DNA of 64,000 nt, taken from an archaeon. GTDB lineage: Archaea; Micrarchaeota; Micrarchaeia; Anstonellales; Bilamarchaeaceae. Under the pieces are notes generated by a model, which was not told the origin of the DNA, did not search any database, and saw only the letters and a program-made list of their open reading frames with translations. The stretch covers positions 1-64,000 of the forward strand of contig JAGVNI010000003.1 of NCBI GenBank assembly GCA_020053355.1, read 5' to 3'. Position 1 is the stretch's first letter. Each line of letters opens with the position of its first letter. Positions 1 to 64,000 of the stretch are shown here, one piece after another. The position numbers and the translations under genes are program-made.

Positions 1-187
1 ATCTGGGTGCGATGGATGCCCGGCCGTACTCGAGCGAGCCACCGCCTTCTTTGCTGAGATTGTACGCGTTTGGGATGCCTTCGTAGGATTGGATGGCTTC
101 CAGTATCCTTGCATCAACTTCAGAGTAGTCCATCCCCATCTAAATCGTTATAATCAATGTATGAAAAAGAATATAAAAGATTCTGTA

Positions 188-2929
188 TCACTCGATGACG
201 ATGGCCGGCTTGTCCGGAAGGGCGGATTTGGCCTTTTCGTGCTTCGGCTGCTCCTCCGGAAGGACTTCAACCGTGCACGAGTATTCCTTTGCAAGGAAAC
301 CGGCAGCATCATTCAGCGCATCCAGTTCGTCCTTCTGTGTAATCGGCGTTGGAAGCGAATGCACGTTCTTCATTATGCCCTTGGAGAGGGCCGAGACCGC
401 CTTCATGTCGAACTTTTTGGCTGCCGCCGCCTTCATGAACGTATCGATTTTAGGGTTCTCCTTCGCAAGGTTGTAGAGGTCCCGCTTCCAATCGGAAGCG
501 ACGTAAATCGTCACCTTCTGGGGCTGCTTGCCGATCAGGCCGGAAATCTTCTCTATATCGCCATGCACCTTCCGGATGAGTTCTTCCCCGCGCTCGATTG
601 AATCGTCAATCTTCGCATGGTCCGGCTTCGGGAACGGCGCGAATGACACGAACCCCTTGTTGCCAAGGAGCTCCCAGTATTCCTCGCAGTAGTGCGGCAT
701 GAATGGTGCAATCAGAACGACCCATTTCTCGAAGAAGTCCTTGAGGTTCGGTTCACTGGAACGTTTCAGGTACCATTGGAGGTCGCTTGTCACTTCGTAG
801 AATATCTCCAGGGCGAGGTCACGGATTGCCAGCTCTGAATAAAGCTTGTCCGCCCGCTCGATTTTCCTATTCAGGCGCGAGAGCAGCCAGCGCTCGATTC
901 TGCCATGCGGCTTTCCGCCCGCCTGCAACGAATCCTGCACCAGCTTGTCGATTAGCGCCATCCTCGAGCGGACGCCATCAGCAACACTCCGGTTGAAATC
1001 AGTATCGCTTGAGAGGTCTGCGCCACACACGACCGAGAAACGGATGACATCTGCCCCGTATTCCTTTATCGCTTTGCGCAGCGGCAGGATGTTGCCCATG
1101 CTCTTGCTCATCTTGCTCCCGTCCATCAGGACGAAACCGTTAGTCACAATCTGTTTCGGCCAGAGCTTCTTCTCCGGGAAAATGCCGACATGATTGAAGA
1201 TGTAGAGCGTCAAATGGTTCCGGATGAGATCGCCAGCGGAGTGCCGGGAGTCCACAGGATACCAGAAAAGGAAGCTTTCGCGGAGCTTGCCAACCCGGGC
1301 ATCCGTTACCTTAGGCCCTTTGCCCAGGAAAACCGCATCGAAGAATGCCTCGTCCAGTTCAGTTGCCGGGATTTCCTTGATTTGATGGGCGACCGTGTAA
1401 TATGCCATGTAGATTGTCGAGTCCGAAAGCGCCTCAATCATCTTGCTCTCGTCGAAAGGGAATTTCGTGCCGAGTCCTGCTGCCCTCGTGCTCGGCCTGG
1501 TCTTGAACCAGTCAATCGTGTAAAGGTATTCGCCACGCGTGTCGGCAGGAATGATTTTCATCCCTTCCAGGCATTCCTTGGCCTTCGCTTTCCATTCCGG
1601 GACGCCGTAATCGATGAACCACTGGTCTTTGAGGATGTTGACGACGACATGCGAGCCGCAGCGGCAGAAAATCGGGCCGTTTCCCAGCGTGACGATGTTG
1701 AACGCCTTTCCATGAGCCCGAAGGTCGTCTGCAATCTTCACCTTGGCATCGATGGCCTTCTGCCCGGCATACTTGCCAAGAACCATTACCCCCTCATGGG
1801 CTTCTTTTGTGTATATCTCTTCGGTCGCTTTCTCGGATGCCGGGTCGAGCTGGTCCTTCACGCCCATCTTCTCGACGATGTCTTTGGCCGGTGCCGCCCC
1901 GTATCCCTTCAGTGAAACCACTTGCGGCATCCTGATGCTGCCCATTCCCAAATCGCGAAGGGCAAGGTAATCAAGAGGGGCATGCGCCGGCACGCTCATG
2001 ACTATCCCGGTACCGATTTCTGCTGATACGAAACCCGCCCGATAGACCGGCACCGCCTCATTGGTCATGGGGTTGACGGCCTTCATCTTGAGTATGTCCT
2101 CGGCCTTGATTTCGCCGATTATTTCAAGGCCCAGCTGCAGATTGAGCACTTCGGCGGCCTTTTCAGAGATGATAATCACTTCGCCCTTGTGCTTTGCGCG
2201 CAGGTATTTGGCCTCCGGATTGACCCATATGTTGGTCACACCGTAGACCGTTTCCGGCCTGTATGTGGTCACGACGAGTGAAACAGGCTCCTCGGCGCCA
2301 GAAACCGCGAACTTGATGACCGTGACATCCTCCAGCTCCGGGTCCACGTCCCCGCGCGTGTCGTGCGCGCTGACGGCGTTCTTATCCGCAGGGCACCAGG
2401 CTATCGGGTATTCCCCCTTGATAAGGTAGCCAAGCTCTTTCAGCTTGCGGAACTGCCACTGGATGAAGCGGTTGAACCGCTCATCGTAGGAATAGAATTT
2501 CCTCCGCCAGTCGATGGAGTAGCCGATCTCCTTCATGCCCCGCTCGATTTCATCAGAGAAATACGAGACGAGAGCCCTGGGTTCGCTGAGCGTGGCGGCT
2601 TTTTCGGGCGGAATCCCGTAGATCCGCTCGAAAACTCCGAGAACATCAGGGTCTTTTCCAGCGATGCGCTTCGCCATGGCGAGAATCGGCGTGCCGGTGA
2701 CATGGAATGCCATGGGGAATAGGACGTGGTATCCCTTAAGGCGCAGGTAGCGTGAATAGATGTCGGCGGTCGTGTATGTCCTCCCGTGGCCGATGTGCTG
2801 GGGTGAGTTAGGGTATGGGAATGCAGCGGTGATATAGCGCTTCTCCTTGCCTGGCGCGGGGTCGCTTTCGAAGGCGCGGGCTTCGGCCCACCGCCTGGAC
2901 CATTTGGTTTCAATAGCAGTAGCGTCCAT
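188..2929 (-). CDS. leuS: Leucyl-tRNA synthetase (archaeal type)
   Basis: 913 aa ORF; class I aaRS features: AAFPYPNSPQHIGHGRTYTTADIYSRY near N-terminus, DGSKMSKSMGN (KMSKS), editing-domain region. Confidence 0.95.
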   Translation of the reverse strand: MDATAIETKWSRRWAEARAFESDPAPGKEKRYITAAFPYPNSPQHIGHGRTYTTADIYSRYLRLKGYHVLFPMAFHVTGTPILAMAKRIAGKDPDVLGVFERIYGIPPEKAATLSEPRALVSYFSDEIERGMKEIGYSIDWRRKFYSYDERFNRFIQWQFRKLKELGYLIKGEYPIAWCPADKNAVSAHDTRGDVDPELEDVTVIKFAVSGAEEPVSLVVTTYRPETVYGVTNIWVNPEAKYLRAKHKGEVIIISEKAAEVLNLQLGLEIIGEIKAEDILKMKAVNPMTNEAVPVYRAGFVSAEIGTGIVMSVPAHAPLDYLALRDLGMGSIRMPQVVSLKGYGAAPAKDIVEKMGVKDQLDPASEKATEEIYTKEAHEGVMVLGKYAGQKAIDAKVKIADDLRAHGKAFNIVTLGNGPIFCRCGSHVVVNILKDQWFIDYGVPEWKAKAKECLEGMKIIPADTRGEYLYTIDWFKTRPSTRAAGLGTKFPFDESKMIEALSDSTIYMAYYTVAHQIKEIPATELDEAFFDAVFLGKGPKVTDARVGKLRESFLFWYPVDSRHSAGDLIRNHLTLYIFNHVGIFPEKKLWPKQIVTNGFVLMDGSKMSKSMGNILPLRKAIKEYGADVIRFSVVCGADLSSDTDFNRSVADGVRSRMALIDKLVQDSLQAGGKPHGRIERWLLSRLNRKIERADKLYSELAIRDLALEIFYEVTSDLQWYLKRSSEPNLKDFFEKWVVLIAPFMPHYCEEYWELLGNKGFVSFAPFPKPDHAKIDDSIERGEELIRKVHGDIEKISGLIGKQPQKVTIYVASDWKRDLYNLAKENPKIDTFMKAAAAKKFDMKAVSALSKGIMKNVHSLPTPITQKDELDALNDAAGFLAKEYSCTVEVLPEEQPKHEKAKSALPDKPAIVIE

Positions 2930-2960
2930 ACGGGCATATTCACCGGGAAACGTTTAAATT

Positions 2961-3893
2961 TCAGTGTTTCCGGCGCGCGGGGGGTTCCCTGAATGTGGGG
3001 CGTTCCGATGAGGCTGGTGGCGCAACGCTTGTATGCACTGCCCCGGCGCTTACCCCCAGGCGCATCATCAATTCAGCAGTCATCACCGGGTCAGGGCGTT
3101 CAGCTGCTTCAGGCTCGGGGGTGGGGGGCATCGAATCGTGCAGGCATCCCATGGCCTTGCCCCGAATGGATACTGGGAGGCGGCCATCTTCGGATATGTC
3201 GGTCAGTATCGCGAAATCCTTGGCGGCATAAGCCAATTCGATGGACGTCATGGCCGCGGCTTGCACCTGGTCCTCGAGGGCTATCCGGATGTCCACAGGC
3301 AGGCTTTTTTGGCCCTCCATTGCGAGAAGAATGGGGTAGTTGCCCTGTTCCACGGCCAGCTTGATTAGCAGGAGGCCAGCGGGCTTCTTAACTTCGTAGA
3401 TTACATCGGGCGATGTCGCGAGATTGAACAGCGTGGAGAATTTCAGCTCTTTTTCCGCCTGTTTCATGATGGCCTCGCCAGCCGCCGAACATGCTTTGTC
3501 ATGGTATCGCTTGTCGGTAAGGATATCCCAAAGCGCCTTTTCATCGTATGGCTCGGAATAGCGCATGACCAGCGCGGCGCCTGCATGAAGCGCGATTACA
3601 AGGGGGACATCCTGCCGCACTGCGACATCCTGAAGCGGGGTCAGCGTACCGGAGTTCTTGCATGCAGTCATCGCTGCTGCGAGGATATTATTCCGCGCTT
3701 CTTCGGCAAGGAACGGCGGCGTGCCTTCATCCTTGCACAGGTCAATCAGCACGGAGTAGCGGCCATACCTGGTCAGGCTTTCGATGACCTTGGCGCCGGC
3801 ATCCCGGCAGGACGTCTCGTCTTTGCCATATTTGGCCTGCAGGATGAAAGGGGTGACGTTCGGCAGTTCCCCTCCAGGTGAATCTTCAACCAT
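2961..3893 (-). CDS. Hypothetical protein with HEAT-like alpha-helical repeats
   Basis: 310 aa ORF with recurring L..L....LP..IR..A.....A units; no catalytic motif recognised. Confidence 0.55.
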   Translation of the reverse strand: MVEDSPGGELPNVTPFILQAKYGKDETSCRDAGAKVIESLTRYGRYSVLIDLCKDEGTPPFLAEEARNNILAAAMTACKNSGTLTPLQDVAVRQDVPLVIALHAGAALVMRYSEPYDEKALWDILTDKRYHDKACSAAGEAIMKQAEKELKFSTLFNLATSPDVIYEVKKPAGLLLIKLAVEQGNYPILLAMEGQKSLPVDIRIALEDQVQAAAMTSIELAYAAKDFAILTDISEDGRLPVSIRGKAMGCLHDSMPPTPEPEAAERPDPVMTAELMMRLGVSAGAVHTSVAPPASSERPTFREPPARRKH

Positions 3894-4117
3894 GGAGGGA
3901 TATTGTCGTGGAATGCTTATAAATGTTATTAAAAATAAAAGAAAATGCTTGGAGAGCGGGGTGTAGAGGGGTTGTAGGGGCGGTTTCAGGCGATAATGTT
4001 TTAGAAAGTGGCAAAAAGAGAGCCTATTTAAACCCTTTCAGGCACATCTAGCATACAAGGACCGACTGGTCCTGCGAAAGCCTTAATGAGCATTTATAAG
4101 GTTTTCCGCGCAATTGA

Positions 4118-4555
4118 ATGTTCATGGGATCAGAATTGAGAGTGGGAGACATCATGACCAAGAAGGTCATCGTCGTACCATTCGGCAAGACCATCCTGGA
4201 CGTCGCTAAATTGATGAAGAAGAGCGCCATAGGCTCAGTCATTGTCGTTGAGGACAAAGAGGGCAAGCACGCCAAAGGGATAATCACGGAACGCGACATA
4301 GTCTACAAGATACTGGCCAAGGGAAGCGACCCCTACAAAATCAACGCGGAGGAAATCATGTCCAAGCCGCTTAGGGTGGTTAAGCCAGACACAACCATAG
4401 AGGATGCAGCTAAGGCGATGAGGGAGAACAGGATAAAGAGGCTCCCGGTCGTCAATGACGATAACGAACTCATAGGAATACTGAGCGAAGGGGATATCAT
4501 GAAGATATTCCCAGTAGTCGTAGACCTCATAGAAGAGAGGGCTGCAATCTCATAA
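4118..4555 (+). CDS. CBS-domain pair protein
   Basis: 145 aa: VGDIMTKKVIVV...GSVIVVEDKEGKHAKGIITERDIV...IMSKPLRVVKPDTTIEDAAKAM...RLPVVNDDNELIGILSEGDI, two CBS motifs. Confidence 0.9.
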   Translation: MFMGSELRVGDIMTKKVIVVPFGKTILDVAKLMKKSAIGSVIVVEDKEGKHAKGIITERDIVYKILAKGSDPYKINAEEIMSKPLRVVKPDTTIEDAAKAMRENRIKRLPVVNDDNELIGILSEGDIMKIFPVVVDLIEERAAIS

Positions 4556-4726
4556 TCACACTGTGCATGGATGGCCACCTGAGCCATTAGAGTAATGATG
4601 GAACGGCTTCCCCGAAAGGGGGGGCAGGCCTCGAAAGGGGCGGTCAACAGTGCACAGGTGATAGTTGTGACTCATTCTGAAAGCCCAGTTTTCAGGTGCT
4701 TTTTAAAAAAAGCGCAGGAGGAAAGC

Positions 4727-5119
4727 GTGGAAACTAGGGAAAGGCTCAAGAAGCTCGATAAAATCCTGGACAAGCTCAGGGACAGCTGGGTCCTGGCCGA
4801 GGGCCAGAGGGACAGGAGCGCGCTAAAAGGCCTCGGAATCGGGAATGTTTTGACGATTTCCGGGAACCTTCGGGCGAGCTGCGGGATATTGGGCGCCAAA
4901 AATGTGGATAAGGCATATGTGCTAAGCGACCTTGACCGCAGGGGGGATGAACTGGCCAAGAGGGCCGGGGACGAGCTCGGTTCGCACTCGATTAGGGCGG
5001 ACATCGAGACGCGGCGGATGCTTGCGCACCTGCTCCGGATAAGGTATTTCGAAGACGCGAAAAAAGCGTATGACAAACTGAAAGAGGAAATGATTAACGA
5101 AGGTGAACATGATGGCTAA
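4727..5119 (+). CDS. Small Toprim-like protein upstream of dnaG
   Basis: Within ORF 4595..5119; GTG at 4727 preceded by AGGAGGAAAGC (good SD); VLAEGQRDRSALKGLG...VYVLSDLDRRGDELAKR is Toprim-like (E...DxD). Overlaps start of dnaG. Confidence 0.65.
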   Translation: METRERLKKLDKILDKLRDSWVLAEGQRDRSALKGLGIGNVLTISGNLRASCGILGAKNVDKAYVLSDLDRRGDELAKRAGDELGSHSIRADIETRRMLAHLLRIRYFEDAKKAYDKLKEEMINEGEHDG

Positions 5120-6557
5120 GACATACATCGATACAGTGAAATATTTGATATACACGAATGTGGAAATCGGCGGCCTGGTCGAGAAGCCCGACGTAGTCGG
5201 CGCGATATTCGGCCAGACCGAAGGCCTCCTCGGGGATGAACTGGACCTGCGCGACCTGCAGAAGAACGGCAGGATAGGCAGGATTGAAGTTGACCTCGCC
5301 GGGAGGGACGGGAAGACGACCGGCGTGATAAAGATACCGAGCTCCCTGGACATGGTCGAGACCTGCATCATCGCAGCCGCTCTGGAGACTGTGGACCGGG
5401 TCGGACCTTGCGAGGCAAGGCTCAAGATAACAAAGGTCGAGGATACGAGGAACCAGAAGAGGAAACAGCTAGTCGACCGGGCGAAACTTCTCCTCAAGAA
5501 CCTGCTGAATACTGAAATCCCTGAAAGCAAGGAGATTTCTCAGCTCGTGCGGGACGAAGTCAAGACCGCCGAAATCGTGGAATACGGGCAGGATAGGCTC
5601 CCGGCAGGCCCGACCATCGACAGGAGCAACGAGGTTGTTTTCGTCGAAGGCAGGGCTGATGTCGTCAACCTGCTGAAAAACGACGTTACCAACGTGATTG
5701 CGATTGGCGGCGCGAAGGTGACGAGGACGATTGTCGAGCTGTCGAAAAGGAAGGAGGTCACTCTCTTCCTTGACGGCGACAGGGGCGGGGACATCATCCT
5801 GAACGAACTCGCGCAGGGCGGCGTGGACATCGATTTCGTCTCCAGGGCGCCAGCCGGCCTTGAAGTCGAGGAATTGACGCGCAAGGAGCTGATAAAGTAT
5901 CTCCGGAACAGGACGCCTTACGAGCAGGGCGCGAAGGGCAACAAAGGCCCCGAGAGGCGCACTGTCGAGATTCCAAGGTTCAGGCAGCCGGATGTCCGGG
6001 AAGAGGAGAAACCTGAGCCTGCGCGCGTTGAGATGAGGCCGGAACTCCGGCCTATCGAGGCAAGGCCCGAGCCAAGGCAGTTCGAAAGCAGGCCCGAACC
6101 CGCTGCATTTGAACGCAGGCCTGAGCAAAGGCCGGAACCAAGAGCCGAGCCAAGGCAGGAACCGAGACAGCAATCCCGGGGAAGGCGCAGGGAAGTCCCG
6201 GAGGATGTCCCGAGGCTTGAAGTGCCTGACACGTCAGAATCCGGAACCGCAGCCCCAACTGATTCGCCGTCCCTTAGCAAGGATGACCTGATGAAGGAGC
6301 TCGAAGCGCTCGGCAACACCCTGAAGGCGAGGTTCTACAACGCGAACCTCCAGCATGTGTCCGAAGTGCCGGTCCGGGATGTCATAAAATCCCTGAGCGA
6401 GTCCCGGGACGTCCATGCGATTGTCTTCGACGGCATCATCACGCAGAGGCTTGCCGACCTTGCATCCAAGCAGGGCGTGAAGCTCCTTATCGGCCTGAAG
6501 ATAGGCAACGTGAACAAGGTGCCTGAGAACATCGAGATAATCACGAAGAACAAGTGA
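5109..6557 (+). CDS. dnaG: Archaeal DnaG (primase-like, exosome-associated) with Pro/Glu/Arg-rich insert
   Basis: MMAKTYIDTVKYLIYTNVEIGGLVEKPDVVGAIFGQTEGLLGDELDLRDLQK is the hallmark N-terminus; Toprim EGRADVVNLL...LDGDRGGD; start at 5109 or 5112. Confidence 0.95.
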   Translation: MMAKTYIDTVKYLIYTNVEIGGLVEKPDVVGAIFGQTEGLLGDELDLRDLQKNGRIGRIEVDLAGRDGKTTGVIKIPSSLDMVETCIIAAALETVDRVGPCEARLKITKVEDTRNQKRKQLVDRAKLLLKNLLNTEIPESKEISQLVRDEVKTAEIVEYGQDRLPAGPTIDRSNEVVFVEGRADVVNLLKNDVTNVIAIGGAKVTRTIVELSKRKEVTLFLDGDRGGDIILNELAQGGVDIDFVSRAPAGLEVEELTRKELIKYLRNRTPYEQGAKGNKGPERRTVEIPRFRQPDVREEEKPEPARVEMRPELRPIEARPEPRQFESRPEPAAFERRPEQRPEPRAEPRQEPRQQSRGRRREVPEDVPRLEVPDTSESGTAAPTDSPSLSKDDLMKELEALGNTLKARFYNANLQHVSEVPVRDVIKSLSESRDVHAIVFDGIITQRLADLASKQGVKLLIGLKIGNVNKVPENIEIITKNK

Positions 6558-6603
6558 TTTTTTTTTATTTTTTTCTCATTTATTATTATCAACATAAGGG
6601 GGA

Positions 6604-7017
6604 TTGCCTACGGGATTGGACTGGTCGAAAATCTTCAGGAATTTAGCGTGGACAATGGTCATGCTCCCCGTAACGATCCTCATCCTCGTCCATCCGCTCA
6701 TCGTATTCGTAATCGCATACTACGCCGGGATTAAATTACACCCCGTTTATGCGATGATGGTTGGCGTGTTGATGGAACTGGCGGTTGCGGCGCTGTTCCT
6801 GGTTTTTCTCAAAGAAAAAGCCGGAATACCGAACCGCCTCCTCCGACAAACAGTCAAAAGCGCCATAAATGTAGTGTCCTTGTGGTTCACGAGCACAGCC
6901 GACTATGCCAGCGCCGACAGGGAGGAGCTCACGATGGAACTTGCAAGCATCGCGGTTGTTTCTTCCCTGATATGGGGTGCAGTGACAGCCCTGGCTATAT
7001 ATGCATTAAGCGGATAG
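6604..7017 (+). CDS. Small polytopic membrane protein
   Basis: 137 aa, about 3-4 hydrophobic segments; TTG start after AAGGGGGA. Confidence 0.5.
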   Translation: MPTGLDWSKIFRNLAWTMVMLPVTILILVHPLIVFVIAYYAGIKLHPVYAMMVGVLMELAVAALFLVFLKEKAGIPNRLLRQTVKSAINVVSLWFTSTADYASADREELTMELASIAVVSSLIWGAVTALAIYALSG

Positions 7018-7038
7018 ACAGAAACAGGGGTCCTGGTT

Positions 7039-7662
7039 TTACGTATCCAATTCTATGCCGTGCGAGAGGTACCAGTCCCGGGCGGCTATCAGGTTCGATT
7101 GGCCAGGGCAGGCAGAGGGGCTTCCGTAGCCGGCGATATGCACGTCATATCCGGAACGTTTGAACAGCCCGAACTGCATGAAGTCCGGCACCCGGCCGTA
7201 ATCGCCGCTCTGGCCGAACACGAGAATACGATGCAGGTCGTAATCGGCAACCATATATCCGCCACCCAGCACGACGCGGCCGAATTCCCTTTGTATGTGC
7301 AATAGCTTCTTGAGAATCTGGCATATCTGCCTATGGTTGAGCGCCTCGATGCCTGCGAGCGACGGGTCGCTAATCCACAGCATCGCATAGGCCTTGACCT
7401 CGCCCTTTGTCGCCTTGACCTCGAATGTCCCGGCTTCCCGCCCGTGGAACAGTCCGGTGTTGCCATCAAGGAGGGGCTGGCCGAATTTCAAGCTGTAAAT
7501 GAGCGGGGGGCGGTATTTGAGATAGGGCGGAACGAAAAGGTCTTCACGCTCGACGATTTGGATTTCCTTCCGGGCATCCGGATGCTTCCTGAACCCCAAC
7601 TGCACGCCCCTAACACCCCTAATTACAACACTAGTTGTGAAGGATATATAAAAGAATGTCAC
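7039..7662 (-). CDS. Hypothetical protein
   Basis: 207 aa ORF, convergent with previous gene; no family assigned with confidence. Confidence 0.5.
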   Translation of the reverse strand: MTFFYISFTTSVVIRGVRGVQLGFRKHPDARKEIQIVEREDLFVPPYLKYRPPLIYSLKFGQPLLDGNTGLFHGREAGTFEVKATKGEVKAYAMLWISDPSLAGIEALNHRQICQILKKLLHIQREFGRVVLGGGYMVADYDLHRILVFGQSGDYGRVPDFMQFGLFKRSGYDVHIAGYGSPSACPGQSNLIAARDWYLSHGIELDT

Positions 7663-7697
7663 AAAAGTGTGGCCAAGCAGGGCCGCAGCGATGCGAA

Positions 7698-8180
7698 TCA
7701 GCGGTACATGCTGAGATCTATGGCTGCGAGGCTGGTGCCGCCCGTGCTGTTGACGATTGTGGCAAGCCTCCGTATCTTGACGACGTTCGCGGTTCCGGCG
7801 GGAACCGCTCCGCCGATAGTCGTAATCGAGCCGTCGGCGAGATTTGTGATGAGGATAGATGCCCCGTAAGCGGTGCTCAGCTTCTGCCTCAGCCAGGACT
7901 GGCTCTGCGCCCCTGCGCAGTCGACAATCGACTGGTTGACACGCCGGTCATCCCAGGCTCTTGCGAACCCAAGGCGGTCCATCGAGTCGCACGACGCCGC
8001 CGAGGGTGATGAGGGCGTGAAAAGCAGGTTGGATACCCGGATGGCATCCTTGGAGAGCGGGTCGTTCTGGTAATCAAGGAACGAGCGCACACTGTGCCAG
8101 TATGAAAGCAGCGCCACCAGGGCGAGCACGAATATAACCGAGGCGATTATCGCGTCGAAGCTGAAATATTGTCCTTTCAT
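7698..8180 (-). CDS. Pilin-like secreted protein (single N-terminal TM)
   Basis: Internal start MKGQYFSFDAIIASVIFVLALVALLSYW at 8180; hydrophobic N-terminal helix after a KGQ-like processing site. Confidence 0.6.
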   Translation of the reverse strand: MKGQYFSFDAIIASVIFVLALVALLSYWHSVRSFLDYQNDPLSKDAIRVSNLLFTPSSPSAASCDSMDRLGFARAWDDRRVNQSIVDCAGAQSQSWLRQKLSTAYGASILITNLADGSITTIGGAVPAGTANVVKIRRLATIVNSTGGTSLAAIDLSMYR

Positions 8181-8258
8181 ATCAAAACCCTCTCCATGTA
8201 TTCTTAGTGGGGTTTTGCATCCCCATCTTGGACCGTGCTGCAAACATATCTTCACCCT

Positions 8259-8714
8259 TTATGGCAATTGCGTGATTGTCAGGTTCTCCCCGTCATTGGT
8301 CAGCATGAGCGTATTGGAGCAGGCGGTGCTATCGAGAGCCGAGCCGCTGATGCACGAACCGCTGATTCTGTAATTGTACTTCGGAACGTCATATTGGTAG
8401 CTGAAATTCGCATAGTCCCCGATATAGTCGATTATTATCGAGGAGTTCTGGGCGGCGAGGTTGGAAAGATCCATCCGGTACGGCCTGGCGAATATCGTCT
8501 TGGGGAATGAATAATTGTACGAGAAGCCCGGCCCGCCCTTCACCGCAAGCGTCAATGCCGTGACGAATCCGTCGCCAGTCTCTTTGGCGACAGTGTTCTG
8601 CTGCAACGGCACCTCGGATGTCTGGAGGTCGCTGACGACAATGAATGCGGCGATGGCGATCAGCATGAACACGGCAGTATAAAGCATGAACTCTGTCGCG
8701 GCTTGCCCGTGCAA
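8259..8714 (-). CDS. Type IV pilin-like protein (class III signal peptide)
   Basis: HGQAATEFMLYTAVFMLIAIAAFIVV matches archaeal class III signal peptide (G|QxxxE + hydrophobic helix); start uncertain (TTG at 8714 or ORF start 8801). Confidence 0.65.
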   Translation of the reverse strand: MHGQAATEFMLYTAVFMLIAIAAFIVVSDLQTSEVPLQQNTVAKETGDGFVTALTLAVKGGPGFSYNYSFPKTIFARPYRMDLSNLAAQNSSIIIDYIGDYANFSYQYDVPKYNYRISGSCISGSALDSTACSNTLMLTNDGENLTITQLP

Positions 8715-8781
8715 GCTGCGGCAAGAGGTCGGGGACCTCTCTGTCGCGGCCTGGCCGCGTAGACCCCCGGAGGGCCTGGAG

Positions 8782-9207
8782 CTAAGGAGCTGCCGGGTCA
8801 ATCAGTTCCACCTCTCCATTGTTATTCGCCCGGATTACGAGCTTGATGAGTCCGCCCTTGCCGGTTATCGTCATGCTGCCTGCGCCTATTTTGGCAATCG
8901 TGGGGGATGCGGCATCGAACGCGCCGCCCCCGGTCTTGATGCGGACGACCACCTCGCCATCCGAGGCGTACAGGGATTGGGTGGAAGGCGGGATGTTCAC
9001 CAGCACTTCGCGCTGGGCGCCTGGCCCTTGCGCATAGACCGAATTCATCGAGTCCGCAACGGTCCTGGATGTGGCATCTGCCTGCGCTTTGGCCGTGTCT
9101 TCGTACCCAATCGAGCTCACTGAGAGGAGCAGGAAGAGCACGGGAATGGTGAATGCGATCACTACGCCGACAGTTATGAGAAGCTCAAGAGATGATTGTC
9201 CTTTCAT
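8782..9207 (-). CDS. Type IV pilin-like protein (class III signal peptide)
   Basis: MKGQSSLELLITVGVVIAFTIPVLFLLLSV, canonical K-G|QxSxEL. Confidence 0.75.
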   Translation of the reverse strand: MKGQSSLELLITVGVVIAFTIPVLFLLLSVSSIGYEDTAKAQADATSRTVADSMNSVYAQGPGAQREVLVNIPPSTQSLYASDGEVVVRIKTGGGAFDAASPTIAKIGAGSMTITGKGGLIKLVIRANNNGEVELIDPAAP

Positions 9208-9208
9208 G

Positions 9209-10789
9209 TTAATCGCACCCCGCAGCGCTGTTGTCGCAGGCGATGTCGTCCAGCCCGTAATCGGCCGACGTATCATCGCTCACGGCGAATATGCCGGTCA
9301 ATGGTGAATCAGAGCATGAATTGAAGTTCCTGCATCCCGGAAGGCCGCGTATCTTCACGCCTTCCACGCTTCCGTAGAACAGTTCGCGGTCGAGGCGGCT
9401 GTTCACATCATAGACGTCGTAATCGCTGGCGTAGATGCCTACGACGAAAGTCTCGATGCCGAACTGCGTGCTGTTGCGGATGTAAGAGTCGTTCATGAGG
9501 CGCTGAAGGTAAGATGGCGCCTTCGGGTTGTGGGTGTAATAGCCGCACATCACGAAGTCGCGCACGGTTTCGAGCTCGTATATGCCGCTTCCGGTCGTTG
9601 AGAGTTTGCGGTTCAGGTTATCCGCCACTTCGCTATTCAGGTATGTGTTGAGTATGAGCACGCACCGGCGCGTCATGTTGGTGCCGTCAAGCATCGGGCA
9701 CTCGGGCGCTTTGCTCGCATTGAAACCCGGCGCAATGATGAATGGCAGGTTGGTCGTTTCCCCCGCGCTCGGGTCCATCGACACGTTGCAGTCGGGCGCT
9801 GCACCATGCCGGATTGGAAGGAATGTGTGCGATTCGGTCCCGCCGCAGCCGTCATCTGTGATTGTCGGGTTGCTTGTCACTATGTAGCCGGCAAAGCCCT
9901 GGTAAACAGATGGCGTCAGGGCCATGATTTCGTCGAAAGTCCCGACCAGTATGTAGTTGCCCCGGTCGCTCGGAGCTATCGCCGTCGCGGTGGGCGCAAG
10001 GTTGGCCGAGACGCCCGCCATCGCAAGGGGCCCATAGAGCCACCCTTGTCCGCCGGCGACAGTCTGGGACATCCGGCTTACTGAAATGGACGAGTAATCG
10101 GGATAGAGGTCCTTCCTGAAGAAGAACTGCCGGTAGACCGTCATGTTGTCTCCGGCTGCTGTGGCGCTTTCCCGAGCAAGTGCCGGGTCCACAAGGCCAG
10201 TGACGTTTATCGTGTTGTTGATGCGGTAGGTCCTTGAGACCGCAGAGGTGTTCGTGTAGTCCTTGAGCCCGAACTTGATGTCGAATGAGTAGTTGATGTT
10301 GTCATAGTCGCTCTGGCCGAGGGCGAAGTTAGTCACCTGGTATTCGCTCACATAGACGCCGATGGCGCGGAGCGATGCGTTCAGGTTTTCGACCCACGCA
10401 CGGAGCGAGGAATTGCCTTCGGAGGGCATCGCATCGCCGCCACGGAAGTGGCTCCCGGATGCGTTGCCATCCACCAGAAGCTCGCCAAGCGCTTCGCGCG
10501 CGTTCTGGCCTTCGTCTCCGGCCGGCCCGGGAATGAGCGAGTTCTCAATCGAGTAATCGTTCAGCCGGACCAGGTTGCGGTTCATTATCAGGTACGTTAT
10601 GCTGTCCATTTTCGCAGGGGTAATCTGCTCCATCGTCAGCTCCACGGTCGACTCCTTGTAGAACTCGGAGAATCCGCGCTCGGAGGCCTCGATGGATTTC
10701 ACCCATACCGAAATGGAAAGAAGGATATAGATAAGTATGAGGAAGACGGTCACGGTAAACAGGAATCCTTTCTTATCCAACATAACCAC
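9209..10789 (-). CDS. Large N-terminally anchored secreted protein in pilin-like cluster
   Basis: MLDKKGFLFTVTVFLILIYILLSISVWVKS then about 480 aa predicted extracytoplasmic, N-glycosylation-type sequons, several Cys. Confidence 0.6.
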   Translation of the reverse strand: MVMLDKKGFLFTVTVFLILIYILLSISVWVKSIEASERGFSEFYKESTVELTMEQITPAKMDSITYLIMNRNLVRLNDYSIENSLIPGPAGDEGQNAREALGELLVDGNASGSHFRGGDAMPSEGNSSLRAWVENLNASLRAIGVYVSEYQVTNFALGQSDYDNINYSFDIKFGLKDYTNTSAVSRTYRINNTINVTGLVDPALARESATAAGDNMTVYRQFFFRKDLYPDYSSISVSRMSQTVAGGQGWLYGPLAMAGVSANLAPTATAIAPSDRGNYILVGTFDEIMALTPSVYQGFAGYIVTSNPTITDDGCGGTESHTFLPIRHGAAPDCNVSMDPSAGETTNLPFIIAPGFNASKAPECPMLDGTNMTRRCVLILNTYLNSEVADNLNRKLSTTGSGIYELETVRDFVMCGYYTHNPKAPSYLQRLMNDSYIRNSTQFGIETFVVGIYASDYDVYDVNSRLDRELFYGSVEGVKIRGLPGCRNFNSCSDSPLTGIFAVSDDTSADYGLDDIACDNSAAGCD

Positions 10790-10790
10790 C

Positions 10791-11537
10791 TTAGATGTAA
10801 ATCGTAAGCTTCACTATGTTCACGTCTGATGACGGAACCAGGTCTCCTCCGAGGATGTCGCCCGGGGGCGTGTTGCCGATGGTCTGGTTGACCTCGGATG
10901 TGGTCCCGTCGCCGTTGTCCACGGTCGTCGTGATGGTGCCGCACGTTATGATGCCCCAATCCACGGTGCTGCTGCCTCCGGTTGTTCCCCCGGAGCCATC
11001 AAGGTCGCCACCCATGATGCCGTCCCCATGGCACGAGGCGTATTGGTAAGGCGAATTCAGGAGCTTGAACACTTTTCCACCGTAACCGAATGTCATGACC
11101 TGTGTTGCCACGGCAAGCTTCTTGCTCTTCTTGGCATGGTCGTCCGCGATTTCTTCAGGCGAATCCCCGCCGGTGTCATATAGCACCGTCCAGTTCTGCC
11201 CCCGGTCATCGCTCATTTCCATGACATATCCGAACTGCTTGGGGACCATCTCCCCGACAGTGTTCTGGATGATGTTGGTCCTGTGGGCGGTATTGTTCTG
11301 CGAGACTATATTGTCGAGCAGTGAGCCGGTTGCCTTGCATTCGCCGTAGTCGTCGCTGCACACGGTTGTCGAAAGCGAAAGCAGCACGTCCCTTGACAGG
11401 TAATGCCCCTGCGTCAGCAGGTAGTAGTATGCCGATGGGACGCTCGAGAAGAATATGAGCGAGTAGATTGCTACCAGGGCCAGCGTGAAGGCCACAAAAG
11501 CGTCTAGAGAGAATATGAATGCACGCATGGTAGTCAC
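10791..11537 (-). CDS. Pilin-like N-terminally anchored secreted protein
   Basis: MRAFIFSLDAFVAFTLALVAIYSLIFF N-terminal helix; Gly/Thr-rich exterior; adjacent to the other pilin-like genes. Confidence 0.6.
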   Translation of the reverse strand: MTTMRAFIFSLDAFVAFTLALVAIYSLIFFSSVPSAYYYLLTQGHYLSRDVLLSLSTTVCSDDYGECKATGSLLDNIVSQNNTAHRTNIIQNTVGEMVPKQFGYVMEMSDDRGQNWTVLYDTGGDSPEEIADDHAKKSKKLAVATQVMTFGYGGKVFKLLNSPYQYASCHGDGIMGGDLDGSGGTTGGSSTVDWGIITCGTITTTVDNGDGTTSEVNQTIGNTPPGDILGGDLVPSSDVNIVKLTIYI

Positions 11538-11639
11538 TTTGTTGGCGCATTATTTAAAAACCATATGTTCAAGCTCATTTTTATCGTTTTAGACACACTA
11601 TTCCGTTCCAACCCCGGAGTTTATTATATAAGGCCGTCC

Positions 11640-12050
11640 TCACGATGCGTTTCCGCCAAGGCAAGGCCCGTAGCCGGTTCCGCAGTCGTTGCATGCTTTT
11701 AGGGCATATGGGCAGTTGTTTTTGAGGCAGGGCGCCTTGGAGCCGCTCATGCAGACGCGCTCCCATTTGCACCCGCCCCATGCGCCCCCGACGCATGTGG
11801 AGAGGCCGCTGCAGTTGCCGACCTTGCAGTACTGGGTCAGGCCGTCTTTGCAGGCAGACTGAGTCCCGGACGGGGTGGTTGCGGCGGGGGGCGGGGAGTA
11901 ATCCCCGGTCCATGTTGAGAAAAAGCCGTAGGCGAGCACAAGCGCCATGAGAAGAAGGAAAAGGATGGGGAAAAAATTCTTCAAAAAATCACTTGAAAGC
12001 CACGGACGGGCTTGCGGATGCCGCCTGGAGGTTCCGGACGAAGCTGTCAA
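11640..12050 (-). CDS. Membrane-anchored Cys-rich small protein
   Basis: TM FPILFLLLMALVLAYGFF followed by CKDGLTQYCKVGNCSGLSTCVGGAWGGCKWERVCMSGSKAPCLKNNCPYALKACNDCG; true start probably downstream of 12050. Confidence 0.5.
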   Translation of the reverse strand: MTASSGTSRRHPQARPWLSSDFLKNFFPILFLLLMALVLAYGFFSTWTGDYSPPPAATTPSGTQSACKDGLTQYCKVGNCSGLSTCVGGAWGGCKWERVCMSGSKAPCLKNNCPYALKACNDCGTGYGPCLGGNAS

Positions 12051-12933
12051 CGCCGAAAAGGCCGGGCTCGGCTACGCTTGTCGCAACAGGGCAGATGCGG
12101 ATTTCCTCAGGGCTGCCATACGAGATGTTCGCCAGGTCGGCGGCTTTCGTAATCGCGTCCCGTTTATTGCCGATTTGGTCCACGAGCCCGACCTTGAATG
12201 CCTGCCTTCCGGTCAGCACCCGGCCGTCTGTGACGTTGTTGAAGAGGGCCATGTTGAGCCGGTCCTTCCGGTTCTCCAGGACCACGCCCCGGAACTCCGA
12301 GTAAATCTCATCGACAATCCCCTGGAATATCGCCCGCTCGTCTTCGGTCATGTTCCGGTACGGCGAACCGATGTCCTTATGGGCGCCGGATGTGATCGAG
12401 GTGGTGTTGATGCCGAGCTTCTCGAAGAGGCCTTCCATGCTCGTGATTGTCGTGATGACTCCGATGCTCCCGGTGAGCGCGTCCGGGTCGGATACGATGT
12501 AGTCTGTTCCCGAAGCGACATAGTATGCCCCGGATGCGGCGATTTCCCTGAAGTAGGATACCTTGGGCTTGTCAAGAGTCTTGACCGATTCGTAGACCTC
12601 GCGCGTGGCCACGACGGAACCCCCGCCAGAGTTGAAAACGAACACGACTGCCCCGACGTCATCGCGCTGGTTCAGGCCGTCAATCGTCCCGGCAAGCTCC
12701 TCAGAACCAGGGTAACCTGCCCCTCCGAATATCGAAGCCGGGGAGCCCTCGACGGAAAGCGGCATGTCGACATCGACCACCGCGACGCACTGCCCAAGCA
12801 GCGCCGGAGAGAATGACGAGAGGACGAAGAACAGGGCGATGACCAGGAGGAACACGAATGCCAGGGCAAGCGCGGTCCCAATCAGCAGGCCGGCATTTGG
12901 CCTGGGGGGGCGTTTTTTGATTTCGGTTTGCAT
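11989..12933 (-). CDS. sppA: Signal peptide peptidase SppA-like (S49) serine protease
   Basis: N-terminal TM, GGGSVVATREVYESVK, SGAYYVASGTDYIVSDPDALTGSIGV; likely start MQTEIKK at 12933. Confidence 0.9.
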   Translation of the reverse strand: MQTEIKKRPPRPNAGLLIGTALALAFVFLLVIALFFVLSSFSPALLGQCVAVVDVDMPLSVEGSPASIFGGAGYPGSEELAGTIDGLNQRDDVGAVVFVFNSGGGSVVATREVYESVKTLDKPKVSYFREIAASGAYYVASGTDYIVSDPDALTGSIGVITTITSMEGLFEKLGINTTSITSGAHKDIGSPYRNMTEDERAIFQGIVDEIYSEFRGVVLENRKDRLNMALFNNVTDGRVLTGRQAFKVGLVDQIGNKRDAITKAADLANISYGSPEEIRICPVATSVAEPGLFGVDSFVRNLQAASASPSVAFK

Positions 12934-12985
12934 GTGAGGTGAATCGCATGGAATGAATATAAATGTTCTTTGGAGAAAAGGGGTC

Positions 12986-13501
12986 ATGGAGCCGCTCCTC
13001 GACCTTCTCCTATTTCTCATTCCGATTTATGTCGCGAACTCCTCCCCGGTCGTCCTCGGCGGAGGTGCTCCCCTCGATTTCGGGCTCGTGCTTCCGGACG
13101 GCAACCGGCTGCTCGGAAACGGCAAGACCATCCGGGGCTTCCTGGGAGGCATACTTGCAGGGACGGTCGCCGGGGGCATGACGGCCGTGTTCTACCAATC
13201 GCCGTTCTTCCCGAATACTGAGATGCAGTTCATCGGCGCTTTCGTGCTTGCCTTCGGCACTCTGGCAGGGGATGCCATGGGGAGTTTCATCAAGAGGAGG
13301 GCGGGCGTCGGCTGGGGCAAGCCGTTCATGCTCGATACGATAACATTCCTGATTGTGGCGCTCGTCCTTGTCTACCCGCTCGCATCCGCAAGGCTGTACG
13401 AACCGCTGAACCTGGTTTTCTTCGGTGCGCTCACGCTGATCATCCATCCGCTAGCCAACCTGCTGGCAAACAGGGCAGGACTCAAGAACGTGCCGTGGTG
13501 A
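12986..13501 (+). CDS. carS: CDP-archaeol synthase
   Basis: Polytopic; LVLPDGNRLLGNGKTIRGFLGGILAGTVAGG and GTLAGDAMGSFIKRRAGVGWGKPFMLDTITFLI are characteristic. Confidence 0.9.
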   Translation: MEPLLDLLLFLIPIYVANSSPVVLGGGAPLDFGLVLPDGNRLLGNGKTIRGFLGGILAGTVAGGMTAVFYQSPFFPNTEMQFIGAFVLAFGTLAGDAMGSFIKRRAGVGWGKPFMLDTITFLIVALVLVYPLASARLYEPLNLVFFGALTLIIHPLANLLANRAGLKNVPW

Positions 13502-14577
13502 ACATGCCGGACAGCAGAATAATAGCCGAGGGATTGAAGCGCGGGAAGGTCGAGAGGCAAAGCGGCGAGATTGAATACACCCGGTTTCGGGAAGGCTTCC
13601 GCGGCATCGAACGCGGCACGGTCATCGCGGAGGGGGTGGGGCGGGTGGTCTGGGGATACCCGCATATTCCGCGCATATTCACCCTCGAAAAAGGCATCGC
13701 GAGGAACATCAAGGCAGGGCATGTCTGCGCCGAGGAGAAGATAGACGGCTTTAACGTTCGCATCGCGCTTGTCCGGGGACGGGTCTGCGCGTTCTCAAGG
13801 GGCGGTTTTCTCGACATGTTCGCGACCGAGAAAGCGAGGGAGCTCGGGTTCGGGAAGTTCTTCAAGGCGTATCCGGAACATGTGCTCTGCGGGGAGATGA
13901 TAGGGAACACGCCGCACACGACGCCAACCGACGGGTATGACGTGAAGCTGTTCATTTTCGACATAGACGAGGGCGACGGCAAGTACCTGCCGTGCGCTGA
14001 GAAGCACGCCCTCCTGAAGAAGTTCGGCATCGAAGGCGTGCCGGTGCTCGGCCGCTTCAGAAGCGATGATTTTTCCGGCCTGAAAAAACTCGCCATCGCA
14101 ATCAACAAAGGCCGCAAAGAGGGGATGGTGCTTAAAAGCGACGACCGCAGCGAGGTCGTAAAATACGTGACGCCCTGGTCCGATATCGAGGATATTGAGC
14201 GGACGTCGGGAATCCTCTTCGACATGCCGATAGGATTCTACTACCAGCGCGTCCTGCGCTCGGCTTTCTTCATCAACGACTTCGAGCTAGACCGTGACGA
14301 ATACGCGAAAAAGCTGGGACATGCGTTCTACGGCGCCCTGATTCGCGCGATAAAGGATGCGCATGATGGCAGGGGCGTCGCGGACGAGTTCGAGATATCG
14401 TTCACGGACCCGGCCGTGTGGGACGACATCCGCAGGCATATGGGAAAGGAGGTCAAGGTCGAGGAGATATGGACTAAAAGGGAGAACGGCCGCACCCGCC
14501 TCCGGTTCCGCAAGATATACAAGAAGACGTCGAGGATGCTCATATCCCACGCCTCGGGCAAGGGCGTTACGGACTGA
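13495..14577 (+). CDS. Archaeal ATP-dependent RNA ligase (Rnl3-type)
   Basis: EEKIDGFNVRIALVRGR (KxDG-type nucleotidyl-transfer motif), GEMIGNTPHTT, EGMVLKSDDRSEVVKYV; overlaps carS end. Confidence 0.9.
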   Translation: MVNMPDSRIIAEGLKRGKVERQSGEIEYTRFREGFRGIERGTVIAEGVGRVVWGYPHIPRIFTLEKGIARNIKAGHVCAEEKIDGFNVRIALVRGRVCAFSRGGFLDMFATEKARELGFGKFFKAYPEHVLCGEMIGNTPHTTPTDGYDVKLFIFDIDEGDGKYLPCAEKHALLKKFGIEGVPVLGRFRSDDFSGLKKLAIAINKGRKEGMVLKSDDRSEVVKYVTPWSDIEDIERTSGILFDMPIGFYYQRVLRSAFFINDFELDRDEYAKKLGHAFYGALIRAIKDAHDGRGVADEFEISFTDPAVWDDIRRHMGKEVKVEEIWTKRENGRTRLRFRKIYKKTSRMLISHASGKGVTD

Positions 14578-14634
14578 TTGGAGAAGATAAAAAAATGGCA
14601 GGAACCCGCGGGACCCGGACCTGCGGGACAAACC

Positions 14635-15204
14635 TCACTGGCTTTTCAGCTTTTTCAGGAGCGGATAGAACTTGTCGGCCTGAAGGTGCTCGCACCCTAT
14701 CTGGTTGGAGAACTTGATTGCGCCCTCATCCGAAGATATAAGCGTCGCCTCAAGCTCCTTTGCGAGCAGGACGAGCTCGAAATCCTCCTTGCTGTCGATG
14801 ATGCCGGTGCGCATGGCCTCGCGGTACTTGTCGCGCAGCTTCCGGAGCTTCTCGTCGTTGTCCGGATGGTTGTCCTTCGCGAACTCCTCGGAGAGGCGGA
14901 GGCCCTTGTTTATGCGCAGCCGCACATCCTCTATGAAGTCGTAAAGCACCGCCGCGGGCAGGTATATGCCGTATGTGTTGGGGGCGCGCTTCTTCACGAC
15001 GAGCTCAAGCTCCTCAATGGCTTTTGCGTCGGCGAAGTTCTTCAGCTCGCTGAATATGGACGGGGGGATATACAACTCGATGTCCAGCCCTTCTATGTAT
15101 TTCACAAACCCAAGGACGGCGGAACTCGGGTCTTTCCCGAATTTCTCGCGCGCGTACGGGTTGACGAACAGGGATGTGTCTATGACGAATTTCCGCGTTG
15201 CCAT
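14635..15204 (-). CDS. RNA ligase partner protein (PIN-like)
   Basis: MATRKFVIDTSLFVNPYAREKFG...ISSDEGAIKFSNQIGCEHLQADKFYPLL; convergent with the RNA ligase. Confidence 0.85.
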   Translation of the reverse strand: MATRKFVIDTSLFVNPYAREKFGKDPSSAVLGFVKYIEGLDIELYIPPSIFSELKNFADAKAIEELELVVKKRAPNTYGIYLPAAVLYDFIEDVRLRINKGLRLSEEFAKDNHPDNDEKLRKLRDKYREAMRTGIIDSKEDFELVLLAKELEATLISSDEGAIKFSNQIGCEHLQADKFYPLLKKLKSQ

Positions 15205-15292
15205 GGCTGGAATGGGGATATGAGGATTAAAAGGCTATTCAAGGGCAGGCACGGGTAAATAAACGCTTCCGCTCCCGCAGCTTCCGCTACCG

Positions 15293-16375
15293 CTAAATCA
15301 GCTTCACGAGGCCGCGGCCTATCTCGGGTATGTTGCCGCCGAAAAGGTTCGTCGTGTTGAGGACGAATGTCAGCAGCATGACGAACGCTATCATCGGGAA
15401 GATGCAGAGCGAATGGATGAGGTTGCGCTCGAAATCGCCTATGCGAAGCGTTATCATGGTCCCCAGCTCCTCACGGTTGGCGAGGATGAGGTCGCGGAAC
15501 TCCATCATTTTCCCGGCATCATCCGCCCCGCATGCCATCGAGCTGATGTCCGGGACTTCCGGAAGCGAGCACGAGTAGCCGGGGCCGCCGGTTTCGGTCA
15601 CGTTGAAGGAGACGATGTTCGACTGCGCGTGTGGCAGGCCGAGCGACGCTATCAGGATGTATGAAAGCGGGAAGACGAAGTAAAGGCCGAACGACATCGC
15701 CATGAGATATGCCCCTGCGCCCCGCGTTGGAGGGAACGCCCGCAGGATTACTCCTATGGAGAAGAAGAAGCCGGCGTAGAACTTGATGAAATTGAGGATA
15801 TGCACCAGCAGGTAGAAGACGTACATGTAGAACGAGAACGAGGATGTCGCATTCATTATGCGCTCCTCTATCCATTTCACGCCGAAACCTGACGCATGCT
15901 CGGACATGAATATCTCCATGTAGACTGACGTCATGGCGGCAATCGGGACTTCGAGGGCGTATAGGATGTCCATCATGCGCTGGACGCATTTGGTCGGCGT
16001 CGCCATGTAGAGCTTCATCCAGTCGATGAGGGTGCTCTCGCTGAAAACCATGCTGCATGCCGCGGAATACGTCGCGCTTGTCGGGTCGCCGCAGTTGAAG
16101 CCGAACGACACGAGGTACAGCGAGCGCGCCAGGCTGTTGTCCCCGCCAGCCAGGCGGGGCTCGGCCAGGCCGATTATCCCGACGGTCATGATGACGATGA
16201 GGACGGTCGAGGCGGCATAGACGAACTCCGTCTTGGCCACCTGCTCCAGGTTGCGCAGGCTGAAGAGCCTGGAGAGCATGATGAGCGCGGCCGAGCCGAT
16301 TATCGAGAACGCAGCTGCGGCTACCGATATCGTTTTCCAGTCGTTATAGCCATAGAAGCTAGATGTGAAATCCAC
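15293..16375 (-). CDS. Multi-pass membrane protein, array paralog 6 (last in transcription order)
   Basis: GVILRAFPPTRGAGAYLMAMSFGLYFVFPLSYIL; C-term FGGNIPEIGRGLVKLI. Confidence 0.7.
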   Translation of the reverse strand: MDFTSSFYGYNDWKTISVAAAAFSIIGSAALIMLSRLFSLRNLEQVAKTEFVYAASTVLIVIMTVGIIGLAEPRLAGGDNSLARSLYLVSFGFNCGDPTSATYSAACSMVFSESTLIDWMKLYMATPTKCVQRMMDILYALEVPIAAMTSVYMEIFMSEHASGFGVKWIEERIMNATSSFSFYMYVFYLLVHILNFIKFYAGFFFSIGVILRAFPPTRGAGAYLMAMSFGLYFVFPLSYILIASLGLPHAQSNIVSFNVTETGGPGYSCSLPEVPDISSMACGADDAGKMMEFRDLILANREELGTMITLRIGDFERNLIHSLCIFPMIAFVMLLTFVLNTTNLFGGNIPEIGRGLVKLI

Positions 16376-16386
16376 TCATATCACGC

Positions 16387-17550
16387 TCATATCATCCTGG
16401 TCAGCGAACTGACGTCCACCTCTTCGCCGAAGCTCTTGCTGAGGGACTTGGCGGCCTGCGTGAAGATTATCACGTTGAATGCCGGGACGATGAACCCTAT
16501 CGCGAAAGCCCAGGCGATTACCGAAATCGGGAATATCATCAGCATCAGGAACATGTTCCCTATGACGTTCTGGAGAAGGCTCCCGAGGCCCCCGACCGCG
16601 CCGCTTATCAGGTCTATCAGGCTGCCCCCGATGCCTGTGAAGTTGCTTTCATAGAACCTCTTGAAGTGCCCGGTGAAGCACACGCGGTCCGGCTGCGACT
16701 GCGGGTCGCACCCCTCCTGCATGTATTGGGTCAGCATGAGGCGGAAGGTGACGAGCGGGCCGCCGAGGGGGGAGTAGAACATCGTGTACGTGATTGTCGA
16801 GATTGCCGGGAAAACGAAAAGGAATGCGAGCGCGACGCCGATAATCGTCCCCCCGAGCCTCCGGGTAGGGACGAATGCGCGGAGGAATATGCCTATCGGG
16901 AGGTAGTATTTCAGGAAAGCCTGGAGCGAGAAGACGTATACGACAAGCTGCGCGTGGTTGATGACGAATGCCAGCGCAAGGGCCACCGTCATCTGGTAGA
17001 GCAGCTGCTTGAGAGGCGATGCGAAGCCTGCCATCGGCGATGCCACGAGGCCGATGCCGAGCGGCCGCGCATACGGGGTCACCGAGGCGACCTGGTCGAC
17101 ATACATGTTGATGATGTAGTTCATCTCCAGCCAGCCGCTCATGTCATTTTCGACGCGCTGGTAGAAGTGGGCGGTGGCATCGTATATCAGCGTATTCGAG
17201 GTCGTGCCCGTGCAGGTGAGCGGAGGCGTGCAGGTGTCGGTCGGGATTAGTTCGGCCGGGATGAGGCTGCCAAGCGTCAGTGTGCCCATGGCCGCGACCG
17301 CGGCGTAAATCATCGGGATCATCAGCGCGGTTATCACAAGCTCGTACAGCTCGGATTTCACATAGGCATGCAGCTGGGGGTTCCGGAACAGGGAACCCCA
17401 TGCGTAGATGAATGCCAGTATCACTCCCGATACGGACAGCGCAAGGCCCGCAAGCCCGGCGTAGTACCAGAGGTAGGGGTTCGCGACAGCAAGGCCGGCG
17501 CTTCCGGCCACGATTTCACCTGGTGTTATCAGATCCATCCAATACCTCAT
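16387..17550 (-). CDS. Multi-pass membrane protein, array paralog 5
   Basis: GIFLRAFVPTRRLGGTIIGVALAFLFVFP; C-term SFGEEVDVSSLTRMI; 4-nt overlap with next gene. Confidence 0.7.
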   Translation of the reverse strand: MRYWMDLITPGEIVAGSAGLAVANPYLWYYAGLAGLALSVSGVILAFIYAWGSLFRNPQLHAYVKSELYELVITALMIPMIYAAVAAMGTLTLGSLIPAELIPTDTCTPPLTCTGTTSNTLIYDATAHFYQRVENDMSGWLEMNYIINMYVDQVASVTPYARPLGIGLVASPMAGFASPLKQLLYQMTVALALAFVINHAQLVVYVFSLQAFLKYYLPIGIFLRAFVPTRRLGGTIIGVALAFLFVFPAISTITYTMFYSPLGGPLVTFRLMLTQYMQEGCDPQSQPDRVCFTGHFKRFYESNFTGIGGSLIDLISGAVGGLGSLLQNVIGNMFLMLMIFPISVIAWAFAIGFIVPAFNVIIFTQAAKSLSKSFGEEVDVSSLTRMI

Positions 17551-18779
17551 ATGATTTTCAGGAACGACATGAAATTCACGTCCACCCTGAAAAAGCTCGC
17601 TATCTCCTTGGCCGCCGTCAGCACGACGAATATGTTGATGAACGGCAGCAATATGCTGATTATGACTATGTAGTAGACCGAGCCTCGTATCAGTTCGAAT
17701 GCAAGGTTGAGCGCGCCCCCTAGGAAGAACGGCATGAAGACGCCGGCCATGAGGAACATCATGACGAGCACCGAGCCGAAAAGGCTCATGATTCCGCTCT
17801 TATGCAGGAATGCGCCCATCGCCTTCTGGGCATCCACGAGGTTGAATTTCATTATCTTGTGGACCTCGTAATCGAAGAGGAACATGAACGGGTAGAAAAG
17901 GGCCAGGGCGAACACCAGGGCGAAGAGCGCTTCGCCCGCGTTGCGGGTGTACGGGAATGCGCGCATCAGCATGCTGAGCGGGATGAAAAGCCCCCAGGTC
18001 CATTTCTTTATCAGGCAGAGCGTCACGATGTGCAGCATCCACTCGCTTATCCCGAGCGACAGGAACTGGAGGGCGCTCCCTACGATGTCTATAAGCGGCT
18101 TCATGACCGGGCCGAGGTTGAACTGGTACATGGCGCGCCAGGTGACCCCGACCCACATCGTGGACGAATAGAGCGTGTGTATGACCATGTTGTACATGAC
18201 CAGCATGCCGTAGTGACCCACCATGTCGCTCACCATCAGCCTGGCAAAGGCCATGGCGGCATCCATCATGCTATGCACGTTCGGGTTGTTGTATATCCGG
18301 TCGCTGGTATCCACCGCCCGCAGCGAATACCACATCTCCCCCGCCGCGAGGAGCGCGACGAGGAGCATCACGCGCCCGACTGTGAGGGCGGTCTGGAATA
18401 TCTCGTCCTTGGCAAGCGCAATCATCTGGGGGGAATTGAAGAGCTGCCCGAGCATATAGACCACCGCCAGGCCGAGGATGACGACCATGACGACGAGGAT
18501 TGTCGGTGCGTACCACATCCCGGCTATGGTGGAGAACCCGCCCACCGCGCTAATCCAGCTGTCGCCGCAGTTGCCCGGCCCGAAGGCGTCGTAGACCGAG
18601 TTGAATGCCGTCGGCGCGAGCTGGCCGCCCGCCCCGGCGGCGTCGACGAAGTCCCGCCCCTGTCCGGAAAGCGAGTCTGTGGTGTTGTTGAAGAAGCTGG
18701 AGAGCGAGCTGTCGTCTGTGGCATATGCTGCGGCAGCAATGAAAAGAAGCGTCAGGGTGGGCAGCAGCAGTTGTTTCAT
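17547..18779 (-). CDS. Multi-pass membrane protein with signal peptide, array paralog 4
   Basis: MKQLLLPTLTLLFIAAAAYATDD signal; SMLMRAFPYTRNAGEALFALVFALALFYP; C-term FFRVDVNFMSFLKII. Confidence 0.7.
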   Translation of the reverse strand: MKQLLLPTLTLLFIAAAAYATDDSSLSSFFNNTTDSLSGQGRDFVDAAGAGGQLAPTAFNSVYDAFGPGNCGDSWISAVGGFSTIAGMWYAPTILVVMVVILGLAVVYMLGQLFNSPQMIALAKDEIFQTALTVGRVMLLVALLAAGEMWYSLRAVDTSDRIYNNPNVHSMMDAAMAFARLMVSDMVGHYGMLVMYNMVIHTLYSSTMWVGVTWRAMYQFNLGPVMKPLIDIVGSALQFLSLGISEWMLHIVTLCLIKKWTWGLFIPLSMLMRAFPYTRNAGEALFALVFALALFYPFMFLFDYEVHKIMKFNLVDAQKAMGAFLHKSGIMSLFGSVLVMMFLMAGVFMPFFLGGALNLAFELIRGSVYYIVIISILLPFINIFVVLTAAKEIASFFRVDVNFMSFLKII

Positions 18780-18780
18780 G

Positions 18781-30485: not shown

Positions 30486-32336
30486 TCAACCTTTGTCCTT
30501 CAGGATTATCCTCGGGAATATGTACAGCGATTTTATCTCGTCAAGGAGCAGCTTGAACGCGTAGCTCATCTCCACCGGCTCCACCGATTCCGACTGGCAG
30601 ATGGGGCAGATGTCGCGGTTGCGCGCATAATCATGCGTGGCAATTGAGCCGCACTCCGAGCACACGAGCTGAACGGTCTTGTCGCTCTCTTCGAGCAGCC
30701 TTTCCTTGATGAGCATGCTGGCGCCGTAGCCGATTAGGCAGTCACGTTCCATCTCTCCGAACCGGAGGCCTCCCTCGCGGGCGCGCCCTTCGGTCGGCTG
30801 GTGCGTAAGGAGCTGCACCGGGCCGCGCGAACGCACGTGTATCTTGTTGGAAACAAGGTGATGAAGCCTCTGGTAGAAGACCACGCCGATGAAAATCTTC
30901 GCTTTTATCTGTTTGCCGGTCAGGCCGTCGTAGAGTATCTCCTCGCCATCCTCATGGAAGCCGTTCTTCTTGAGTATCTCCTGGAACTGCTCTTCCGTGT
31001 TGCCGCTGAATGCGGTTCCGTCCATGAGCATGCCGCCAATCGAACCGGCCGTGCCGCCGAGCGTCTCGAGCAGGTGGCCTGCGGTCATACGGGAAGGTAT
31101 TGCGTGCGGGTTCACGACAAGGTCCGGAACGATGCCGGTTTTCGTGAACGGCATGTCCTCCTGCGGAACCATAAGTCCGATGACTCCCTTCTGCCCATGC
31201 CTGGATGCGAGCTTGTCACCGATTTCCGGAGTCTTCACCGAACGGACACGCACTTTTACGAGGCGGTTGCCGCTCGGGCCTTCGGTTATCAGGACTGAAT
31301 CGACCTTGCCCTTCTCTCCGCTTTTAAGGGAGAGCGAGCTTTCGCGCTTCTTCTCCTCCACTGCGCCGAAGACAGATATCTCCTCGAGGAACCTCGGTGG
31401 CGAGGTCTTTCCAACGAGCACTTCCTTGCCGTTCACGTCGCTTTCAGGCATCACGATGCCGTCCTCGCCGAGGTGCTTGTACGCCTCCTCGCCGCGGTAG
31501 CCGACGACTTCCGGCGTTGGCAGTTCAATCCGATCCTTCTGCCCTCCGGGATACATCCTCTCTTCGGTCTCGTATGTCTTGAACATGGCGACCCGATGGA
31601 GGCCGCGGTCAATCGATGAGCGGTTAACGACGATGGCATCGGCCATGTTGTAGCCGTGGTAGCTCGCCAGCGCGATAACTACGTTCTGTCCGGCCGCCTT
31701 GTCTTTCAAATTCAGCGCCCGGTAGATGTTGGTCGACACGATTGGCTGCTGCGGGTAATACATCACATAGGCGCGCGTATCATAGCGTGCGTTGAAATTC
31801 GCGGAATACACGCCCAGGGACTGCTTGGCCATGGCGCAGGCCATCGTGATTCTCGGCGACGAATTGTGCTCGGAAAACGGGAGCACGCCTGCCACGACGC
31901 CGAAGATGTTCGATGCGTCGACTTCAAGGTGCGTGTGGTCGGGTGTCAGGTCTTTTTCGTTGAACGCTACGAGAGAGTTCTCTTCTTCCTGGGCATCGAG
32001 GTATTCGATGATTCCCATCTTGACAAGATGGTTCCAGTTGAGCTCGTTGTTCTTTATCCTCGTCATGAGTTCAGGCGTGAAGCGGGACTTCCCATTCTCC
32101 ACTACTATATATGGCCTGCGGACCCGGCCCTTGTCCGTGAGTATGTGGAGCTCGTTCAGCTTGGAGTTGTAATAGACGTTCACCTGGTTGCTGAGCTCAT
32201 TAGTGCGCCTTCTCTCGCGCAGGCGCTGCGCGAGGCTTTTCCCGTCCGGGTGCGTGCCGACGATCCTGCCGTTCAGGAAAATGCTCGTCCGCTCCGGTGC
32301 GGATTTTCTTTTTCTGCGTTTGACCATCATTTTCAC
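30486..32336 (-). CDS. rpoB1: DNA-directed RNA polymerase subunit B'
   Basis: GYNMADAIVVNRSSIDRGLHR, KLASRHGQKGVIG, GGLRFGEMERDCLIGYGAS. Confidence 0.97.
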   Translation of the reverse strand: MKMMVKRRKRKSAPERTSIFLNGRIVGTHPDGKSLAQRLRERRRTNELSNQVNVYYNSKLNELHILTDKGRVRRPYIVVENGKSRFTPELMTRIKNNELNWNHLVKMGIIEYLDAQEEENSLVAFNEKDLTPDHTHLEVDASNIFGVVAGVLPFSEHNSSPRITMACAMAKQSLGVYSANFNARYDTRAYVMYYPQQPIVSTNIYRALNLKDKAAGQNVVIALASYHGYNMADAIVVNRSSIDRGLHRVAMFKTYETEERMYPGGQKDRIELPTPEVVGYRGEEAYKHLGEDGIVMPESDVNGKEVLVGKTSPPRFLEEISVFGAVEEKKRESSLSLKSGEKGKVDSVLITEGPSGNRLVKVRVRSVKTPEIGDKLASRHGQKGVIGLMVPQEDMPFTKTGIVPDLVVNPHAIPSRMTAGHLLETLGGTAGSIGGMLMDGTAFSGNTEEQFQEILKKNGFHEDGEEILYDGLTGKQIKAKIFIGVVFYQRLHHLVSNKIHVRSRGPVQLLTHQPTEGRAREGGLRFGEMERDCLIGYGASMLIKERLLEESDKTVQLVCSECGSIATHDYARNRDICPICQSESVEPVEMSYAFKLLLDEIKSLYIFPRIILKDKG

Positions 32337-32380
32337 CTAGGTTAGCATGATTCCGGCATCGGCCGGATTTTGACGTTCCA

Positions 32381-33835
32381 TCACTCCTTGACATCATACG
32401 CTTTCAGTATGCGCTCAAGCTCCTCTTCCTCGACGCCGATTGAGACCTCGGCCATGACGGCGAGGTTCTTCACCAGCGAACAGCTCGGGCCTTCAGGCGT
32501 CTCGTTCGGGCACAGCTTGCCGATGTGCGTCCCGTGGAGGTCACGCGCCTTGAAGTGCGGGTGCTTCTTTGAAAGGGGCGATATGACACGGCGCAGGTGC
32601 GATATCGTGGAAAGGTAGCTGACACGGTCGAGCAGCTGCGAAACGCCCGTCTGCCCGGCAATCCAGTTGCCTGTCGCCATCGCGTACTTGATGCGGTCGC
32701 CCATGACATCCTGCCGAATCAGCGTGTGGACCTGCAGCCTGCGGCCTCTCGCATCAGCGCGGGATGCCTGGTACACCAGGTCCTTGATCAGGAACTGGAA
32801 TGCGTAGCGGAAGAGCTCTTCCATCATGTCGCCTGCGAGTTTCACGCGCTTGTTCGCATAGTGGTCCTTGTCGTCCGGCGCGATTTCGTGGTAGGCGACG
32901 CGCGTAGCGCGCTCTGCCATGCGCACCAGGTAGCGGGCCTTGTCGATTCTTGCCGCTTTCGTCACTCCGATGTGCGGAAGCAGGTAGTTGTCGAGGAGGT
33001 TCTCCATGCGGTTGAGCCGGAATTCCGGCGGCTGGCCGGGAGACAATCTCCTGCTCAGCATGTCGACAGCCTCCTCCTTGTTGGCGGACTGCTCCGCCTC
33101 GACATTGAGGACGACGTCGTTCTTGATGTGCTTCTCCTGCGAGAACGTCGCGAGTATGTCGTCGTTCTTCTCCAGGCCCATGACGCGCAGCAGCTGCAAA
33201 AGAGGGATGCCTGCAGGCGTGGACGGGAATTCGGCCGTGAACACGCCGTCGTGGTTGCGCTCGACTACGCAGCGGGCGCGGAACCCGAAATGGGTCGAGA
33301 ATATCTTGGAGACCACGCCGTTGCGCTCCTTGGTCACCATGAGCTTGTTCGGGACGAGGTCCTCGATGGAGGTGAGCACGCGCTCGCTTCCGTTTATGAT
33401 GAAGTATCCTCCGGGGTCGTCCGGGTCTTCGCCGTTTTCGACCAGTTCGTCGCGGCGCATCGTGGAGAGGTAGCAGAGCTTGGATTTCAGCATCACGGGC
33501 AATTCGCCGATGAACACGTCCGAATAGACCGGCCTCTCGACTCCGTTGAAGACCGGGATTATCTCCAGGAATATGGGCGCCGAGTAGCTGAGGTTGCGCA
33601 GGCGCGCCTCGTTCGGCAAAATCTGGCGGTAGCCGCCCTTCACCTCGTAATAACGGGGCTGCTCGATACGGACTTTTCCGAGTTTCAATTCGAAGCCTTC
33701 GACGTTAGTCGAGATTTTCCCTATCCTGTCCACAACCTGCTGGATTCCAACATCCAGGAATTTGTTGTAGGACACGAGCTGCTGGTTGACCAGCGTATTG
33801 ACCCTGAAATAAGCCTCAGTCAGACCTTCGACCAT
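32381..33835 (-). CDS. rpoB2: DNA-directed RNA polymerase subunit B'' (split rpoB)
   Basis: YFIINGSERVLTSIEDLVPNKLMV, ARDLHGTHIGKLCPNETPEGPSCSLVKNLA. Confidence 0.97.
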   Translation of the reverse strand: MVEGLTEAYFRVNTLVNQQLVSYNKFLDVGIQQVVDRIGKISTNVEGFELKLGKVRIEQPRYYEVKGGYRQILPNEARLRNLSYSAPIFLEIIPVFNGVERPVYSDVFIGELPVMLKSKLCYLSTMRRDELVENGEDPDDPGGYFIINGSERVLTSIEDLVPNKLMVTKERNGVVSKIFSTHFGFRARCVVERNHDGVFTAEFPSTPAGIPLLQLLRVMGLEKNDDILATFSQEKHIKNDVVLNVEAEQSANKEEAVDMLSRRLSPGQPPEFRLNRMENLLDNYLLPHIGVTKAARIDKARYLVRMAERATRVAYHEIAPDDKDHYANKRVKLAGDMMEELFRYAFQFLIKDLVYQASRADARGRRLQVHTLIRQDVMGDRIKYAMATGNWIAGQTGVSQLLDRVSYLSTISHLRRVISPLSKKHPHFKARDLHGTHIGKLCPNETPEGPSCSLVKNLAVMAEVSIGVEEEELERILKAYDVKE

Positions 33836-33929
33836 TTCGACACCTCAACCTCAAAAAGCCGGCCACAATACGGGCCGGCCACTGCGCTGAATATGCTCCC
33901 AATGCTTCCAAGAAAGAATCCGGTGCCCT

Positions 33930-34181
33930 TCATTCTACGACCACGCGATAGGTCGTGTATTTTCCGGTACCGTCGTCTCTCTCTATGCGTATGACATTCC
34001 CTAGGACCGCCTTAAGAGCCACCACTTCGGGGTCCTTTGAGGTTATCCTCGGGAGCTTGTGCTCATCAATTCCGAATTTTGCGTACAGTTTCGCCTTCTC
34101 TGAATCGCTGAGAATCTTCATCTCAGGCACGAGGAAATGAGACAGAACATCTGCCGTAGGGACTTCTCTCTTTTTCTTCAA
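33930..34181 (-). CDS. rpoH: DNA-directed RNA polymerase subunit H
   Basis: HFLVPEMKILSDSEKAKLYAKFGIDEHKLPRITSKDPEVVALKAVLGNVIRIERDDGTGKYTTYRVVVE; probable TTG start at 34181 after GGTGGT. Confidence 0.93.
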   Translation of the reverse strand: MKKKREVPTADVLSHFLVPEMKILSDSEKAKLYAKFGIDEHKLPRITSKDPEVVALKAVLGNVIRIERDDGTGKYTTYRVVVE

Positions 34182-34333
34182 GCAGGACCACCTAAAGCGC
34201 ATTAATGGCTGGGCCAGCGATAACACTAGCCTTCCTAGTATGGGAGATTATGGTGGAAAGGTTTATAAAAACGAGCCTTGCAATGAAACACTCACGTAAA
34301 AACATAGATTACAATTAATAGGCATGTGGGGGA

Positions 34334-35031
34334 TTGGAAAAACTTAAACAAAGCGCATTGTTGACGCTGTCAAAAAGGGAAGGGCAAAGGGTTGTCGAGC
34401 AGCTCCAGAGGCGGGAATTCATCGACCAGATGAAGCTCGCGAAGGACCGGGCGAGAACAGGTGGGACCAACGCATCGGCGAAATTCCTGAAGCCGTCTTT
34501 TCTAAGGACATGGAGGGCGGCGAAATCTCGGTCATGCTGGTGACGATGATGGAAGGCATCTCAATCGAGCAGATGCTTTCCGGGAACCCGTCTCCAGAGT
34601 TGTTGAGGATGAAGGCCAGGTTCTGCTTCGCCGAGGACGAGAGGCTCAGGCTTTTAGTCGAAGCGCACCCGGATAAATCCCATTTCTTTTCCGTGCAGTG
34701 GACCGGTTCGGAGGCGAACGGCTATGCGGCGGACATCGTCCCATGCCACGACGTATCCATGATAATCGCGCGATGCATCACGCTCCACGAAGCCCTGCAG
34801 GGTGTGCTCAGGGACGCCAGGGTGGGCGATGCCGTCCACTTGATAGAAGTGATTGAAAAACTGGGCCGCGCGCTTAAAGCCATCGGCAGTACGAATCCGC
34901 ACAAGGAAAGCGTATCTGCGTATATGAAACCGCTCTTGGGAAACGCAAGGGAACGGGTGGCGGGTGCTTACGAGCTCCTGCGCACAGATGGGAATATTCT
35001 CCAAGCCCTGGAAGACGTCGCCGACAAGTGA
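34334..35031 (+). CDS. Hypothetical protein, probably one gene split by a frameshift (ORFs 34334..34543 and 34510..35031)
   Basis: Second frame is open upstream of its ATG and reads ENRWDQRIGEIPEAVFSKDMEGGEISVMLVTMM; first frame supplies MEKLKQSALLTLSKREGQRVVEQLQRREFIDQMKLAKDRAR. Confidence 0.5.
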
Positions 35032-35062
35032 GGATTAAAAATATCCGTTTCGAAGGACAATC

Positions 35063-35659
35063 ATGATTCTCATCATAGACAACGGCTCCCAGTATACGCA
35101 CCTTATCAAGAGGAACTGCCGGGAGCTCGGCTTCGACGCCGAGATGCTCTACAACAAGGCGCCATACCAGCAGGTCGAGGAGCTATTGAAGAGCGGGATA
35201 GCCAGGATTATCCTGTCAGGGGGCCCGAGCTCGGTCTATTCCGACCCGCCTAACCTCAGCTCCATGATTTGCGAGCGCGTGCGGGACGAGCGGATAGTGA
35301 TGCCCATCCTGGGCGTCTGCTACGGCCACCAGATGATAACCCATGTCTTCGGGGCGAAAGTTGCCAAGGGGAAAAGCGCCGAATATGGGCTTGGAGAAGT
35401 GGTGATAGACACTGAGGACGTCCTATTCAAGGGCGTGCCGAAAAAGATTCGGGCATGGGTGTCGCATTTCGACGAGGCGAAAGAGCTCCCGAAAGGATTC
35501 ACGGGGCTTGCGCATTCCGAATCCTGCGCCATCGAGGCGATGCATCACTCGGAGAGGCCGGTATTCGGCATCCAGTTCCATCCAGAAGTCTGGCACACCG
35601 AGCACGGCGAGGACATCCTGCGCAATTTCCTCGAGTGCCCTGCCGGCTCCGGAGAATAG
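35063..35659 (+). CDS. guaA: GMP synthase glutamine amidotransferase subunit
   Basis: MILIIDNGSQYTHLI, LSGGPSSVYSD, ILGVCYGHQMI, FGIQFHPEVWHTEHGEDILRNF; amidotransferase domain only. Confidence 0.93.
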   Translation: MILIIDNGSQYTHLIKRNCRELGFDAEMLYNKAPYQQVEELLKSGIARIILSGGPSSVYSDPPNLSSMICERVRDERIVMPILGVCYGHQMITHVFGAKVAKGKSAEYGLGEVVIDTEDVLFKGVPKKIRAWVSHFDEAKELPKGFTGLAHSESCAIEAMHHSERPVFGIQFHPEVWHTEHGEDILRNFLECPAGSGE

Positions 35660-35666
35660 GCTGTTT

Positions 35667-36299
35667 CTAGACCGGTTTCTGCGCCTGCATTTGCTCGGGT
35701 TTTTCAGTATCCGTTTTTGAGTAGATTTCCGTCCCCCGCAGTTTCTGCATGGACTGGATGACATCCTCCTCGGAAAAGAAGTTGTATTCAGCCTTCATGA
35801 ATTTTTCCGCGAATGCCTTTTTTCTTTCAAGGATACTTGACGCTTCCAAAACATTCTCAAGCCCGGACCAGAGGGAATACCAGATGAGGACCGAGATTAT
35901 CGTCAGAATCGGAACGACCTCGAGCTGGGGAAAAAGGAAGAGGGCGACTGTCAGCAAAACTCCTGCAAGCAGGCGGTGGGTGCCGTTGTCCGCCTTCTCC
36001 CGCGCCTTCCGCTCGATTTCCCGCACGCGGGTCTTGAAATGCTCCTTTATCCTTTTCTTGATGAGCGCCTCGGTCTTTTCTGACCGCACGGCCTTTGGAA
36101 GAGTGAAGTTCACGACGAACTCCCCCTTGCCCCTCGCGGCATAGCGCCTGCGGAGCTCGTAGGTGAAGTCCTCGGAAAGAAGCCTTTTCTCGATTGGCGA
36201 TGGGTCGAAATCCGAGAAGATGTCGTCATAGTGGTCGAGTGCGATATCCGCCCTCTGGAGCACGTCCGACACGGTCTTAGGCTCGTTTTTTCCGTCCAT
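35667..36299 (-). CDS. Hypothetical protein with TM hairpin and coiled flanks
   Basis: 210 aa; HRLLAGVLLTVALFLFPQLEVVPILTIISVLIWYSLW. Confidence 0.5.
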   Translation of the reverse strand: MDGKNEPKTVSDVLQRADIALDHYDDIFSDFDPSPIEKRLLSEDFTYELRRRYAARGKGEFVVNFTLPKAVRSEKTEALIKKRIKEHFKTRVREIERKAREKADNGTHRLLAGVLLTVALFLFPQLEVVPILTIISVLIWYSLWSGLENVLEASSILERKKAFAEKFMKAEYNFFSEEDVIQSMQKLRGTEIYSKTDTEKPEQMQAQKPV

Positions 36300-36377
36300 G
36301 TGAAAATCAGTTCTCCGATATTTATAATTGTTGCAGGAGCCCTTGGGCTGGCAATATAGAGCGCAACTCCGGAGCCT

Positions 36378-37457
36378 TCACCGGGTGACGTCCTTCACGT
36401 TCAATTGCTCGAGATGCTCCTTGTTCTTCGCGAAATACTCGCGGCTTGGTTTCAGGATTTCCGCGAGTTCCCTTGCGACCGCGCCTTTTAGGTCCATCGG
36501 ATGGAGCTGGCCTTCCTGGTAAATCGTTTTGAGTTCTGCCGCGTCGGCGATGTCCAAATCCCCGCCGAATTTCTGCGGGCGCTCGATTTTCATGCCCTTG
36601 TCGCGGAGGACGAGGTATTCCGCATACTCCAGCACAGGGTTGCCTTCGACAGTCTTCTCAGGGCAATAGGCCTTCTTGATTTTGGAGTTGATTTCCTCGA
36701 CCGAGTCGTGAATGAATATCGCGCTGGAAGGGACGCTCTTGCTCATCTTGGCATCGATTGAGGCGGTCTCCTTCTCCTCGCCTTTCGCATCGGGATTCAT
36801 CCTCTGCGCGCCCTGGAGGCCCGGGAGGAGATGGCCGTGCACCGCGATGAAATCCCGCTTGTACGTATGCGAAAGCTCCCGGGCAAGCATGTGCACTTTC
36901 CGCTGGTCCATGCCAGCATGCGCTATCTGGACATCCAGCATGAAGATGTCCGCGGCCTGCATCGCAGGGTAGAGGATGGATGCTGCGGATGTGGCTTCGC
37001 TCTCTTTCCGCCCCATGATGGTGATGCACCGGAGCATGCGGTTGATTGTCGTGTCCTTGGTGATTTTCAGGACCTCTTTCCAGTAGTCGTTGTCGTAGAG
37101 GTCGCTTGCCAGCACGTAGTCCACGCGCCCGTCTTCCAGGCCGAGCGACACGAAGGCGTGCTTGAAGTAGCCTTTCGCGACTTTCCGGATTTTGTCCAAA
37201 TCCCCGCCCAGTTTCTCGTTGATGTAGGAATGGTAGTCGGCCAGGAAAACGGTCGGCTTGATGCCGGCCTGCAGGAAGTCCTTCAATTTGATTGCCGTGC
37301 AGAGGCCGGTGCCCAGGTGCACCATGCCGGATATCTCGAATCCGATGTAGTGGAGGGGGTGCTCGTAATTTTCGAAAATGCGCTGGAGGTCTGCCTCGGT
37401 AACGATTTCTTCGGTAGGCTTTCTCTTGACTAGGTCGATTTTGGTCTGGATGTCCAC
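36378..37457 (-). CDS. tyrS: Tyrosyl-tRNA synthetase (archaeal type)
   Basis: YIGFEISGMVHLGTGLCTAIKLKDF...DYHSYINEKLGGDL...IDAKMSKSVPSSAIFIHD. Confidence 0.95.
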   Translation of the reverse strand: MDIQTKIDLVKRKPTEEIVTEADLQRIFENYEHPLHYIGFEISGMVHLGTGLCTAIKLKDFLQAGIKPTVFLADYHSYINEKLGGDLDKIRKVAKGYFKHAFVSLGLEDGRVDYVLASDLYDNDYWKEVLKITKDTTINRMLRCITIMGRKESEATSAASILYPAMQAADIFMLDVQIAHAGMDQRKVHMLARELSHTYKRDFIAVHGHLLPGLQGAQRMNPDAKGEEKETASIDAKMSKSVPSSAIFIHDSVEEINSKIKKAYCPEKTVEGNPVLEYAEYLVLRDKGMKIERPQKFGGDLDIADAAELKTIYQEGQLHPMDLKGAVARELAEILKPSREYFAKNKEHLEQLNVKDVTR

Positions 37458-37542
37458 GTGCTCACCTAGTGTCCCATGCGCGAAGGATTATTTAAAAGTT
37501 GGTAACATAGAATTATCCATCAATTGCCTCTGTAGCTCAGTC

Positions 37543-37610
37543 GCGCTTTTTGAAAAAAAGCGCCCAAAAAACTTTCATTAAGTTTTGGGGCGCCTTTTAC
37601 TAAAAGGCGC
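37543..37610. repeat. tRNA-Thr D-loop insertion: three consecutive hairpins
   Basis: A: GCGCTTTTT-GAA-AAAAAGCGC (37543-37563); B: CCAAAA..CTT..AAG..TTTTGG (37564-37590); C: GCGCCTTTTA-CT-AAAAGGCGC (37590-37610). Confidence 0.8.
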
Positions 37611-37637
37611 AGAGCATTGGTAGAGCGGCTCTCTTGT

Positions 37638-37720
37638 AAACTTTTTAGGAAAAAGTTTAATCAAAAACCGGGACGTTATAGCAAACCCGTTTTTGGGGTG
37701 CCTTTTTCCTAAAAAGGCAC
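37638..37720. repeat. tRNA-Thr anticodon-loop intron: three consecutive hairpins
   Basis: A: AAACTTTTT-AGG-AAAAAGTTT (37638-37658); B: CAAAAAC(C)GGG..CCCGTTTTTG (37662-37695); C: GTGCCTTTTT-CCT-AAAAAGGCAC (37698-37720). Confidence 0.8.
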
Positions 37721-37776
37721 AAGGAGCAGGTCGGGGGTTCAATCCCCTCCGGAGGCTAATCCTTATTTTAAAAAAA

Positions 37777-38349
37777 TCAGTTGCCATGCAGTTTCCGTAT
37801 CAGCCTTGTTTTCTCGGCCATCAAATCATCCCAGCGCTGGTCCAGCTTCTTATTAAGCGTCTGGAGGAACAAATCGTCCCCCAGGCTGATTGCAAGGTAT
37901 GTCCGGATTGCCGCGCCCAATGCCACGGCGCCGGCGCATATCCCGACGACCGTGCCCGTGACCGCTTGCGGGAATATTGACGCGCCGAATGCGCCAATCG
38001 CCGCGATGACGGCCCCCGCCTGGAAAAGCGTCCTCCCCAGCATGGATGCGGCCGCGCTCCTCGTTTCGCACGCGAGCGTCTTCCTGTGGCCGGCCGCCCG
38101 TTCCATGGATTTCATGGCCGAGTCCCAGTTCGCCTCGTCCTCATCGACAATGGATTTGAGGGACTCGCGCTCAAGGTGGCCGAGAATCAGCTTCTTCCCC
38201 CGCTGCGATGCAAGCTCCCGCTCTACCCGGCCGATTTTCCTCTGGATTGATGCATACTTCCGCTCGCGGAGGGTTTCCATGAGCCTGAAGGCGGGTTTCT
38301 TCGACGATTTCCCAGCATTATCATTGGCGATGTGGAATAGTTGGTGCAT
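37777..38349 (-). CDS. Hypothetical protein with two TM segments
   Basis: 190 aa; FQAGAVIAAIGAFGASIFPQAVTGTVVGICAGAVALGAAI flanked by charged coiled regions. Confidence 0.5.
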   Translation of the reverse strand: MHQLFHIANDNAGKSSKKPAFRLMETLRERKYASIQRKIGRVERELASQRGKKLILGHLERESLKSIVDEDEANWDSAMKSMERAAGHRKTLACETRSAAASMLGRTLFQAGAVIAAIGAFGASIFPQAVTGTVVGICAGAVALGAAIRTYLAISLGDDLFLQTLNKKLDQRWDDLMAEKTRLIRKLHGN

Positions 38350-38472
38350 GGTAATATTATGATAAATTGTGTTTAAATATGTATGTTCTTAGCCACTATT
38401 GGGGCATGAGAATCGTTTTAAAGCACAATCCCCTTTATCCCAACTAGCTAATCAGTAATCGGTGATAATGCT

Positions 38473-38757
38473 ATGAATATCAGCGAATTGAAGCCGGGCA
38501 CCGGCAGCGTGAACATCGAGGCCGAAGTCGTCTCGATTGACAGCGAGAGGGAAATCAACAAGTACGGACGGAAGCTCCGCGTGGCGAATGCCACGATAAA
38601 GGATGAAAGCGGGACAATCACCCTCGTACTCTGGAACGACCAGATAGACACCGTCAAGGCAGGGGCCAAGATTAAAATCGAAAACGGATATGTCAACGAG
38701 TGGCAGAGCGCCCCGCAATTGACATTGGGCAAGTTCGGGAAGCTCACCGTCCTATAA
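38473..38757 (+). CDS. OB-fold single-strand nucleic acid binding protein (RPA/SSB-like)
   Basis: 94 aa: VNIEAEVVSIDSEREINKYGRKLRVANATIKDESGTITLVLWNDQIDTVKAGAKIKIENGYVNEW. Confidence 0.8.
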   Translation: MNISELKPGTGSVNIEAEVVSIDSEREINKYGRKLRVANATIKDESGTITLVLWNDQIDTVKAGAKIKIENGYVNEWQSAPQLTLGKFGKLTVL

Positions 38758-39139
38758 ATTTTATTTTTCCACCCTCGTTTTCCACATAGACAAGGCCGGA
38801 AAGGCCTTGCGTTTCTTCCACAGCACAGGGGCAGGGCCGGACCAGGGATTCGTTGCCTGCGCCAGTATAACGCACCACATAGCCTTCTTCGCCTTTCTCG
38901 GATTCCACTGAAACCGCCTGCGCAAGCGACAGCTCGCGCCCATTCCCGTCCCCGAGGGAGCATACTTCGCTGCCCGAATCCGCCAGCATAACCGCCGCGG
39001 AACGGAAAGCTGCGGCGGCAGCGCCTTTGATTGCCATCTCCCGGATTCCGAATAGGGCAGAGGCTGAGACGATAAGCAAGGATATCGCCACAACCGAAAT
39101 AAGCAGGTATTCCAGGCTCGCCTGCCCCTTTATCGCCAT
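38744..39139 (-). CDS. Orphan type IV pilin-like protein (class III signal peptide)
   Basis: MAIKGQASLEYLLISVVAISLLIVSASALFG, canonical K-G|QxSxEYL. Confidence 0.75.
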   Translation of the reverse strand: MAIKGQASLEYLLISVVAISLLIVSASALFGIREMAIKGAAAAAFRSAAVMLADSGSEVCSLGDGNGRELSLAQAVSVESEKGEEGYVVRYTGAGNESLVRPCPCAVEETQGLSGLVYVENEGGKIKFIGR

Positions 39140-39203
39140 AGCGGCTATCGGGGGCCGGAGCCGGATATAAAACTATCCGGGGCGCTGATGTGGCTGGCCA
39201 CAT

Positions 39204-39970
39204 TCACCTGATATAGGACACGTTCTTGCTTGACTGCTCGAACTGGGCCTCCATCGTCTTCTGGACTTCGTCCTGGACCTGTTTGAGGACCTTCTGGCTC
39301 TCCTGGGCCTTCTCATTCAGCCTTTTCAGGTCCACCTTGAGGTCGAGGTATTTCGAGAGCATGACGACAATCTGGCGGGCGGATGCCGTGTCAATGTAGC
39401 TGCCGTGCGTCTCGCCCATCACGCACGCGCCTTCAAGGTCGTGGAGCTTGCCGAGGGCAGGCAGCAGGCCCGCCGCGCCCACGATGGAGCCTTTGGCTTC
39501 CCCGAATATCACGCCCTGCTTCTTGAGGCGTTCGCGGAGCCCGTCCGTGGTCGCCACGCCGAATATCCTGCGCTCCTCGTTGATTTTTCCAGTGCTGTAC
39601 CCCCCTACGGTCAGCACTTCCGTGACGCCTGCTTTCTTGCAGTAATCGAGGATCACGCCAGCCACTTCATACTGCCCGACCGAGCTCATCGCCTGGATGT
39701 CCCCAAGAAGGATGAGGATGTCGCGCTTTTTTCCGTGGTGGATGTAGAAGCTGTTCTTGATGATGCGCAGGCCGCCCTTCTTGGTCATGAAGACCTGGTG
39801 CGGGAAATGCGGGGAGAACAGGTTGGCCACCTTGCCCGCCTTGAGTTCTTCAACCAGGTACCTTCCAACCACCTGGCCGATAAGGCCGATTCCGGGCAGG
39901 CCGGTGAGGAGGATGCCCTTGCGGAGCTTCTTGAATGCCTTCTTCTCGATTATCGTCGTTTCTTTCATGA
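39204..39970 (-). CDS. PAC2-family (proteasome-assembly-chaperone-like) protein
   Basis: LLTGLPGIGLIGQVVGRYLVEEL...GGYSTGKINEERRIFGVAT; start MKETTIIEKK at 39970, internal to ORF 39204..40295. Confidence 0.88.
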
Positions 39971-40111
39971 TGAAAACCTTGCAAAATTGGTATTCCGAAT
40001 TCGATTCAGGTGATATCTGACCTTGGAGGATATTTAAACCTTCGCCGCCGGCCGCGTGCTGTGCGCCGGCATTCTGCCAGGCAACGGGTGGCAATGGACA
40101 GCCGGTGGGAT

Positions 40112-40252
40112 TTATACGCCGAACCGCGCAGTCCGGCGGTATCCGCCGTACGGGTCGTTGGGATTGAAGCGGGCCGGGTGGGCCGATGCGGTCTGGGCGC
40201 CGCAGTGGGCTTCCGCAAGCGTGTAGCTTTGGCAAACGCTGCAGAACCTCAT
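40112..40252 (-). CDS. nop10: H/ACA RNP protein Nop10 (not in ORF track)
   Basis: 46 aa: MRFCSVCQSYTLAEAHCGAQTASAHPARFNPNDPYGGYRRTARFGV; matches Nop10 Cys-motif + AHPxRFxPxDPYGxYRR. Confidence 0.92.
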   Translation of the reverse strand: MRFCSVCQSYTLAEAHCGAQTASAHPARFNPNDPYGGYRRTARFGV

Positions 40253-40264
40253 GCGGAACATCGT

Positions 40265-41017
40265 CTAGGCCTCCCGGTCTGATTTGAAGTCGCAATTGTT
40301 CTTGTGGGCGAACGCGCGGATTTTATCCAGGACGGCATCGAGCTTCTTCTCCGCGGCCTTGTAATCAGGTGCAGAGAGCGAGAGCTTGTAGCGCGGCGCG
40401 CCGAGATAGTGCACGACCGCATCCTCGCCCACATCAAGCGCGCTTTGTATCGATTCGACGCCCCGGGGGTTGTAGCAGACGAGCGTGATTGTCGTGTCCA
40501 CTTCTACCACGGGCTTCTTGATGTTTTTCTGGGCAATCTCGATTATCTTCGCCTTAACGCCCTTTGGCACATCGAGCTTTTTGAGAGCGTCCTCGCCCTT
40601 GAGGCTCGCCTCCTTGAAACATGCGTAAACGTCGTCGAAGTGGGTCTCGATTTCCTTCCGGATAGCGGGCGCATCAGGGACCGCCTTGGCGGCCTCGAGC
40701 GCGAGTTCGAGAAGCTTCGTCCCGCGCTTCTCGTTCTGTATCATTTCGAGCTTGAGCTTCTTCTCCTCCTCGCTGACTCGCTTGATGGAGATGTCGACCT
40801 GGCTCTTTTCCCGGTCGACGCGGTGCACCTTCATGACATGGCGCTGGCCCTCGGAGATGAATTCGTGGATGTTCTTTATCCATCGCGGAGCCACTTCCGA
40901 GACGTGCAAGAAGGCCTCGAGGTTGTTGTACTCCGGAAGCACGCAGAACGCGCCGTAGGGCATGATTTTTTTTATTACCCCGATTACCAGTTCGCCCTCA
41001 TCAGGAAGCTCGACTAT
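40265..41017 (-). CDS. Translation initiation factor aIF2 alpha
   Basis: S1 domain LPDEGELVIGVIKKIMPYGAFCVLPEYNNLEAFLHVSEVAPRWIKNIHEFISEGQ continues upstream of the ORF-track ATG; probable AUA start at 41015-41017 after GGTGAT. Confidence 0.9.
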   Translation of the reverse strand: MVELPDEGELVIGVIKKIMPYGAFCVLPEYNNLEAFLHVSEVAPRWIKNIHEFISEGQRHVMKVHRVDREKSQVDISIKRVSEEEKKLKLEMIQNEKRGTKLLELALEAAKAVPDAPAIRKEIETHFDDVYACFKEASLKGEDALKKLDVPKGVKAKIIEIAQKNIKKPVVEVDTTITLVCYNPRGVESIQSALDVGEDAVVHYLGAPRYKLSLSAPDYKAAEKKLDAVLDKIRAFAHKNNCDFKSDREA

Positions 41018-41071
41018 TCAATCACCAGCCAGAACGATTAACCCGGATTGGATTCCGGACGGATTTATCAA

Positions 41072-41236
41072 TCAGCTTAGTTCAGCCACGACCTTGCCGT
41101 GGACTACCGCGGTTCCACCGCTCGGATGGGCGAGAGGCTCCTTGCAGCCGCCGCACTTCACAATAGAAGTCACATGGCTGAAGATTACCTGCTCATTTCC
41201 ACACTTGCATTGGACCTTGAGATATTTGCCTGCCAT
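41072..41236 (-). CDS. rps27e: Ribosomal protein S27e (not in ORF track)
   Basis: 54 aa: MAGKYLKVQCKCGNEQVIFSHVTSIVKCGGCKEPLAHPSGGTAVVHGKVVAELS; zinc ribbon CKC..CGGC. Confidence 0.93.
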   Translation of the reverse strand: MAGKYLKVQCKCGNEQVIFSHVTSIVKCGGCKEPLAHPSGGTAVVHGKVVAELS

Positions 41237-41255
41237 TTTTTCACCTCAAACCGGT

Positions 41256-41546
41256 TCATGATTTGAACTCGATTTTCTTCGTCGTCCTGCTGCCGACGAC
41301 ACGTTCCTGTTTCTTCTTGCAAACGTTGCACTGGAGGACGAGCTTGTTCCTCTTGCCCTGCTTCTTGACGGTCTTCTCGCCCTTCCTCTTGCTGCCGTGG
41401 CCTGCGAGCCTGCGCTCATGCCTGCGGTTGCCCGCGGCGAGCGAGCTTGCGCGGCCCTTGCTCGCGGCCTTCACCTTGTGCACCTCATGCTTCTTGCAAA
41501 AAGGACAATAGGCGTTGATTTCCTTCGGGAATTTCATGTTTTCCAC
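41256..41546 (-). CDS. rpl44e: Ribosomal protein L44e
   Basis: MKFPKEINAYCPFCKKHEVHKVKAASKGRASSLAAGNRRHERRLAGHGSKRKG...LQCNVCKKKQ. Confidence 0.95.
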   Translation of the reverse strand: MENMKFPKEINAYCPFCKKHEVHKVKAASKGRASSLAAGNRRHERRLAGHGSKRKGEKTVKKQGKRNKLVLQCNVCKKKQERVVGSRTTKKIEFKS

Positions 41547-41752
41547 CTGTAGCCAATCCGCACTCTGATGTGGCAGATCGGCTGAGAATAGCGGATTGAT
41601 TATTGAAACGCTAGGTTTTTATAGTGAGGTGGGACGGCAGTACAATCAGCCTGCCCCGGAGGCGGCAGGACACCGGCAGCGTGACCGGATTGCATGGCCA
41701 GGCGGCAGCGCCGCCTCAAGGACGGGCAACCGGCAAGGCCATATGCCATGAT

Positions 41753-42265
41753 TCAGACGATTTCCGCCATGCCCGCTTTCAGCAGCCATTCCGCTTCCGC
41801 GCGGGGCAGCATCTGCTCCTCGCCCTGCCGGAAAGGGCCGTAGAGGGAATTGTCGAGCCCGCGGTACTGGGAGACGTCTTTGAGTATCTTTATCCGCCGG
41901 GAATTCACCGGAAGCGCATCTTCGCTGTCCCAGACGCTTTTCACCGCCTCCCTGGATTTCTTGATTATCGAGGACAGCTCTTTCAGCAGGTCCCGCTCTT
42001 CGCTCGTAAGCCCGACGCCTTCGCGCTCCCCGCGCACAGCCATAAGGACGATTTTTTCCTCCCGCTTGGACTGGATGGCCAGGATTATTTTCTTGATGTT
42101 CTCGTATTCCTTGATTGTGAGGAGGGATTTCGAGGAGACGGCCTCGCTGCTCTTCTTAATCAGGAGCCCTGAAACGGAGCGGTAGAAATCCTCCGGAAGG
42201 CTGACTATCGCTGAGGACTCCATCTCCTTGCGCTGGATGTCGCGAAGCTCGGAATAATTAAGCAT
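41753..42265 (-). CDS. GINS complex subunit (Gins51-like)
   Basis: LPEDFYRSVSGLLIKK... and C-terminal YGPFRQGEEQMLPRAEAEWLLKAGMAEIV (GINS B-domain signature). Confidence 0.8.
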   Translation of the reverse strand: MLNYSELRDIQRKEMESSAIVSLPEDFYRSVSGLLIKKSSEAVSSKSLLTIKEYENIKKIILAIQSKREEKIVLMAVRGEREGVGLTSEERDLLKELSSIIKKSREAVKSVWDSEDALPVNSRRIKILKDVSQYRGLDNSLYGPFRQGEEQMLPRAEAEWLLKAGMAEIV

Positions 42266-42360
42266 TATGAACCCCCCTTTTTTCCGGCGGAAGGAACCGC
42301 CGGCCCACCATCCGCCCCGCCCTTGTTTCTTTGCAGGTAACGATAGGCAGGTACGGGTTT

Positions 42361-43185
42361 TTATTGTCTTTTCTTTTGGCCCGCGGCAGGCAAATGCGCA
42401 GAATCGGATTTCTCCCTGCCGCGCTTTTTCTTCACCTGGCGTTTTGCCGGAACGACCCGGGAAAGCTCGCCCGATGGCGGAGCAACGGTTTCAGCGGCGG
42501 CTTGCACGGGTGCAGGCTGGATGGGAACGGCTTTCTGCCCATCGCTCTTCCCGGATGCCATGAGGCCTTCTGTCTGGGGCCTGCGGGAATCCTTCTCCTT
42601 CTGGGCTCCGGCCAGGGAAGTCTCGGCCATGGGTTTTGCGCGCCCAATCGGCATACGGTCATTCACGATGATGATTTCCATCTCCTTTTTCTTCCGGATG
42701 CCAAGGATGTGCAGCACTTCGGATACTGCTGACTCGATGATGGACATCTTCTTCCGCCGCTTTTCAGGACCGAGACTGACGCGGTATGGCGTAGCCATCG
42801 GCCCGCCACCGACAGTCCCCCATTTCTCCTGCTCGTCCCCGACGCAGCTCTTGCACAGTTTCCTGCCGTTCCATATGTAGACGCGGCCCTTGAGGTCCTT
42901 TCCGCAGCGGTCGCACTGCTCCGGGTACTGGATGGCGTCCACATGCGGCCTCTCCTGGACGTGCTCCTCGGCCCTGCGGTCCTCGGAACGCAAATCCTGT
43001 ATGCAGTTAGGGCATGACCATTGGCCGCGGTACTGCTGCAGCTCGGATGACGGCAGGTACATCCTGCAGCGATAGCACTGCTTGTTCAGGCCGTAGAACG
43101 AGCACGAGGAGCAGTACATCTGGCCGTCGGAACCGTATTCCACCATGCCTGACGCGCCGCACCTGGAGCAGACTCCGCTGGTCAT
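42361..43185 (-). CDS. Triple LIM-like/treble zinc-ribbon protein with basic disordered tail
   Basis: Six CxxC: CSRC/CSSC, CYRC/CPNC, CDRC/CKSC, then Lys/Arg/Pro/Ala-rich tail. Confidence 0.65.
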   Translation of the reverse strand: MTSGVCSRCGASGMVEYGSDGQMYCSSCSFYGLNKQCYRCRMYLPSSELQQYRGQWSCPNCIQDLRSEDRRAEEHVQERPHVDAIQYPEQCDRCGKDLKGRVYIWNGRKLCKSCVGDEQEKWGTVGGGPMATPYRVSLGPEKRRKKMSIIESAVSEVLHILGIRKKKEMEIIIVNDRMPIGRAKPMAETSLAGAQKEKDSRRPQTEGLMASGKSDGQKAVPIQPAPVQAAAETVAPPSGELSRVVPAKRQVKKKRGREKSDSAHLPAAGQKKRQ

Positions 43186-43250
43186 CGGAGAGTAGTCTCA
43201 TGGGGGGATTAAAAGGGTGATGGAAAAATGGCTGGAAAAATATGGAAAAA

Positions 43251-44162
43251 TCAGTGCGTCTCGGCGTAGCGGCGCATGTCGGGCGGAAGCCCCCCATACA
43301 GGCGGGTCCTCATTTCAGCCATGGGCGGAATGCCGGTGAGCTGTACCCGCCCCCCGCGGCCTTCCTCGGTCTGGCCATACCCCTGCCTGCATAGCTGGAT
43401 CATCTCGCGGTATGTGGCTTCAAAGCGTGAAGATGAGATCTGGCTGAGAGTGACACTGATTGCGAAGCGGCCGACGTTTGAGATGGCAATCGGGATTTCT
43501 AGTTCGCTGGCCTCGATGCCGTCGCCTCTCGCACGGTTCGTGAGCATCCTAATCCGGTAAGGCGAAGCCCGAGTTCCCCCCCCGCCAAGCCACCACCGCT
43601 CCTCCTCGCGCTGCCTCGGCGCAGGTGCTGCCACCGGCCGCTCAGCCGGCTGTGCTGTCCGGGGCTGTGCTGTCGGCGCTCCAGGCTGTATGACCCTGGG
43701 CGGAGGGGCGGCGGGTTGCACCGGCGCTGCTGGTTCCCTTCTCGGCACGGTTGCTGAAACAGGAGGCTGGGGGGGAGGCTCGACGCGCCTCGGCGTGGAC
43801 TCTGTCACGCGGGGCAGGGCCTGGATGGGGACGACATCATAGCGGAATCTCCGGTCGCGCCCGCCGGAACGGATGTGCTGCTCGATGACCGCCTGCTGGT
43901 TCCGCATCACCCAGTTATAGATGAATTCCTGCCTTTCGTTTTGAGGAAGCGTCCGCACGTGCGTAAGCAGCGCCTGCACCACATTGTCCGGAAGGCGGAC
44001 GACGAGGTAGCTGGTGTTGTCGTTAAGAAGGGGGATTGTGAGCGTTATGCTGCGGACTTCGCCGCGCCGCAATTCCACCGGATGCTGCAGGGCTTCGTGT
44101 GCCGCAGCTGCGCGAAGTGTCCTGACGTTGACGTCCGCCTGGAAAGCCGTCGGTTGGGTCAT
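43251..44162 (-). CDS. Hypothetical protein with Pro-rich linker; paralog of next gene
   Basis: MTQPTAFQADVNV start at 44162; central PPPRVIQPGAPTAQP linker. Confidence 0.55.
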   Translation of the reverse strand: MTQPTAFQADVNVRTLRAAAAHEALQHPVELRRGEVRSITLTIPLLNDNTSYLVVRLPDNVVQALLTHVRTLPQNERQEFIYNWVMRNQQAVIEQHIRSGGRDRRFRYDVVPIQALPRVTESTPRRVEPPPQPPVSATVPRREPAAPVQPAAPPPRVIQPGAPTAQPRTAQPAERPVAAPAPRQREEERWWLGGGGTRASPYRIRMLTNRARGDGIEASELEIPIAISNVGRFAISVTLSQISSSRFEATYREMIQLCRQGYGQTEEGRGGRVQLTGIPPMAEMRTRLYGGLPPDMRRYAETH

Positions 44163-44217
44163 GGAATAAATTTGCACGGAAAAGGTTAAAAAGAGGAACA
44201 AGCTCCGACGACGATAA

Positions 44218-45264
44218 TCATTCGGAAGCGTAAGTGCGGACGTCCGCATTCTCCTTCTTCGCGTTCCCTACGACCGAGCCGATGGATTTGACGAGGCTGC
44301 CGGAGCCGGGCGTCTCGTTGACGCCGCGTGCGCGCAGGGCTTCGCTCATGAGAACCGATGCAATGGGCGCAATCTGACCTATAAGCTGGCTCTTCGAGGT
44401 GATTGTGTTCCCGGAAGCGGCGACGAACCTGAGCGAGAGGTAAATCTTTTGTGAAACGTCCGGGCCGGAAAATGTGTATGAGAATTTCTCGCGGTAAAGC
44501 TCGGACCCGGCCGCCCTTTTCGATGGGACCGGGACTTCAATGACATAAGGCTCTGATTCCGTGCCCTTGCCGCCTTTGCGAACAGGCGGGATAGGGGCTT
44601 GCGTGGCGGTGGCGGATTCATTCTGCTTCGGCGCGGGCGCTGCCTTGCTTCCGGGAGCGCTCGGCTGCCCGGGCTGGATTACTCTCCTTCTCTGCGCCGG
44701 CTCACCTGTGCCGCCATCCGGTACAGGAGCTGGCTGGACAGTCCCACCGTCGCTTGGCGCCGGTTGCGGTGTCGGAGGCACTGACGTTGGCGCCGGTGCA
44801 GTCGGCTGAGGTGCAGCTGTCACCGGTGCAGCCGGCGGCGTTGCCGTAGGGGACACGCACGTGAATGTGGCGCGCTGGCTGGAGCCAAGAGCCGTCAATG
44901 CTGCCGAAACATTCCTCTGCATGAGGTCGGCTATGAATGTCTGCCTCTCTGGTTCGGGCCTTTCCGCAGCCGCCTGGCTTACCTGCCCAATGTAGGCGTT
45001 CGGCATAGCCACTTCCATGTAGCGGCCGGTTTCAAGTAGCGGCGTGCGGAAGCTCCTGCCTGTCCGTGAGGTCGAAGTGTATGAGGGCATATTCCCCCGC
45101 TCGACGCTGGCAGTGCAGCGCTGCCTCGGCTGCTCGGCATCGCTTTTAAGCGGAACGCCGAGGGTGAGCCCCAGGGCCACCGCGCCGGCTAGCACCGGAA
45201 CCAGCTTGGAGATGCGCCTATTCTCCAAATGATTTGAATCCTGGCTGTGAGTGAGCTTTCTCAT
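44218..45264 (-). CDS. Secreted/anchored hypothetical protein with Pro-rich linker; paralog of previous gene
   Basis: MRKLTHSQDSNHLENRRISKLVPVLAGAVALGLTLGVPL N-terminal helix; RRRVIQPGQPSAPG linker. Confidence 0.55.
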   Translation of the reverse strand: MRKLTHSQDSNHLENRRISKLVPVLAGAVALGLTLGVPLKSDAEQPRQRCTASVERGNMPSYTSTSRTGRSFRTPLLETGRYMEVAMPNAYIGQVSQAAAERPEPERQTFIADLMQRNVSAALTALGSSQRATFTCVSPTATPPAAPVTAAPQPTAPAPTSVPPTPQPAPSDGGTVQPAPVPDGGTGEPAQRRRVIQPGQPSAPGSKAAPAPKQNESATATQAPIPPVRKGGKGTESEPYVIEVPVPSKRAAGSELYREKFSYTFSGPDVSQKIYLSLRFVAASGNTITSKSQLIGQIAPIASVLMSEALRARGVNETPGSGSLVKSIGSVVGNAKKENADVRTYASE

Positions 45265-45496
45265 AATAATCCATATCTTATAATACGCAGTAGATTTTAT
45301 AAACACACACAACGGCGGATGGAACCGAGGTAAAAGCAGGTTTGGGGCCATAGGAGGCATGGACTGCAGCCGCAGCGCCTTCGGCCCTCCCTTGCATGGC
45401 TTGCGCTAAAGTGGAATACTTATTCTGGGATTGGATGATGTGGGAAAAATAGAGGGAAATAAGAAAAATAAAAATAAAAAATTAAAGAAAGTCTTT

Positions 45497-48400
45497 TCAG
45501 ACCTTCTTGACCTGGGACACGAAGTCCTGAGCCGCAGAGAGTGTGTCAGCCGCTTCTTTGCCGGCCACCACAATCTTCGAGCCCTGGACTACTTCCCTCA
45601 CAACCTTCGTCTCAGCGGTCCAGTCGACCGCAGAGCCTTGGAGGAGGTCTGCCGTTACGGAGTTGACCTTGTCACCACCGACTGATACGAGGGTGTTTAC
45701 GCCCACCGCATCGGTGTCGAGGACGACCAGGTTGCCGTAGCTGCCCGTGTAGGGCGTCGCGACAGTCACTGACGGGGCATTGTTCGGCATTATGACAGCC
45801 GATACGCCGCTCATGTCAGCGGTGCACGATACCGAGCCGGTGCCTGCGCTGCAAGCTCCGACATCTTCGGTTATTTCGAGCACCTTGACGGTCACACCGC
45901 TTACGGTCGCAGACTCGCCTTCAGCCAGGGTCACGATGGTCTTGCTCGCATCAGCAGCCGATGTGGATGATGCTGCGAGGTACCATTGGGCCTTGCCGAG
46001 CGAGTGAGCCATGTCGAACTCCACGGAGTCGTCGTCGAGGGTCTTGAATTTCGAGCCCCTCTCGGAGATGTATCCTTCTTTGACCATCTCCACACCGTGC
46101 TCAACCGGACCTGAAAGATCCAGTGCCGGTGCCGCCGTAAAGTCGTAGAACTCATTCACACCAGCTGTGGTGGAGTCTGCGCCCTGCGGGGTCGCGTGCC
46201 CATAGAGCACTTCCGTGTCGGATGACGTCACCTGCGCATCGGTAGCGCCCGGACCTGCGTACGAATCGAAGTCGAACGTCGCATCGCCCGGGGTTGCACC
46301 ACCAACGTCGTCTACACCGAAAACGAAGTAGTCGACAAAGTCGCTCGATGAGCCCTCGCCCGCCTTCTCCGCAACTGCGAAGAGGAAGTCGCCGGCACTC
46401 CAGGTGGTCTGGCCTCCAGTGTATGCACTTTCGACCAGGTTGCCTAGGCCATCTTCAGCATTGGTGCCCGTAATGCCAGACACGAAGTCAGCGCCGTCTT
46501 CAATCAGGATCGCGCCTCCCTCAGGAGCCGAGAACCCGTTGTCGCCGTCAGCGATGTCTTCGTACCCGATCTCTATGCCATACCCCGGACCGACTGTGTA
46601 GTCGTTCAGGCCGTATACGCTAGAGCTCGCGGAGACCGTCATGAAGACGCTGCCTGGAGCAACTGCCCAGTCGTTACCGGAGGTGCTCACGATGCCGTCG
46701 TCGTCATCATCGCAGATTGCGCCGAAAGCGCCGCCTATGGCGCTGTCGTAGGTCTGCGGTGCCGAATCGTCCGTGTCAACCACGTTCAAGCGGTCTACGC
46801 TGTTCAGGGCCACCAGGAACTCGTCGTCGGAGAGTTCTGCTCCGCCGTCGTCATTCATAGTGAAGGTGCCGCCAGAGGTTCCGGACTTGACGATCATGTA
46901 CGGTGCGAAGATAAAGCATGCGTCGCTGTCACCATCGGTGTCGGCGTCGGGACCATCGTCCTCGCTTATCTTCTTCGTGCTTGCCGTCTTAAGTTCGAAC
47001 TTCAGGCTCGACATGTCCGCGGAAGTGAGGCTCAGGCCTTTGTAGCTGAGTTTCCAGACTTCCGGGTCCTGCACGATTGACAGGTAGTCGCCCTCTTCAA
47101 GCTCGTCCTTGCCGCTGCTTGACATGGCCTCGATGTCCTTGGAGTACAGTATGACTGTCCTCAAGGTATCCGGGTCGTCGGGTTCGGGGTTGTCGTCGTC
47201 ACCGTCATCTGATTCGGCGTCGAGGTTCTTCCATCCGAGAGCCACCTTGTAGCCGTCGTTGTTCCCGTCGTCCTCGCTGAGTTCCTGGTTGTCCACGAGC
47301 TCGAGTTCCTTGGCAAAGATGGCCACGTCGGACCATTTAGCGCCGAAGGTGTAACCCGGAGCGTTCTTGTATACGTGGAACCTGTAGGTCTTGCCGTTTA
47401 CCGTCAATTCCTTGGTCTGGCCTGGGGCAACCTTGTCCTTCTTCAGGGTGTTGCCGTTGGCGTCAAGGACTGAGATAATCGCCCAGGTTCCTTCACCGTG
47501 AGCTTCCAAGTCGTCCAGCTGGAATTTCAGGCCGTCAACCGGGAGCGATTCGCCCTGGTTCAGGATGCCTGCGACGGCTTCCTTTGCCAGTTTAATCGAA
47601 CCACCGTTGACTACCTCGCTTTCGGTCTCGAGTTCGGTGCCGCTGTCGGTGTCAGGCGCGGTCATCTCGCTGATGATCCACTCCTCGCCGAGGAACCAAA
47701 CCTTGAGCCTGTGCGTCTCGGTAGCGTCGTCAATCGTTGTGTCGCCGACGTCCAGCTTGCAGACCGCGTAGTCGTTCTGCTCAGAGCGGGTACATTCGGG
47801 GATGCCGATTTCGGATCCGCCGGGGCCATCGAACTTAAGCGAGTACGCAAGGAAATCCATCTTCCCTACGACATCGTCAGGGTCCGTGCTGAAGTAGTTG
47901 TACCCCTCCAGCCAGAGAGCCTGCCTCTCGACGTATGTGTTGCCCGAGTCGTCGTCGGTCAGCGTCTTGTCGGCAAAGGTAGAGAACTGGTCTCCGCCAA
48001 TCTTGTAGAGCATCGTCTCCGATGCGCCGATGTCGCCGCCTATGCCGTTCGTGAACGGGTTGGCATTCGACGAAGTGTCCGAAGTACTCAACGGGTACTC
48101 GGAGTTCGAGTTGCCTACCGTGTTCAATTCCCTGTCCAACAACTCCCTGTTCAGGTAGTCACCTATCAGGTTGTCGCCAGACCAGGTACCGGCAGCCACT
48201 GAGCCAGGCACTGTTATTTCGAGCCTCGCCTTCTCGTTGCTGATGCTGCAGGTTCCGGTAGCTGAGCCGCCGCTTGGCGTGCACGCCGCTGTTCCAGAGA
48301 CCTGTGCGGTCAGTGTCGAGCTCTTGTAGGTCTCGCTCACCATCTTTCCTGCAATCAAAGCTGCTGCGACACCGTCGCTCGGCTGGGCTTTGCTGCCTAC

Positions 48401-48538
48401 GACAACCTTCGCCACGGGGGCGCCGTTGTCATCGACCAGCGTCGTCGACCCGAACATCAGTCCGGCGAACGCCGCTGAGCTGGCCAAGATTGTCGCGCCT
48501 GCGACAATCGCGCCGATTTTCTTCAGGTTCACTTTCAT
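45497..48538 (-). CDS. S-layer protein (methanogen/DPANN S_layer N/C type)
   Basis: 1013 aa; MKVNLKKIGAIVAGATILASSAAFAGLMFGSTTLVDDNGAPVAKVVVGSKAQPSDGVAAALIAGKM...SVGGDKVNSVTADLL...VAGKEAADTLSAAQDFVSQVKKV; strongly acidic. Confidence 0.88.
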   Translation of the reverse strand: MKVNLKKIGAIVAGATILASSAAFAGLMFGSTTLVDDNGAPVAKVVVGSKAQPSDGVAAALIAGKMVSETYKSSTLTAQVSGTAACTPSGGSATGTCSISNEKARLEITVPGSVAAGTWSGDNLIGDYLNRELLDRELNTVGNSNSEYPLSTSDTSSNANPFTNGIGGDIGASETMLYKIGGDQFSTFADKTLTDDDSGNTYVERQALWLEGYNYFSTDPDDVVGKMDFLAYSLKFDGPGGSEIGIPECTRSEQNDYAVCKLDVGDTTIDDATETHRLKVWFLGEEWIISEMTAPDTDSGTELETESEVVNGGSIKLAKEAVAGILNQGESLPVDGLKFQLDDLEAHGEGTWAIISVLDANGNTLKKDKVAPGQTKELTVNGKTYRFHVYKNAPGYTFGAKWSDVAIFAKELELVDNQELSEDDGNNDGYKVALGWKNLDAESDDGDDDNPEPDDPDTLRTVILYSKDIEAMSSSGKDELEEGDYLSIVQDPEVWKLSYKGLSLTSADMSSLKFELKTASTKKISEDDGPDADTDGDSDACFIFAPYMIVKSGTSGGTFTMNDDGGAELSDDEFLVALNSVDRLNVVDTDDSAPQTYDSAIGGAFGAICDDDDDGIVSTSGNDWAVAPGSVFMTVSASSSVYGLNDYTVGPGYGIEIGYEDIADGDNGFSAPEGGAILIEDGADFVSGITGTNAEDGLGNLVESAYTGGQTTWSAGDFLFAVAEKAGEGSSSDFVDYFVFGVDDVGGATPGDATFDFDSYAGPGATDAQVTSSDTEVLYGHATPQGADSTTAGVNEFYDFTAAPALDLSGPVEHGVEMVKEGYISERGSKFKTLDDDSVEFDMAHSLGKAQWYLAASSTSAADASKTIVTLAEGESATVSGVTVKVLEITEDVGACSAGTGSVSCTADMSGVSAVIMPNNAPSVTVATPYTGSYGNLVVLDTDAVGVNTLVSVGGDKVNSVTADLLQGSAVDWTAETKVVREVVQGSKIVVAGKEAADTLSAAQDFVSQVKKV

Positions 48539-48682
48539 TCTTTCACCTCAATTTTTTTTACACCGTCTTTCTCTCGAAGGGCCGTCGAAAAATAATTATC
48601 GACGGTGTTTGCTTCTTTGCTACGGCCCGAAAACACCGGAGAGAGTCCCCTCCGGCTTAGATAGGGAATACCCTATCTCGAT
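48539..48682 (-). promoter_or_regulatory. Structured 5' leader of the S-layer gene
   Basis: Stem-loops AGATAGGG/CCCTATCT, CCGGA/TCCGG, GGTGTTT/AAACACC, GGGCCGT/ACGGCCC, CCGTCG/CGACGG between the putative TATA box and the ATG. Confidence 0.55.
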
Positions 48683-48703
48683 TCTGAGAGCATGACTGAC
48701 AGT

Positions 48704-48716
48704 ATATTTATAAACA
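48704..48716 (-). promoter_or_regulatory. Putative TATA box of S-layer gene
   Basis: Minus strand GTTTATAAATATA; predicted start ~25 nt downstream falls just before the first leader hairpin. Confidence 0.5.
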
Positions 48717-48840
48717 TTATCCCCGTCCATAAACTGGAGTTTATAAATTGCAGTTTTAATTAAGTCAATAAACGTATGGTAGCTACGATTATAAACGAAC
48801 TTCTGGGGTTTCAGACGTTAGAGATGGTGCCGGCACCGTA

Positions 48841-49701
48841 TTATATATCTATCGCGAGGCCGTCTTCCGCGATTTCGCTCTCTGGAAATATCGCCCTCGC
48901 CTCCTCCAGAAGCTGCGAGGTGTCGGCGTAGCGGGGGCTTATATGGGTGAGCGCCAGGCGTTTTACGCCTGCGGCTTTCGCAACCTCCGCAGCTTGGGCT
49001 GCCGTGCTGTGCATCCGCTCCGAGGCTTCGTCTTTCATCGAAGAATCGAAAGTGGCCTCGTGGATGAGAAGGTCCGCGCCTTTGGCGGCCTCGGTGGTGG
49101 CATCGCCAGGCGCACAGTCGCCAGCGTATACGATTTTCCTCCCCCTCATGCGCCAGGTCACGTCCTCAAGGCGCACCTCTCCGCTTCCCGTCTTCACCTT
49201 CCCGTTCTTCTGGATTTCCCTAAAAAGCGTGCCCTGGAGGCCGAGCGAGTGCGCTTTCTCCTCGTGGAATTTGATTTTCTCATCTTCTTGGAATACGAAT
49301 CCGTGGGAGCCGCGGCAATGCTTCACCGCAAACGCGCGCACAGAGAATCCGCGCCCGCGGAGAATCTCACCGGCCTTCACCTTCTCGACCTTGGCGAACG
49401 GATACCCTTCGACATCCATCCCGCGCGGGAGGAAGACGCGGACCGGTTTGGGTGCGGGAGATGAAAGTTTCAGCGTCTCGAGCAGCCCGAACATGCCGAG
49501 GTAATGGTCGAGGTGCGGATGCGTGATGAAGATGGCGTTCACGCTGCCGTAACCGACCTTGTATCTCATGAGCTGGCGCTGGGTGCCTTCGCCGCAGTCC
49601 CAGAGCATCAGTTCGCTCTCGTACTTGATTGCGATTGCCGGCATGCCGCGCTCGGTTGTCGGCATGCTCGCGGACGTGCCGATGAATGTGACGCGTAACA
49701 T
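48841..49701 (-). CDS. rnz: Ribonuclease Z
   Basis: FIGTSASMPTTERGMPAI, WDCGEGTQRQLM, FITHPHLDHYLGMFGLLET, LALTHISPRY. Confidence 0.93.
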   Translation of the reverse strand: MLRVTFIGTSASMPTTERGMPAIAIKYESELMLWDCGEGTQRQLMRYKVGYGSVNAIFITHPHLDHYLGMFGLLETLKLSSPAPKPVRVFLPRGMDVEGYPFAKVEKVKAGEILRGRGFSVRAFAVKHCRGSHGFVFQEDEKIKFHEEKAHSLGLQGTLFREIQKNGKVKTGSGEVRLEDVTWRMRGRKIVYAGDCAPGDATTEAAKGADLLIHEATFDSSMKDEASERMHSTAAQAAEVAKAAGVKRLALTHISPRYADTSQLLEEARAIFPESEIAEDGLAIDI

Positions 49702-49821
49702 ACGGGTAGGAATGGGGGGAATCGGTTTTTATTTATGCGGCAAGTGCCCCCGGCCTGGAGCGGATGCGGGGCTTCGGGCGCCTGCGGCATGTTTATAAAA
49801 ATTGCCGGAGTCGGCTACTTC

Positions 49822-50601
49822 ATGCCACAGAACTATTTTGTCACAGGATTGCCAAAGGCGGGAAAGACGGTGCTGCTGCGGAGGCTCATCAAAGCGCTCA
49901 AAGCGAGGGGGCTTAAAGTGGGCGGGCTGATAAGCCCGGAGGAGAAGCACCACGGGACGACGATGGGATTCTACGTGAAGGACATAATCAGCGGCAGGAT
50001 CGCGCGCCTTGCCGACCTCGATTCGGACGGCCCGAAGGTAAGCAAGTACCATGTGGACGTGAAATCGTTCGAGAGCGTCGCCGTGCCGGCCATGGAGGGT
50101 TTCGAAGGCTACGACGTCATCGTCATAGACGAGGTCGGCCCGATGGAACTGAAAAGCGTGAAATTCGCGGACCTCCTTGACCGCATCCTTGATTCCGACA
50201 CCCCGGTCATAGCTTCGTTGCATGAGAACCTTGCCCCGAGGTATGCCGTCAACGGGGACGTGGTATTGCTCGCCGAGAACAACCACGAGGCCGTGTATGA
50301 CGAGCTTCTTGAAAGCATAGGCGGCATCGGGAAAAAGTCTGAAAAGAAAAAAGCCGCCAAAGCCCCGGCAAAAGCAATTATGAAGCCCGCGGCCAAGGCA
50401 GTGAGGAAGGCCGCAAAGAAACCCGCGAAGAGAGTGACGGGGAAGGCGAAGAAGCCGGGCAAGATTGCCGTGAAGACGAAGGCCGCGGCGAAGAAAACGG
50501 AAAAGTCAGCGGCGAAGAAGTTGCCCCGGGCGAAGAAAGAGGAGGAAAAGCCCAGGAAGAAGGGGATTATCCACCACATCAAGGAACTCCTCCGCGGCTG
50601 A
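49822..50601 (+). CDS. THEP1-type NTPase with Lys/Ala-rich histone H1-like C-terminal tail
   Basis: VTGLPKAGKTVLLRRLI (Walker A), VIVIDEVGPMELKS (Walker B); C-terminal ~90 aa KKAAKAPAKA-type repeats; start MPQNYF at 49822. Confidence 0.85.
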   Translation: MPQNYFVTGLPKAGKTVLLRRLIKALKARGLKVGGLISPEEKHHGTTMGFYVKDIISGRIARLADLDSDGPKVSKYHVDVKSFESVAVPAMEGFEGYDVIVIDEVGPMELKSVKFADLLDRILDSDTPVIASLHENLAPRYAVNGDVVLLAENNHEAVYDELLESIGGIGKKSEKKKAAKAPAKAIMKPAAKAVRKAAKKPAKRVTGKAKKPGKIAVKTKAAAKKTEKSAAKKLPRAKKEEEKPRKKGIIHHIKELLRG

Positions 50602-50633
50602 TTTTCTCGGCCGGAGTTTTCCGGTCCTTTTTA

Positions 50634-51239
50634 TCATCCTTTGACTTTTTGTTTTCCCTCGCTTCGTTTTCCCCCGCCTTTCCCCCAGGCTACGATAAGC
50701 GCATGGTATTCCCGATAAAGCGGCACGCTTTGCGGAAGCGAGGACTCGAAGAAAACGCGGTAGTCGTCGTACCCTTTTCCTTCGTAAAGATGATGGTGCG
50801 CGCAGAAACGCTTCGTGTAGGCATCAATCACGAAATACGGGAGGCCGAATGCGTACAGGAGGATGGAGTCCGCAGTCTCCTTCCCGACGCCTTTGACTTC
50901 CAGGAGCTCTTCCCGGGTTGGGGGCGAGTCGCGGCCGAGTATTTCCGAGTATTTGCGGGTGAGCAGCTTGAGGCGCACCGCTTTCTGGCGGTAGAAGCCG
51001 CTCGGGCGGATGAGGGTTTCCAGTTCCGCGTTCCGGGTTTTGAGTATCCCAACGGGTGAAAGCCTGCCTGCGCATTTGAGATTCGTTATGGCTTTTTCGA
51101 CGTTTCGCCAGTTCGTGTTCTGCGTGAGGAGCGCGCCGACGACTACTTCAAACTGGGATTCCGCAGGCCACCAATGCTGAGGACCGTACACGGAAAGGAG
51201 GAGGCGATAAAGGGAAAGCGCGCTGGGCATGAAGGGCAT
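50634..51239 (-). CDS. HhH-GPD DNA glycosylase (endonuclease III-related)
   Basis: FEVVVGALLTQNTNWRNVEKAI...LLEVKGVGKETADSILLYAFGLPYFVIDAYTKRF; no C-terminal 4Fe-4S Cys motif. Confidence 0.88.
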   Translation of the reverse strand: MPFMPSALSLYRLLLSVYGPQHWWPAESQFEVVVGALLTQNTNWRNVEKAITNLKCAGRLSPVGILKTRNAELETLIRPSGFYRQKAVRLKLLTRKYSEILGRDSPPTREELLEVKGVGKETADSILLYAFGLPYFVIDAYTKRFCAHHHLYEGKGYDDYRVFFESSLPQSVPLYREYHALIVAWGKGGGKRSEGKQKVKG

Positions 51240-51262
51240 TCGCGCCCAAACTTAATAATCGC

Positions 51263-52672
51263 TCAGGAAATGATTTCCGGCGTGATGTCCTTGCGCCCGA
51301 GCACATAGTCGATGCGGAGCCTCTCGATTACCTCATCGATGTTTGCCGCGCTGATGCCGAGCATCGACACCACGTCTCGCAATTCATGCAGATGCTCGCG
51401 CGAATCCGGGGATGATGGGAGGGGGACCAGGGGCATTATCCCGCGCTTTGCTATTTCCGATACTGCGAGCGCAAATACGCTGCCGAGAACGGGTTTGGCC
51501 GCCCCAAGCGCGCCGGAGAGTTCCTGCCCGCTTGAAATCGGGTCAAGTTCATGCCGGACGCGCCGGATGAGAATGTGGGAATCCGGAAGCTGGGCCGGGA
51601 TTGCCGAGAATCCGAAGCCGCGCCCAAGAAGAATCATCAGCGCAGCGGAATCCTCGCTGAGGGCGGACTTCTTCGTCGAAAAAATGATATATGACGGCTG
51701 GTGGCCGGAGAGCGCTGCCGAATACAGCAGGATGTGCAGCTCCCTGCGCTTCTCGCCTTTGGCGCAGGAGCGGCCGATGGTCATGACGGAATTGTCCAGC
51801 ATGTGGCCGTCCATTGCCCCGACCATCTTCCCTGCGCGGTCTTTGAGGCATACGATGAAGTATCCCGGGACATTATCCGCGGATGCCTTGCCCGATTGCG
51901 CGAGCAGGGAGGCCGCTTCAGTGAACTCCTGGCAATGCCTGCCCAGGGAATAGAGCGTAAGGCCGTCCTCGAATAATACCCGCTTCAGGCGCAGCCGGTC
52001 CTCCCATTCCGGGAGCATGTCCAGGGCAGGGGCAAGCGGGATTGCGAGGGGGCCGTCAGTTGGCCCGCTTGCATCTATGTGCGGCGGCTCCTTGGGTGGC
52101 GGCTCCTGGGGCGGCGCTGCGGCGGGGGCCGGCGGTTTCGTGGAAACGGTTGCAGGTTGCGCAGGTTTTGGCTGCGCAGGCGATGGGGCGGAGGGAACGA
52201 GGGCTGGAGGGGAAGCGGGCGCAGCGACCATCAATGGCTTCTTCTCCTCGACAATGATGATTTGCCTTTGCAGGTTTGGCTGGGATTTCGTTTCCAATGC
52301 GGGCGGCAGCCGGTTATCAGGTTTTTTCACCGGTTTCGAAGCGGGTTTCTTCGCTGGTTTTATTGAGCGCTTTGGCCGGGCTTTAGCGGCGCGCTTCGGC
52401 CCGGGCTTGGATTTGAATCGGGGTTTTGCGGGTTTTGTGGATTTTGCGGGTTTTTTGGGTTTCGCGGATTTGCGCCCGCCTGCCATGCGCCGTGAGATGG
52501 GGATTTTCTTTGCAGGCCTTGGCACGGGCCTTGGCGCGGACCTGGGCTTGCCCCTGGCGGGATTTTTTCTTGCGGCCTTCCCTGCCATTTTTCCTGCCGT
52601 TTTTTTGGAAGGCTTTCTTGCGGATTTCGCCTTGTTTTTTTTAGAAGAAGTCTTTTTCCCGGCTTTTGCCAT
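51263..52672 (-). CDS. Hypothetical protein with H1-like Lys/Pro/Ala N-terminal region and C-terminal globular domain
   Basis: Start MAKAGKKTSSKKNKAKSARKPSKKTAGK at 52672; globular ~240 aa C-terminus. Confidence 0.6.
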   Translation of the reverse strand: MAKAGKKTSSKKNKAKSARKPSKKTAGKMAGKAARKNPARGKPRSAPRPVPRPAKKIPISRRMAGGRKSAKPKKPAKSTKPAKPRFKSKPGPKRAAKARPKRSIKPAKKPASKPVKKPDNRLPPALETKSQPNLQRQIIIVEEKKPLMVAAPASPPALVPSAPSPAQPKPAQPATVSTKPPAPAAAPPQEPPPKEPPHIDASGPTDGPLAIPLAPALDMLPEWEDRLRLKRVLFEDGLTLYSLGRHCQEFTEAASLLAQSGKASADNVPGYFIVCLKDRAGKMVGAMDGHMLDNSVMTIGRSCAKGEKRRELHILLYSAALSGHQPSYIIFSTKKSALSEDSAALMILLGRGFGFSAIPAQLPDSHILIRRVRHELDPISSGQELSGALGAAKPVLGSVFALAVSEIAKRGIMPLVPLPSSPDSREHLHELRDVVSMLGISAANIDEVIERLRIDYVLGRKDITPEIIS

Positions 52673-52703
52673 GGTTATGAAAACAAAGTCAAGGGATATA
52701 AAG

Positions 52704-53204
52704 CTACCCCGGAGCGAGCCGTCCGAGCACATCAGCCGCCATGCGGAGAAGCTCGAAATCGTTCGGGGGCCGGGATTCGATGCAGTTCACGACGCCGGAT
52801 TCGAGGAAGGGCTCGGCAGCCCGGATTACAGAGCCGACATAGGCGCAGAGGATGACTGCGCACCCGGGATTATTAGACCGGAACACCGTGAGCGCGCGGA
52901 GCAGGTCCGGCGTCCTCTGCTCGAAAACGCGCGAGCTGCGCAGCACGAGCACGTCGGCTGTTATCGGCTCCATCGCAAGGAAACCGTCTAGCGTCACGAC
53001 TCCGCTCTGAGGTGCGGATTCAGCGGGTTCGAAGAGCGCAAATTGCAGGACGGATGACTCCATCTTCTGGTCGCGGGCGTCTACGACGAATTTTACGGTC
53101 TTTCCCTTCATCGCGTTGCCGAGAAGCGCCCTGCTTTCGTTCAGGTTCCCGAATTCTCCTTTTCCGCGCTCCATCCGCTCGGGCGGTTTGTTTTGTCTTT
53201 GCAT
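52704..53204 (-). CDS. Small receiver-like alpha/beta protein, tandem paralog A
   Basis: ADVLVLRSSRVFEQRTPDLLRALTVFRSNNPGCAVILCAYVGSVIRAAEPFLESGVVNCIE. Confidence 0.5.
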   Translation of the reverse strand: MQRQNKPPERMERGKGEFGNLNESRALLGNAMKGKTVKFVVDARDQKMESSVLQFALFEPAESAPQSGVVTLDGFLAMEPITADVLVLRSSRVFEQRTPDLLRALTVFRSNNPGCAVILCAYVGSVIRAAEPFLESGVVNCIESRPPNDFELLRMAADVLGRLAPG

Positions 53205-53216
53205 AAGTTCACCAGT

Positions 53217-53690
53217 TCATTTTCGCCCCTTGGCTTCAAGCGCATCCGTCAGGACGCGCAAATCCCCTGCAAGCGTCTCGTCCAGGTGGTCGATTATTCT
53301 CGATTCAAGAAGAGGGGCAGCGAAGCGGAAAACTGAGGGGTCATAGGCGCAAAGGATTATCGTCGAGTCCTGATTCATTTCGCGAAGGCGTACAAGGGCC
53401 GCCTTCAATTCATCCTTGCTGAAAGAAAAATCCCGGGAACTCCGCAGGAACAGGATGTCCGCCACAGGGCAGGCTCCGGAAAAAAGAGAGGAGTATTTTA
53501 CGGCTTCCCCGACAATCCCGTGAGGCTGGAAAAGGGCGTGCTCAAGGAGGAATGCCTCTGTCTCGTAGTCGCAGTCGTCCACGAATACGGCGATTTTCTT
53601 TCCCCGCAAAGCGTTCGCGCGGCCTTCTTCAAGTACCTGTGCGAACCTGCTTTTGGCCGGCTCTGGGGGTTGGAATGTTTTCCTCCTCAT
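53217..53690 (-). CDS. Small receiver-like alpha/beta protein, tandem paralog B
   Basis: ADILFLRSSRDFSFSKDELKAALVRLREMNQDSTIILCAYDPSVFRFAAPLLESRIIDHLDE. Confidence 0.5.
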   Translation of the reverse strand: MRRKTFQPPEPAKSRFAQVLEEGRANALRGKKIAVFVDDCDYETEAFLLEHALFQPHGIVGEAVKYSSLFSGACPVADILFLRSSRDFSFSKDELKAALVRLREMNQDSTIILCAYDPSVFRFAAPLLESRIIDHLDETLAGDLRVLTDALEAKGRK

Positions 53691-53882
53691 CGTATCACTT
53701 TATAGAAATTGGAAAGAAATGTTTATAACGCATGCTTATTCAGACGTTTTCAGCATAGCACAGCATCTGGCGGCTGGATTGTGGCGCCGCCGGTCTCCCC
53801 CCCCCCCAGGGCCAGATTGCGCCTGGGAGGACGTAAGCGGCGGCTCGATAGCTCAATAATCCTTGCCTAGGTAATCGCTTGC

Positions 53883-54548
53883 ATGGCAGAGCTTTCCCTG
53901 GCTGCAGCTTTCCTTGCGGGTCTTGCAGGATTTGCCTCGCCGTGCGTCCTTCCGCTCATACCTACGTACCTGTATTATCTGAGCGGAGTCACATCGAAAA
54001 ACGAAGCCGGGAGCAGGGGAAAAATCCTCGCCAATACGTTCGCTTTCGTTTTGGGCCTTGTGCTGGCGATTTCCGCATTCGGCATCCTGCTCGGCCAATT
54101 GCTCTCGCACATCACCGGCGACATGCTCGTTTTGGCAGGCAGGATGAGCGGCATCCTCATCATCCTCTTCGGGCTCTATATCCTCGGTTTCGTAAGGCTC
54201 GGCTTCCTGGATGACCGCCACGGGCTGAAACTCCCCAAGGCCGCATCAATTGCGGCCTCGTTCTTCATCGGGGCGCTGTTTGCGGTCGTGTGGACGCCGG
54301 TGATGGGGGCGTTCCTCCTTTTCGTTATAGCGCTCGCGCTCACGCAGCCTGCCGAGGCGCCAGTTCTGCTATTCGCGTATGCCTGCGGGCTCGGCCTGCC
54401 CTTCCTAATCACCGGCGCGTTCGCATCGCAGGCGGCCGCGTTCATCAAGGCCCATGGAAAGGAGATGGCGGTAATCGACCGGGCGATGGGCCTGATGGTC
54501 TTGATTATCGGCATATTATTCCTGATTGGCGGCCTTCCGGCATTATGA
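53883..54548 (+). CDS. ccdA: CcdA/DsbD-type transmembrane thiol-disulfide transporter
   Basis: FLAGLAGFASPCVLPLIPTYLYYLSG...GALFAVVWTPVMGAFL; six TM. Confidence 0.85.
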   Translation: MAELSLAAAFLAGLAGFASPCVLPLIPTYLYYLSGVTSKNEAGSRGKILANTFAFVLGLVLAISAFGILLGQLLSHITGDMLVLAGRMSGILIILFGLYILGFVRLGFLDDRHGLKLPKAASIAASFFIGALFAVVWTPVMGAFLLFVIALALTQPAEAPVLLFAYACGLGLPFLITGAFASQAAAFIKAHGKEMAVIDRAMGLMVLIIGILFLIGGLPAL

Positions 54549-54583
54549 TATGATTATAAACACTTTTTACCAATAAAAAAAAC

Positions 54584-55126
54584 ATGAACAGGCTGGCCCA
54601 GAATAGTTTGCGCTACCAGCGGCTGATGCGAGTCAGCGAAGCCGTGCAGGGCGCGAACACGTTCGGCCTTTTTCGGACAGGAAACAGCCTTGAGAGGTTG
54701 CAGCGCGAGCTGTCCCACTTTCCGACGCTCCCCGAAGGGATGCGTGCGAAAAGGGCGCAGCGCATAATCGGACATGCCGAGAAGGCGGAATCCCGCCTCG
54801 AAGACGAGCATGCCGACGTCTCGCTCGCCCAGCATGTGAAGGGGCGGAGCAGGAGGGGGCTTATAGTCGCGTGCGTATTGTTCGCGGCGCAGGTCGCAAC
54901 GGCGTTCGTCACGGTCTTCAAGCCGTGGCTCACCCCTGAGATAATCGACAAATACCACCCCACTACGATAGCTGGAATGGCGATATTCGCGCTCGCGATA
55001 ATTCCCGCGCGGGACTTCCTTTTCGTCTACCGCTTCGAGAAGCTGAAGGAGAAAATCGGCACGGTTCTCGAGGAAATCAAGGCGGACATGCGGAAAGAGC
55101 GGGACAAGCCGGGCGTCGGTAATTAG
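54584..55126 (+). CDS. Hypothetical protein with two TM segments
   Basis: 180 aa; GLIVACVLFAAQVATAFVTVF ... TIAGMAIFALAIIPARDFLFVYRF. Confidence 0.5.
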   Translation: MNRLAQNSLRYQRLMRVSEAVQGANTFGLFRTGNSLERLQRELSHFPTLPEGMRAKRAQRIIGHAEKAESRLEDEHADVSLAQHVKGRSRRGLIVACVLFAAQVATAFVTVFKPWLTPEIIDKYHPTTIAGMAIFALAIIPARDFLFVYRFEKLKEKIGTVLEEIKADMRKERDKPGVGN

Positions 55127-55150
55127 AATCTAATCGGGCAATTTTTCCTA

Positions 55151-55777
55151 ATGGCAGGAACCTTCAAGGAATTCATTGCGCGGCTTTTCAAGGCGATTAA
55201 GGATGGGGATGCGGCATTCCTTAAAACGGTTTATCTCGACTGGTTCGAATCGTCGGCAGTCATGCCGGACCGGGGCTTCGGGGATTTCATCGCAGCCGCG
55301 CTTCCGGATTTGAGACGGCTGCCGGAACTCAGGCTTGCGCGCGAGGAGGTTTTCGACGATTACTGCATAGCGCACCTGCTGAATAAGGACGGCTCTGAGA
55401 CGACGCTGACGTTCAAGAAGAAGGGGGATTCGTACGTCTTTTTCAACGAGAGGTCAGGGTTCGCGTCATTCAAGAAAGTTTATGCCCTGAACTATTCGCT
55501 CGATGGCGGGAAGCTCCGCATCCTCTTCAACGGCAAGCGGTCACCGGTTGTTCATGAAATCGGTTCCTTCGGATTCGTCACGTTCATCAACTCGGCCCTG
55601 AAGCCCGGAGCGAACGAGATTACGCTCGAACCCGCTGATGCGGGTGCGAGTGTCAAGGCATCGATAAGGGTAAGCAGCGGAACGGAAGGGGAAATCATGG
55701 AAAGCGCGCAGGGCAACGTGCTCTCCTGGGATGGAACCGTAAGCGGGCCGGTTATGCTGAAATTCAATGCGGAATGA
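55151..55777 (+). CDS. Hypothetical protein
   Basis: 208 aa ORF in a co-directional run; globular composition. Confidence 0.5.
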   Translation: MAGTFKEFIARLFKAIKDGDAAFLKTVYLDWFESSAVMPDRGFGDFIAAALPDLRRLPELRLAREEVFDDYCIAHLLNKDGSETTLTFKKKGDSYVFFNERSGFASFKKVYALNYSLDGGKLRILFNGKRSPVVHEIGSFGFVTFINSALKPGANEITLEPADAGASVKASIRVSSGTEGEIMESAQGNVLSWDGTVSGPVMLKFNAE

Positions 55778-55797
55778 ATGAGATTGGATTTGATGTT

Positions 55798-57189
55798 ATG
55801 AGATTGTTCGTCATCATGTGCGCAGCGCTCGTCCTTTTCGGATGTGCCGGTACCGGGGGGGCGGGCGCTGGAGGGGGAGGCAATGTAAGCACTGCCCAAG
55901 GAGTGCAAACTGCCCAGCCGCCAAACGGTGTTGCCGTGGAAACCTCGGAAACCAGCCATGCAGCAAGTCCAGGAGAACTCATACAGCCCTCGGATATCGC
56001 TTACCTTGGCGCATTCAGGCTGCCGGGAGCGTCAGGCGGCTCGAACTGGGGATACAGCGGTTATGCGGCGACGTATTATCCCGATGGCGATGACGGAGGG
56101 GGGGATGACGGGTATCCCGGCTCGCTCTTTGCGATAGGCCATGACCAGGACCAGCAGGTTTCTGAAATCAGCATACCGGTGCCGGTCATTTCGCAGGCAA
56201 AAGATGCGGATGAATTAAACAGCGCCACGACGTTGCAGGAATTCTCGGACATTACGGATGGGATGTTCGGTTATCTTGAGATTCCGCGGGCAGGGCTGGA
56301 GTACCTTCCCCCGCAGGGGCAGCAGCAAACCGGTAAACTGTATTTCTCCTGGGGCCAGCATTTCGAATTCGAGCGCATGCCCACGCATGGCTGGGCTGAG
56401 ACGGACCTGTCCGACCCCCAGACCGCAGGCGCATGGCATCTCGACGGCTATTCGACTTATACGACAGATGATTACATTTTCGCGATACCAAAACCATGGA
56501 CAGATGCGAATGCGCCAGGTCTCCTGCTGGCTACGGGAAGGTTCAGGGACGGCTTATGGTCAGGAAGGGGCCCCGCGCTCTATGCATACGCGCCATGGAC
56601 CGAGGGGAATCCGCCGGCTTCCGGAAGCACGCTTGGAAACGTGACGCCATTGCTCCTTTATGGTGTGCAGGAAACAGGAGCGATTGATATAATCAGCAAT
56701 GAATCCCAGGAGATGGACGGATTCAGCGAGTCTGATGAGTGGTCTGGCGGGGAATGGCTCACCGCCGGCAATAAGTCTGCGGTAATCTTCGTAGGAACCA
56801 AGGCGCTCGGACGGACATGGTACGGATTCTCGAACGGCGTGGAATACCCGACAAGCGGCGACCCGGGCGAGGTTTATCCCGAAGTCCCGCCATGGCCGAA
56901 CGACCAGAGGGGCTGGTGGGCTGAAGGTGTGGAAGCGAGAGTCATGTTCTACGACCCTGCGGATTTGGCGAGGGTTGCCAAAGGCGAAATGGAATCCTGG
57001 GAGCCGCAGCCGTATGCAACCATGAGCTTGGACGATTACCTATTCGACCCGGGCTATGATTATACGCGCGGGAAGATGACGCTGGTAGGCGACTCGGCGT
57101 ATGACCGGGAGAACGGCTTCCTCTACGTCTTCGAGAGGCTGGCGGACGAGGACGAGAAGAGTATCGTGCACGTTTTCAAGGTCGAATAA
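55798..57189 (+). CDS. Secreted lipoprotein
   Basis: MRLFVIMCAALVLFGCAGTGGAGAGGGG lipobox; ~430 aa extracytoplasmic domain rich in Gly/Trp/Tyr/Asp. Confidence 0.65.
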   Translation: MRLFVIMCAALVLFGCAGTGGAGAGGGGNVSTAQGVQTAQPPNGVAVETSETSHAASPGELIQPSDIAYLGAFRLPGASGGSNWGYSGYAATYYPDGDDGGGDDGYPGSLFAIGHDQDQQVSEISIPVPVISQAKDADELNSATTLQEFSDITDGMFGYLEIPRAGLEYLPPQGQQQTGKLYFSWGQHFEFERMPTHGWAETDLSDPQTAGAWHLDGYSTYTTDDYIFAIPKPWTDANAPGLLLATGRFRDGLWSGRGPALYAYAPWTEGNPPASGSTLGNVTPLLLYGVQETGAIDIISNESQEMDGFSESDEWSGGEWLTAGNKSAVIFVGTKALGRTWYGFSNGVEYPTSGDPGEVYPEVPPWPNDQRGWWAEGVEARVMFYDPADLARVAKGEMESWEPQPYATMSLDDYLFDPGYDYTRGKMTLVGDSAYDRENGFLYVFERLADEDEKSIVHVFKVE

Positions 57190-57241
57190 TTAGAGAAGAA
57201 AATTGGGCTGTCGTGAAGTTCGCTTCGCTCCTTCGCTTCCT

Positions 57242-57300
57242 CCCAATAATCCATGAGGCAAAACACAAGACCTGAAACTGGGAACAAATGGATTATTGGG
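57242..57300. repeat. 13-bp perfect inverted repeat at tRNA-Val 3' boundary
   Basis: CCCAATAATCCAT (57242-57254) and ATGGATTATTGGG (57288-57300). Confidence 0.9.
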
Positions 57301-57447
57301 CCCGCGCGGGATCGAACCGCGAATCTCCCGCGTGTGAGGCGGACGTCTTAACCAATGACGGAGCCGGAGGCGCATGGCCTCAGGCCTTTTTCCAGGGTTT
57401 TTGGCGCAAGTTTAACCTATGCCAAAAAGCCTTTCGACTACGGGCCC
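57297..57447 (-). tRNA. tRNA-Val(CAC) with D-loop insertion
   Basis: Acceptor GGGCCCG/CGGGCCC, anticodon arm TCCGC-CTCACAC-GCGGG, T-arm CGCGG-TTCGATC-CCGCG, discriminator A; ~79 nt insertion between D-stem strands GTC and GAC. Confidence 0.85.
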
Positions 57448-57491
57448 GGGTTTGTCAGATAATTACAATCCGCGCGGAAGGGAATAAAAAA

Positions 57492-64000: not shown

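Follow-up and report, generated by a model that had tools for sequence, protein, structure and literature searches.

The window, that is, the whole stretch of 64,000 nucleotides that was analysed, comes from a Micrarchaeota genome of 1.59 Mb in 20 contigs (G000). Beside a divergent tyrosyl-tRNA synthetase gene it carries a tRNA-Thr(UGU) gene that is split into three exons. Both introns are built from one hairpin module of ~41 nt, with one copy at each end, the 5' one antisense and the 3' one sense. Matches to the module were obtained with a covariance model (R1) that was built from 20 copies, its E-values resting on a shortened calibration. The features of the locus are:

36378-37457, minus strand: open reading frame, tyrosyl-tRNA synthetase by reading; divergent neighbour and anchor for the orthologous tRNA-Thr loci
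37526-37757, plus strand: tRNA-Thr(UGU) gene; spliced exons called tRNA-Thr(tgt) by ARAGORN
37526-37540, 37618-37639 and 37723-37757, plus strand: the three exons
37541-37617, plus strand: intron 1, 77 nt, D-loop, after A14-G15; strict bulge-helix-bulge (BHB); absent from the orthologues L078, L079, L081 and L082
37542-37582, minus strand: antisense module, 5' end of intron 1; R1, genome-wide E 1.6e-4; left out of model building
37571-37611, plus strand: sense module, 3' end of intron 1; R1, E 2.4e-7; included in model building
37640-37722, plus strand: intron 2, 83 nt, anticodon loop, 38/39 or equivalently 37/38; relaxed BHB; absent from L079 and L081; boundaries slide by up to 2 nt owing to A repeats
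37637-37679, minus strand: antisense module, 5' end of intron 2; R1, genome-wide E 6.0e-5; left out of model building
37678-37719, plus strand: sense module, 3' end of intron 2; R1, E 1.1e-6; included in model building

When both introns are cut out, a 72-nt tRNA with all stems intact results. In the unspliced gene no tRNA was recognised by ARAGORN or Rfam, which speaks for a pseudogene that was hit by repeats. However, the exons are fully kept in the closest relative, Micrarchaeota archaeon PMV_4.13 (93% identity of the neighbouring synthetase), where the tRNA-Thr gene beside the same synthetase (L078) is identical to our spliced exons at 72 of 72 positions, and most other tRNA genes of the source genome are split likewise. 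A pseudogene is hardly credible under these circumstances. Judged from its sequence, the stretch 37526-37757 is probably a functional tRNA-Thr(UGU) gene into which two BHB-type introns of a lineage-specific mobile-intron family are inserted.

The relatives differ in the introns they carry. L078 has no D-loop intron and an anticodon-loop intron longer than the 83-nt one; the orthologous tRNA-Thr genes in L079 and L081 have no intron whatever, that in L082 bears a short intron in the anticodon loop, and further combinations occur in other relatives. As regards a target-site duplication, the few empty and filled tRNA-Thr sites compared show at most an A-repeat ambiguity. Rfam at gathering score gave no match in the window to the group I and group II introns, and a homing intron with a LAGLIDADG nuclease was ruled out because introns of 77 and 83 nt leave no space for a nuclease gene. 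A second split tRNA gene of the window, tRNA-Val(CAC) at 57298-57447 on the minus strand, has a D-loop intron of ~75-80 nt with T- and A-run hairpins, in which the module model stays below threshold.

The module consists of TTARCRANYCNGTTTTGG followed by a hairpin of the form NNNNN-UUUU-CCU-AAAA-NNNNN. In 55 copies from relatives, aligned without use of structure, 98.4% of the hairpin cells are paired; double-sided changes were counted in 81 cells compared with 20 ± 7 after shuffling, and the covariation score is 0.443 compared with 0.137. One-module introns have a near-constant length of ~50 nt and occur in either orientation, with same-size examples both ways in the anticodon loop, while two-module introns have an antisense copy 5', a sense copy 3' and a variable middle. 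The earlier note had read each of the two insertions as three hairpins (A, B and C). The hairpin sequences it quoted are present at the positions it gave, the covarying pair GCGCC/GGCGC versus GTGCC/GGCAC is real, and a repeat search recovered the local hairpins as well as, in imperfect form, the large palindromes that it had described. The energy minimum of each insertion is one long hairpin. In 27 two-module introns, however, local pairing of the end hairpins holds at 239 of 270 stem positions and pairing across the intron at 131 of 270, no better than with re-dealt partners (144 ± 7). Separate hairpins A and C are thus the conserved form, and a single long hairpin per intron was rejected. 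Kissing loops between the complementary AGG and CCU of the end hairpins were rejected as well because several introns have non-matching loops.

Archaeal tRNA introns, those at non-canonical positions included, are spliced at BHB motifs. At the junction of intron 1, GCUC of the D-stem and GAGC of the intron 3' end form the central helix, with the bulges AGU and AUU. At intron 2 the helix is UUGU:GCAC with only three of four pairs formed, an inner helix CUUUUU:AAAAAG and the bulges AAA and AAG; this imperfect BHB is a point against the explanation that we prefer. It had been suggested that the anticodon pairs with ACA at the intron 3' end. The pairing UUGU:ACAA can indeed be noted, but as a BHB it fails, since the cut would fall inside the exon, and the BHB that is consistent with the exon sequence uses UUGU:GCAC, which is the 3' arm of hairpin C. 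Across the family, a BHB score of at least 11 is reached by 87% of 47 anticodon-loop introns compared with 10.6% when the introns are shuffled, and by 75% of 24 D-loop introns compared with 24%. Where a sense intron sits in the anticodon loop, the 3' arm of its hairpin C doubles as the BHB strand that faces this loop. Therefore, the hairpin fold and the BHB fold exclude each other, and this exclusion may matter for the element.

The genome encodes two PF01974 genes, and one of the products, with 394 amino acids, gives a full-length match to the ARMAN-2 epsilon2 endonuclease structures 4fz2 and 9w2k (E 1e-129). According to PMC12397907 and PMC4033280, epsilon2-type endonucleases accept BHB motifs and other intron forms at various, non-canonical positions. 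The introns are probably spliced in the cell.

Whether the two introns of the tRNA-Thr gene are related was difficult to judge from the pair. Only 1 of 2000 dinucleotide shuffles is as similar as the two insertions are; if the controls are granted the shared hairpin and T-run architecture, 21% of them reach this similarity, so that the comparison of the two insertions by itself is weak. The latter control is the point in favour of independent hairpin insertions that are alike only through the limits set on sequence by AT runs and palindromes. The relatedness of the introns is settled by the genome-wide family. A scan of the genome with a covariance model had been suggested, with the absence of further copies set beforehand as the refuting outcome; it returned 30 module copies in the source genome at E ≤ 0.1, with E down to 1e-11, 26 of them inside tRNA introns as judged by a tRNA-chain finder and by reading. 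Other tRNA genes of the genome also bear look-alike introns, and the 5' modules of both tRNA-Thr introns, although absent from model building, were still found genome-wide, which bears out the homology that the earlier note had proposed for the two insertions. Matches recur in congeners (15 of 17 at E ≤ 0.001, in addition to both genomes of the sister genus), are nearly always located in tRNA introns and are confined to 26 of 303 genomes in a sample of the phylum Micrarchaeota. Independent insertion of hairpins is already contradicted by this distribution of copies, and we give it almost no weight.

Four copies in the source genome have other settings:

C5:31895: module copy outside any tRNA
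C5:112233 (L182, G000:C5:112233-112274): module copy directly upstream of an intronless tRNA-His gene
C17:35220: module copy near tRNA-Ser
C10:4677: weak module copy

All genomes are metagenome-assembled, with an estimated completeness of near 60-95%, and, given the search filters, the copies counted are minimum numbers. We used a tRNA finder of our own; among 200 random pieces, 4 reached a score of at least 37 and may be real tRNAs, and multi-intron tRNA genes are penalised by the finder's score. A search of viral contigs with two exact patterns gave no match, and a viral source of the module was rejected on this basis. Several loci met in the searches have features of their own. The tRNA-Arg(UCU) gene at G000:C15:60738-61010 on the minus strand (L062/L166) has three module-bearing introns, one each in the D-loop, the anticodon loop and the T-loop. 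At G000:C2:69177-69520 (L031-L033), tRNA-Gly(UCC) precedes a tandem array of partial copies of its 3' half, with AAAGTTTCATCAAA-type repeats. In an order-level relative, L206 (G050:C16:48878-49070) is a series of similar T/A-run intergenic hairpins in which no tRNA was recognised by reading.

The fetched loci of the source and related genomes contain 161 module matches, of which 84 were placed automatically: 31 sense and 30 antisense in the anticodon loop, 6 sense and 13 antisense in the D-loop, and 3 sense and 1 antisense in the T-loop. Among the other 77, most of those inspected by reading lie in multi-intron tRNA genes. One module (L222, G014:C81:1808-1848) lies within an archaeal 23S rRNA gene and is probably an rRNA intron, and the matches L243 and L248 are outside any RNA recognised by Rfam. 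Such targets, namely structured BHB-forming RNAs in the form of tRNA loops and 23S rRNA, would suit a spread via RNA, in which endonuclease and ligase splice an excised intron back into a further tRNA or rRNA, and a DNA copy of the product is recombined into the genome. The precision of the insertions, with no evident target duplication at the few sites compared, fits this route too. However, at one and the same loop, asymmetric one-module introns are found either way round in similar numbers, and copying through the host RNA strand would not be a direct source of them. We regard the RNA route as unlikely.

Signs of movement come from a congener (G014). Between its D-loop intron in tRNA-Lys(UUU) and its anticodon-loop intron in tRNA-Thr(CGU), 101 of 118 aligned positions are the same, a likeness that extends to the variable middle and includes paired changes in both hairpins, and the introns of tRNA-Gly(GCC) and tRNA-Glu(CUC) agree at 102 of 115. 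As introns this similar reside in different tRNAs and loops, introns have moved. In the same genome, the D-loop introns of two tRNA-Lys genes (L216 and L217) are near-identical, the differences being paired changes in their end hairpins. The nearest neighbour of an intron is the intron of another tRNA in 58 of 76 cases and that of the same tRNA, loop and orientation in another genome in 15 of 76. Thus, part of the family was inherited vertically, and both vertical inheritance and transfer took place. The introns common to orthologous tRNAs of different genomes could be due to gene conversion among tRNA genes, or recombination between them, together with vertical inheritance, with no dedicated mobile element involved. 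The transfer between the Lys D-loop and the Thr anticodon loop, however, has no common flanking exon for recombination, and we think this explanation quite unlikely. What the earlier note suspected, mobile introns or a structured element that moves into tRNA loops, is supported by the genome copies and by the cross-tRNA introns of the congener; the case for mobility is nevertheless wholly comparative.

No transposase or nuclease was found to track the copy number of the module when Y1 and LAGLIDADG proteins were compared across genomes. The Y1 transposase (PF01797) is absent from the source genome and from the copy-rich G009, and was rejected as the mover. LAGLIDADG nucleases are widespread, many of them in long frames that resemble inteins, and were rejected too. 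A LAGLIDADG-like gene broken across two frames (G000:C15:39363-40023; L183, 1611-2271) was seen directly upstream of a module-bearing split tRNA gene.

The family, its structure, its positions and orientations, the transfer between tRNAs, the conservation of exons and the presence of the endonuclease can all be read from the sequences. Movement would take place at the DNA level by a putative activity. In the precursor tRNA, the adjoining exon would pair with the intron 3' end to form a BHB, which the epsilon2-type endonuclease would cut and a ligase would seal, so that a tRNA loop would tolerate an insertion with little damage. The end hairpin of sense anticodon-loop introns would pair through its own 3' arm (GCGG, for example) with C32-U33-N34-N35, and thus one element could fit many tRNAs. 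We tentatively speculate, and regard it as possible rather than probable, that the module is a miniature mobile element of a new kind whose only regular home is RNAs spliced at BHB motifs: it would move as DNA in either orientation, the host endonuclease would remove it from RNA, and its alternative folds, end hairpins or BHB, would serve these two stages.

Short, non-coding palindromes with inverted terminal hairpins and many copies are known from bacteria and archaea as MITE and REP elements. The Micrarchaeota module is similar in being short, non-coding and multicopy with inverted end hairpins; in contrast to these elements, its copies lie within spliced RNAs and not mainly in intergenic regions, and a Y1 transposase is missing from the source genome. 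Transposition of tRNA introns has been described in Thermoproteales (Fujishima et al. 2010, as related in PMC4090602 and PMC4033280), with a mechanism given there as unknown (PMC4090602). Both cases share the occurrence, within a single genome, of introns that resemble each other closely and belong to different tRNAs (here in G014). As far as these descriptions go, the Micrarchaeota family is set apart by its phylum, by a defined covarying hairpin module in both orientations and often as an inverted pair, and by introns in T-loops and 23S rRNA. ARMAN-1 and ARMAN-2 belong to the same phylum, have the same endonuclease type and several introns per tRNA, but the accessible text of PMC4033280 and PMC12397907 describes no common mobile intron family. 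In Caldiarchaeum, a threonine tRNA gene, tRNA-Thr(GGU), likewise has one or two introns that vary within the population; these are at positions 24/25 and 45/46 and were ascribed to a proposed 1.8-kb element with a recombinase, with no hairpin family (PMC3293823). The Asgard archaea Atabeyarchaeia and Freyarchaeia also have most tRNA genes split, often by several non-canonical introns, while the available portion of PMC11291895 reports no intron family or mobility. In the literature searched, which covered few subscription papers, we found no tRNA-intron family in Micrarchaeota.

In conclusion, the Micrarchaeota family is a structured, bidirectional variant of the known transposition of tRNA introns, in another phylum. 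For the question of how introns arise in archaeal tRNA genes, this family provides a second lineage with movement. Due to its many copies, a unit that can be searched with a covariance model, filled and empty sites in close genomes, insertions of either orientation and recent copies that occupy different loops, movement at the DNA level and at the RNA level can be tested against each other. The family supports the idea that an endonuclease of broad specificity lets tRNA introns spread.
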